Assembly: GCA_000611775.1 (NCBI GenBank)
Contig: KK106981.1
Span: 6,532,312 to 6,596,311 of the forward strand
Direction: 5' to 3'
DNA: 64,000 bases
Origin: Umbilicaria muhlenbergii
Taxonomy: Eukaryota > Ascomycota > Lecanoromycetes > Umbilicariales > Umbilicariaceae
Positions within the stretch are counted from its first letter, which is position 1, and each line of letters starts with the position of its first letter. A program made the translations under genes and the position numbers. Shown here piece by piece: positions 1 to 64,000 of this stretch. The notes beneath the pieces were generated by a model. It was given only the letters and a program-made list of their open reading frames with translations, was not told the DNA's origin and made no database searches.

Positions 1-457
1 TCATTTCAACTGTTTCACCTCAGCTGTGAGTTACTTATGTTTTGTTTTTATTATTCTCAGTCAGTTCTTATTGTTCTCCTCATGAATCTTTTCCTTCTTC
101 ATGATCACTTCAGAATCTTTTCATTGTATTGTTTTCATCACTTGTCAAGCCCCTTCAATTAATCTTTTACATCAGTTGATTCTTCTTTAAAAATAAACTT
201 AATATTCTTTTCAGTTCTTCAATTTCTTCAGGCTTGCTGTGAGTTGTGAATTGTGCAGGTATCACTGCTGTTTTATGTTCTCTTCTCTTGCTTTATTCAG
301 TCAATGCTCATGAATTCATTGCTGAATGTTGTAGAAACTCTGTCACTGTCATAGTTCTTCATCACATCAACTGCTTTCTTCTTATCAGTGCTCAGCAATA
401 AACTCAGCCTTCATTAAACTAGTATTGAGACCTGGTTCATGATCATATCAAGTGTTA
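1..457 (-). pseudogene. Unidentified minus-strand coding relic, part split off by Gypsy A
   Basis: Read on the minus strand, this stretch gives coding-like, charged, helix-rich sequence interrupted by stops. It sits directly against the left target duplication of Gypsy A. Its continuation should be the coding-like minus-strand sequence starting at 15405, beyond the right end of A, because the element's target duplication joins the two. I do not recognise the family. No start or end can be fixed, since the window begins inside it. Confidence concerns only that this is degraded coding sequence. Confidence 0.3.
453..457. repeat. Target-site duplication TGTTA, left copy (Gypsy A)
   Basis: TGTTA lies immediately left of the 5' LTR at 458. 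The identical pentamer lies immediately right of the end of the 3' LTR at 15400-15404. A 5-bp duplication is typical of Ty3/Gypsy integration and fixes both ends of the element. Confidence 0.9.
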
Positions 458-891
458 TGTTACACCTCTCACTAGACGGTACCTGGTTGGTACATGTAGC
501 AGGCGTACATGTGATACTGCTCATGATGCTTAAAACATGAGCATCTTGAGCACTTGACTGCTCATGATGCTCAGGACATGAGCACCTTGAGCACTTGACT
601 GCTCATGATGCTCAGGGCATGAGCACCCTGAGCAGTAAGATTACACACACAGAGCAGTACAGTTACACATGAGTCTCTTAAAGTATTATATAATCACAGG
701 TAGATTCATAGTTAGGAGTTCATGCTCAACTCATGTATTAAATGCAATCTCATAAGTTTACTGCCTTCAGTCTTATTTAAGTCTACATGTGATCAAGTGG
801 TATAATCATACCTGTGACGTGATTGATTGTACCTTGGTATAATTCATTGAATGATTGTATTATCTCTGTCACTATGACATCACCTGTTACA
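458..891 (+). repeat. 5' LTR of Gypsy A
   Basis: 434 bp, beginning TGTTACACCTCTCACTA and ending GACATCACCTGTTACA. The same sequence recurs at 6623-7030 and is completed at 15374-15399. It holds a 41-bp tandem repeat near its start (517-640). Confidence 0.93.
517..640 (+). repeat. 41-bp tandem repeat with hairpin arms inside the Gypsy A LTR
   Basis: About three copies of a 41-bp unit, each containing TGCTCATG followed about 10 bp later by its reverse complement CATGAGCA. Each unit can therefore fold into a small hairpin. The same array is present in the 3' LTR at about 6682-6805, so it belongs to the element. Its position in the upstream part of the LTR fits a promoter or enhancer array, but that role is inference. 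Confidence 0.8.
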
Positions 892-1179
892 CTTTGAGCA
901 TCATCATCAGAATATCAGTCGTGAAATGAACTGTGACTCATGAGTCTCTCATAAGGATGACAACCTTCAGTTGTGACCTGTCAGTCATTGAAAGTCTGAT
1001 GTCATCAGGGATGAAGATCAAGATCTCATCATCAGACAAGTTCTTAAGAGAATGAAAGATGTTGAGTTTATTCCTCACTCAGCTTGATACTTACATTCAC
1101 CTTAATCACATCATGTTCAAGAAGGAAGCTGACAAAGTGTTATATGCATCTTTTTATTTGAGGTCTGATGTCCTCAATT

Positions 1180-2560
1180 GATTTGAGCTGACCCTCTGAG
1201 ACTATATGAAAAATGAGAAGAAAGATCATGAAGATGAGATGAATGAGATCTTCATCAGTTTAGAGGAGTTCAAGAAGCAGATAAGAATCATGTTTGAGAT
1301 TATTAATCAAGAAAAAATCATGAAGTGTGAAATCTACAACATTGTGCAGAAAGAAGCTGTCATAATGTATGCAATCAACTTTCAGAGACACATCATGTAT
1401 ATGAATTGAGATGACACTGCTTTAACTGCACAGTATTACAAGAGTTTAAAGAACTTCATCAAAGATGAGATCTCCTGATCAGAGTGATCAAGTACCTTAG
1501 TCAAAATGATTGAAAAGTCAGTCATCATCAACAACCATGCATATGAAAGATCCATGAAGAAAAGCCAGAAGAATTACATATCACTGAAGGTGAACAAGCC
1601 TCATGAAAGCACTCAGTATAACAATCAACCTTATTACAGCCCTCAGTTAATGAAAATTGATGCAACCTTCTGAAGGAATCAATTCCAGAGAGGGATCAAG
1701 CAAATATCAAAGGGTATCAGAGTCAAAGGAAATTGTTATAACTGTGAGAAATCAGGACATTTCACATGCAACTGTTGAGTCTCAATGAAAGCCTTTTCAT
1801 CAAAGAAAAAGACATATGCTGCTGCGCTAAAAGAGTCAGCACTGAAGGAATCAGTTCAGCATAACATTATGTCTTGAACAGCTTGTTATGATGACAGCTG
1901 TGTAGTTCATCAGAGTGACAAAGATGACTCTGAATGATTTTCATGTCAATCAAAGAAGGCAAAAGAATATGCTGCAACCTCTCACTGAGACCTCATCACA
2001 GATGTGAAAAGACATCAAGTCAAGTGAGAGCAGTTCAGTCAAGAAGATAATTACATTAACAGTGATGATATGATACTCTCATTTAATGAGAAGGAAAACT
2101 TCATGAAAATAGCAGATTCTGAAGGCTCAAGAGAGCTTATCAAGAAAGATAATAATAAATGATTATCTAATCATGAAGAGAAGTGAATTCAAATGTATAC
2201 TGAAATACTTGATGCCCTCAGCAAGAAAGAGGAGTATGTGAAGCAAGTAAAAGAGATAAAGAAACAGATTCTTTACATCATCTGAGATGCATTTACACAA
2301 AGACAAGATCATGAAGAAATCAACTATTAAGATATAATCAAGAAGACATCACTGAAAGGTTCTCAGTTCATCATCAGAGGAGAATATGTTACCTCTGATG
2401 AAGCACACATCTCATGAGAACTCTGTATGAGAGTATGAGAACTCTGAAATGAATACTTCAAAAGAGATCTGAATAAGCATTCAACTCAGAAGGTGGATCT
2501 GAAAGACTTTAAGTATATAAAAAAGAACTTAAGGTTCTCCTCTTTTAGTTTAAAAAACTA
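1180..2560 (+). pseudogene. gag region of Gypsy A (fossil)
   Basis: This plus-strand region between the 5' LTR and the protease has gag-like charged, helical sequence. It contains a retroviral-type CCHC zinc knuckle at about 1735-1776 (C-x2-C-x4-H-x4-C spacing visible). In this family Gag packages the element RNA in virus-like particles. The region is broken in many places and makes no full product. Confidence 0.75.
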
Positions 2561-2599
2561 GGAGGCCCTCTGAGTCAGAGGCCTCTGAAGACACTTATT

Positions 2600-5500
2600 T
2601 CAAAGCCTTCAGACAGCATGCATCAGAGAGAGTTCATCACTGCAGCACAGGAAGACATGAGCAACTTTCATGTCTGAGTTAAAGTCAATGATCAGCCAGC
2701 CTGACTGCTAATAGACAGTGACTGTACAGGGAACTTCATGAACTCAGAATTTGCTGTGAAACATGTAATTTAAACACAGGTGAAGCAGAATCCCTTTAAA
2801 CTTCAAGGGTTCAATGAGACCTTTATGAAACATAATGATGAATGAGTAAACTGAGAGACAGTTCTCACGCTCATGCATTTAAGTCAACATTGAGAGAAGA
2901 TTCAATTCAACATAACAGAGCAATCAGGAAGTGATATAATTTTAAGAATATCATGACTCTGAGCAGTCAATCTGATGATTGATTGAGCTGAAAATGAGAT
3001 ATACTTCATTAAGGGTGATAATCTTAATAAGTTATATTCAGTCCTGAACTCACTTGAAGGTGTGAAGATCTTCACTATGTCAACAGAAGAGATGCATGAG
3101 GAACTGAAGAATTCTAATGTAAAGATACTGTGAAGCAGATGAGTTGAAGATGACTGAGACTCTGTTATCAAGTTATTTATCTTTAAAGAATATAAAGACT
3201 TCAAGGAATTATTTACAGTCATGAAGGATCAAGACGCCTTGCTGAAACATTAAGAATAAAATCATGAAATCAAGATCATGAAAGGTTGCACATTAATGAA
3301 GCAACTTATTTACTCATTGTCACCTCAAAAGTTAAACACTTTACGAGAATACTTAGAGGAGAACTTATGAAAAGGATTCATATGAGAATCATAATCTTCA
3401 GCTGAATATTCAATACTGTTTGTATCAAAGTCAGACAGTTCACTCAGATTGTGTGTCAACTACTGAGTGCTGAACAATATCATCATCAAAAACAGTTACC
3501 CTTTGCTGCTTATTTCAGAACTGCAGGATCAGTTTCAGGAAGCATAATGATTTATTAAGTTTAATATTTCAGGAGCCTTCAACCAGATTTGTATTAAAGA
3601 AGGAGATGAATGAAAGATCATGTTCTGAACAAGGTCAAGACTTTATGAGTACCTGATAATGCCTTTCAGATTAACAAACACGCCAGCAACATTTCAGGCT
3701 TTTATCAATAATGTACTATGAGAATACTTGAATCAGTTCATGATTGTGTACCTCAACAACATACTGATCTACTTCAAGACAAAGAAGCAGCATGTTCAGC
3801 ACATCTGCAAAGTTTTACAAGCACTTCAAGATGCAGGATTGCAGGTAAAGCCTGAGAAAAGTCTTTTTCATTTCAAGGAAGTACACTTCCTAGATTTCAT
3901 TGTAACATCAGAAGAGTTACAGATGAACTTTAAGAAGATATGATCTGTGATTGAATGATCAGTATTAAAGAACATCAAGGAAGTACAGTCCTTCCTTGAG
4001 TTCACAAACTTCTATAAGAAGTTTATTGAGAAGTATTCAAAAATCACATCACCTCTAACAGAGTTGATCAGAAAAGATCAGAAATTTGAGTGATCATCTG
4101 AAGCACAGAAAGCCTTTGATGAGTTGAAGAAGAGATTCACTTCTCAACTCATTCTCATGAGTTTCAACCCTGAGAAACTTATTACGCTTGAGACAGACGC
4201 GTCAGATGAAGCTATAAAAGCATGCATTAATCAGTCAGATGATAAGAGATGTCTACAGTCAGTAACTTTTTATTTAAGAAAGTTTTTGAGTGCTGAAATG
4301 AGCTACAAGATACATGACAAGGAGCTGTTAATTATTGTTGATGCATTTAAGCAATGACATGTGTATCTGAAAGGACTTAAACATGAGGTTCAGGTATATT
4401 CAGATCATAAGAATCTGTTGTATTTCATGATAATGAAAGTCTTAAATCAAAGACAAGTGTGTTGATCAGAAGAATTGTCACAGTACAATTTCAAAATTCA
4501 TTATCAAAAAGAATCAGAGAACATTAAAGTGAACACTCTCAGTCAATGAGCTGATTACTTACAAGATAAGTTGATCATCAGTCATGCTATCCTTCAGAAG
4601 AATGAGCAAGGGAACATGTTTTTCAACAGACAATTCAACCTCATCATACAAGTAAAGGATGACATTTTTAAAAATGAGATTTGAAAAGTGTTGAAGAATG
4701 ATAAGTTAGCACAACAGGTTCTTCAGAATATTAAGAATCATGAAAGTTTTGAAAAGGAGAAAAGCTTATTACTTTTTTAAAACTTGATCTATGTTCTCAT
4801 TAATCTTCAACAGAAGCTAATAGAGGAAAGTCATTTCAACAAGACACACAGTCATCAGGGAATCAACAAGATGATAAAATGACTCACAAGGATGTATTAC
4901 TTCTCACACATGAGGAAGAAAGTTGAAGAGATCATTTAAAAGTATGACATCTGCTGAAGAAGCAAAGCAGATTAACATAAGTTATACAGTCTACTCAAGT
5001 CATCAAGAACATCATCAAGATCATGAGCAAGCATCACATTAAACTTTGTGATTAAATTATCAAAGTTGAAAGAACCCCTGATGAAAGCAGTTTATGATTT
5101 GATATTAATTATCATCAACAGATTTATGAAGTATGAATACTTCATACCTTATAATGAAGCATCATCAGCAGAGGAACTCACATATATGTTTTTAAGAATT
5201 ATAACAGTCAATCATGAACTGCTGAAAGAGATAATCTTTGATAAAGATAAACTCTTCACCTTCAAGTTCTGAAAGTCATTAGTGAATCAGTTAGGGATTC
5301 ATCACAAGTTATTGATGTCATATCATCCTCAGACGGACGGACAGACTGAATGACTCAATCAGATTATGAAACAGTACCTATGATGTTATGTTAATTATCA
5401 GCAAATTAATTGAGTAGAACTCTTACTGATAGCTCAGTTAACATACAATTCAGCAGCAACAGAGACAACTGAAGTATCATCATTTTACATCAATTACAGT

Positions 5501-6110
5501 TTCAACCTGGTTACAAATGAGGTCAGGGGACTAATAATGATAACACAGAGAGCAAGAGTATAAGTGAATCACCTCAAGAATCTGCATGAAATGCTGCAGA
5601 GAAATATTAAATTCACCTCAGAAAAGTCAATGATATATCATAATAAAAAGAGAGATAAAGGACTTACTCTCAAAGAGAAGAATAAAGTATATCTTCTGTG
5701 TCACAACATCAAGATGAAGCAACTTAGCAACAAATTAAATCACATGAAGTTGAAACCTTTTCAAATTGCTAAAACTAAGGGAAGCATCAACTATGAGCTT
5801 GAGCTTTCACTCACTATGTGAATACATTCAGTATTTCACATATCACTACTTGAATCAGCAGACCTGAAAATGTCAATACAAGAAAATTCATCAGAGATCA
5901 ACCTGGAAAGTCAAGATGCTGAATTCAAGGTAGAGGAAATTCTAAATCAGCAAGATATAAATGATGAGTCACATTATCTGATCAAATGAAAAGGATACAA
6001 TAGTGGAGGAAACACATGAGAATCAGAAGAGAATCTTACTCATTGTGCAGTGAAACTGCATCAATTTCATCAAAGAAACCTGCAGGAAGTCAGTTCACAT
6101 CATCAAGATT
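2600..6110 (+). pseudogene. pol region of Gypsy A (protease, RT, RNase H, integrase, chromodomain; fossil)
   Basis: In order: an aspartic-protease-like segment near 2690-2760; reverse transcriptase about 3340-3950, where the catalytic box reads YLNN with the usual hydrophobic surroundings near 3746; RNase H about 4080-4500; integrase about 4830-5500, with a zinc-binding HHCC region and the DDE core ending in a PQTDGQTE motif near 5325-5350; and a chromodomain-like stretch about 5900-6080. This order identifies Ty3/Gypsy, because integrase lies after RNase H. It is broken throughout by mutation. Confidence 0.85.
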
Positions 6111-6293
6111 AAAAATTTTAAGTGTGAGGAAGTTGAGTGAAGACCTGTTAAAAAGATCAGCAGTTATAACAGTCACATGCTCATTCATCTTCAGCTCTTC
6201 AATGTTCTGAAGTTCAGTACAGATCAAGTCTGACTGCTTTTTTCTTAAGAAAGTGATTTATTTGTGAAGCCTCTCTTTCTTCACTCTTATCTT

Positions 6294-6620
6294 TCACTTT
6301 TGTGCTGTGATGACATCCTTTTCCTTTTTCAAGTGATGAATCTTCACACTCACCTTGTTGATCTCCTTCAGAGATATGAACAAGTCACAAGAGATGCTCA
6401 GCTGAATGCAGACATCACACTTATCATAATCATCTGACATCTTGCACTTCTTGCCATCAGTTAAACAGTGACTACACATTCACATGATAATTCTCTCATT
6501 CTCAGTGATTGAATCAGCCAAACAGGAACAATGAGAAGTAGATGACTTCTTCTTTTTGATATCAGATGAAGGTATGAGGAAGGTTGAGTTTTTAAGGATG
6601 AAAATGTTGAGAGAGAAGTT
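6294..6620 (-). pseudogene. Antisense cysteine-cluster ORF between pol and 3' LTR of Gypsy A
   Basis: Opposite to pol, this stretch encodes a six-cysteine cluster near 6380-6475 with spacing about C-x2-C-x6-C-x8-C-x2-C-x6-C. A charged, coiled-coil-like segment follows. The pattern resembles fungal Zn2Cys6-type DNA-binding clusters, though the second half departs from the textbook spacing. Gypsy B and C carry an antisense cysteine-rich ORF in the same place, so the arrangement is probably an old part of these elements. Function is unknown; regulation of the element is a guess. It is a broken fossil here. Confidence 0.5.
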
Positions 6621-6622
6621 AA

Positions 6623-7030
6623 TGTTACACCTCTCACTAAATGATACCTGATTGATACATGTAGCAGGTGTACATATGATACTGCTCATGATGTTTAAAA
6701 CATGAGCACCTTGAGCACTTGACTGCTCATGATGTTTAAAACATGAGCACCTTGAGCACCTGATCACTCATGATGCTCAGGGCATAAGCACCTTGAGCAG
6801 TAAGATTACACACACAGAGCAGTACAGTTACACATGAGTCTTTTAAAATATTATATAATCACAGGTAGATTCATAGTTAGGAGCTCATGCTTAACTCATG
6901 TATTAAATGCAATCTCATAAGTTTACTGCCTTCAGTTCTATTCAAGTCTACATGTGATCAAGTGGTATAATCATACCTGCAACGTGATTGATTGTACCTT
7001 GATATAATTCATTGAATGATTGTACTATCC
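6623..7030 (+). repeat. 3' LTR of Gypsy A, left part
   Basis: Matches the 5' LTR from its first base and is cut at 7030 by Gypsy B; the last 26 bp resume at 15374-15399. A short purine-rich tract (GAGAGAGAAG) lies just before it, as expected for a plus-strand primer. Differences from the 5' LTR are nearly all transitions. Confidence 0.92.
7026..7030. repeat. Target-site duplication TATCC, left copy (Gypsy B)
   Basis: TATCC precedes Gypsy B and TATCT (15369-15373) follows it; the two differ by one transition. The pentamer is part of the interrupted Gypsy A LTR, whose other copy reads TATCT at this place. Confidence 0.8.
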
Positions 7031-7315
7031 TGTAAGAGGTGAGGTGTACAACAGAGCGTCATAATGATGTTTGAATAAAGTGTCATAAGCAATATAGTCA
7101 TGATGAGGTTAATGCAATGATTATACATCTTCTATTCAGTGGCAAAACTGATCACTGAGGAAGCAGGTTTCTGCACCTCCTTGTGAAGAGTTTTCACTTG
7201 ATGTCAAGGTGCTAGGCGCTGAGTCATCATATTTAATGTCATATCATAATGTTGTACTATAGTGTCGTATCATAGTGTTGTACTGTCATACTATATATAT
7301 ATGATGACTCTGACA
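7031..7315 (-). repeat. 3' LTR of Gypsy B
   Basis: 285 bp. On the minus strand it begins TGTCAGAGTCATCAT and ends CCTCTTACA. It matches the right copy (15084-15368) and both Gypsy C LTRs. It contains short repeats of a TATGACACTATGATA type near the element-side end. Confidence 0.9.
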
Positions 7316-7804
7316 CAGCATTTCCCTTCTCATGACACTGTCCTTGATGTCAATTGACTCTGAATTCATCATCATAAACATCATCATGATGACCTGATAA
7401 GTGATTGATCATGTAGGGTGAGGATGTGAAACTGTGCTAAAGTAAGGCTGATCACATGCCTCACTTAATTATGATGATATCACGCCTGGCAGTAAGTTCC
7501 TTCTAACATAAACATTGAAATTAAAATGTTTATCATAGATTTAAAACACTCTTTCCTTGTGTTTCTTCTTTGTCATCTCTCTTACAACATGTCATTGTAC
7601 TTCTCATAACTTTTTCACAGCTCATTGAGTGACCTGATGACTTCATGACGTCATCCTCATTGCAGAGGTGTTCACTTTATGAAGAGAATGTCATGAAGCT
7701 TGCAGCTCATGTCTCATTTGTGATGTCATACTTCCTGTCATACTTCATATGAATGCTAACATGGTATATAAGCAATCAATACTTAAACTCTTGAACTCAC
7801 AGTC

Positions 7805-8338
7805 ATGAACAACAGTGAAGACTCATCTTCATCAGGGAAGCCTGTTGATCTTCAGGCTCAGTGTGATGAGGAGGGCTCTGAGTCAGAGTCAATGAATGAA
7901 ACTGTGATGATCAACACCTTCAGAAAGAGATGAGGAAACAGAGTGATAAAACTGACTGTTCAGCATTTGAAGAGAGTCAGGTGTTTATTTCTGAGTGACA
8001 TCTTCAGCAGCAGTTCCTGCTCTGTGTGATGTCATGATGATACCTCACTGCTGATGCGTGTGCAGCAGGGTCATCATCATGAGTGTGTGATTTGAGAGAA
8101 CCTCAGTCACATGCTGTCAGGTACTGCTCACTGTGACTCTTGCAGAAAAGCTGAAGTTGATCAGTGCTTCATGTCACAGGCTAATTCAGCCTGCGCTCAT
8201 TGCATGTCACTTCACAATCTTCATGATTAATGCATGATGAAGCCTCTGATCATCACTGCCTCAGCCTCTGAGAGCTCTGATGTTGTTGTTTCACGCACGC
8301 GTGCCTATGATGACAGGAGGGGTGATGACACACTGTAA
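7805..8338 (+). pseudogene. Antisense cysteine-rich ORF of Gypsy B (fossil)
   Basis: On the strand opposite to pol, this frame runs from an ATG at 7805 to a TAA at 8336-8338, a span of 177 codons. The matching stretch of Gypsy C (60877-61410) has the same length and the same start and stop positions. That shared length suggests a real protein in the family. The product is serine/acid-rich at its start and has a cysteine cluster (CxxC ... C ... CxxC) in its last third. The copy is broken. The position corresponds to the antisense ORF of Gypsy A. Function unknown. Confidence 0.55.
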
Positions 8339-9099
8339 ATTTACCTTTTTTAATCCTCTTTCATTTTGTTTCATTTAGTATGAATATGATGTACTTGTTG
8401 TACCTATGACATTTTGTCATACTGTCATATATACAACATTTTGTCATACTGCTGTACTGTTGCACTGTTGTACTACTGATATGTTAATTGTTGTATAGTG
8501 CTCAATGACTGATCAATTCCTCATGCTGCTGCCTCTTATCAGTCATTATCAGCATTCTTCACGCCCCCTGCAGCTGCTCCTCAACGTGAGTCTCACAGCA
8601 TTCATAATGAGGTAATTAATGTTAATTCAGTAATCCTGAGGAGCTCATTTAAGCTCTTGTTGTCTTGCTGAAAAGCACTGTTCACGCTCTTCATGTCCTC
8701 AACACTCATCAATCTTGTCATCATCAAGAGTATATCAAACTCTGTGAGCAGCGCTGTGTTGAGGAGATGAGGTCAGAGGCTTCATCAGACAATGAAGAAG
8801 AGTTTAAGACAACAGAAGACAAGTAGATAAATGAAAGTGACTTGACATGATGCTGATGAGGGGTTAAGTGCAAGATGTTGATCTCAAGTTCATTTTGATC
8901 TTCAGACCTGAAATGAAATGCTTCTGTGCTTGAGTGTTCTCTGATTCTCTGCAATGTGACACGTCTGCTATAATGTAGTCTGTGCAGTAATCTTATTAAA
9001 GATCTCATCATAACATCATAACATCATAGCCTCTGTCATACTTGTCATAAGACACAGGCTCTGTCATAGAAGATCAGGTTAACAAAGTTGACAAAGTTT

Positions 9100-9335
9100 T
9101 CAGTTCTTAAAGCTCATGACTTTTGTGACAGCTTCTCAATCAACCTTGAAGAGTCACATCTTAAGACTCATGACTTTTGTGACAGCTTCTTAATTGACCT
9201 TGAAGGGTCACATCTTAAGACTCATGACTTTTGTGACAGCTTCTCAATCAACCTTGAAGGGTCATATCTTAAGACTCATGACTTTTGTGACAGCTTCTCA
9301 ATTAATTTTGAAGGATCACATCTTAAAGCTCACCT
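9100..9335 (-). repeat. 54-bp tandem repeat, about four copies, at the end of Gypsy B pol
   Basis: Copies contain CTTAAGACTCATGACTTTTG and differ by a few transitions. The 54-bp period equals 18 codons. It lies just after the chromodomain-like end of pol, so it could lengthen the Pol C-terminus in 18-residue steps. Gypsy C has about three copies at the matching place. Confidence 0.85.
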
Positions 9336-9459
9336 GAATTTCTGTTTGTCAAGGTTGTCAGCATGAAATTTTCACATTTTTGTCTTTACATTGTGAATGA
9401 AGTGTATTAACTTTCATGTGTCATCTCACACCTGGTCTGTCAGCTTTCATTTGATGAGG

Positions 9460-12400
9460 TATTGAAGCCTGTCATCATGAATGCAGCTATTCACAATTGC
9501 CTCAACTTCTCACTCATCATCTCAGTTGAGTAGTAGGTCTTTTCCTGTCAATGCAGAGGACACATGACATGTGCCTTGAAATGACTTCAATAAAGTGATG
9601 TTGAATAAATTATAGATGTTTAAATCCTCTGAGAGGTCAAGTTCATATGATGACTGACTTATCACATGTCATATCATGAATGAGCTGAGTTTTTTTCAAT
9701 GCAGTTTCTTCATCTGCTTGTTCACTGACACATTCTTTTCATTAATCAGTATTAAATCACCTTCTTTGAATGTTATCTCTGTTCAGCATTGATTATAATA
9801 GTTTACATATGTCTTGTTGATCTGTCATAATCATTTCTGAGCTGTTGCAATTTGATCTTGAAGCTGCTGTGCATCTGCATAAGGTCTTATTTGTTCATGT
9901 GAGTGCTGTATAAATGACTTACTTAAGCTCATCTGAGGGTCTCACTTTAAGTTAAACTGAAAGGGGCTCTTTCCTGTAGCAGCATGTATAAAGTTGTTGT
10001 ATGAGAACTTCATGCAGAGTAAAAGCTTCACTCAGTCCTCTTGCTGCTCATTAATAAATATGTGTAAATACACCTTCAGGGACTGATTCTGCCTCTTCAT
10101 TTGATCATCAGTTTGCAGGTGAAAAGCTGTTGACATGTTATAATGACATCACATGTGAAAGCAGAAGCTGATTCACTGCTCTGACATAAACAGCTTGTCT
10201 CTGTCTGTGATTAAAACTTTTAACATATCATGATGCTTAATTATGTCCTGAATAAACACTTCAATGAAGTCAGCAACTGACATTGTCTTCTGTACTGAAA
10301 TACAATGAGCCATTTTGATCAACTTATCAACTATGACAAGGATTGAATCTCATGTCATACTTTCATACATGCTGCTCAGCAGTAAATTCATAATGAAGTT
10401 CATTGTCACTGTATGTCATGACTCAATTGAGACTGAAAATGAGTTTAATAACCTGTATGATTTGTGATGAGCTGGCTTCACCTTTTGGCATTCAACACAG
10501 TCATGACAGTAACATCATATGTCTCTGACAGCATCAGATCAGTCATAAGATCACTGCATTAATTCTGTAATTCTTGACTTCCTGAAATGGCCTGCAAAGA
10601 CATCATCATGAAATCAACTGATCACTGCATTGTGAAGGGCAGAGTTCTGTGGAATGTAGATCTTATCATCATAATATATGACATCCTCAATTTCCTGCCA
10701 ACATTTTCATATATCTGACAGTATAAATGCCATATTTGGCTGCATCTCTGATGTCATGATCATCTCAGGGTTCATGTCTATATTCATATTTATCATCTCA
10801 GACTCAGCCAAGTTGTTTTTATCCTCAAGAGGGGTAGTTAATCTCTGTTATACTCATCATATCAAACTGTCTTTCAACTGCTCAGTATGAATCACATGTT
10901 TAAGTTGTTTAATAAACATTCTTGTATAAGCTGTTATCTCCTCACCTATTGATGAGTGAGTAGACATGAGTTGAAGTGCTTCAACAGTGTCAGCAGAAGC
11001 ACTATCCTCAATTTGAAGATTAATAAGAACATGACTTGCATCATTATTCATAACTGCAGTGTCTGCTGAGCTATTCTTAATTGAGTGCTGCTGAGGCTCT
11101 GCATACTTAAGCTTTTTTATTCAGTCACGGCTTGCTTCTTGAGCATGTAGGTCATGGACTGCTGATGTTTCAGTCATATCACTGACTTCAATATTCATTG
11201 TATTAATATGTTCATCATGGCTTGCTTCTTGAGCATGTAGGCCATGGACTACTGATGTTTCAGTCATGTCATCAGCTTCAGTATTCATCATACTGATATT
11301 ATTCATTGTGACAGGTATGATATTCTTTTGTTGTAACTCTTGTCATACTGAGCGTCTTAACTGCAGTGTCATTGCAGCAAGCATGTATAATTTCTTCTGC
11401 ATTGACTTATAGTCCTTGCTTCCTAAATGGAAGGACTGTTGCATTATTTCAGTGATGATTGAGGTACTGACAGCCTTCAGCAGTTCATAATCAGATCATC
11501 TTGACAAATCATCAGCAGAGTTCTTCTTGCCCTCTTGATATGTGACCTTAAAGTCATACTCAGTGAGCTTTTCAGCTCACTTGAGCTGCCTTTGTGTGAG
11601 GTTTGAGGTAGTCATAAATCAAACAAGGTTTGCATGATCAGTCAATATGATGATCAGATGCTTAGCGCCTCAACAGTAGTGCTGTCAATGATGCATGACT
11701 TTCATGATGACAAGGAGCTCTTGCTCACCTGTATCATATCAGGTCTCAGTATTTAGCAGCTTCTTGCTGTAATAAGTAATTAATAATCAGTGCAATTGAC
11801 TGTTGACCTTGAAGTGTTGCATCAAGATTTCACCAATTGTGAATTCAGAGGTGTTCATTTCAACCCTCATGAGTTTGTTTTCATCAAAATAATGTAGTAA
11901 TGAAGCACTCATGAAGGTCTCCTTCAGAGCATTAAATGCTTTCAATGTGACTTCTGAGAGTGAAAAAGAGGCAGGTATGATGTTTTCTTGTTGTAGTTCT
12001 CCTTCAACTTGCAGATTGCATGCTGAATATCTTGTATTAAATCTTCACAATGAGGTCAGGCTGTTCTGCTTTCTTTTAATAATAATTCATTGAGATTAAA
12101 GAGGAGAGAATGATGTATCCTCAGTCTTCTTTTTATTCTTTTCTGTTTTCAGAAGATTTAACAGTGATGCTGCAATTCATGAATAATCTCTTATAAACCT
12201 TCAGAAGAAGTTGATGAAGTTTAAAAAGATCTGCAATTCCTGAATGTTCTCTGATGATAATCATTCTTCAACAGCGTGAATCCTTTCTGAACTCATATGT
12301 ATGCCTTCAGTATTAATCTTAAACCTCAGGAAGTTCACTTCTGTTGCATTAAAGGAGCATTTGCTGATCTTAAGATGAAGATCATGATGTTGTAATGCAG

Positions 12401-13600
12401 TTAATACTTGTCATACATGCTCCTCATGTTCAGATTCATCTTTGCTGAAGATCAGGATATCATCTAGATAAATCAAAAAAATTATATCAAGAAACTCATT
12501 AAAAAACTTATCAATGAATGCCTGAAACATAGCAGGAGCATTCATGAGACTGAAAGACATGACAAGATATTTAAACAGGTTGAATCATGTTCAGAATGTT
12601 GTTTTTCACTCATCTTCACTCTTGATTTGTATTCAATTATATGCATTCTTGCAGTTCAGCTTAGTGAACTTCTTAGCTCCTTGAAGATGATTCAACATGT
12701 CTGATATAAGTGGTAGTGAGTAGTGATTTTTAATGATAATATCATTCAAGTGTTTATAGTCAATGACTAGTCATAGGCTGCCGTCTGATTTCAGTACAAA
12801 CATAACAGGTGAAGCTGCAGGTGATATTAATTTACAGATTATGCTTGCCTTCATAACATCATCTAGATATACCTTCAGTACATTGAGCTTAACTGAGGAC
12901 ATCAAGTATAACTTTCTGAATAAAGGTTGCTGCCCTGATTTCAAGTCAATGACATGATCATGTGAATCTCTCTCAGATAGAGACTGCTTCTCAGCTGCTT
13001 AAAATATGTCTGTGAAGTCATGATATTCAGGAGGTAAACTGTCATAAAAATTATTATAAAATTTGTCATATCACAATGAGTTCATCTGTAGGGTATATTT
13101 TTCCATATCAGCCACTAGGTCCGCCGGCCCTATAAAGCAGTCAGTAATGATGAGGTTGTTCATACATAGAACATTCTTCAACGCCTTCTTTTCACTGGCA
13201 GTGAATATATGATGTGCAGTAGTATGTTTTGACTTTCTTCATAGGAATTTACCTGTATCATAGTAGTGATTTGAGTTTGCATGAACTAGAAATGATAACC
13301 TGAGGATAAAAGAAGCTGATGTGTTGTCTTGTGTGATAAAGAAACAATTGCTATAGTGGTAAGGTTAATCATCAGTGTCATATGCTGTAATCATCAGTAT
13401 GACAGACTCTGATAGCTCAATCACATTACCTCATGCATTGCCTTGAACCTCATAGGATTCAGTTGATAAGGACAGCTTATTGACAACATCTCATGTGATT
13501 GTATTACCCTGACTGCAATTGTAAATAATATATGAATATTGTGGAGATTTGCTCATCATATCACTCATTGTCATTATGTGCAGTTTCACCTCTAGTTGCC
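9460..13600 (-). pseudogene. pol region of Gypsy B (fossil)
   Basis: The minus-strand translation shows the chromodomain-like end (about 9460-9520), integrase with zinc-binding and DDE segments (about 10050-10720), RNase H (about 11600-11860) and reverse transcriptase (about 12380-13050). The RT segment has a recognisable YLDD-type active-site region near 12465. The same blocks occur in the same order in Gypsy C. A spacer of low similarity to known domains lies between integrase and RNase H (about 10850-11330); it contains a roughly 100-bp duplicated block with the peptide HAQEAS. The region is extensively broken. Confidence 0.82.
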
Positions 13601-15080
13601 CTGATATCAGACGTGAGATATCATCAATAATCAGTAGTGAGGCAAACTGAAGGTGATTCATGAGTCATTTATTCACATTAACTGCAGTGAAGACGGCTGT
13701 ATCATTCAGTCATACAATCATTTATTCAATGACTGATGACTTCACACTTGATACAGAGGTCTGCTGCTTTTCATGCATTCACTTCATTCTTGAGAACAAA
13801 GTCTTCTTGTCAGCATGAGGGTCCTGTGAATGTTTGTGTTGTTGTCATGATCACTTTCTCTGCAACTGATATGTGGTTTAAATTTCAGCTTTGATCATGA
13901 TTACTTTTTTAATAAAAACCTCATGAATTGTTTCCTCTTTCATGATTGAATTGTTGAGGGTGAGAGGTTTATTGTTCAGTGAAAGATTCTTTTCTGTCAT
14001 AGTACAATGTCAGTGTTGTACTTTTGTTTATGTCATCAATCTTGTTTTGATGATCCTTTTTAGTGTCTGAACAGCTTCAGAATGATTCATGATTGATGAT
14101 GACATCAAGATGTGTTAAAATTTCCTGCACTGACTGTCTTGCAACCTGCGTCAGATCTCAATGTTGTAGTTCAGTCAAGACATGATGAGGAAGCCTTGAT
14201 CATCAGCAGTCTTGAAAGAGCATCTCATCAATTTCCTTGTGTGAAGCTGAAAGGAAGCAGTAGAGTTCTGATAATTTATTATATCAGAAGATAATTGTAT
14301 CATGACTGTGAAATTCAGCTGCATTGAAGGTGATGATATTTCATTCATTCATGTCTTCATCAGGGGATAAGTTCTTCTTTAAAATCTTTAAAAAGTTGTT
14401 GTAAATGACTCAAGTGTGATCATGCTGCTCCTTTTGCTTTCATCAGTCACTCATGACTGTTTTCTCAAGGTAGATGCCTGCTCAGATGATGAAATCTCAT
14501 TCAGTAAGAAATTGCTCTGACATCAGCTCTCAGTTCTGATTGATTTCATTCAGATATTTTTAAAGTCTTCATCTCATGACTTTAACACCTCCTGCATAGA
14601 GATGAGGCTCTCATGACTTTATAAGGTGTTGAAAAGGGGAAGGTGTGATGTCTGTCATAACTCAACATCATAATTCATGTGATGAATCTGCATCATTTCT
14701 TGAGTTTATCATAATTGAAGGATCTTCTTGCAGATGTTGATTAAGCTCTTAAAGCTTTCTTTTATTGTCCTCAAACTCAATTTCTTGTCATATGTGTTGT
14801 AGTTGTAATCACTGGCGCTTGATGACCTCCTGATTATGAGCAGTGACTGCCTCAAGGTCTTCAATGATGTCATCAGAGTTGCCTGCAGTGATATGTTCAT
14901 CATCATCAACAATGTCAGAAGTAGGAATATCAATGATTGATAATGTAAACCTGTTAATCAAAGAGCCTGCCTCAGCTTGATTATCAACTGTTTCACTGAC
15001 CTGATAAGATCAAAGTGTTGATGTCATCATGTCTTATTTGCTTTCAACATGACCGTTCGCCTGAAGGTACTGAGTGATCA
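13600..15080 (-). pseudogene. gag region of Gypsy B (fossil)
   Basis: This lies between the 5' LTR (15084-15368) and pol on the minus strand and matches the gag region of Gypsy C (54236-55650). It has charged, mainly helical sequence with weak traces of a zinc knuckle. It is broken throughout. Protease could not be placed with confidence. Confidence 0.65.
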
Positions 15081-15083
15081 GTA

Positions 15084-15368
15084 TGTAAAAGGTGAGGTGT
15101 ATGACAGAGTGTCATAATGATGTTTGAACAGAGTGTCATAAACAATATAGTCATGATGAGGTCAATGCAATGATTATACATCTTTTATTTGATGACAAAA
15201 CTGATCACTGAGAAAGCAGGTTTCTGCACCTCCTTGTGAAGAGTTTTCACTTAATGTCAAGGTGCTAGGCGCTGAGTCATCATATTTAATGTCATATCAT
15301 AATGTCATACTATAGTGTCATATCATAGTGTTGTACTGTTATATTATATATATATGATGACCTTAATA
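15084..15368 (-). repeat. 5' LTR of Gypsy B
   Basis: 285 bp, same as 7031-7315 with scattered transitions. On the plus strand its right end is followed by TATCT, the target duplication, and then by the last 26 bp of the Gypsy A LTR. Confidence 0.9.
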
Positions 15369-15373
15369 TATCT

Positions 15374-15399
15374 CTGTCACTATGACATCACCTGTTACA
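15374..15399 (+). repeat. 3' LTR of Gypsy A, last 26 bp
   Basis: CTGTCACTATGACATCACC followed by TGTTACA completes the LTR interrupted at 7030. It is followed at 15400-15404 by the TGTTA target duplication. Confidence 0.9.
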
Positions 15400-15404
15400 T
15401 GTTA

Positions 15405-16050
15405 TAAAAAAGCACCTCAATTTCTTTAATGTATCAGTAACAAAGCTCTTCATTGACAGAGACTTTCTTTCAGAGTGATGTTGATCAGATTGAATGAGTC
15501 AATCTTTCACTCATCTGTATCAAATTATTGTAAGCTTCTTCAGTTTTAATTTTATTTCACTTCACTGCTTTCTCATCATTAAGAGCTGAGGTATCATACC
15601 TCTTCACTGAGTAAATTGCTTCTTCAAGGTTCAGAGGTTCACTCAGTCTAGAAGAGCAGTCTCTGAGTTTTCTTAAAACATCAGTATGATTTTTCATAGT
15701 AAAAAGATGAATTGAGTTTATGAAATTTTGAAACCTTCTCACTGAAGCCTCACCTCAAGGTCATTTGAATTCACAGAGTGAGTATGATGAACATGATGAA
15801 TCATGTCTCTAGAAATGAGACTGAAGTGTCAGTGTTAAGATCTCAGATTTGAGAGATTTTAATCTCTTAATTAAGTCTTTTACCTGAGTTTCTCCTTAAT
15901 CTCTGAAGTCAAGTTCAGCAGATCTTTTATGAAGAAGACTCTGTTGAGAGAAAGCACATCAATACAGTTGTTCAGAGATAAAGAAAATTAGTTTTTTAAT
16001 AAGCTGTAGTTTCTCACTTCTGTTTCACAATCACTGTTATCACATCTGAA
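15405..16050 (-). pseudogene. Unidentified minus-strand coding relic, second part
   Basis: The minus strand reads as coding-like sequence with a 61-residue open piece at 15557-15742 (charged, with an LRKLRDCSSRLSEPLNLEEA stretch) and similar sequence on either side broken by stops. It abuts the right target duplication of Gypsy A and should join the coding-like minus-strand sequence at 1-457. I do not recognise the family. The host gene was therefore the insertion site of A, and both pieces have since decayed. Confidence 0.35.
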
Positions 16051-16362
16051 TTGCACAGATCTTTGACTAGAACTTTTATTATGAATGAGATAAATACTCA
16101 GAGATGATCTGTAAGTGAAAAGTTAAGATGATGTAAGATGTGATGACGCAAGAAACATGTGACAGGTCAGGAAAACAAAATTGTTATTAAAATAATCAAT
16201 GCACATGTAACCTCTCAACTTCTGCATTAGAGGATTTGAGTGATTCTGAAACAGATAATACCCTGTGACTCATGATATCTGCATGTGCAGAGTGTGCAAA
16301 CATCCTGTATCTTTAAGGACTCTGACTGATTAAGTGAACTCTCAAAGATACAACCTTGTCAG

Positions 16363-19300
16363 ATGATGAGCATCAGTGAAGTCAATCAAACTTGATTTGA
16401 GATACAGTGCCATCAGTCATTCCATAAGGTTGATAGATATGCAGAGGTTGAGGAGGTAAGATATTTATCAATCAGTGAAATTCTTCCTTCAGACAATTAT
16501 TTAATGAGGGTTAATTAATTCAATCTGTTAATCAGAACAGTTCAAGATGAATGAAAATAATTCAAGGCTCATTATGACCTTGATGATGATTAACATAAAG
16601 GCTGAATGAGTCTGAAATCAATCAGAAAATCATGATCAATGTGAGCCTGCACCTGACTCTGATGATGAAATTGTAAAATCCTCAGTCAGGGAACTACCTC
16701 TGCTGAAATGAGACAAGATGAAGCACCTGCATTTAAAATTCATTTAACCTTTAATAAGAAGCTGAGGAACCTTGAGAAAGAATTCATGTTCAAATTTAAT
16801 TCATTAAAATATGATGTCTTGCTTGATGAATGAGATACTGAATTCAGCCGTCAACATTTCTGCATCACATTCAACACAGGAGGAGAGGTCATCTTAAAAG
16901 ATACATCTCAAGTTAAAACTTGTGTCAACTACAAGGGTGAGGAACTTTCTGACTGAAATCATTTCACTTAAATCCTCTTCAACAAATATGAGAACATCAA
17001 TGTCATGCTAAACAAGATTAAAAAGAAAGAAAAGAAAAACACAAATGAACTGATCTTCATGATCAAGTGATCAAAAAACTGTGAATTTTGTTGAGCTGAG
17101 TATGAGGCACATTATGACACTTACCTTGAAGAGTCCTGGAACGCGCTCTCTTCACTCAGTCAGCTAGAAGTGAAAAGTCAACAGATGACTGCAGTGCTCA
17201 CTGCACAACATTCTCTCAGACAACAGCTTATCTATCTGCTGAAAGAAGAGCTCAGACATGATAGCTTTGAGACAGTCTACAAGGCTGTTGATGTAAGCAT
17301 GAGTTATGAATATGCTGCTAAAATGTTTCACTGTGATAATTGAAAAAAGAAGGTAAAGACCTTGAAAAGTGTTTCTCATGTGAGTGTGATTATTAACTCA
17401 TGATCAATCCATGTCTGATGTACCACCAAGGAGTATATTGTGCAATTCATGAATTTCTCAGAGAAGCAGAAACTTATGCTGATGATGAAATATCTGCCTC
17501 TTGAAAACTTAGCCTGTCAAAATTTCATTACTGAAGAAGAGAACCTCAAAGTTCTTTATTAAGAACTTCATGCTTTTAAGTACCTGCATTCTCATTCTTC
17601 ACCTTTAGTGCATCAGGACATCAAGTCAACAAATATTTTTATTGAGTTCTGAACACCCTTCATCATCAAGCTCATTGACTTTGAACTGATAAAGAATGAT
17701 TTCATCTTGAAAACCTTCTGCAGAACAGATAAATACACTGCTTTTAAGATTTAAGAACATCTTCATTACACGGCTGTGATTAACATATGATCATTAGGAG
17801 TGATTATATTACAATACAGATACAATCTCCCTCAGTTAAGTCAAAAGCTCAAGGGCATGCCATGATGTCAAGATATAATTCAAAAAGCTGAGGAGATGAA
17901 AGGGGAAGAAGATGCTTTGATAAATTTCATCTCAATCAAGATGTTAAGAATGAATTATTAACATCAGTGATCAGTCAGTGATTGCTTGAGGGAAGTGTAT
18001 CATCTAGGATTTCACAAAATTCAAACTGTCAACATTAAATGTACAACACCTACAGGGAAGATGACTGATCAAGATAACATCATGAAGATTAAATTCATCA
18101 TAACATAATTCCTTCAAAATGCTTCATTGAACAGTGATGTTTCATCAGGATTTTATGATAAAGCAGGTGCATCAAAAATGACTGAAGTTATTTCATTAAA
18201 GTGTGATCATCAAGAGGGAATTCACTTTTATAATCATGCATCTTCATCATCACTTAATCAGCACCCTCAGGGACCTACACAGATCTGAAATCCTCAAACT
18301 GAGGACAGTCTCACATCAATGTTAAGTAAACAGCAGCAGTCACAAAGAACTTAATCTCTCACAGCTGATGCTTTGAGAAGAAGATGATTAAAATAATCAT
18401 GAGCTTTAATCTTCTGCAAAGCCAGTGAGCAGCTTTTTAAGGCATTGAACTTGAGGCAGAGGCTGAAGCAGCTTGAATGCAGCATCAGCTCAAATCAAGA
18501 GAAATTAAAATGAATGAGATCTCCTCTGAGAAGATCATCTTGCTCAACAACAGAAGTAAATTTAAGGAAGATTGACATACCTTTATCAAAGCACAACATT
18601 CAAGACAATATGAGAGCAATACTGACTAAGAATCTGAACAGCCGGAAATGTGATAAAATCAAAGTACATCATCTTTAATAAATCTGTCAGATGTGTCACG
18701 CATGCTGATTGATTCTTGTCAAGGTAATGAATTTTGATGCAAAACATGTTCAGATAAAGATTGAAGATAAAATTATGCTGATGCAAAAAGAAGACTGCTT
18801 TCTCAATGCAAGTCAAATTCTGACACTGACTAACAAGAATTTCAGTGATAATGAACACATCTTACAGCTGATGAAGAAAAACATCAAGGTTGAAGTTCTT
18901 TCACCTTTAGCAGGTATTGCATCTTCATGCTTTTAAGTTAAATTCAAACTTGAACAAATACTCTGCAAGCATTTCAGACTGAAGCAGGAGCTGCAGTCAT
19001 TAATAAATCATGAGTTTAAACTTCAATGATATTTAAACTTGCTCAAGGCAGAGTATGAGCTTTCAAAATTCATTGAAATCATGAATTTTTCTAGCCCTGT
19101 CATGATTCAAAGGTCAGACTTTAGAGTCAACATCTCTCACATCATCAAACTCACCTCTCACATCATCAAACTCACTGACTGTTCAAGGTGTATGACAGTG
19201 AATCTCAAAAGATCATTGAGTCCTGAGAAGTACAAGATCTTGCTGAGAAATCTGAAGCATTCAGATATGTATGTGAATTTCAATATTAAAATAAAGTGAT

Positions 19301-19890
19301 GTTGAAAATATGAACTACCTGAGCTGAAGAAGTGACTTCATAGCTTGAAGTGTACTTCAAAAGGGCTGATATGAGGCCATCAATCTGATGTGCAAAGGAC
19401 GTGACATTGTTGCACTTGTTAAAACATGACATCAGTTGTTCTCTTCATGAACTTGCAGACCCTCATTCACCTTTCATTAAAAGTGTACAATATGAGGTCT
19501 GAGATTCTCAGCCTCAGCTCTCAGGATTGACTGAAGAAGAATCAGAGTTGAAGTCATTTAATTGAAAATCAGTCTTGCACTATGACAGCTTGAGTGATCT
19601 ATTCACATTAATATAATTGAGAATTAGTGCTAAGGTTCAGCCTGAGTTGATCTTGATGCCAAACTTCACATCACAGATCAACAATGTGTACCACTGAGCT
19701 GCTTTATGACAAGCTCAGTGAGAAGATGTAGATGTCCCTGAAAATAACTGAAAAGAGAACATCAACAGATTCATGAAATAAAATTAAGAATAAGAAGCTG
19801 AATGAGTGAAGTCAGAAGCAGAAATTCAGTTATTGAAGAATGTTAACCTCATCATTTTTGTCATAACTACAGAGGAAATTCAGGGGTGAG
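16363..19890 (+). pseudogene. Degraded FHA - protein kinase - two KilA-N/APSES-like domains gene
   Basis: One reading frame holds all recognisable blocks from about 16363 to 19300 without an indel. An FHA-like segment at 16730-16960 includes SRQHF at 16846-16860. The Ser/Thr kinase domain covers about 17215-18010. Its glycine loop reads ELRHDSFETVYKAVD (17248), the ATP lysine is in YAAKMFH (17311), the catalytic loop reads VHQDIKSTN (17608), and DFG has become DFE (17677). Two KilA-N/APSES-like DNA-binding segments follow at 18709-19010 and 19039-19345. The C-terminal part (about 19390-19890) continues in another frame, so there is one indel or small intron. In-frame stops, mostly TGA with some TAA, and lost glycines and arginines (HRD to HQD, DFG to DFE) show it is dead. 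Length is near 1,150 codons. The start at 16363 is the first ATG of the coding-like frame and is uncertain. In life it would have been a phospho-peptide-binding kinase with DNA-binding ability. Confidence 0.72.
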
Positions 19891-21040
19891 GTGTAAAAAT
19901 GAGATACAGAAAATAGAAAAGACAAAGTGAGCACAAAATAAAAACAATTTGATTAATAATCAGAGTTAAGTGATGAGCTCCTCATGAAGCAGTGCTGAGG
20001 AGCACAGCATCAGAAAGACTTACTGACTGATGAGCTGAAATGACCCTGTCAAAGCCTCTGTACCCCTTAATAGAAAGGAGCGCCTTGAGCTCACTGACCT
20101 CACTTGCCTCACTGAAAAGAATGCACAATTCACATTTCATCACCTGTTGCTGCTGACATTGCAAACTCTAGTAAAACCTCATTCCTTCATTAATTAACAT
20201 CATAATACTCTGATCTATCACTTTAGAACATCTTTATCATTAAGACACACTCCTTGACTTCACTCTGACATTGTAATGAACCTTCACTATAGTACCTCAA
20301 GCTGTGTTCACGCAGATGAATTTGCATTTAGCCTCATCAGCAAAGCTTTATGACATTTCCTTGATCAGTGAATTATCCTGAAAGCTGATAACACATCACA
20401 GCATGTCATTTATCACTTAATTTATTATGAATTATTAATTTATCTTGAATACACTCTTTCCTTTCACTTCAGACTACAAAAGAAATTTTCAAGCTCTGAA
20501 ACTCATCTTTCTTACACATCACTCATTTATACTGACAACACCTCAGCTTCACTCATCTTCTTTTATGCTTAAAGCTGTATAAGCTTTTCTTTTATCCTTG
20601 TCATCATTCATTCTTATATATTGTCAACATCAACGCTTTATACTTATTTGTGTGTAAACATCATTTCTAGTCTGTTCAGTGTTCTGCACTTGATTCATCA
20701 GAATCTTCTTGACTTCTTCTTCTGTTTAAATGTGCATCTGAGTTCTAATCCTTCTGAGACTCAGCTTGAAACTGTTAATTCCCTCTGCATGATTTAAATT
20801 GCGCAGGATTCTGCAATCTCAGATTAAATTTTCAGAGCAAATAATCACACAGGCTGAGCTTTCAGCTTAAATAATACCTGGCAGTATCAGCCTTCATTTT
20901 CACAATATTCATATTTGAACATTCAGCACAGTGATGACCTCTGACTTGTGCTCTTAATCAGTCACAATCTTCTTTACAACTCTTAATCTTATCTCTCAGT
21001 GCTTGAGTGTATTCAGTAATCAGCCTCTTACACCGTCTAT
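19891..21040. other. No recognisable gene
   Basis: AT-rich sequence after the kinase gene. A 60-residue minus-strand open piece (19982-20164, containing SEASEVSELKALLSIKGYRG) looks coding-like but matches nothing I know. I see no repeat, tRNA or transposon end here. Confidence 0.4.
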
Positions 21041-21089
21041 AAAGGTGCTGCAAGGTTTGATATCAACAATGTAATCATGAGTGTCTGAT

Positions 21090-22140
21090 CATGACTTGTC
21101 ACAGGTAGTGCTCAACCTGAGCATGAAATGACTGAAACTGATTTCAAGCAGTACAGAAGTGATGAATTTGAACCTGTTATGAAGAATCATTAGAATTAAA
21201 AATGAAAGTTTGAAGCCTGCTATGATGAAATTCAGTGATCTCACTACTGAAATGAAAGAGCCTGGTGATTTCACTGAGTCACAAGATCACAGTCATATGA
21301 ATTATAACTTGCACAAGCAGCAGGTTCTGAAGAGGTGAGAATAAATCTTCACAGCAAAAATGTGAAAGCATACAGCAAAATTCAAACTCAGAAACAAAAA
21401 ATTGAATCAAGTCTTTCAAAATATCATAAGATACTCTTTGCTTCACTTACAGTCATCATTAACTGAAAGGTCTCAAGAGGGGTATAGTGAAAACCTAGCA
21501 CATCTGTGAGGTGAAATAAAATGTGCAGCTGTAGTTGCTTGTTTTACTGTTGAAGACTTTCATCATTTCATGCATTCAGTGTCACAGATCATACACACCC
21601 TTCATTTGAACAAAATTGAGAGCTCAACCTGTGCAGATAAATATCATCAAAGCTTATTTAAATCTCAGTTGCCAATCAGCAGAGCCTCAGGTAGAATTGT
21701 GAGAAGATTACTGACATTTATTAATCTGCCTGAAGCATTTGTTGAATTCACTGCATGCAAGGTTGCAACTTCTTGAAAGTTCTTAAGCTACAATAACAGT
21801 CAACGCTGAAAGTCATACCTCAACAGAGTGTACAACAGCTTCAACTTGCAATTAATGACTACAGACAATACTTTATAGATCACATCAAGCCTCATATCTG
21901 TCATCAGAGTTAACCTGAAAGCGGCAGTGACAGGAGATATGTTTCAAGATTAATGAGCAGCAATTCAATCTATCATGACTGACTTCTTAAAAGGCACAGA
22001 GGATCCTTGTGTACAGGTTCAACAAAGACAGGCTGAAGGTATTAAAACATCTGAAGCTGAGACTGAGATTGATGGTTTTCTGATGCAGTGCAGACGCATT
22101 GAAAGTGTTCTTCATCATCAAGCTCTCAGCATTGACTGAA
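21090..22140 (+). pseudogene. Unidentified degraded gene
   Basis: The plus strand shows coding-like sequence. It includes a 68-residue open piece at 21570-21776 with PISRASGRIVRRLLTFINLP, followed by acidic helical sequence up to about 22140 (KTSEAETEIDGFLMQCRRIE). Stops and at least one frame change separate the pieces. A GTAAAT donor-like sequence at 22141 may mark an intron. I do not recognise the family. The flanking upstream part (21090-21300) is also coding-like. It lies downstream of the kinase gene on the same strand, but nothing ties the two functionally. Confidence 0.35.
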
Positions 22141-22149
22141 GGTAAATTT

Positions 22150-23350
22150 CATCTGAAATTTCACCTCAATCTCATGACATTTATTTTAATGTAATATCTT
22201 TACATTAATTTTTCATCATTCTTGATCTCTTTATTATCTACACAAGATCTCTTTATCATCACTTTTCATCAGTCTTGTGTAACTGCGTCTGCAGATGATT
22301 TTACTCATGAGTTATGATTATTCACAGGAGAATGTTGTGTCTGATGTCATGTCAAGAATGCATTGAGAGGACTCTCATCAACAGAGGGTTAACAATGAGA
22401 AACATGTCACAGACATTTAATTAATCATCTGACTCTTTTGAGGTTGAATGAATGTAGATTTCTTTAAACCTGTTGCAAAACAAATCATGATCCTGTGATA
22501 ATCAGATTTGAGTCACTCACGCCTCTGTCACAGCACCTCATGACGTCAGGTTCTCTTTGATCAGCTGTTTACATTATGTTGAATTTGGTGTTCACCTGCA
22601 TCAGTTAAGCATGCCTCAGTCATAGACACATTTCAGTGACTGCTTTATGCACTCAAGCTGATTATAAGCGCTCAGTCATCATGATCAATTGTAAGCTGAG
22701 TGAGGGGATTATTTAATTAACTGTTTCTTGAAGGATTGAGACTGCTTTTCATTTGTTTTTTAGCTTAGATAATACACTCATTTTAATCTTTATTGACTTT
22801 CACTAGATTCTGTCCTCATCTCACTTAATAATTAACTACAACAGATTGCTCTTGCACTTCAGTCCTTCATGTAAGCACAACATAAGGAATTGTTCCTCAG
22901 AATTATCATTATGAAGATAATCAACCTCATCTCCTTTATTGCAGTCACTTTCAAAGAAGGAGGAGATTCTTTGAACAAAAGCATTTTCATTTCTATTAAT
23001 CAAAAAACAAAAAATACTCATTATCTTAACAAAAAGCCTTCTGAACCTGCAAACAAGTCCTCAGAGTCATGAGTGTTGAATGCTTTGCTTTGCAGATGAT
23101 TATGTAGTATCATAAGATGATTGCCTCATACTGATCATGACTGTCTTTTGCTTGATTTAACTTGAGTGATATGATCTGAAGTTTTGTGTTGACTTTCTAT
23201 TTCTATGAGGGCCTCACTTACACTAAATTGACATTTACAACTGGTAAATCCCCTGGAAATTGCGCATGAGGCTGTGAAGATGAAGATGCCTTCATCAGCC
23301 TCACTCAAAGTGCAAAAGATGATGAGGACTGTGACTGTGATTGTGTCATC
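22150..23350. other. No recognisable gene
   Basis: Short open pieces overlap on both strands at 22836-23072; neither looks convincingly coding. No repeat or element end was found. Confidence 0.4.
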
Positions 23351-23365
23351 ATCATTGACTCTGAT

Positions 23366-23876
23366 TCAGTTCAGCGCCACCTCTGCAGCTGAAGTGAATG
23401 ACTTCATAAGAGTGACAACATGAGTGATCAGTATCTTTGCATCTGTTTTATCTTCAAGTTCTGATGATCTCACAATCTCTTTGACAGTTGAGCTCTTCTC
23501 AGAATACTTGATCATATCAATTAAGAGGTGAAGTAATGCTTCTATGACACTTGACAAAAGCACCCGCTCAAAATCCTTTCACTGTATTGAGATCATGGCT
23601 ATTGTTGTCTCAAAATTGAAATTCAAGATTTGGTGGTAGAAACTGATAATTGTAATTAAATAGTTCTGATGTAATCAACTGAGTCACTTGAGGTTTGTGC
23701 TTTGAAATCTGATGACTGCAGATGGCTTGAATAGATGTTTTCATCATCATTAAAGATGTAAGTAGCTCATATCTTCTTTTGAAGAATGTATGAGGTTCAT
23801 CCTCTTCATTATCACTCATCACAAATCTTAAAACTTCTTTCACATTGTTTAACCTCTTCCTTTTCCTGATCTTCAA
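23366..23876 (-). pseudogene. Unidentified minus-strand coding relic
   Basis: Two minus-strand open pieces lie close together, 88 residues (23610-23876, starting MKIRKRKRLNNVKEVLRF) and 65 residues (23366-23563), in different frames. The first starts with a basic stretch followed by an acidic one, as in many nuclear proteins. The pieces may belong to one gene with an intron or frameshift near 23565-23610. I do not recognise it. Confidence 0.28.
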
Positions 23877-23889
23877 GATTCACTCATGA

Positions 23890-26800
23890 TCAGATTGAGC
23901 TGAAATTCTGTGCTTGTCCTCTCAGCCTCTGATCAGAGTGATTTTAATGTTACTCACAGTCTTCTCAAGGTCCTGCTGCATATTCTTGAAATAACTGTGA
24001 GGATCTTCAAATTAAGTCTTCAGCATTATGCTTCTTCACGCCTTATTCTTTTCTTTGTTGTTTTTCATGATGCAGTTATGACCTCTGTTTCTTAATATGA
24101 TGTCACAGATTCAGGAGTCACTGCTGAACACATATTCTTCTCTGATATTCTTCAGCCTCTGACTGAAAGTCAATTGAATTTGATGATTAAAATCTTCTTT
24201 GTTGACTTCTGTCTCAGGTAACATGTAAGAGGTGACTTCTCAACTGAACAGATTAATGAATTCATCTTTAACTTCATGAGAGAGAGGCAGATATCAGCTG
24301 CTGTTATGTGATCAACAGAACATGTCTTCAGCAAGTGTGAAGACAACCTTTAACATCATGATGAGATTTGAGTCTTTCTTCTTGAATACTCTGAAAAAGA
24401 AATGAAACTGATGATAATGATTTCTGTATGATATCTTGCTGACCCTTTGGCCTGAAGGTGAGCAGGACAACATGAATGAGTCTTATTTATAAAAGACATT
24501 CAGGGTTATACAGAAATACTATTGATCTACCTTAACACTCATCATAAAATCTGTGTATGAGACATAAAACTTGATAAACAGAGATTAGTGAACTACAGGT
24601 GTTTATGAGGTCAAAAGAGATTAATGATCATCAAGACTTGAAGATACTTGACTTCAGTGACCTCAACTCCTCAACTTATCACCTTCATTTTTCTATCACT
24701 TTGTCTTTATGTTATTTAGATGTTATGTCTTTCTTCACAGAACTACTGTTCATCAAGAATCTGTTGAACTGAACTGTTGAGAATCTTAAGAATGAGAGGT
24801 AAATAGAATCTGCACCTTCTCTGCAAACTTATCACTTTGGCATGTGATAATTGTGCTGACACTGTTGTTTTGTTGAAAGAGTCTTTGAGGTACAGGATTC
24901 CTCAAATCTGACTGAAGTACACTACAAGAAACTTCAGTAAGAAGCTTTAATTTTGTCTGCAAAATTAAAACATGATATCATTATGCTTACAAGTGATTTC
25001 TTTTCTCAAGGGACCTGAGTTGTCAGAGGAATCAGATGATGCTGTTCACTGCTGTGAATGCAAATGAGCTTGAGACAAAACTTAAGTAAGATTGTTTTCA
25101 GTGTTGACCTTTCATCTGTTAATGCACTGAGAAACAAAAGACATGTCTCCTCAAGATTCACATCAAGATTCATCTCAATATTCACTTCAAGATTCACCTC
25201 AGGTTCTGATGATTCCCAAGAAATAAAAAGGAATTTATGCATGATGAAGGCTGTACAGAGAGCAGCATCTTTTAATGATTTAAGAAATGACATGTCATGT
25301 TAATCACTGAAGAAAAAGTGCTACATTTAAGGATGCAGTTATTAAGAGTAATTCTGATTCATGACCTGAGTTCAGTCTGACAAGGATCAAGATCACATCT
25401 TAAGAGATAAATGAACTTGTCAGTCTTCTTACAGCTCACAGGACTCATTTAGTAAAGTAGTAATTTATTTCACCTGAAGGCACTACATTTAAAGGGCTTT
25501 AACTTATCAACTTGTCATATCTATTGCTGTGTTCATGTCTCACTGTAGCTTTTACTGTAACATCTTTTCTCTGCTGTCTTTTATGCTCATTTACTCCTGA
25601 TATGCTTGATAGCTGTAGGTGAGGTTGTAGACACATTTAAGAGACAATTCTACAAATGTTCAACATTCTATGATCAGCAGCTGAAACAGGTGCCATGAGG
25701 CTACAGGGTGCATGTTAATGAAAATCATGTAATGAGAGAGACAGATCAATAATCAGTTGATTCTCATTCACTCTGAAAATTATATATAGTTTTGCCCTGT
25801 AAAGCTTATTTCAACAGTCATCTTTAAATGCTTGAATCATTTTCTGATGTTGCAAATTCTTTTTTCTCCTTTAATTTAATCACATGTCATTTACTTGCAT
25901 CATCTTTGAACAGCATACTTGTTTTCACATGATGTGTAACTGTTTCTTGCGCTTTGATTTGATTTTCATTTATATAAGCTGACTCACTTCTTCTGATGCT
26001 CATTTCCATCATGCCTCCTCATCATGAATGCCACTATATCTTATGTGATTGTCACATGTGACATTCTCATCATGTTGATGATTCTCAAGAGCTTTTTTTT
26101 CATAAAGTGTGTCTTTCATGCTCTCATCATTCTTGCTGTCAAACATCTCATTTATTCATACTTCATTCAACATCATCATCTGATAAGATCATGAAGTCAT
26201 GCTGATGTTCTTATTCAGTTGATTTATTTTACAATCACTGTCTTCTGCATGATCTTTCATATCACTTCTTTCAAAGAGGCTGAGGTCTGAGCAGGAACAC
26301 TTTTAATGATTAATATAACATCACTTTTTTTTAATCTTTATTTAAGCTTTATGACAGATGTTCTTGAAGTTTCCTTGTTTATTTACTGTCACTTTCATCA
26401 CATGACAGGTTGAATATCATTAATCTTAAGTTTTATTCATGCACTTACTGCAATACATGACAAATCATCTTACTCACTTCACGTGCGTAGGAATTTGTAT
26501 GCTGTCATGATAAGTCACATGAATCTTACTTACATTCATTGAACCTGATAATTTATATGTTCACAGAGAGGATCTTCTTTTAATTTATTGATGCTGCTTT
26601 CCCTCCTGCTTTTTTGCAAGCTCTCATATGAATTCTTTCTTCATGTTCATCATGTGTTGATCTTTTTATGTGCATACGCTCTGTGCTGACACCTGAGTTC
26701 ACAATCATTGCTGACTTGAATATGTGTTTATGTCTTCATGAGGACTTTTGACATCATCTCTGTTCTTCAGTTCTGCAGTGTTCTGCATCATAACATCAGT

Positions 26801-26950
26801 TTTTAATGAGGCGTCCCCTGAGCCCTGATGACTCAGGTGAGAGGTGAGATAAAAATCATCATGACTGTTCATTCAAGATTAAACATCAAAGCTGAGCAGT
26901 ACATTAATTTATGAATTTCATTAATCAGTTTTTGATCCTTCCTGTAAAGT
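23890..26950. other. Mostly unassigned AT-rich sequence with scattered coding-like scraps
   Basis: No domain could be named in these 3 kb. There is a plus-strand scrap near 24170-24420 and a pair of overlapping open pieces at 25006-25303. The latter contains a small 12-bp tandem repeat at 25149-25203 (AAGATTCACATC type), which on the minus strand reads as an alternating VNLEVNIEMNLD. Otherwise I see nothing. Confidence 0.4.
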
Positions 26951-26959
26951 CATTCATTC

Positions 26960-27990
26960 ATGATTGTGTCTTGTGTGAAAGGAGAGCAGATGACACTGAA
27001 GCTTCTCATCAAGCTGCAGAAAGAACTCACTTCAAAGTTTCTGCAGAACATGAAATTTAACAATGAACTTGCATCAGCTGATCTTCATCTGATGTTGTTC
27101 AGTGAGCTGCATGAGCTTAATGCATCTTTGATGAAGTTTAAAATGATTCTTCTGATAGCTTCAGAGCTGAGAATCACTGCACAATTGCTGTACCTTCAAG
27201 AGCTCATTCATGACTACAACAACTTTGAAGTTCATACACATCATATTCACTTGATCTGGCAGCTTCAAAACCTAGATAAGTGAAAGACAGTCTGTGCATC
27301 AATTCACAGCTAACACAAGGAGAGGATGAAGCTTCAGCACAGAATTTACTGAATCAAGCCTTAAAGGAAGACACTTTAAATGATGACTATGTTAATCTGT
27401 CCTGCTCAAAGTTTTCAGTTGATTTCACTGACTCTTTCTCAGATTTTATGCATTTCTATCTACTATACCTCTGGACGTGTCAATCATGATTCACTGAATG
27501 TAAGTTAATATCAGCAGGTCTTCATTCACTCTGACTTAATTAATTTAACAAATTTATTACAGGCAGAAGTAACCAGAGAGCATTCTTCAAGCACATCAAT
27601 AAGAAAAGAGATTGAATCAAGATTAAAATCAGAACTAAGAGAAGAAGCTGACTGAAATGTTAAAACTCTGATGAAAGAAGAACTGATACAGACTGAACAA
27701 CACACCTCAGCAGAGCTTGAATCTGACAAGTCAAAAGCAGGGAAAAAGGATGAAAAGATGCTCATCACAGGCAAGACTCACCTGCGCTTTCACAAGTCAT
27801 TAACTGATGTTGCAGTATTCATTTCTGAAGAAATTCAAGATGATCTGCAGAGGCTTGTGTGAGGCTATTTAAATGAAAGAGTAAGCTTGTTGAAACTGAA
27901 ATATCAACCATGAAATAATAATTTATGTTTAAATTTTAATGAGTTTAAATAATTTTCTCTTGCTTTCAGCTGCTATCCCTGCCATTGCTG
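26960..27990 (+). pseudogene. Unidentified spliced gene, lightly degraded
   Basis: Three plus-strand open pieces follow closely: 107 residues (26960-27283, leucine-rich helical, for example QLLYLQELIHDYNNFEVHTHH), 69 residues (27280-27489) and a lysine/glutamate-rich piece (27563-27862). Between the last two, GTAAGT at 27500 and TTATTACAG at 27562 look like a 63-bp intron, although the phase does not fit perfectly. A second possible intron runs from GTAAGC near 27881 to CTTTCAG near 27969. Few stops interrupt the pieces, so this gene is less decayed than its neighbours. A minisatellite begins just downstream. No family recognised. Confidence 0.4.
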
Positions 27991-28034
27991 CAATAATTAC
28001 ATGCTCATGTAAACAATGATTATCAAGTGAATGA

Positions 28035-28625
28035 GTGGACAGAACTCTGATCATTAAAGGAAAAGCCTTTTAAAAGGGGACAGAACCTGATCATTGAGGA
28101 CAGACTTTAAATAAATGAATATGAAGGAATAAAATGTTGAATGAGGACTATGAGGGAGGGACAGAACCTGATCATTAAAGACAGACCTGAATATAAAGAG
28201 ATAAGCCTTCAAATGAAGGAACAGAATCAAACTGTTAAGACAAACTTTAAAACAGAGAAACAGACCTGAATACAAAGAAATAAATTAAAGAGAGAGGACA
28301 GAACCTGATCATTAAGAATAAACTCTTAAATGAAGAAACAAACCTGAATACAAAGAGATAAGTCTTCAAATAAAGGAAGAGACAGAACCTGATCATTAAA
28401 GATAAGCTCTTAAATGAAGGGACAGACCTGAATACAAAGAAATAAGTCTTCAAATAAAGAAAGGGACAGAACCTGATCATTAAGAATAAACCCTTAAATG
28501 AAGAAACAGACCTGAATATAAAGAGATAAATCTTCAAATAAAGAGAGGGGACAGAACCTGATCATTAAGAATAAGCCCTCAAATGAACAGACCTGAATAC
28601 AAACCTTTAAATGAGAGGAACAGTG
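28035..28625 (+). repeat. Minisatellite, unit about 84 bp, six to seven copies
   Basis: The units start GGACAGAACCTGATCATTAA and continue through ACAGACCTGAATACAAAGA to AAATAAAG. The inner copies (28297-28549) are the most regular at 82-85 bp; the outer copies are shorter or divergent. Open frames across it on the minus strand are by-products of the repeat (repeating LYLKTYLFVFRS) and not a gene. Confidence 0.9.
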
Positions 28626-28949
28626 CTCAATATAAATGACTTTAAGAGGAAGTCCTCCCTCATTGTAATTCATTTTCAGGCTCAAAATTAATTCTAGTAA
28701 TGAATTCATTCAACATTCAGCATCTTGTGCAGAGATGTGCTGAAAAAATGATATTAAACAATTTAACAACTATGCACAACCTCAGTAGTTAAGGGGCTGA
28801 ATTGAGCAAAGGACAGTGCCTATATAAATAAAAAGAACAATATGATTAAATGTAAAACTGCATCATCTGTCAGCAAAAACAATGAGACTGTATTAAAAAA
28901 TGTAAATCACTTTAATGTCAATTCTTCAACTTGAAATGAGATACTTCTT

Positions 28950-30772
28950 TCACACATAATCTTGCTCAAAAATATCATTAATAGCAGCTCTTTTCAATGT
29001 GCTTTTCCTCATGTCCTCAGCATTGCTACTCAGTTTCAAAGCAGATATTGAGAGTTCACAGTTAATATTAATATTCCCTTTTAGAATCAAGAGTATCACA
29101 TTTGTGCTGTCAATGACAACAGCTTCAAAGCATTCAGAAGGTGTCATAAATCATAAATTTGTGTTGAACAGAAATCACCTTTCACTTGTGTGCTTTTCAA
29201 TCACGCACTTGATCAGAGAGGGGTCAGAAAGATTAATTGATTTCATCTTCACTTAATTTTCCTCATCATGAAGGATGAACTTGATCAGAATTTTAATAAT
29301 GTCAGAGGATTTCTCAATGAGAACTTCTTTCAGTGAAAATTTCATCTTGTGAAATATTCACAGTTGATTTAAGAGACTCACCTGCAAGTCTTCATCCTCA
29401 GTTGAGTAATGACTTGATGAAATGATCAACAGCATCTTAAAACCTCACTCACTGAAGCTGTCATTTATTTATGATTTTTTAACATCCTCTTCATAACAGA
29501 GTTCTTAATTGAGTGAATGATTCTGCATCAGGATTGTATCCTCAGGCAACAAGTGTGTCTTTTAAGTGTTGTTACCTTAACCTGACTTCTGATGATCTGT
29601 GCATTCTGAGCTTGCTTCTTCTTGACTGATGTTTTATGTGCTTGTTCATTGATGACCTGTCTCTTGTTGAGGCCAGTCTGCTGCTTCAGCTGAGGAGTTT
29701 GACACAGTTGATTTTTCATGAAATGACAAGTGATTAAAAAAAGTCAGGTAAACTGACCTCCTCATAAAGAAAGATGTGATGTCATGACCTCAGCTCTTGT
29801 TTATACTGTGCACATCATTCAAGAAGAGATACTCCTGACTTTACTTATAAGTCAGATTGTATGAACATCTGCTTCTTCACTTGAGAGACTCATCAGGCTC
29901 AGTGATGATAAAAGAAAGCTTTGATCATTCAGACCTGATCTCAACAATGTTAAAGTTCATAGATCTCAATTCTCTGATCTCCTCAGATATGAACTTTAGC
30001 TGATCAGTCAAGGTGATAAATTGATATCATGTGAGCTTGTCTACCTTCTTTGACATCTTGATACCCTCAGTCATCTTCTTTTTCCCTTTGAGCTTTATCT
30101 TTGTGGATTCAGGGATCATCTCATGATGATGACGCATGATATAGAGGAACAATTGCTGATAACTTAAATTTACAGAATTGATAATGTTCCTTAACTTAAT
30201 GATGAAGATGAACTCAGCTTTTTAAATGATGCAGCTGTTCATCTGCTGATTGATCTCATTAAAGCTCTGCTTGAGTGCTGTGAACATTGTCCTCTGAAGA
30301 GGAATTATTTTCAGCACCTTAACACACCTGCTTCACACTTGAAGAGATTTGAAATCATCAAAAAACGTGAGGAGAGACGGGATAAGGTCATCAACAAATT
30401 ACAAGATGTTTCAAACTGTGTTGTGCTCTCACTCACTGAAGGCACTGAACAGTTCACTCTTCTGCATTTGATGATACAGGGATGTGAAGTTTAACACTGA
30501 TGTCTCAAGTGCTTTGCCCTTCAGCACTTTCACAATGATATAATCTACCTTTCACATCACCTGTCAGTCATTACTGAGCAAACTGAATCAGAACGCTCAG
30601 ATATATTTAAGGTAATAAAGAATTTCCTGATGAATGATTATGTTGATGTATTCATTGTGCAAGAATGATCAACTTACCTTTTTACATTGTGAGTTCATCA
30701 TCTTTTTAAGTATCCTGCTTCTTATCTTACTTCACAAGCCTGTGATGTCCTGAAGTGCATCAAAGGTCACTT
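28950..30772 (-). pseudogene. DUF3723-family gene, C-terminal two thirds (degraded)
   Basis: The minus strand from 30772 down to the stop at 28950 follows the DUF3723 family plan as I know it. It has TFDALQDI at the 30772 end, a spliced junction, a segment TMFTALKQSFNEINQQ near 30290, LFLYIMRHH near 30145, ITSFFMRRSVYL near 29760, then LMTPSECFEA-like and ILLILKGNININ segments near 29060-29150. DUF3723 proteins are large, multi-copy and of unknown function in filamentous ascomycetes. Many stops, mainly TGA, interrupt it. The N-terminal third is missing here and lies on the opposite strand at 31840-32691. The break at 30772 is the edge of an inserted TIR element (30780-31834). Confidence 0.7.
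30627..30677 (-). other. Intron in the DUF3723 pseudogene
   Basis: On the minus strand, GTAAGTTGATC opens and TTCATCAG closes a 51-bp interval. Coding similarity resumes on both sides (CKK before, EILYYLKYI after). The size and consensus suit a filamentous ascomycete intron. Confidence 0.6.
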
Positions 30773-30859
30773 GATACATCCACAACTTAACAGCCCGCTC
30801 AAAAATAAGATTTTAGTTAATAGTACTTTATGCGCTCAGAGCACTCTCTGAGCAGTAAA
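30773..30859 (+). repeat. Outer inverted repeat, left arm (87 bp)
   Basis: Pairs with 33612-33698 in inverted orientation. The core GCTCAAAAATAAGATTTTAG and the following GCGCTCAGAGCACTCTCTGA are identical; the differences near the end are transitions. Confidence 0.85.
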
Positions 30860-30984
30860 TGAGCTTATACAAATCTTACACTTTAAATAACTATTATACC
30901 TTCATGAATAATAAAAAACTTTTTATTGAAAAGTTTTAGATCTCTTTATTCTGTACACTTTACAAACTAAAGATTTCTTCATAA

Positions 30985-31420
30985 GTTTTAATTTGCAATA
31001 GTTATGAATTAAAAAACTTTTAACTAATTATAAATATATTAGCATATTGAATAACTATTGCGCTTTTATACTTATAATATAACTTTCAGTTTATAAGTTG
31101 TAGAGAATAAGCTGTTTAAGAGTTTTCTTATACAAAGTTTCTTTTTATGTGTTGTTGTTGTTGAGTTATTCAAAAAGTCATTAAAAGTCTGTTTATTAAT
31201 GTTGTAATTTTCGTCACTGAAAGTTTGAAATCAATGTAACTTTTAACAACAACAGTTATAAAAAAACTTTAAGTTATAAAACTGTTAAATAGCTTCTTCT
31301 CTACAACTTATAAACTAAAAGTTATATCATAAGTATAAAAGCGCAATAGTTATTCAATATGCTAATATATTTATAATTAATTAAAAGTTTTTTAATTCAT
31401 AACTATTGAATACTGTTCTT
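30985..31420. repeat. Large palindrome within left copy of X
   Basis: AATAGTTATGAATTAAAAAACTTTTAA at the left is answered by its reverse complement at 31379-31410. The match runs inward through ATATATTAGCATATTGAATAACTATTGCGC and its mirror to a central loop near 31205. Its core (31048-31356) recurs at 33231-33540; the outer shells are private to this copy. Confidence 0.8.
31048..31356. repeat. Palindromic core M, left copy (309 bp)
   Basis: Ends TGAATAACTATTGCGCTTT and its reverse complement. About 97% identical by eye to 33231-33540 and in the same orientation, although the surrounding X copies are inverted to one another. It may be a palindromic MITE, or the loop of the palindrome may have flipped. 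Confidence 0.75.
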
Positions 31421-31839
31421 TATAATTTATGCATTGAAAGTTTCTTCATATCTGTTGAGGTGCAAAAGTTATTAAAGTGTGTAAATTTTTAAGTGGTGAA
31501 AATCTTGAAGTTCTTTAAATATTCAGAACTCAACACTTATACAGTGCTTTCAGACTCAACAAATCATGATTTTTTATTGCAGAAAAGTGAATTTTAGCAA
31601 AAGTTTACTTATTATAAATTTTACTGTTATTATAAAACTGTGTAAATACTTGTTTAAACAATTGTTTTAATAACTGTTTTTTTATCACAAAATTTTAATG
31701 TTCCGCTCAAGATTTAAGGTTGAGCTCAAAGAGCTCAAAGGATACTAAGAGCGGCTGTTAGCTGAGACATGAGATCAGAAGCTCAGAGCGCTCAAAGTGC
31801 TAAAAATTAACTCAGAGCTAACTTGCTAAATTGCTGATG
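31421..31839 (+). repeat. Inner inverted repeat, left arm (about 420 bp)
   Basis: Pairs with 32692-33120. It includes AAGAGCGGCTGTTAGCTGA and CTCAGAGCGCTCAAAGTGC, matched by their reverse complements near 32750-32790. Confidence 0.88.
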
Positions 31840-32691
31840 AGGGCTCTTGAAGTGACATTCATAATTGATGCACATTGAGTGTCATTCATACTTGATGCAC
31901 ATTCAGTTAATCACAGGACAGTCTTGTTCTGAATTAATAATAACTGTTTCTCAGCCTCCTCACTCAAGCAGCAATTCACATTTCATTGCAAGATGAATGA
32001 TATGAGTGATGCTGCTCATTCACTGAAACCCTCACTATGTGACAGATTCAGGTAGAGCGTCAAGAGGTGACACTTGAAGTGAAGAGGCGTATCAAGTTCA
32101 AAGAGACTGCATGCATCAGGCTTGAGTGTCTGAATTTTCACAGCAATGAACCTCAGGAGAATGTGAAGAGGTTAAAATTATGCTTTCAACATGAGAGGTG
32201 TTATCAGCTTAAGCATCAGTATCATGTGCCTGCTGTCATTGACTCACAACACTTGAATCTTGCTGTTTAATCTTTCAACACCTTTCATGAAGTGTTGCTG
32301 AGCAACATGCAAGATTAATGACCTGAATTGCATTTTTCATTCAGTGTCTGACTTCATTGTCTACAGGGTTGTGATCAACTTTAAGCAAGCTGAGAGTTTC
32401 TTTCACCTGAGGACAGGTGATGAATGATGAATCTTTACTTGAACAGTACAGTGATCTGATCTTCTCATCATCATCACTTTCACTGACATCAGTGTCAGAT
32501 TTAAATGAAAAATTAAAGAGATCTCTTGTTGAAGCTTTCTTCAATGAGGATCAACCTTCTGCTGAGTGAGTTTATCACAAAATCTGTCAGTATGACCTGC
32601 AAGGGGATTCAGTCACTGAGGGTGATTGATGAGCATGTTTGATCAAAAACAAACAAGGTGAGCTGAGGAAACTTCTTCATCATGACAAATA
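31840..32691 (+). pseudogene. DUF3723-family gene, N-terminal third, inverted relative to the rest
   Basis: A plus-strand segment lies between the two X copies. A 67-residue open piece at 32067-32270 reads like the DUF3723 N-terminus (RIKFKETACIRLECLNF, then HVPAVIDSQHLNLAV). Further on come a WWTVDLYL-like stretch near 32420-32440 with both tryptophan codons lost, LKRSLVEAFFNEDQPS-like sequence near 32510-32560, and KQGELRKLLHHDKYIS ending at 32691. The protein should continue with TFDALQDI, which is found at 30772 on the minus strand. A likely start is ATG 31992, possibly followed by a small intron near 32053. Several stops interrupt it. Confidence 0.68.
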
Positions 32692-33120
32692 CATCAGCAA
32701 TTTAGCAAGTTAACTCTGAGTTAATTTTTAACACTTTGAGCGCTCTGAGCTTCTGATCTCATGTTTCAGCTAACAGCCGCTCTTAGCACCTGCTGAGCAC
32801 TTTGAGCTCAACCTTAAATCTTGAGCAGAACATCAAAATTTTGTGATAAAAAAACAGTTATTAAAACAATTGTTTAAACAAGTACACACACAGTGTTATA
32901 ATAACAGTAAAACTTATAATAAGTAAACTTTTGCTAAAATTCACTTTTCTGCAATAAAAAATCATGATTTGTTGAGTCTGAAAGCACTGTATAAGTGTTG
33001 AGTTCTGAATATTTAAAGAACTTCAAGATTTTCATCACTTAAAAATTTACACACTTTAATAACTTTTGCAACTCAACAGATATGAAGAAACTTTCAATGC
33101 ATAAATTATAAAAAACAGTA
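32692..33120 (-). repeat. Inner inverted repeat, right arm
   Basis: Reverse complement of 31421-31839 with small gaps and transitions. It begins CATCAGCAATTTAGCAAG directly at the break in the DUF3723 coding sequence. Confidence 0.88.
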
Positions 33121-33694
33121 TTATCTATTAATGTTAAATTAAAAGTTTCTTCATAACTGCTGTTGTTGTTAAGTTATATTTAATTCAAGTTTTCAATAGC
33201 GAAAAATCTTTCAAAAAAAGTCACATACTTTGAATAACTATTGCGCTTTTATACTTATAATATAACTTTCAGGTTATAAGTTGTAGAGAATAAGCTGTTT
33301 AAGAGTTTTCTGATACAAAGTTTCTTTTTATGTGTTGTTGGTGTTGAGTTATTCAAAAAGTCATTAAAAGTCGGTTTATTAATGTTGTGATTTTCATCAC
33401 TGAAAGTTTAAAATCAATGTAACTTTTTAACAACAACAGTTATAAAAAAACTTTAAGTTATAGAACTGGTTAATAGCTTCTTCTCTACAACTTATAAACT
33501 AAAAGTTATATCATAAGTATAAAAGCGCAATAGTTAATCAAAGTATGTGACTTTTTTTGAAAGATCTTTCACTATTGAAAACTTGAATTAAAGATAACTT
33601 AACAACAACAATTTACTGCTCAGAGAGTGCTCTGAGCGCATAAAGTACTATTAACTAAAATCTTATTTTTGAGTGAGCTGCCAAGTTGCAGATG
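32697..33694 (+). mobile_element. TIR element X, right copy (about 1.0 kb, non-autonomous)
   Basis: Inverted relative to the left copy; it shares the 87-bp outer and about 420-bp inner blocks and the palindromic core. Between those blocks its sequence differs from the left copy (private palindrome shells at 33140-33230 and 33541-33605). The two are therefore related but distinct versions. The right end (CTGCCAAGTTGC near 33690) is followed by non-DUF3723 sequence. A possible duplication CCTCATCA (minus of 31835-31842) / CCTCTTCA (33695-33702) has one mismatch and is weak. Confidence 0.58.
33231..33540. repeat. Palindromic core M, right copy (310 bp)
   Basis: Same as 31048-31356 in direct orientation, with roughly ten differences. 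It is flanked by mirror-image AAAGTATGTGACTTTTTTTGAAAG shells found only in this copy. Confidence 0.75.
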
Positions 33695-33698
33695 CCTC
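33612..33698 (-). repeat. Outer inverted repeat, right arm (87 bp)
   Basis: Reverse complement of 30773-30859. It ends the symmetrical 2.9-kb structure. Confidence 0.85.
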
Positions 33699-33959
33699 TT
33701 CATTCTTTAAATAAAAAGATGAAAACAACATTCTTTCACTTTTCTGTGACTTCTGTGCTTATGACTTAAAAAAGTGCTCTCAACATGTCATGTAGTCTTT
33801 AATTCTCACAATTGTTTTTATTATCAGCCTTTCATATTCTATTCCTCAGAGCCAGAGCAATTATCATAAGTGAAAGCACAAATGAATTAAAATTTTAATG
33901 TCACTCAATTAAGCTGCCTGAACAAGAAAGGACCTCATCAATTTTTTATAAATAATTTA

Positions 33960-35141
33960 TCATCATTCAATGATATTAAGACCTCACCTGCAGATGATTT
34001 TCATCATGCTTTAATCTTCAAGAAGGATGTTGCTGACAAATTGCAGAGAAAATGAAAACATTTTATCATAAACAATGCACATCAAGCTGCTGAATTTAAG
34101 TTTCAGAAGCCTACAACCTCTGCTTCAAGCAGTGCTCAGTTAAATTTTCAGATCAATACAGCTCCTGCAAATGAATTGCTCATCATATCTTTTCTTAATG
34201 ACTCTCATGATGCATCTGCTTCATTGAGGCCTGAAGTTCAGCCAGATGCATCACCTCTGAGAGTAAAAGATGAATCCTCATGAGAGACTTATGACAAATA
34301 TTATCAGCTTGAGCTGAGTGAGCTTGTCACTGTGATCAAGAGAAGATGTTCAGTCTTTAAACTGATGATGATTAAGAAGCTCTTGAGTTTAAGTGCTGAT
34401 GTCACACTTTCTGTGCTTCATCAGATACAAGGCAGTTGTTTTGTGAACTGTGTTGAGATATTTCACTTCAAAAATGCCTTGCATGTAATTTCAGAGTACA
34501 TGATGATGTTTCTTCTTCAGATTATAACAGCACCTCAGTATCTGAATGAGAATTCAATCATGATAATCATTGATCAAGTGAACTTTCCTCACTGTTGAAA
34601 AATGAGGCATCAGCACTGAAGAATGCAGGTTCTTCACAGGATTAAATTTCTTAAATCTTGTAACATGATTCATGATATCATCACCTGCTCAAGCATTCTT
34701 GTGAGTCAGCAGGGGGCTGTCAAGATTAATATGCAGCATGAACATCTTCATGAAGTCTCATTAACTCAAGATCACAGCAAATTTGAAATGCTGCAGAATC
34801 ACATCACTGAAAGATAAGCAGAATCATTCAGACATGCAGGCTTTAAAGAACATCATGATGCAATTAATAAAGAAATGCAGCAGAGGTAATAAACTTGTCA
34901 ATGCAAGTGATCTGCCTCACTGATCTCTTACTGTTGTTAATTTTCTTTCAGATACTACGTCTGCTTCTGCTCAGGAGTTGACACTGATGAGTTAAAAGTT
35001 TCTTCTGATGATGACATCTTTAACCTTCAAAGCATGTGTTCCTCAAGAATGAGTGACAGAAAGAAGACCTTCTCTTGTTAATATCACTCACTCAACTTTC
35101 CTCACGCAGGTTTTATAAAGATGGGTGATGATTTGTCTTAA
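33960..35141 (+). pseudogene. Degraded protein-kinase-like gene
   Basis: One frame runs from about 33960 through 34885 and continues after an intron to a TAA at 35139. The 34296-34830 part follows the protein kinase fold as kept in a multi-copy ascomycete family. It has an N-lobe (LSELVTVIKRR, near 34312-34350), FVNCVEIFHFKNALHVISEYM (34440-34505), and a C-lobe with GIKFLE-like and MIHDIITCSSILV segments (34638-34710), followed by GAVKI. The HRD and DFG motifs are not evident (HDI and KINMQ in their places), which may reflect an ancestral pseudokinase as well as decay. An upstream region rich in Ser/Ala (34100-34260) may be a linker. In-frame TGA stops show it is dead. It lies 270 bp right of the X inverted structure. 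Confidence 0.5.
34886..34951 (+). other. Intron in the kinase-like pseudogene
   Basis: GTAATA at 34886 and TTTTCTTTCAG ending at 34951 define a 66-bp intron with a pyrimidine-rich 3' end. Coding-like sequence flanks both sides (AINKEMQQR before, YYVCFCSGVDTDEL after). Confidence 0.55.
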
Positions 35142-35149
35142 TGATTATC

Positions 35150-36050
35150 ATAACATTCATTGAAGAGTGATGAGTAAGGAAACATGATATCACAACTTAA
35201 ATCTGATTACAGTGAATCAAGTACATATAATCTTATGTTATGATTGAGTTTCAGATCATGCTAGGCTTGTGCTTTCATTTTATGTTGTGTTTGAGCATGT
35301 TTTAATTCTTGATGACTGTGCAAGTTGCCAGTGCTTTTGATAGAAAACCTTAATCATTTAATATCAACAGGGTTGTGACAGCCTCTGCAAGTAATTGAAG
35401 ATGAAATTTGTAATCTTCTGCAACTTTACATTCTTCTTGATGACATTCATGAATGAACTTTCTGTTAACATAATCCTGTTAGTTCTCAGATTTGAGAAGT
35501 CTCTCTCACACTTTTATTTTTTTCTCAGCTGACCCTCTTCTTGATCTCTGGTGATTAACACATCTACTTGATGATGCTTGTTTTGCTACTTATTTGGCTG
35601 TGAGGTTTCTATTGTCATGTTGTATCATCTATGAGAGGGCTGATATGATTCATCTTGTCATGATAAAGTTAAACAAGAGACATCTGTTCAGCAATTATTT
35701 CAAAAGATCATGCATAAAGACACTTATCATGAATACTGAAACAGTATCATTTGCAAGATCTTTTCATGAGGTGCTTTTTATGTGAACAGATTTAATCATC
35801 ATTTGATCTTCTGATCACGTGACAGGTGCTGTCTTAAATGAGAATCATGTTTAAAGATCATTTTTATTGATCATAATTATTCACCTGCATCACAAGTCTT
35901 TACACTTGAATATTTAAGACAACATCACTCATTTTATGCTTCTTGAAATTCAGTGCACAACTGAGCTGAGCAACTGCTTTGCAAACATTGATTTCTGTAA
36001 TGCTAAATGAAGAAATTATCACTCTGATAAATATAAATACAACCTCTCTT
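35150..36050. other. Unassigned, with a 63-residue open scrap
   Basis: A plus-strand open piece at 35594-35785 (LLSCCIIYERADMIHLVMIKLNKRHLF) reads like coding sequence, but I cannot place it. The rest is AT-rich without repeats. The end of the interval holds a GC-richer spot (CCGGGCTCAC near 36052) just before the minus-strand ORF. Confidence 0.3.
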
Positions 36051-36062
36051 CCGGGCTCACTT

Positions 36063-36449
36063 TTAATATTGTAACATCTTTATTATCTTTCTGATCTCTT
36101 TTTTGTTCTCATTCAATTTTATGATCTCTGAGTCAGGAATCTTCACAATCCTTTTCACATGATTCTCTTCAGCAGCAAGCTGCTTCAAATACAATGCTTG
36201 TACTTTCAGAACACACTCTTTAATATTCAAACCTGTCATATAGTTCAGATTGAAGATTGAATGTTCTTTGCAGTTTTCACGCTGTTTGACCTGCCCTTGA
36301 TGATACATCATTTTTACATGTGTAAGTTCTTTGTCTTGATTGCTCTGAAATATCATTTGAGAATGATCATTAACATCACAGGTTGTTGTGCACCTGATTG
36401 ATTTTATGCTGAGATTGACTTCAATCTTTAAAAAGTGGAAGTGAGTCAT
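36063..36449 (-). CDS. Hypothetical protein, 128 residues, the longest open frame in the window
   Basis: An uninterrupted minus-strand frame runs from ATG at 36447-36449 to TAA at 36063-36065. The product is basic and charged, with no signal peptide or membrane segment. Its C-terminal half looks helical (LKVQALYLKQLAAEENHVKR, then EIIKLNENKKEIRKIIKML). I do not recognise a domain. Given how thickly stops occur elsewhere, 128 open codons is unusual. It could be the surviving exon of a decayed gene or a late-arriving or constrained small gene. No neighbouring gene suggests a role. Confidence 0.35.
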   Translation of the reverse strand: MTHFHFLKIEVNLSIKSIRCTTTCDVNDHSQMIFQSNQDKELTHVKMMYHQGQVKQRENCKEHSIFNLNYMTGLNIKECVLKVQALYLKQLAAEENHVKRIVKIPDSEIIKLNENKKEIRKIIKMLQY

Positions 36450-37349
36450 GTTGAATGAGTTTTAAGTTTTAACTCAGTAGAAGTCATGCTTGATGTTTTA
36501 AAGTCATTTGTAAGTAGACAATGATTAAGTTAAGATACTTCAATCAGGAGACACATTGAAATTCCTTTTTTATACTTTTAAAACTTCAATTTTGATTTTC
36601 ATCTCAATGCAGATCACACCTCTGCTGCTTTGTTAATAATGATTCTCATCTTTCTCTTAATTCTGACTGTCTTTTGTTTTCTACACTAAGAAAAGGCATT
36701 TATTTTTCACTGCTCTTGTGACACACTTGAGAAGTGAGGCTGAAGATTTAAGCTGATGAAGTCATTGATCTGTGAAGATGCTTAGTGCATCTTAAAAATG
36801 AAGTCACACTCAAGCCTTGATCAGGATCATCTTTAAGAATATGACTTCAACAATTATATGCACATCTGTGAAACATGTTCTCTACTGCTTTCTTGAAGCT
36901 GCTTTGAGTAGCAATGATAATCTGACTGCAGACTTAATACCTTTTTCATGATCTTGATAATATAATGCTCCTGCACATCTTCTGCATTGTTCACTACTAC
37001 AACATATCATTTCTTTCATAGATGATGATTAGGATTTTTTATCTATGTAATGTCTGCTGTTCTTGTGAATGATTGATGCAAGATCAGCATTGCATGACCT
37101 TCTGAACTGATCAGCTTTCTTTAATAAGGTAGACTCATGAATTGTCATGTATTCACTTTGACTGCTTTGACTGTGGCATGTATGAAAGATTAAGGAAGTG
37201 AACACAAGCTGAATCTGACTTATGCAGCTATTGAGTTATTGACTTTAGAGATGACAATTTGAAGGATGTTGTTTTCTAAGTATTCACAAGTGAAGACATT
37301 CAAGGAATGAAGATTTTAAAGTTCACTTTATATGCTCTTGCAAGGTAGT
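36450..37349. other. No recognisable gene
   Basis: AT-rich intergenic sequence between the small ORF and the MITE. I see no frame, repeat or motif worth naming. Confidence 0.5.
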
Positions 37350-38044
37350 TATGGTAGACTAAATCAAGGTTAAGGAAATAACTTAAAATTTTAAAAACCA
37401 AAATCAAAACTCAGGTTCAATGCAGGCTGCAGTGAATAAAGAGTGTTCATGCAACATATCAATTATCATGACTTAATGATAATATTAGCTGTAGTAGTGC
37501 TGAGTTTAAGTCTCAGATAAGTTATCAGTACAAATCATTATTTTAGCATGATTAAAATGATGATTTAAATTATTCAGGTTATCATGCTGAGCACCTTCTA
37601 TAAACTTCTTTTTTGTCAAAATATTTCATCTATCACACAATCAATATGCTTCATTCACACATAGATTTTAATGCTCATAAGGAGCAGATTTTGACTCTAT
37701 AAAATTAAAATTAAACAGCTGCTCACATTGCAACTGTGCTTGATGCTGAGCACAGCCTTACTGTTACTGATCACACAATTTGAAACTATCTTCATCAGTG
37801 AGGTGTTGAGTATAACAGGCAAGCTCATTTCCTGAGATCTCAGCATAATAGAGGTTTCCACTGAGCATTGAGATCTGAATGAAAGACTAAAAACACATTA
37901 ACTACATGATTAAACATTGAATTTGATGTCATTTACAATGCTTAAGGTGGAAGAGGTCATCTTGTTGTAAATTTGTTGATTGTGAGTGAGTGTTTATGAA
38001 GTTTAGATTTGGTTTTTTCCTTAACCTTGATTTAGTTCACCGTA
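37350..38044. mobile_element. Tc1/mariner-like MITE, about 0.7 kb
   Basis: Terminal inverted repeats of about 27 bp: the left reads TGGTAGACTAAATCAAGG then TTAAGGAAA, and the right, reverse-complemented, reads CGGTGAACTAAATCAAGG then TTAAGGAAA. A second, looser inverted match (ACCAAAATCAAAACT / ACCAAATCTAAACT) continues inward. Each end is bounded by TA (37350-37351 and 38043-38044), the target duplication of the Tc1/mariner superfamily. The 640-bp interior has no transposase frame, so it is non-autonomous. Mismatches in the TIRs are transitions or simple swaps. Confidence 0.75.
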
Positions 38045-38680
38045 TTAGTGCTGAACTTGTGTGAGAAACATTAAGTTATTCAGTCCCTCAAATGACTCCC
38101 TAGAGCTCCACATTTGAAATGTTATCAGTCAGGAAAAGTTTAACAGCTCATGAAGAATTTATAGCTGTATGCATAAATTAATTTGACACACTCTTATCAT
38201 TAATGTATTCATGTATCAATCCTCTCTGCAACTGCTTGTAGTAGGTAATATCATCTTGGTTGAGACACAGAACATGCAGGGTTGAGATATAAACATAAAA
38301 GCTGAGCATCTTCAAACCTGAGGCAGTATGCTTTCACATAGCATAATCAGCAGTCAAGGCCGCAGCTTGATGACTGTGACAGAAGAGTTATAAAACAGGT
38401 GTAATGATTAAAGAACAGTAATGTTAATGAAGACAGAGAAACTGCAGACTTATCAGGCACTTAAACAGATGACTGAAAGTGCTGATCAGCTTCAAGTCAG
38501 TTACATAACTATGTTAATAATGACTTGAAGTAAGCTTAGAAAAATGAACATGATTTCAGTCAAATCAAGGATACAGTGATAGGTGAATAAGAAGAGACTT
38601 AAGATGTCACTGATGAAGCTCAAGTGATAATCAAAGTAGCAAGACATCTTTTGAATGAGTGATAAGATCTCACACAATTG
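38045..38680. other. No recognisable gene
   Basis: No open frame or repeat of note between the MITE and the next coding-like stretch. Confidence 0.45.
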
Positions 38681-39480
38681 CTCACCTCTTCAACAGTAGA
38701 TACTCAGAACATGCTTCAGAATAAGTTGACAGCCAGATACAAAAGATGAGAAAATACTTTAAACCTGAGTTCAAAGTTCAAAAAAATGATGACACTGCAG
38801 AGCCAGAGTGTTAAGCTGTAATTAAACTCATGTGTGTGAAAAACAACAGACTAAAGAGTGCAATGCACATGATGATACAAAAACTGAAGATGGTACCTAT
38901 GACAGTTGCATAAAGTTGAGTGAAATTCATGTCTGAAAATATTGAGGTGATGACAAAAGTGATCATTGAAAATCAAGGAAGCAACAGATGATGATTTGTG
39001 CTTTTTACAGACAAGAATTTAAATTTAAATCTGAAGATATTCAATTTTTATACTCTGATGACTGAGCTTGCTGATCAGCAGACCTGACCATAGCTCACTT
39101 CTAAATTTGAAAAATTAATCAGAGTGACATCATTGAACAAGACATTTAATTTTAAATGTAATCTTCATTATGCGCTCTTGTATGAAATATGATGACAGAA
39201 ACTCTTACGCCCTGTCAGGTTTAATAAATTCAAGTTCAGTGCAAAAGTTGATGAAGCTGCATTTAATTCATGATGAGTTATCAAAGTGAGGGATGAGTGG
39301 TACAAGAGAAGTTTCAGAAGCAGAGTAACAGCTTTTTTAAAAAAGCTGATGAATTATTAAAGATGACACAAGCAGACATCTACATCATGATTTATCAGAA
39401 TAAGAGATATTATACTTATAAATCAACTGATTGATTTAAATGATCTGCATCAGAGGATGATATTATGAGCTGCACTGCAT
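38680..39480 (+). pseudogene. Degraded gene with a MADS-like domain
   Basis: The plus-strand segment 39297-39470 reads FFKKADELLKMTQADIYIMI followed by an RYYTYKST stretch. This resembles the MADS-type DNA-binding domain carried by a multi-copy ascomycete family (consensus with FFKKA.EL.K....D.Y...). Two stops follow just after, where the family has WPPSEDDI-like sequence; here SASEDDI survives. The upstream 600 bp is coding-like (KLMCVKNNRLKSAMHMMIQK, RPVRFNKFKFSAKVDEAAF) in a partly different frame, with many TGA stops. If the assignment holds, the intact protein would have bound DNA in the nucleus. The remaining uncertainty is whether the upstream part is the same gene. Confidence 0.42.
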
Positions 39481-39489
39481 CATCATAAA

Positions 39490-40890
39490 TTTATATGATT
39501 AACTGATTGCTGTTAAATGAATCATTATTCATCTACATTGCACTGAGGGTCTAAAGACTTCAATAGAGTGAGTGAAGATTAAGATGAAGAAGAACAAGAG
39601 AGAAAATAGACTGAAAAGCAGTCAAACATTAAACTTGAACAGAGTTGCAAGCAAAAGAATGAAGAGGTCATATTAAGTCAGTGAGGGTAGAAGAATTTTT
39701 TTCATCTTAAAACCTTCAGTGTTATGAAGATCATCAGTCATGAAAACTTCACTATAAATGACATTTGATGTTTGATGAATATGAATTTAGTTTTTCAGAT
39801 GACATTATTGAATCCTGCATGACTGCTTTAACTGATATTGTTTCATCTGAACACTTCATACTCATAGATCTCTCAGCTTGAATTTAAAACAGTGAGATCA
39901 ACTTGTCTCTGCTTCTTTATTTGAATTATCATCTAACTATGTTTATCTGTAGAGGAAGATTCCTATAATGCAGCAAAAGATGAGCAGCAAATTAATGTTG
40001 TTTCTTGAAACATTCTTGATCAGCACCTTTCCTGAAAACTGTGAAGAAGATGCTTGCACTGTTGATGTCAAAACATCAGTCACCCTGAGACTGCTGTTTG
40101 TACATCACAAATCCCATGATAGACTTGCTGTAGGAGCAGAACTAGTCAGTTGAAAGTTAATCCTCAAGAAGTCTGTTGATTTGATTTCATCTTTACCTGT
40201 GTTGAACACTGAGTGAATCTGTGCTTCACTGAATGATCCTGCAACTATTGATTAAGTGAATGTGAGTGTGATTGTATTGTGACTGCTGAATTTCATCAAG
40301 ATTTCTGCTGCTTTTGTGAGATTGAGAATTAAATCAGTGTTTGAAGACACTTCTGAAATGCTGACTGATGCTTGCGCACTTGAATTGATGATTGTTGAAT
40401 TTCATGATATATTGACTTTAATGTTAATGATTTTTAGTGTTTCCTTCACTTCATTGATTAACAGTTGATTAATTATGTTCTGATCAAACCTGTACCACTC
40501 ACATTCTAGAAATTCACAATATCAATAATGTCAGAAGCCTTTGTGTTTTCATATTCACAGTGCATTGAACTTGTATGTGAAGAAAAGACACCCCCTTTAT
40601 TGATAAGCTGAGCACAGTTATTATTTTGAATCCTATACAACCTGTTATGAATATATTCTCAAGGAGTTGTTTATGAATTAAAATGTTTAACAACTCAGTT
40701 AAAATTAACACTTCTGCTCATTAACTGACTCCTCTTAAATTCTACTATAAGTACTCTGCTTGTATTCACATGATTCAGAGAAAACAGAAATTTAAAAGAC
40801 ACAGTTGATCTGATCTTCAAACAGACTCAGCATCTTCTGATTTAAAATTTTTAACCTTTTGACATGACTCACGTCAAGCTTGCTGATTCA
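39490..40890. other. Unassigned; a few open scraps
   Basis: Open pieces at 39968-40153 (+) and 40514-40711 (-) show no recognisable motif. A lysine/glutamate-rich run on the plus strand near 39570-39660 may be the end of the MADS-like gene. I see nothing else. Confidence 0.35.
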
Positions 40891-40892
40891 TC

Positions 40893-42604
40893 ATGATGAC
40901 TGTCAGTGCTAGCTCAGACCTTGAGGTCAACAAAACTGCTCAAGGTGTACTTGACATTTTAACACCTGAGTCAACACCTGAAGCAGATGAGGATTGAATT
41001 CAAGTAAATGAATTGAGATGAGCAAAGTTAATTAATTTAAAGGCTATGAACTCACCTGAGTCAAGTGGCGCACCCGTGGAAGACAAGACAGCTGTCAAGG
41101 CATCAAAGACAGTACTGAGTCAAACTATAGCATCAAGCAGAATTAAAAAAAATAGAGTGATACCTGACAGCAGAAAAGCACTTGCAGTGACAAAAATGTT
41201 GAAGTGTGAGCTTACAGCATATTCTCAAATCCTCAGAGTGAAAAGGGATTCTTCAAAAGAGGCTGTTCATAAGGTTTATAGTAAGCTGACTGTGTTAACA
41301 GATCTCAAGAGTAACAAGATTAAATGTTTCAGTGAAGTGTACAATCATAAGTGTGCTGCATCATTAAACATTCAGTGAGCATTGCTGCTTGATAAGTTGC
41401 GCTTACAATCAGTAACATTATAGAGGTCAAAGAGGCAGGCAAAAAGCTCAGTCTCAATGATGAGGATCTTGATATCAGTGAACAAGATGTTGATCTTATG
41501 AAGATGAAGTTTGAGATGATCAGTTTATTAAGCACTCTTCTCTGAAAGGACTTCCTTCAAAGGATATATGAAGAAGCTCAGCTACATTTAAACAGCCTTA
41601 TGAATGATTCAACTCAACCTGAGGTCAAGGACAAATTAGAAGAGCTGAATGATATCATCAAGAACTGTAATGTGAATAATGTGAGATTTGTTTCTGAGAG
41701 TGATAGAATCAAGACTTTCATTGATATTCTGATATTCCTTGATAAATTTCAGTCAGCAAAACCTTATCATGACTTACTAGAAAAGGATCCCGCAGACACT
41801 GCAGCAAGACAGGAGATGAATAAAATTAATAACTTTTTAAAGAACTTCAATCAGAAATATGATTATCCTGAGTCATGAGTTCTGTTTGAGTCAGCATAAG
41901 GAGGAAGGACATTTATGATTAACAAATGATAAACAGGCCTGATCAAGAAGCTGAAATTAATCTTAAAATGTTAAAAGATGTTAAAAGGTCACTGATATTA
42001 TATAAAAACAGTGATCAATGATGTATCAACCTGTGAAGTCTGAACTAAGAAGGAGATCAGGCTTTCAGCTGATGAAGCTTACTTAAAGTGAGATCAAAAA
42101 GTGATTGTTGAAGAGAATGCCTGCAAATATCATAGAAAGAACTTTGCTAATTATAAAGAAATCATTCATGTTGCGTGCAAGTCAGTTCATATCAGAACAT
42201 TGCTCAAAGACAAGAACTGCAAGCCTCATCATTCACTTATTGATATTATGACTTTACTCAATGAGGAACACACGTGGATAACTTACTCTGACTTAATAAA
42301 CATATATGAGAAAGGTGACGCGGAGGCTGATACAGAAGCTTATTATGATGATCAAGAGCTGAAATATCCTTGAAACATTTCATTTAAAAGACTCATAAAG
42401 ATTGTTGAACAGAAGGAGACTGATTCAGAAGAGTTAAACTCTTTCATTGAAGCTTTCATCAGTCAAGATTCAGGAGCACAAAGCTCATTGATTCATAAGA
42501 TGACACAGCTGAGAGAGCAAAATGTCATGTTAACAAAGCAGATGACTGATATGATGAAATTAATAAAAAAACTCAACACTTCAAAGGCTCAAGAATCAGC
42601 TTAA
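40893..42604 (+). pseudogene. Degraded J-domain-like gene of a multi-copy fungal family
   Basis: An ATG pair at 40893/40896 opens a frame that continues to 41375. After a short intron or frameshift (donor-like GTGAGC at 41375), another frame runs to a TAA at 42602-42604; total about 555 codons. Residues about 108-155 resemble a J-domain: TAYSQILRVKRDSSKEAVHK, YSKLTVLT, then DLKSNK where HPDKN is expected, so the HPD motif is lost. The rest is acidic and helical (LEKDPADTAARQEMNKINNF; HHSLIDIMTLLNEEHTWITY; EADTEAYYDDQELKYP) and ends in a coiled-coil-like segment (LIHKMTQLREQNVMLTKQM). J-domains recruit Hsp70. Only a handful of stops interrupt it, fewer than in the Gypsy elements. A family of dispersed J-domain proteins of this plan is known to me from ascomycetes, but the identification is by eye. 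Confidence 0.5.
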
Positions 42605-42609
42605 ATGTG

Positions 42610-43380
42610 AGAGAGAGTCATTTATGAAATGTTTCAAGATATGCTTCAGCTGTAAATTCACAACAAATTAAAGTTAATTTAATCTCAAGATTTATACCTT
42701 TTCCTTTGCTATTGTTGCATTGCATCAAATGTCACTCACTTTTATCATTTAATCTTTATTTTAAAAAGAATGTTCTTGAGCTTCTGCAGTTGCACTAATC
42801 ACTTTGCTTGAAAAGAGAAGAACATCAATTTTACAATCATTTCATCAACATCTTCTTAATTCATCTGTGCTCTGCTGAAACATTTTGCTGCTTTTGTAAT
42901 TCTCTTGCTAACAAACTATTCTGATAACTTTAATTCTCAGTTCATGCTTTTGTTTGTCTGTCAGTCTTTTGTTCAAAATTCCCTGTCACTCACACATTTT
43001 AACTTAATATTTGAAAATTTTCTTCTGATGAGGCTGAGCCCTCACTTGTGTTAAATCTCACTGATTCATTGCTTAGTAGCGTTCAATTTACTTTCAAAGG
43101 AACATATGTGCAGAGTAATCTCTGATGAGCAAGGGGGATGAAAAAGTGAGTCTTTGATGATAAAATGCAGTTACATCATGAGAGTACATTATGATTTAAG
43201 CCTAAGTGAGATACTCTCAAATTGCATAAGTTTTTATGACTTAAAAGACTCAACTTCTTTCTACACATTCATTTATTATTATTTAGTGTGATATTTAATT
43301 AAGTTAATATAAATTGAGCTGACCTCTATTGTACAATTTCAACAACTTGCTTAATAAGATATGATGGGGACAATCTGTAA
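42610..43380. other. No recognisable gene
   Basis: AT-rich sequence without open frames or repeats that I can support. Confidence 0.45.
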
Positions 43381-43394
43381 TCATCAACATTAAA

Positions 43395-43860
43395 ATGAAA
43401 GCCCTCAAATTCCTGATCACACTATCACAGCATTTTAAGTACAAAAACTATTTAAAAGATTCTCAGTTTGATTCATCAAATGAAGAAGCTGAATGCAGTC
43501 AATTAAAAGTGAACAGAAGCCTTAAAGGAGTCAGAAGAAAATGAGATTCATAATTAATTAATAAAGAACTTTAATGCAGTGTTTATGATCTTGCTCATGT
43601 CATGATCTTGCCTTAAAATATGTCTTCAACATCACAGTCTCATGAAGTTTAACAGGCTCAGCCTCTCAGCCTGAGAGATTCATCACACAAAAAGCTTAAA
43701 CCTGCAGTAGCAATTTGAGTTGACTGCAAAAGTAAGATAAATCATCATAAGGTTCAGGCATTACATAAAAGAAACTGTAGAGCTTGACTGATGTTATCAC
43801 TGAATAATTGTATGAAAAGTGATCTCATGGCAGCAAGATTATTTCTGAACACTTAAGCTT
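43395..43860 (+). pseudogene. Possible small degraded gene, unidentified
   Basis: A 50-codon frame from ATG 43395 (MKALKFLITLSQHFKYKNYL) is followed by coding-like scraps (HHKVQALHKRNCRA, MLSLNNCMKSDLMAARLFLN) separated by stops and frame changes. I cannot identify it; it could equally be chance. Confidence 0.2.
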
Positions 43861-43869
43861 TAAATCAGT

Positions 43870-44400
43870 ACTAGTGACAGTAAGCTCTGATCTGATTGTG
43901 TCTGAATATTCAACCTTTATGAAGTGACTACAGTTGCATCATCAATCAACTCATTCTTCATGAATAAATTAGAACCTTCATAATTCAATTAATTAAGTAC
44001 AAAGTGACTACTACTTCCTGAACCCACTCAATGCTGCTTTTTGACGTGATTTTATTGATTAATTGACCCTGATCATGACCTCAGAAAAGACTCACTTTCA
44101 ACAGAAGCTTGCATCACAGCAAGAAACATACATATATTAATGAACAATACAATAAATAAACATGCATGAGTTTTCATCTGAGGGACACTCAACATCTTGA
44201 TTTCACAGACTCAGATTTTATTCATGATGCTGAGATGAATGTGTGTATATATACTTTTGAGGCTCACTTTTTAATTAATGAGAACACTGTGAGTCCTGAA
44301 GTCACAGTCACTTGATAATATCTTATGTGAATTATTTATTAAGTCTATAATTGAGCTTCCCCTATGTTGATTATATTGAAATGCAGGTAATAATTTGACC
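43870..44400. other. No recognisable gene
   Basis: No supported feature between the coding-like scraps and the minus-strand gene. Confidence 0.45.
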
Positions 44401-44404
44401 TCTT

Positions 44405-45166
44405 TTAGTGCACAATTTTCACCTCAACAAGTTTATTAATTACATCACTAATGTAGCCTGAGGTTCTCACACTTGCTGAGCTCAGATTCTCTTTATTAAC
44501 CTTAAAATCCTCTGAATTATATGCTCTTAATCTGTCATAAACATCATATCTTGCAATAAGCTGCTGCAGGCTGTCTTCATCATCAGCACCTCTTCAGTAA
44601 GTACCTTTGATCTCATCCTTGATCATTTGTAAAATTGAAGCCTTGTCAGTGTAACTGACATCATTGTGTGATTGCACAAGTTCAGTATTATTTACGCTGT
44701 TGTTTGTGATAAAGGCTGACAATAGACATGTGAATTCCTGAAGAACTACAGTGAAGATCACATGCTCATCAACATTGAATTCAGAGGCAATTTGCAAGAT
44801 ATCATCATGAATAAGCTGTGTCATATCATTTAAATTGAGCTCACACACGTCTTTATTGAGATTTCACAGTGAGTCAAAGGAGATTCACAGAGACTGAGAA
44901 GGAAAATTGAAGACAGGACTGAAGTAGAACCTTAAGAGAACAAGTTGTGAACTGCTGAAGATGAAGCTTCTTAAGGAGGTGATGAAAGAAACAATGCCTG
45001 CATTGTGCATGATAATTTTGATTGACTGACTGAGATGAGCTTGATAAGCAGGCACATACACCTTTGTGAAAGAATTACAACTGATGATTGACAGAACTGA
45101 GCTGTCAGTTGAGCTTGTAAAGCTGTCACTGAAGATGTTGCAGATGATACCTTGTGCAAGGAGCAT
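44405..45166 (-). pseudogene. Unidentified minus-strand gene in one continuous frame
   Basis: A single minus-strand frame runs from 45166 to a TAA at 44405-44407, 254 codons, broken by only three TGA codons. The second half (44405-44848) is acidic and mostly helical: MTQLIHDDILQIASEFNVDE, then VLQEFTCLLSAFI, SLQQLIARYDVYDRLRAYNS and SGYISDVINKLVEVKIVH. The first half is serine- and hydrophobic-rich. Lack of indels and evenly coding-like composition argue for a real host gene. I do not recognise the family. The true start may lie upstream of 45166. Confidence 0.4.
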
Positions 45167-45199
45167 CTTTACAGATCAGACCTCATTAACACATACTTA

Positions 45200-46700
45200 A
45201 AATTATTTCATAAAAAACATTACTATACCTTCTGGCATGCAGGCATCATCAGTAAAGTTATTTCATGACACTGTTGTAGCAGAGAACAGTAGTAGTGTAA
45301 AGCTCATGATGAGCATCTTTGCAAGTGATATCTTAAATGTTTATAACTGTGCTGCATACTTCTTTCCTTCACAGTATTGATATGAGGTTTCAAAGTTTTA
45401 AGTATAACTCAAGATTAACAGTCAAGGGACAACAGATATTAAATGAAGTTTATTTCAAACAAACTCAAGTTGAAAGTCTGACAAGATTAAACATGAAAAG
45501 ATTAAGAAAAGGTCATTTCTGATGCAGCAATTGCCTGCTTCAGATCTGACACCCTTTCATTCATTGCTTCAAGTCTCACAGCTTGGTCTTTTGATTCAGC
45601 TTGTTATCAGTGAACTACATAGTTATCATTTCATTTAATTGTTGTCTTAGAGGTGTTAAGATCTGTGTGACTTAACATTGTTAAGTACAGAAAGACTGAT
45701 GTCATTTCTGTTAACTTAAATCATAATGAATATGTCAGATGAGAGCAGAGAGCATTTAAACTTGAAGAGAATTAAACAGTCAGAACTGAAGTGAAAGAAT
45801 TCAGTTGAAAATTATAAATGAGGCTTATATAATGTTAGATTCACACTCTATTTTCAATCACATATAATACATGTGAAGAGATAAGGATCTGCACTGATCA
45901 GTAGATAACATGTTGCAGAGATTAACTCTGAAGAGGTTGATTTTGAAGGTAAGAATTTGTTAAATTGAAGACATTGAGGAGAAAAGTTTTAGAGATGTCT
46001 GAGGTTACAGATAAAAGTAGAATAGAAATGAAGAATTATTAACAAATTTTGAGTCAAAGAAAGGGTGTTAAGGTTGATGATGAAGCTTCAGATGAGAGAC
46101 AGATCTGAGAATTAACAAGCTTCATGAGGACAAATCAACAAGGAGTGAATGCAAGACATAAATATGATGTGCATGAGAATCTAGAGGCCTTAAATGCTGC
46201 AGTTCACAGAGGGAATACAGATGAAACTGATGATCAAACTAAAAGAAGCTTATAACTGAGTTGTATAATCACTGAATGAGAATGTTAAAATTTATGTTTA
46301 TAGTACATTTATCTACTTCTGTATTATCATCACTGCTGAGGCTTGCTTCAAGCAGCACAATCAATTAATGACTACTTGATGTCATTAAGCTGAATGAACA
46401 GGTCACCTTGAGGTTTTTAAATCTCATTAAAATGACCCTTATAATTACCTGAAGGTGAATAAAGGCAAACACTGAATCATTATGACAAATCAGAGCTGCT
46501 GAGAGGACAGTTCTTCACAATATCACAACTGATGTGAGTTGTGAAAGGTCAAATCACTTGTGAAAAGTGATCTCAAGTATTAAATTCATCAACCTGTGAA
46601 ACATCAAGGTCTGTGATATCATAACTTGAGTACTGATTAACTTCACCATTATATCATTGACCTGTGATTATCTCAGAGGAATTTGAAAGCTCTTTATCAT
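45200..46700. other. Unassigned
   Basis: A 61-residue plus-strand open piece (45337-45522) is the only sizeable frame. I see no domain, repeat or element end. Confidence 0.4.
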
Positions 46701-46719
46701 TGAATTCAAAATGATATTC

Positions 46720-47243
46720 ACCTCCTGCAATGTTTATACTGACATCTGAGGATGATTCTGGCCTAGATGAGTTTTAGAACTCAGAGCAATTGATTGACAA
46801 ATAATGACTTATAAATCCTCATTAAATTTGCAAGAGCTAGTCTTACTGTGAGCTCATAAGATTAATTTCAGACTTCATTCAACATCTAAAGCAGAATGGT
46901 TGACACAATGCTTATTATGATGATATAATGAAATCTCTTGAAAAGCATCAGTGATCTGATTCACTCATTCAACAGTAAGAGCAAGTCTGTTAACAGTGCT
47001 GAAACCTGTCTGAGAGGCAGGTGACACTGTAGAAGATAAAAATAAACTCTGTAATGAGATGAAAGCAGTGACACTGAAAGCTTCATACACCTCAGCTGAT
47101 GCCTGTTTGTCAAGCTCAGAAATCTCAATGTCAGTGATGAAGTTGACTTTATTGACCTCAGTGCATGCAGCTATTTTGAAACTATTGTTTGCAAAAAGTG
47201 CAGCAATCAATGCTTCAGAACACATGTTGAAGTGATAAATCAT
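46720..47243 (-). pseudogene. Unidentified minus-strand gene, degraded
   Basis: A 92-residue open piece at 46965-47243 contains KVNFITDIEISELDKQASAE and SVTAFISLQSLFLSSTVSPA. The same frame then continues to about 46745 with three to four stops (VNQITDAFQEISLYHHNKHC; VIICQSIALSSKTHLGQNHP). A further minus-strand scrap reaches 46500 in another frame. Mixed hydrophobic and acidic composition; no recognised family. A 24-26-bp minisatellite begins 150 bp upstream of its 5' end. Confidence 0.33.
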
Positions 47244-47394
47244 TATCAGTAAATATATTCACCTCTGTGAACACCTTGATTCAACTCAAGGAAAGAAGAC
47301 TGCCTGTGATGATAACTTGATGCTGAAATACAGAGCTGCAATATGAAAAATGATTCACCGTGAGGAAAACCTCTCACTAGAGGCATGAGCTTGC

Positions 47395-48096
47395 ATTATT
47401 AAGCAAAGTCATTTACATGTGACCTTGCAAAGCCATTTATGTGGCCTTGCAAAGTCATTTACATGTGTGATTATGTGTGACCTTGTGAAGTCATTTACGT
47501 GTGACCTTGAGAAGCTATTTATGTGGCCTTGCAAAGTCATTTATGTGTGTGGTTATGTGTGATCTTGTGAAGTCATTTTGATGTGACCTTGCAAAGCCAT
47601 TTACATGTGACCTTATGAAGTCATTTATGTGTGATCTTGTGAAATCATTTACATGACCTTGTGAAGTCATTTTGATGTAATCTTGTGAAGTCATTTTGAT
47701 GTGATCTTGCAAAGCCATTTATGTGTGACCTTGTGAAGTCATTTATGTGTGACCTTGTGAAATCATTTACATGGCCTTGTGAAGCCATTTTGATGTGATC
47801 ATGTGAAGTCATTTTGATGTGACCTTGTGAAGTCATTTACATAACCTTGTGAAAGTCATTTACATGATCTTAAGAAGCCATTTATGTGTGATCTTGCAAA
47901 GTCATTCATGTGTGTGACCTTGTGAAGCCATTTTTGTGACCTTGTGAAGTCATTTTGATGTGGCCTTGTGAAGCCATTTTTATGACCTTTTGAAGTCATT
48001 TTTGGCCTTGCAAAGCCATTTATGTGTGTGACCTTGCAAAGTCATTTTGGTGTGGCCTTGTGAAGCCATTTTTGGCCTTGCAAAGTCATTTTTGAG
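47395..48096. repeat. Minisatellite, unit about 24 bp, about 30 copies
   Basis: The units are variants of GTGACCTTGTGAAGTCATTT with a variable link (ACAT, ATGTGT, TGAT, TT). Variation is mostly T/C and A/G. On the minus strand the array reads as repeating SHINDFTR in 8-residue steps, so two open pieces across it (47515-47836) are repeat by-products, unless it was once a coding repeat. Confidence 0.92.
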
Positions 48097-48099
48097 TCA

Positions 48100-48470
48100 A
48101 GTCTTGAAGAGGGAATAAACACCCTCTGAAATGAAAAAATCTGCATCATTAGCAGCTGAAAGTGATTTGAAACCCCCTATGAAGATTAAGAAAGTTGCTG
48201 AGCTTTCAGATACACTTGTTTATTATTACACAAGATCTCAAAATTCAGTTCAGCCTGCTTGAAATCTCTCAAAAACAGATTGCAGAGGGTATAAGGAGGC
48301 TTTAGTACCTATGAAGCAACAATTGAATCAGTGACTGCTTAAAATGAAGAGTCATCACACATCACTATTAAATGCTGTTTGTTGTTAAATTTTACTTATT
48401 CACTGTGAAGCAAATGTATAATTCTTGTTCAGAGGAGATGTTTGATGTATCTTAAAGCTGATATCTGATT
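48100..48470. other. Unassigned spacer
   Basis: Scraps of coding-like sequence only; nothing named. Confidence 0.4.
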
Positions 48471-48565
48471 CATCATTAAGTGAATCAAGAACTTCACCAT
48501 CAAGTGAGTTAAGAAATTTGTTACAAAGTGAGTCAAGGATTTCATCACCAAAAGTGAGTCTGAGG
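48470..48565 (+). repeat. Short tandem repeat, about 30-bp unit, three copies
   Basis: Units begin AAGTGAGTCAAGRA and carry TTCATCACC or a close variant; the first copy starts AAGTGAATCAAGAACTTCACC. Confidence 0.6.
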
Positions 48566-48589
48566 TGATGAGAAAAAGCTGTTAAATCA

Positions 48590-48829
48590 TTGACCTCACA
48601 TCTTCTCAGATTCTCTGATAATGTGCATGATCATTCAGCACAGCTTGTTCTTGACTGTCATCAAGTTAAGTTCACAACTATTCTACTTTCTACCTTCCTT
48701 GACTCAACAAGCTTCAGTGCTCAAAGGTTTTTGAGGAATCTGTTTGATATGACTGAGATGAGAGAAGATCTCATTATTGAAGCTTTTACAAGAGAAGAGT
48801 CAAAATCAGAGCTTTACAAGATGAAGTGA
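48590..48829 (+). pseudogene. Small unidentified open frame, 79 codons
   Basis: Open from 48590 to a TGA at 48827-48829. It contains LVLDCHQVKFTTILLSTFLD and FLRNLFDMTEMREDLIIEAF, which look coding-like. No family recognised; it may be one exon of a decayed gene. Confidence 0.28.
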
Positions 48830-49156
48830 AAACTGAAACTTCACAAAAGAGTCATCAGAATCACATAAATAATTTATTTAATCTTTATAAAAGTGATCAA
48901 GTTGTTTAATAACAATGAAAAGCATCATATTGATACCTTATAACAGCTGACTATAATTAAAATTCATTACATTTAAACACCTTCTCAACCCTCACCTCAA
49001 GCATCAAACAACATGAATTAATTGAAAAAGAGAAATTATAACAACTTGCTTTTACCTTGAAAGCTCAGATTCACTCAACAAATAAATAAATACACTGAGA
49101 CAGACCTTCCTCACACTCTCTGCCTCATGTCAAGGATGTATTGAAAACACCTCAAG

Positions 49157-49864
49157 TTGTACAGTGAACAAGAGGATGCTTCAGCAGAAGAAGAGAAAAA
49201 AAAACATAAAATATGTCAACAGAAAAAGACTGTGAGCTTGTCACCTCATCTGAATAATTATCTCTCTCTTAGCTCAATCTGTTCCCTCATCAGTCTGTGC
49301 TACAAAATCTCTTCAGTGAAGATGATGAGAGCCTCACAATCAATTCTTGATCAAATTAATTGATTCAAGGTAGTGTTAAATGCAGTGAGGAAAGAGAGAC
49401 CTGTCATTTATTAAAAAGTGTTCAAAAAGATCTTGTAGGCTGAAGTTGAGGAGGTACTGAAACAGATAGAATGCAAAGCAGACATGCATATTAAAAATCA
49501 TGAACAAGACAAAGAACATATTCAAGAGACAGAGAAGAATCAGCAGATGAAGGAAACTGATACTGAGGTTGATGATGTTAATAATGATGATGAAGCTGAG
49601 GATAAACTTGAACAAGTTGATGATGACAGCTTTGTGAATGATGATTGAGAGAATGAGTACAGAAGTGAGGAGTGTGAGGAGTGTGAAAAGTGTAAAAATG
49701 ATGAAGATGATGAGAATGATAATGAAGATGATGAGAATGATAAGAATGATTTGAATGACACAAATAATAAGAATGACATGAATGATAAGAATGATGCAGA
49801 TGATGAGAGTGATAAAAATTAAAAAGATGAAGACACTGACTGTGATGATGAAATTTCAGTTTAA
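49157..49864 (+). pseudogene. Acidic, Asn/Asp/Glu-rich open region
   Basis: A 68-codon open piece (49157-49363), then a plus-strand frame to a TAA at 49862-49864 dominated by D, E, N and K with runs such as NDEDDENDNEDDENDKNDLN. It includes a CEECEKCK motif near 49670 and two internal stops. The simple composition means it could be a decayed acidic C-terminal tail or just a GA-rich low-complexity tract. I favour a gene tail because the pattern keeps a 3-base period over 350 bp, but only weakly. Confidence 0.3.
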
Positions 49865-49869
49865 TTTTT

Positions 49870-52795
49870 AATAATATTTAACTTCAGATCTCCTTTCTCT
49901 GATCTCTTGTTATTATTGTGAGTTTAAAGCTTTCTGTTATAATCATGCATTGCATGTTATGATTTATGCATTGAGTTTAACTTTATATGCTAGTGCTCTG
50001 ACTATGTTATCATCACACTCTCTCATTGTATATATTCTTCTTCTTCATACTTATTGTCCTGTTAGGAGCATGACGGTGTTTGAGCATTAATTATTGATTT
50101 AAAGGTTTAATATTCAGTGACGTGCTGACACCTGATTAAGTTTAATGCAGCTTCATGAGTGTTCTCAGCATTAACACCTGATTGAGCTTAGCATGATTTA
50201 ACACTTGCGTCTACATGTTCAGTCTGTCATCAGATAAATGACTCTCTAGAATTAATCTCTTGATCATCATATTTATATAACTTGCTCTGTATGATCCTGA
50301 TATGTTCTAGTTGAATTACACTCACATGATATCAACTCTGTGCAGGCTCTTAACACTTTTTTATTAATTTATTCTTCACTCATGCTTTACTTTGAGTGAA
50401 TGCATTTTAATTAATTTATATTTCTTGATGATATCTTCTGTTCATCTTTCAGCTTCAAAATAACCTCAGCTTCATGTTCCTTGACTTTTTTCTCAATGTA
50501 AATTCAAAGGTCAAAATGCAGGTGTATTTCAAGGAAATGTGAAAAAATGCAGCTTATTATTATAATCAGTAAATATCTGAATTGACTCTCAAAAAGTATT
50601 TTATTTCTAGAATAACTCTTAAAACTTTAAAATTACTGAAATGACCCTCTGACCCTCATGACCCTCATGACCCTCATGATCCTCATGATACTCATATAAT
50701 CCTCATAATCCTGACTTTATTTATACATTTCAGGTGTAATTTACTCATTGTTTTCACTTCTCTTCTTTTTTTTCCCTCAGTGTGCCTGCTTCCTATGTGC
50801 ACTTTTTATTAACAATGACATAAATTCAGCTCTTAACTGCTGCCTCCTTCATCCCCTTCATCACCTCACTGTTTCAGTCACCTCTGTCTTCATCTTCACC
50901 TCTGCTGCTGCTGCTCTTGATTGCTGCTTCATTTGCTCAGCTTCCTCTGCTTTCTTCACCTCTGCCTCTGCTGCTGCCGCCGTGAATAGATGAAATTCAA
51001 TACCATAAAGATATATGAGGTTTCATGTATGACAGGAATATTGATGTCAAAGAAGTATTTAATGATGTGAGGATGAGAAATGCCTTATTGAACAAGAAGC
51101 ACTGTTAAAAAACTTCAGAAAGTGATGTTCTGATTTTAATAATTAAATTAAAGTTCAAGAAGCATTCTTTCTATGTATTACATTAAGTGAGTGAAATGCT
51201 GAGGATAGAAAGATGCAGCTGCAGTCTTTAAAGTGCTTCAACAAAAGCAGCAGCTGTCTTACAGATATTAAGGAACAGAGTCTGCATGTATGACAGTAGC
51301 TGATATATCTATATACTTGAACTATATTAATGATACATGCTGAAAAGATTATTGTTTCAATGATTCAGAGAATCCTGATTTACTTGCTGACTTTTCTCAA
51401 CTGTTTGCTTTTCTCATGTTTGACACTTCCTCACTCAGATTGTATCTTGAGTGCTCATGAAAGATGAAGTATATAATGAAGGAATAATGTGCTCCTTTCT
51501 CTCATGAGATCTTTCAGGATCATTGACAGTCAATCTCATAAGAAAAAGTGCATGCTTATAAATTAATGCTCAAGCTCATGCATGATGAAGTTGCTTTAAT
51601 GCTTGAACACAGTCTTGTGATTCATTCTCTGTCTCATCAAGCTGCATTTTCAATGGCCGGCTGAAAAATGTTGAGCATACACAGATGAACAGCATGATAA
51701 AGGTGAGAGAGTGTATGTATTACTTGTTTGCATTAATCTTCAGTAACAGGTGTTCTAAAAACAACAGTCAGTGTTGTCACTTTTATTTTCAAGATCAAGG
51801 TGATATACCTCTGAACTGAATGCAGAAATTGATCATGATTAATGTTGCTGATATTTTGTGAGATCAGGTTGAAGTACCTTTGCACTTGCATTAAATTTGA
51901 AGATTAAAAGTGTTCTTATACTGAATATCTGATCTGAGTTGAAGGGGTTTAAGTAAAGTGCTGCATTTTACTCTTCTTGAAGTCCCTTGTTCTCCTCATA
52001 CTGATGTTCACTAAAGAGCCAATGTAGGATGTGCTGTTATTGAAACTGAATACAAAGATCTGAAATAGCTCATCTCTGCTTCAGAAGCTGCACTGTTCTC
52101 ACTTTTAACATCTCTGTAAATTACCTCTCTCACTCTGACAGAAGACTAGACAAACTGCATACACTTCAAAGTGACTATTTTGACTCTGAAGTTAAAAACA
52201 ATTGCTCTGACTCTGCTTCAGTTTTTCAGCATCTTCTTTTGGTGTCAGAGCAGTTAAAAGAGGAGGGTTTGACAGCTGTCACAAGCATTAAAGCTCTGTG
52301 ACTCTTCATTGAATAAACTGCTGAACTGAGCAGCATCAATAGTGAGCTGATCCTGTTGAATTTTGCTGATTCATTATGAAAAGACCTTCAGTTCACCACT
52401 GAAGTGAATCTTTGATGACAAAAGCAGTCACGTCACAATGAATATGTCATGTTGATGACATCATTCAGCTCAGCTTTAAGGGTGAATTTCAGAGTTTATG
52501 CCCCTCAGTCATGTCCTTATAATTAAGCAATTTTCACTTGTTTTTAGAGGTCAGTTGATCTGTTAAATTATATTCAACAGATTCATTGTGTCATGTCAGA
52601 GATCTTTTTTACTCTTTCTTCATGAAGGTTTATCCTGTCAACCTGAACCTTTCACTTTAAAACTCACATCAATTTGTCTTTTCTGCAATAATTTGTGATA
52701 AAGATGAACAGGGACTGAAAATGAGTACAGTGTTCAAAGAGTTGCACAACTATGATAGTTAATTAAGGCTGTGCATAAAGATGAGACAGTTTCTG
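49870..52795. other. No recognisable gene over 2.9 kb; small decamer repeat and CT-rich tract
   Basis: A 10-bp tandem repeat (CCCTCATGAC type, about seven units) lies at 50645-50710. A pyrimidine-rich tract with GCTGCTGCT stretches lies at 50745-50995. Later sequence holds coding-like scraps near 51640 and 52240-52440 that I cannot assign. No transposon ends are seen. Confidence 0.45.
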
Positions 52796-52844
52796 TGACC
52801 TATGAAGGCAGCTTCTTTGTGGTTTTGAGAGGCAGCTTTAAAGC

Positions 52845-53110
52845 TTTCTTGAAAAGCCTTCTTGACAAGTCTTCTTGACAAGTCTTCTTGACAAGTTTTC
52901 TTGATAAGTCTTCTTGATAAGCCTTCTTGATAAGTCTTCTCAACAAGCCTTGTCTTGCTGAAAAGCCTTCTTGAAAAGTCAAGCTTTCTTGAAAAGTCAA
53001 GCCTTCTTGAAAAGCCTTGTCAAAAAGCCTTGCTGAAAAGCCTTGCTGAAAAACCTTGTTGAAAAGTCAAGCCTTGTTGAAAAGCCTTCCTGAAAAGTCT
53101 TCTCCTCTCA
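52845..53110. repeat. Minisatellite, 13-bp unit (CTTCTTGACAAGT type)
   Basis: About seven regular 13-bp units at 52855-52955 are followed by degenerate copies (AAAAGCCTTGCTG, AAAAGTCAAGCC) to 53110. It abuts a second repeat with the complementary flavour at 53165. Confidence 0.85.
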
Positions 53111-53164
53111 CTCAAAAAGCCTTCTCAAAAAGTCACCTCAAAAAGTTGTCTTGATAGATCATGA

Positions 53165-53335
53165 AAAGCTTCTTGAGGTGACCTCTTTTCAAGATTTTTC
53201 AAAACAACTTTTTGAGGCGGCGTTTTGTGATTTTCAAGGTGACTTTTTGAGGCGGCTTTTCGAGATTTTCTGAGACAGTTTTTCAAGGCGGCTTTTCATG
53301 ATTCTTGAAGGCAGCTTTTTGAGGCAGCTTTTTGA
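53165..53335. repeat. Tandem repeat, about 35-bp unit (CTTTTTGAGGCGGCTTTT type)
   Basis: Three to four units carry TTTTTGAGGCGGC or a mutated form. CpG-bearing GGCGGC is retained here, unusual for the window. CACCTCAAAAAGTTGT just upstream (53130) is nearly the reverse complement of ACAACTTTTTGAGGCG at 53202, so the two arrays face each other. Confidence 0.75.
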
Positions 53336-53339
53336 GTCA

Positions 53340-53940
53340 GTTATTACAGCAATCTCTCTGGTGATCTTTATGATACATGTAGTCTTTATCATAATCACTA
53401 TATCTACACACTGAGTTAACCTAGTGGGTAACTCAACTAAGAAATAACTCAACTCATGATGCAGTGTATTGAGGAGTTTGAAGTGAACTTCATTGTTGAG
53501 GCAAAGAGATTCTAGCTAAGGTAAGAGAGTTCAGTGTATTTGCTTTTACTCAGAAATTGAACTTGAACATACTTTGTAACCTTTAAAAACAAGTGAGAAA
53601 TGCCTACCTAACTATAAGGTCATGACTGAAGAAGGGCTTGAACACTCAAGATTCACCCTGAAATTTAACTTTCAAAAGCTGACAGCACTTAAATTCAACA
53701 AAATTCACTTAAACATGTCCTTGAACAATGATGAGAGTGAGGATTGAAATTGTCATTTTCATGTTTATGAAGTGATAAGTTAAAAAAATTATTTTGTCCT
53801 GAGGCTTGACATAGTCTGTCATCCTATGCCGTCAGAGGTGATGATTTGAGGTGCAAGTGAGTACAAAAATCACAGGGTCAAGTGTTAACTTATATTCAGT
53901 ACTGACAGTCCTTGGCCTTATTGTTATCAGATATTTGTAT
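53340..53940. other. No recognisable gene; left flank of Gypsy C
   Basis: Unique-looking sequence leading to the insertion site of Gypsy C; it would join 62200 onward before insertion. Nothing recognised. Confidence 0.4.
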
Positions 53941-53945
53941 GAATA
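53941..53945. repeat. Target-site duplication GAATA, left copy (Gypsy C)
   Basis: GAATA here and an identical GAATA at 62195-62199 bracket the element. Confidence 0.92.
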
Positions 53946-54235
53946 TGTCAAGGTCACCATATATATAGTATGACAGTATGACACTATGATATGACATTAT
54001 AATATGACACTATGGTACGACACTATAGCTTAAATATGATGACTCAGCACTTAGCATCTTGACATTAAGTGAAAACTCTTCACAAGAAGGTGCAGAAACC
54101 TGCTTCCTCAGTGATCAGTTTTGTCATTAAATAAAAGATGTATAATCATTACATTGACCTCATCATGATTATATTGCTTATGACACTCTGTTCAAACATC
54201 ATTATGATGCTCTGTTGTACACCTCATCTCTTACA
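53946..54235 (+). repeat. 5' LTR of Gypsy C
   Basis: 290 bp, TGTCAAGGTCACC to CATCTCTTACA. Contains short AT-rich tandem repeats of TATGACACTATGATA type near its start. Matches 61905-62194 and both Gypsy B LTRs. Confidence 0.92.
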
Positions 54236-55650
54236 TACTGATCACTCAGTACCTTCAGGTGAACGGTCACGTCAGAAGCAAATAAGACATGATGACATCA
54301 ACACTTTAATCTCATCAGGTCAGTGAAGCAGTCAATTAAGTTAAATCAAGGCCTTTAATTAATAAATTTATATTATTAACTGTTGACACTCCTGCTTCTG
54401 ACATTGTCAATGACAATGATGAACATATTGATGCAGGTAACCTCAATGACTTCATTAATGATCTTGAAGCAATCACTGCTCACAATCAGAAAGTCATCAA
54501 GTGTCAGTGATTACAATTACAATGTGTATGACAAGAAATTAAGTTTAAGAATAATAAAAGAGAGCTCTGAGAGTTTAATCAACATCTGCAAGAAGGTCCT
54601 TCAACTACAATAAACTCAAAGAATGATGCAAGTTCATCACATGAATTATGACATTAAATTATGACAGACATCACACCTCCCCCTTTTCAACACCTTATAA
54701 AGTCATGAGAGCCTCATCTTTATGCAGGAGGCATTAAAGTCATGAGATGAAAACTTTAAAAATACCTGAATGAAATTAATCAAAATCAAGAGCTGATGTC
54801 AAAGTAATTCTTTACTGAATGAGATTTCATCATCTGAGCAGGCACCTACCTTGAGAAAACAGTCATGAATGACTGATGAAAGCAAAAGAAGCAGCATGAT
54901 CACATCTGAGTCACTTATAACAACTTTTTAAAGATTCTAGAGAAGAACTTATCTCTCAGTGAAGACATGAACAAACAAAATATCATCATTTTTAATGCAG
55001 TTGAATCTCATAATCATGATATAATCACCTTCTGATACAACAGATTATCAGAACTCTATCACTTTCTTTCAACTTCACATAAAGAAATTGATGAGATGCT
55101 CATTTAAGACTGTTGATGATTAAAGCTTCCTCATCATGTTCTGACTGAACTATGACGTTGAGATCTGACGCAGGTTGCAAGACAGTCAGTGCAAGAAATT
55201 TCAACACATCTTGACATCATCATCAATCATGAATCATTCAGAAGCCGCTCAGACACTAAAAAGAATCATTAAAGCAAAACTGACAACAACAACAAAAGTA
55301 TGACACAGACATCATATTATGACAGAAAAGAATCCTTCACTGAACAATAAACAATCTGCATTCAATTCACTCAATTCAGCTGTGAAAGAGAGAACAACTC
55401 ATGAGGTTTTTATCATGAAAGTGATCACAATCAGAGCCAGAATCTCAATCATATATTAATCACTGAAGGAGCAACTATGATGATGACATGAATATTCACA
55501 ACCCCCTCACGCTGACAAGAAGACTTCATCTCAAGGAATGAAGTGAATGCATGAAGGTCAGCAGGTCTCTGCATTAAATGTGAAGTCATCAGTCTCTGAA
55601 TAAATGATTGTATGACTGAATAATCTACAGCTGTCTTCACTGCAGTTAAT
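54236..55650 (+). pseudogene. gag region of Gypsy C (fossil)
   Basis: Plus-strand gag-like helical sequence with a degenerate zinc-knuckle trace near 55566-55610 (CIKC and a later C). Corresponds to 13600-15080 of Gypsy B. Broken. Confidence 0.65.
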
Positions 55651-58600
55651 GTGAATAAATGACTCACAGATCACCTTCAGTTTGCTTTATTACTGATTAT
55701 TAATGATATCTCACGTCTGATATCAGGGCAACTAGAGGTGAAACTGCACATAATGACAATGAGTGATATGATGAGCAAATCTTCACAATATTCATATATT
55801 ATCAACAATGACAGTCAGGGCAATACAATCACATGAGACATTATTAATAAGTTGTCTCTACTGACTGAATCCTATGAGGCTCAAGGTAATGCATGAGGTA
55901 ATGTGATTAAATTATCAGAGTCTGTTGTACTGATGATTACAGCATATGACACTGATGATCAACCTTACTGCTATAACAATCATTTCTTTATCACATAAGA
56001 CAACACATCAGCTCCTTTTGTCCTCAAGTTATCATTTTTAGTTCATGCAAACTCAAATCACTACTATGATATGGGTAAATTTCTATGAAGAAAGTCAAAA
56101 CATACTACTACATGCTGTATATTCACTGCTGATGAAAAGAAGGTGTTGAAGAATGTCTTATGTATGAACAACCTCATCATTACTAACTGCTTTATAGAGC
56201 CGGTGGACCTAGTGGCTGATATGAAAAAATATACCCTACAGATGAACTTGTTGTGATATGATAAAAAGTATGATAATGTCTATGACAGTTTACCTCCTGA
56301 ATATCATGACTTCACAGACATATTTTAAGCAGCTGAGAAGCAGTCTCTATCTGAGAGAAGTTCACATGATCATGTCATTGACTTGAAATCAGGGCAGCAA
56401 CCTTCATTTAAAAAGTTATACTCAATGTCTTCAGTCAAGCTCAATGTACTGAAGGTATATTTAGATGATGTTATGAAAGCAGGCATAATTCATAAATTAA
56501 TATCATCTGCAGCTTCACCTGTTATGTTTGTACTGAAATTGAACAGTAGCCTATGACTAGTCATTGACTATAAGCGCTTGAATGATATTATCATTAAAAA
56601 TTGCTACTCACTATCACTTATATCAGACATGTTGAATCATCTTCAAGAAGTTAAGAAGTTCACTAAGCTGAACTGCAAGAATGCATATAATCAAATATGA
56701 ATCAAGGGTGAAGATGAGTGAAAAACAGCATTCTGAACATGATTCAGTCTGTTTGAATATCTTGTCATGTCTTTCAGTCTCATGAATGCTCCTGCTACAT
56801 TTCAGGCATTCATTGATAAGGCTTTTAATGAGTTTCTTGATATAACTTATGTGATTTATCTAGATGATATCCTGATCTTCAGCAAAGATGAATCTGAACA
56901 TGAGGAGCATATATGACAAGTATTAATTACATTATGACATCATGATTTTCATCTTAAGATCAGCAAATGCTCCTTCAATGCAATGAAAGTAAACTCCCTG
57001 AGGTTTAAGATCAATATCAAAGGCATACATATGAGTTCAGAAAGGATTCACGCCGTCAAAGAATGATTACCCTCAGAGAACATTCATGAATTGCAGATTT
57101 TTTTAAGCTTCATTAACTTCTTCTGAAGATTTATAAGAGGTTATTCATGAATTGCAGCACCACTGTTAAATCTCCTGAAAACAGGAAAGAATAAAAAGAA
57201 GATTAAAGATACATCATTCTCTCCTCTTCAGTCTCAATGAACTGTTATTAAAAGAAAGCAGAACAGCCTGACCTCATTGTAAAGATTTAATACAAAGTAT
57301 TCAGCATGCAATCTGCAAGTCAGAGGAGAGTTACAACAAGAAAACATCATACCTGCCTTTTTTTCACTCTCAGGAGTCACATTGAAAGTGTTTAATGCTT
57401 TGAAGGAGACCTTTATGAGTGCTTCATTGCTACACTATTTTAATGAAAATAAACTCATGAGGGTTGAAATGAACGCCTCTGAATTCACAATTGGTGAAAT
57501 CTTGATGCAACACTTCAAGGTTGATGATCAATTGCACTGATTATTAATTATTTACTACAGTAAGAAGCTGCTAAATACTGAGACTTGATATGATACAAAT
57601 GAGCAAGAGCTCCTTGTCATCATGAAAGTCATGCATCATTAACAGTATTACTGTTGAGGCGCTAAGCACCTGATCATCATATTGACTGATCATGCAAACC
57701 TTGTTTGATTTATGACTACCTCAAACCTCACATGAAAGCAGCTCAAGTGAGCTGAAAAGCTCACTGAGTATGACTTTAAGATCACATATCAAGAGGACAA
57801 GGAGAACTCTGTTGATGATTTATCAAGATGACCTGATTATGAACTGCTGAAGACTGTCAGTACCTCAACTGCTGCTGAAATAATACAACAGTTCTTTCAT
57901 TTAGGAAGCAAGGATTATAAGTCAATGCAGAAGAAATTATACACACTTACTGTAATGACACTGCAGTGAAGACGCTCAGTATGACAGAGATTATAACAAA
58001 AGAATATCATACCTGTCACAATGAATAATATCAGTACAATGAATACTGAAGTTGATGATATGATTAAAACATCAGTAGTTCATGATCTACATGCTCAAGA
58101 AGCAAGCTGTGATGAACATATCAATATAATGAATATTGAAGCTGATGATATGACTGAAACATCAGCAGTTCATGACCTATATGCTCAAGAAGCAAGCCGT
58201 GATTGAATGAAAAAGCTTGAGTATGCAAAACTTGAGCAGCACTCAATTAAGAATAACACAGCAAGCACTGTAATTATGAACAATGATGCAAATCATGTTT
58301 TTATTAATCTTTAAATTGAGGATAACACTTCTTCTGTTGACACTGTTGAAGTGCTTCAGCTCATGTCTACTCACTCACCCCTAAATGAGGAGATAACAGC
58401 TTATACAAGAATGTTTATTGAACAACTTGAACATATGATTCATACTGAACAGTTAAAAGACGGTTTGATATGATGAGTATGACAGAGATTAACTACCCCT
58501 CTTGAGGATAAAAACAACTTGACTGAGTCAGAAATGACAAATATGATGACAATACTCCTTGATGTAATGAAACATTGAGAGGAAATTGAGGATATCATAT

Positions 58601-59930
58601 ATTATGATGATAAAGTCTACATTTCACAGAACCCTGCCCTTCACAATGCAGTGATCAGTTGATTTCACAATGATGTCTTTGCAGGTCATTTCAGGAAGTT
58701 AAAAATCACAGAATTAATGTGATGATCTTATGACTGACCTGATGCTGTCAGAGATGTATGATGTTATTATCATGACTGTGTTGAATATCAAAAGGTGAAG
58801 CCAGCTCATCACAAATCATATGAGTTATTAAACTCATTGTCAGTCTCAACTGAGTCATGACATATGATGACAATAGACTTCATTACAGATCTGTCACTGA
58901 GCAGCATGTATGAAAGTATGACATGAGATTCAATCCTTGTCATAATCAATAAGTTGACCAAAATGGCTCACTATATTTTAATACAGAAGACAATGTCAGT
59001 TGCTGACTTCATTAAAGTGTTTATTCAGGACATAATCAAGCATCATGACATGTCAAAAGTTTTAATCACAGACAGAGATAAATTGTTTACATTGAAGCAG
59101 TGAATCAGCTTCTGCTTTCACATGCAGTGTCATCATAACATGTCAACAGCTTTTCACCCGCAAACTGACAGTCAAACAGAGAGGCAGAATCAGTCCCTGA
59201 AGATGTATTTACACATATTTATTAATGAGCAGCAAGAGGACTGAGTGAAGCTCTTATCCTGCATGAAGTTCTCATACAACAACTTCATACATGCTGCTAT
59301 GAAAAAAAGCCCCTTTCAGCTTAACCTAGAGTGAGACCCTCAGATGAGCCTAAGTAGACTGTTTATACAACACTCACATGAACAAATAAGACTTTATGCA
59401 GATGCACAGCAGCTTCAAGATTAAATTGCAACAGCTCAGAAGTGACTATGACAGGTCAACAAGACATATGCAAATTATTATAATCAGTGCTGAACAGAGA
59501 TATTGTTCAAAGAAGGTGATTTAATACTGATCAATGAAAAAAATGTGTCAGTGAACAAGCAGATGAAGAAACTGCATTGAAAAAAGCTCAACTCATTCAT
59601 GATATGACATGTGATAAGTCAATCATCATATGAACTTGACCTCTCAGAGGATCAAAACATTTATAATGTATTCAACATCACCTTATTGAAGTCATTTTGA
59701 GGCACACGTCATGTATCTCTTGCATTGGCAGGAAAAGACCTACTACTCAATTAAGATGATAAGTGAGAAGTTGAGGCAATTGTGAATAATCATGTTCATG
59801 ACGGCAGGCTTTAATACCTCATCAAATGAAAGCTGACAGATCAGGTGTGAGATGACACATGAGAGTCAACACACTTCATTCACAATGCAAAGACAAAAAT
59901 GTGAAAATTTCATGCTGACAACCCTGACAA
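55650..59930 (+). pseudogene. pol region of Gypsy C (fossil)
   Basis: Reverse transcriptase about 56390-57080 with a clear YLDD box near 56856 and LVIDYKRLND near 56556. RNase H about 57370-57830. Integrase about 58640-59350 with the zinc-binding region, a DFIT-type catalytic start near 58870 and an HPQTDSQTE motif near 59155. Chromodomain-like end about 59740-59880. Protease is not clearly visible. The 58000-58460 spacer includes a repeated HAQEAS block as in Gypsy B. Broken throughout. Confidence 0.85.
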
Positions 59931-59944
59931 ACAGAAATTCAGGT

Positions 59945-60118
59945 GAGTCTTAAGATGTGACTTTTCAAGATTGATTGAGAAGCTGTCACAAAAGTCATGA
60001 GTCTTAAGATGTGACTCTTCAAGATTAATTGAGAAGCTGTCATAAAAGTCATGAGTCTTAAGATGTGATCCTTCAAGGTTGATTGAGAAGCTGTCACAAA
60101 AGTCATGAGTCTTAAGAA
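59945..60118 (+). repeat. 54-bp tandem repeat, about three copies, after Gypsy C pol
   Basis: Units contain GTCTTAAGATGTGACTCTTC; period 54 bp, a multiple of three. Gypsy B has about four copies at the matching place, so copy number varies between members. Confidence 0.85.
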
Positions 60119-60876
60119 TTGAAAACTTTGTCAGCTTTGTTAACCTGATCTCTTATGACAGAGCCTGTGCTCTATGACAAGTACAACAGAGGCTATGATG
60201 TTATGATGTTATGACAAAATCTTTAATAGAGTTATTACATGAATTACATTATCACAGATGTGTCACATTGCAGAGAACACTTAAACACAAAAGCATTTCA
60301 TTTCAGATCTGAAGATTAAAGTGAATCTGAGATCAACATCTTGCACTCAACTTCTCATTAATGCTGCATCAAGTCATCCTCATTTATCTACTTGTCTTTC
60401 ACTGTCTTAAACTCTTCTTCATTACTGTTTAATGAAGCCTTTGACCTCATCTCCTCAACATGCTGATGCTCACAGAGTTCAACGTACTCTTGATGATGAT
60501 GAGATTAATGAGTGTTGAGGATGCAGAGAGCGTGAGCAGTGTTTTTTAACAAGACAGCAAGAGCCTGAATGAACTCCTCAAGATTACTGAATTAACACAT
60601 TTCAACCTTAATGAAGTCAAGAAACTCACGTTGAGGAGTGACTGCAAAAAATGTGAAGAATGTCAATAATGACTGATAAGAGATGACAGCATGAGGAATT
60701 GATCAGTCATCAGGTGTTATACAATAATTAATATATTAATAGTACAACAGTGCAACAGTACAGCAGTATGACAAAATGTTGTATGTATGATAATATGACA
60801 ATATGTCATAGGTATGACAAGTACATCATATTCATATTAAATGAAACAAAATGAAAGAGAATTAAGAAAAGCAGAT

Positions 60877-61410
60877 TTACAGAGTGCTGTCACTCCTTCT
60901 GTCATCATAAGCACACGCGTGCAGAACAACAACATCAAAGCTTTCAAAGATCAAGACAGTGATGATCAGAGACTTCATCATGCATTGATCATGAGGGTTG
61001 CAGAATGATGTGCAATAAGTGCAGGCTGAATTGATTTATGACATGAAGCACTGATCAACTTCAGCTCTTCTGCAAGAGTCACAGTGAGCAGTACTTGACA
61101 GCATGTGACTGAGATTCTTTTAAATCACACACTCATGATGATGACCCTGCTGCATGCACGCTGGCAGTGAGGTATTATCATGACATCACACAGAGCAGAA
61201 ATCACTGCTGAAGACATCATTTAAAGATAAACACTTAACTCTCTTCAGATGTTGAACAGTCAGTTTTATCATCCTGTTTCCTCATCTCTTTCTGAAGGTG
61301 TTGATCATCACAGTTTCATTCACTGACTCTGACTCAGAGCCCTTCTCATCACATTGAGCTCAGAGATTGATGAGCTTCTCTGACAGAGGCAGGTCTTCAC
61401 TGTTGTTCAT
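60877..61410 (-). pseudogene. Antisense cysteine-rich ORF of Gypsy C (fossil)
   Basis: Minus-strand region from an ATG at 61408-61410 to a TAA at 60877-60879, the same 534-bp length as its counterpart in Gypsy B. It carries the same Ser/acid-rich start. A cysteine cluster is visible in part. Broken. Function unknown. Confidence 0.5.
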
Positions 61411-61904
61411 GACTGTGAGTTCAAGAGTTTGATTATTGATTGCTTATATATCATGTTAGCATTCATATGATGTATGACAGGAGGTATGACACTGCAAGAA
61501 TGTTAAATCATGAGCTGCAAGCTTCATGACACTTCCTTCATGAGGTGAACACCTCTGCAATGAGGATGACATCATGAAGTCATCAGGTCACTCAATGAGC
61601 TGTGAAAAAGTTGTGAAAAGTATAACAACATGTTGTAAGAAAGATGATGAAGAAGAAACACAAGAAAAGAGTGTTTTAAACTTATAATAAACATTTTAAT
61701 TTTGATGTTTATGTTAAAAGGAACTTACTGCCAGGCGTGATATCATCACAATTAAGTGAAACATGTGATCAGTTTTACTTTAGCACAGTTTCACATCCTC
61801 ACTCTACATGATCAATCACTTATCAGGTCATCATGATAATGTTTATAATGATGAATTTAAAGTCAATTAACATCAGGGACAGCGTCATGAGAAGGGGAAT
61901 GCTG

Positions 61905-62194
61905 TGTCAGAGCCATCATATATATAGTATGACAGTATGACACTATGATACAACACTATAGTACAACACTATGATATGACATTATAACTTAAATATGATG
62001 ATTCAGCGCTTAGCGCCTTGACATCAAGTGAAAACTCTTCACAAGGAGATGCAGAAACCTGCTTCCTCAGTGATCAGTTTTGTCACTGAATAAAAAATGT
62101 ATAATCATTGCATTGACCTCATCATGACTATATTGCTTATGACATTCTGTTCAAACATCATTATGACACTCTGTCATACACCCCGCCTCTTACA
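61905..62194 (+). repeat. 3' LTR of Gypsy C
   Basis: 290 bp, TGTCAGAGCCATCAT to GCCTCTTACA, followed directly by the GAATA duplication. Confidence 0.92.
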
Positions 62195-62199
62195 GAATA

Positions 62200-63230
62200 G
62201 ATGATTGAGCATTCAACAATCACATGTTAATCTTAAGCATACATTGTTGAAATTGCATGTGAATAGAAGTCAAACCAATTTATATTTAGCTTAAACTAAA
62301 TATCATACAAAGTAGATATTAATGAATGTATAGAACAAAGCAGAAATCTTAAGACTTTGCAGTCATATTTGCACACTTTTGAAAGCTTTTCACTCAGGCT
62401 CAAAAAGCAATGTACTCATCATTAATGTGACTGCTTTAGTCATCAAAAGCCTGCTTTTATATTCACTCATCATCAAAAATCTGCTCATATATTCACTCAA
62501 TTGATTCTGCGCATACTGGAAGTTAATTAGTTGCTAGGGCAATGAATAGGTGACAGCAACAATTAATTAAAAATCAACATACATGCAGCACATTAATTTT
62601 TTCACAATAAAATTTATGCAGAAGCAGTGACATTACCTGTAACTTAATGCTCTTCTGTATTTATTACATGCACTTCACTACTTGATCTGCATTACTCCTA
62701 TCAATGAGTGAATTTGAGGGTATATGACATGAGATAAAAGCAATTCAGCTTGTGCTGAGTAATTATGCTACAGTAATCCCGGTGATCTTTAATCAGTTAT
62801 AGAGTTTAATCTCAACAGTGAGTGAGCACAGGACTGTGTCACTCTTCACATTTTATTTTAACACCCTTCTCTTGAAGGCAAGTTATGAACAGAATATTTC
62901 AATATCATTAACATACTGAAAATTACTTGATAATGTTTTGATAAAGTCTCAATTAACTCATGTCCTCAAGGAAAGACAACACTCAGCTGACTTACTTTGT
63001 CAAACCTTCAGCACTGAAGATGATTCAAAGTTGACACTGCAACACAGAATGACCCCTGCCTGAGCTTTCTTAAAATCATGTCATTTGATGACAACACTGA
63101 GGGTGAGGAAAATCATGAATTAATATTTTAGATATTTTTTGTGTTTGAGAGCAGTTCTTAATTTACATTCCTCAGAATTAATAAGTTTCTGATTCAAGTC
63201 AGGACAATTCATATCTCAGAAAAACAAAAA
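62200..63230. other. No recognisable gene; right flank of Gypsy C
   Basis: AT-rich sequence without open frames, repeats or element ends that I can support. Confidence 0.45.
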
Positions 63231-63239
63231 ACATAATAA

Positions 63240-64000
63240 AACAGATACACATCATGATTATTAACTCACACATATTTAATAATCATTGATCACCTTCACT
63301 GCATCACTGTTCTTTCAAGCAGAGAATCTCTTAATTTCAGTTTCACCTTCAGATCACTTCTTGATATTGAGATGATTATCATTAATTTTCACATGCTGCA
63401 GAGTTTTCTCCTTTAGCACTGCAGTATCAAGCATGCATTGAAATTATTCTTTCACACTTTGCTCTGCATCTTCTGCATTCTTAGCTTTCAAAGTCTTTGA
63501 TCATAAAAGTTGAATAACATTATTCTCTTGAGATACATCTTGTTCTTGACAGAGGTTTTCATCAGTGAACTCTTTGACTGCTTTCATGAACTCTGAGAAT
63601 GAAGATCCTGTGAGGGGCTGCTGTAAATCTTTTAATGTTCCTTGATCTTCTTGTTGTTATCATCATTTGTAGGCTCTCTCCTCTATGACTTAAGTGTGAA
63701 GGTCACATTCCCTCTTATACTGAATTTTTACTTCTGTGAACAGCAATCAATCAAGCACCTGTTGAAACATCTCTGATGTTGAATGATGTTGTGAATGATT
63801 TTTGAAAGAATCCTCATGAGTGCAATCTATCACAGCCTGTTTTGTCACTTGATTTTAATTAACTTGATTTAAGATCTTCTGACCCCCTCAAGTGAGTTCT
63901 GCTGCTGAAATTGAGACAGTATCAGGTGCTGTATATGTTGAAGCTCATGATGACTTCAAAAAAAGTGATTGAGGCTGTCATCACTTGCTCAGGAGATCTT
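63240..64000 (-). pseudogene. Unidentified minus-strand coding relic running off the window
   Basis: The minus strand shows charged, coiled-coil-like coding sequence, for example QQPLTGSSFSEFMKAVKEFT near 63600, then QSVKE and LQHVKINDNHLNIKK near 63370-63470. TGA and other stops break it. It resembles the composition of gag or of a cytoskeletal/nuclear coiled-coil protein, but no family can be named, and neither end is visible. Confidence 0.3.

Follow-up and report, generated by a model that had tools for sequence, protein, structure and literature searches.

How one gene came to have its two halves on opposite strands, each ending at a copy of the same mobile element, is the question raised by a locus in the 64,000-nt stretch of the Umbilicaria muhlenbergii genome analysed here (the window; C1:6532312-6596311, in a 34.8-Mb genome of 7 contigs; window position equals C1 coordinate minus 6532311). 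The gene belongs to DUF3723 (PF12520), which, like DUF3435, is a fungal family. It is broken into a C-terminal half on the minus strand and an N-terminal half on the plus strand, the latter bounded exactly by two opposed copies of an element termed X (left X and right X; Table 1). A preliminary description had explained this arrangement by two insertions of X in opposite orientation, followed by homologous recombination that inverted the segment between them. The opposed elements and the inversion are borne out by three uninverted paralogues that lack X at these sites, and homologous recombination is what we would best infer for the inversion step.

In a profile search, all four PF12520 pieces of the window exceeded the curated cut-off, with the minus-strand matches lying within window positions 29736-30773 and the plus-strand matches within 32199-32704. 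As expected from the claim that they are parts of one protein, the two halves align to adjacent positions of the profile (148 and 151). The last match overruns 13 bases into right X; discounting these, the N half stops a few profile positions before 151, adjoining 148. The locus is a pseudogene: stops are found inside all four window pieces and inside all 19 PF12520 matches listed genome-wide, some of which could be accounted for by introns, which the search disregards. Only two stop-to-stop frames in the window reach 130 aa, the longest being 159 aa, and the window DNA, with a CpG observed/expected ratio of 0.09, is strongly mutated in a RIP-like manner. The gene was probably dead already when it was split.

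Table 1. Features of the split DUF3723 locus, in window positions unless marked C1, and their counterparts in the paralogue L012 (on C3)
Feature	Coordinates	Strand	Basis or counterpart	Transitions/transversions vs L012
Left flank			89.3% to L012	121/8
C-terminal DUF3723 half, outside X pair, unmoved	29736..30776	-	PF12520; 88.7% to L012 1205-2245, colinear	114/4
Left X, E1 end outer, E2 end inner, 1063 bp, class P	30777..31839	+	full-length family matches; class from match pattern	
Inverted 852-bp segment with N-terminal DUF3723 half	31840..32691	+	reversed between colinear flanks; 91.4% to L012	68/5
Right X, E2 end inner, E1 end outer, 1003 bp, class R	32692..33694	-	97% to C2:4740273-4741272 over full length; T at arm column 155	
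Right flank R, in paralogues joined straight to the segment's other edge	33695..34799	+	92.4% to L012 3094-4198	76/8
TA, J1 target duplication, outer copy	30775..30776	+	GATA then X in window	
TA, J1 target duplication, inner copy, now adjoining right X	32690..32691	+	junction comparison with paralogue	
AG (CT on other strand), J2 inner dinucleotide	31840..31841	+	junction comparison with paralogue	
CC, J2 outer copy	33695-33696		paralogue CC	
PF12520 C half, piece 1	C1:6562266-6563084	-	profile 148-397	
PF12520 C half, piece 2	C1:6562047-6562229	-	profile 447-507	
PF12520 N half, piece 1	C1:6564510-6564761	+	profile 1-84	
PF12520 N half, piece 2	C1:6564806-6565015	+	profile 82-151	
Block in same order	28532-30776		L012 1-2245	
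Block in reversed order	32691-31841		L012 2244-3094	
Block in same order	33695-34799		L012 3094-4198	

The 852-bp segment was found at three other places in the genome, over its bases 2-852 at 89-91% identity. These paralogues (L012, and L011 and L013, both on C4) carry the C half, the N half and the right flank R in uninverted order, without X at either site and with 85-92% identity to the window DNA; the order at the junctions of L011 and L013 is the same as in L012. Because L012 does not differ from L013 at any base over 3963 bp (100% identity), the three amount to two independent witnesses of the uninverted order, which come from paralogues and not from the same locus of another strain. 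None of the three places carrying the segment is an unflipped copy bearing X at these sites. At a threshold of 1e-10, the remaining two DUF3723 regions (L014 and L015, on C2) have no stretch longer than 100 bp in common with the window. Since the paralogues are uninverted and lack X at both sites, the window order is the derived state. The two halves have diverged similarly, not clearly differently, as a single divided gene would: 88.7% and 91.4% identity to L012, and 86.2% and 89.4% to L011, for the C half and the N-half segment, respectively. Against L012 and L011, each of the four host segments has 68-139 transitions and 2-9 transversions. Together with the colinearity in the paralogues, this similar divergence identifies both halves as one locus.

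The surroundings of the paralogues show several further features. The 3963 bp shared without a difference (100% identity) by L012 1-3963 and L013 3175-7137 stand at the very start of contig C3, from base 1, but inside C4; either this DNA was duplicated recently, or the end of the contig is an artefact. The window matches C4 1.311-1.335 Mb piecewise and in reverse orientation from ~22.8 kb up to the limit of the stretch searched against C4, at 44.5 kb, placing the DUF3723 copy within a duplicated segment of ~20 kb or more. At the point matching window 34799/34800, L013 has an X insertion (2068-3179), which lacks 13 nt of its tip and is accompanied by loss of the counterpart of window 34561-34798; at the same point, L012 carries from 4199 ~55 nt of an X end, as judged by eye. 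In addition, a tandem array of 84-bp units, scored also as 168-bp units, occupies window 28181-28603 to the left of the C half.

X is a DNA transposon with terminal inverted repeats and a fixed 2-bp target duplication. Its inverted termini start with CATC and flank a palindromic middle, and the two window copies contain no stop-to-stop frame of 80 aa. Between them, these copies form inverted repeats of 442 nt (31398-31839 and 32692-33133; 95% identity, 852 nt between) and of 84 nt (30777-30860 and 33611-33694; 93%), and the repeats abut both edges of the N half, confirming its placement at 31840-32691 exactly between two inverted X copies. Left X gave at least 114 matched stretches in the genome, with 40 of 308 candidates scored. 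The ends of X are exact, because at least 17 copies besides the window copy itself match left X from base 1 to 1062 or 1063 at 90% or more; one more does so at 85%. The X end pattern occurs at 277 places as 25 bases with up to two mismatches and at 268 places as 33 bases with up to one, compared to none for either pattern read backwards.

Two-ended copies of X span 852-1389 bp and fall into structural classes, for two of which we introduce the labels P and R; class P is based on the shorter copies that match left X 1-632 at 95-98%. The two window copies differ in class, length (1063 and 1003 bp) and palindromic middle. The classes include elements of the form E1-core-E2 (~1120 bp), E1 arm-core-reversed E1 arm-E2 tip, and E1 tip-reversed E2 arm-core-E2 arm, as well as E2-E2 palindromes of 1388 and 1389 bp, and the switch points vary among them (L055, L056 and other elements). 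Their resemblance to recombinants of one another suggests repeated exchange through the palindromic middle.

The target duplication was defined on 32 distinct two-ended copies (41 rows minus three of the window elements, three E1-E1 rows and three repeats). Matching 2-bp flanks are present in 17 of these, against a shuffle mean of 4.69 and with none of 5000 shuffles reaching 17; 3-bp flanks match in one copy and 8-bp flanks in none. An 8-bp target duplication, as read earlier from ATACATCA / ATGTATCA, is thus rejected. The two 8-mers are alike because X begins CATC and adjoins TA, so that their likeness consists of TA plus the terminal bases of X itself. The 2-bp duplications vary in sequence (TA, CA, AA, CG, AT, TT and TG). 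Tc1/mariner elements duplicate a TA target only; with TA in just five of the 17 matching duplications, X does not belong to them.

At junction J1, the paralogue reads CTTGATA TCTGTC, left X of the window is preceded by GATA, and TATTTGTC opens the flipped segment when it is read on its original strand; TA is therefore duplicated, and the alignment blocks of both L012 and L013 overlap here by 2 bp. This TA falls within a Tyr codon, the frame being read by eye. The C half, correctly assigned to the minus strand in the preliminary description, ends at 30776 and not at 30772. Likewise, N-terminal coding does run up to HDKY beside right X, as described, but the following 'IS' is encoded by terminal bases of X; C-terminal coding does resume near the edge of left X, but earlier than TFDALQDI, inside the Tyr codon (YQVTFDALQDI by eye). 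At junction J2, the paralogues read GAGCCCCTCTTC. In the window, the flipped segment has GAGCCCT here and the right flank CCTCTTC, which would be explained by duplication of CC and one C-to-T change. Both window X copies have mismatched flanks of their own (TA/AG and TA/CC), a weak sign by itself, as 15 of the 32 other copies also have no matching 2-bp flank. Once the flanks are exchanged between the two, they read TA/TA at J1 and CT/CC at J2, the latter agreeing at one of two bases and differing by a C/T transition. Given the shuffle mean of 4.69 in 32, the chance odds of a 2-bp match such as TA/TA are ~15%.

These data very probably reflect two insertions of X in opposite orientation followed by homologous recombination that inverted 852 bp. 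A long repeated segment with the DUF3723 gene would have undergone duplication within the genome, and a RIP-like C-to-T process with CpG preference would have mutated it. Two separate members of the ~1-kb non-autonomous X family would then have inserted 852 bp apart and opposed to each other, one at TA inside the Tyr codon of the pseudogene and the other upstream at CC. Finally, recombination between them would have flipped the 852 bp, so that the N-terminal half changed strand and the two 2-bp duplications became split between the elements. The CpG observed/expected ratio is 0.45 for left X and 0.36 for right X, against 0.00-0.11 in the four host segments; X probably inserted after most of the mutation, or escaped it. 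A composite transposon with X-segment-X as the moving unit was rejected, for the segment is in its native place and merely flipped. The flip has no evident function at this locus.

If two insertions were followed by recombination, the elements should be opposed and chimeric, and their target duplications should be exchanged. The two X copies are indeed opposed, and the exchange of duplications is full at J1 and half at J2. For chimerism, the arms of X were compared over the 442-nt common arm with 32 other elements, and over the last 250 nt with 38 others, leaving out L056; L063, with a single end found, was not used, and L038 gave no two-ended copy. At arm column 155, right X has T, as do L050-L053 (four of the five class-R elements compared), and left X has G together with the other 28 rows, six of them class-P rows in which the DNA aligned there is not E2 arm. 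The core-near part of right X is like class R, a pattern partly present in the full-length element L022. Closest to the E2 end are two columns at which right X has TT, also found in six of 12 class-P, one of six class-R and four of 19 full-length elements; left X has CC, as in two of six class-R and two of 12 class-P elements. These columns lean towards an exchange between the two copies, but they are C/T sites that recur in all classes, and the distal-arm differences are scattered over all classes instead of following them cleanly, so that no exchange point was located.

Alternatively, intramolecular transposition of an aberrant or replicative kind, starting from a single X at one site, might have inverted the segment and created the second copy at once; in principle, the duplications would then be exchanged in the same way. 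However, a self-copied pair would start identical, whereas the window copies differ in length and palindromic middle and carry different bases at arm column 155, where right X has the T of four of the five class-R elements compared. Their different structural classes thus favour two insertions and recombination, and we consider a self-copying element very unlikely. The inverted order might instead have been introduced during assembly, opposed repeats (here of 1 kb) around a short unique segment being a classic source of false flips. An artificial flip would also show exchanged flanks, so the duplications do not separate it from a real inversion. Nevertheless, the entire structure spans only 2.9 kb, and the 7 contigs of the genome suggest long reads; we consider an assembly error very unlikely. 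Such an error aside, the microinversion is real: it affects a pseudogene, is bounded by transposons, and has exact limits.

As several DUF3723 copies exist in the genome, the halves could in principle derive from two of them, joined by chance. This is extremely improbable and is rejected by colinearity, since the segment and both flanks are contiguous and joined to the base in three paralogues, and the halves are similarly diverged. Beyond the two insertions and recombination that we favour for this locus, X, through its opposed ends and palindromic middle, might be a recurrent engine of small inversions, with the DUF3723 segment flipping both ways among nuclei or strains and many of the duplication-less X copies being other recombinants; we regard this wider proposal as unlikely.

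The inversion is ordinary in kind, being of a type already known from fruit flies, and is well documented here by paralogues. In the Galileo study on inversion 2z3 of Drosophila buzzatii (PMC2775673), opposed elements, exchanged duplications and chimeric elements serve as the signs of such an event. In both cases, the breakpoints are occupied by opposed copies of the same DNA transposon with long inverted repeats, each target sequence is single where the order is uninverted, and target duplications are exchanged, at one site fully and at the other by half in X. By contrast, the X locus involves 852 bp within a pseudogene of a fungus and 2-bp instead of 7-bp duplications, its elements are at most suggestive of chimerism, and its uninverted order comes from a paralogue, not from the same locus in another strain. 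Inversions by alternative transposition, as at maize p1/p2 (PMC8225341), are likewise caused by transposon ends. The ancestral order of the present locus is kept in paralogues of the same genome, which makes the steps readable without an outgroup. Alternative transposition employs cooperating ends of nearby or sister copies, whereas the two window X copies belong to different classes. Compared to MITEs and foldback elements as usually defined, X is alike in size, inverted termini, palindromic middle, number of end patterns and, for the two window copies, lack of an 80-aa frame, but its duplications are 2 bp of free sequence. DUF3723 genes have been linked with Starship elements in one report (PMC10128009), and share the PF12520 domain with the window gene. 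The 64-kb window has no match to DUF3435, the Starship captain, although such elements can exceed the window size; the nearest DUF3435 match listed on C1 ends ~118 kb before the first base of the window. A narrow search of titles and beginnings of abstracts found neither the X family nor this inversion. Altogether, the locus documents, to the base, how transposons mediated a microinversion in a fungus, and illustrates that scrambling of a gene by a short mobile element can occur with nothing deleted. It also provides a template for finding further cases, namely X copies whose own 2-bp flanks are mismatched but match those of a partner.

The mobilising transposase of X was not found in a search for DDE_Tnp_4 (PF13359), the family of PIF-Harbinger/ISL2EU elements and the sole transposase family searched. 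This family has 11 matches in the genome, five on C1 and C2 and six on C4, C5 and C7. The five on C1 and C2 lie at least 8 kb from every X end among the 100 of 277 and 100 of 268 ends listed, none of which is on C4, C5 or C7. The only 4.5-kb span with facing X ends, C1:2022123-2026594 (L057 64-4535), consists of two further opposed X copies that enclose 2607 bp; the 4601 bases read contain no stop-to-stop frame reaching 100 aa, as of an autonomous partner. The flanks of this pair are TG/TG and CA/CA, which are reverse complements of each other, so that flipped and unflipped states are indistinguishable there. Window 3880-5206 resembles part of the DNA between the two copies, at 75%. Moreover, several X copies are clustered in C4:1.437-1.455 Mb (L020, L021 and L034), two of which (L020 2855 and L021 1500) have the same 12 nt on their left, a likeness that recombination might have produced by duplicating them.
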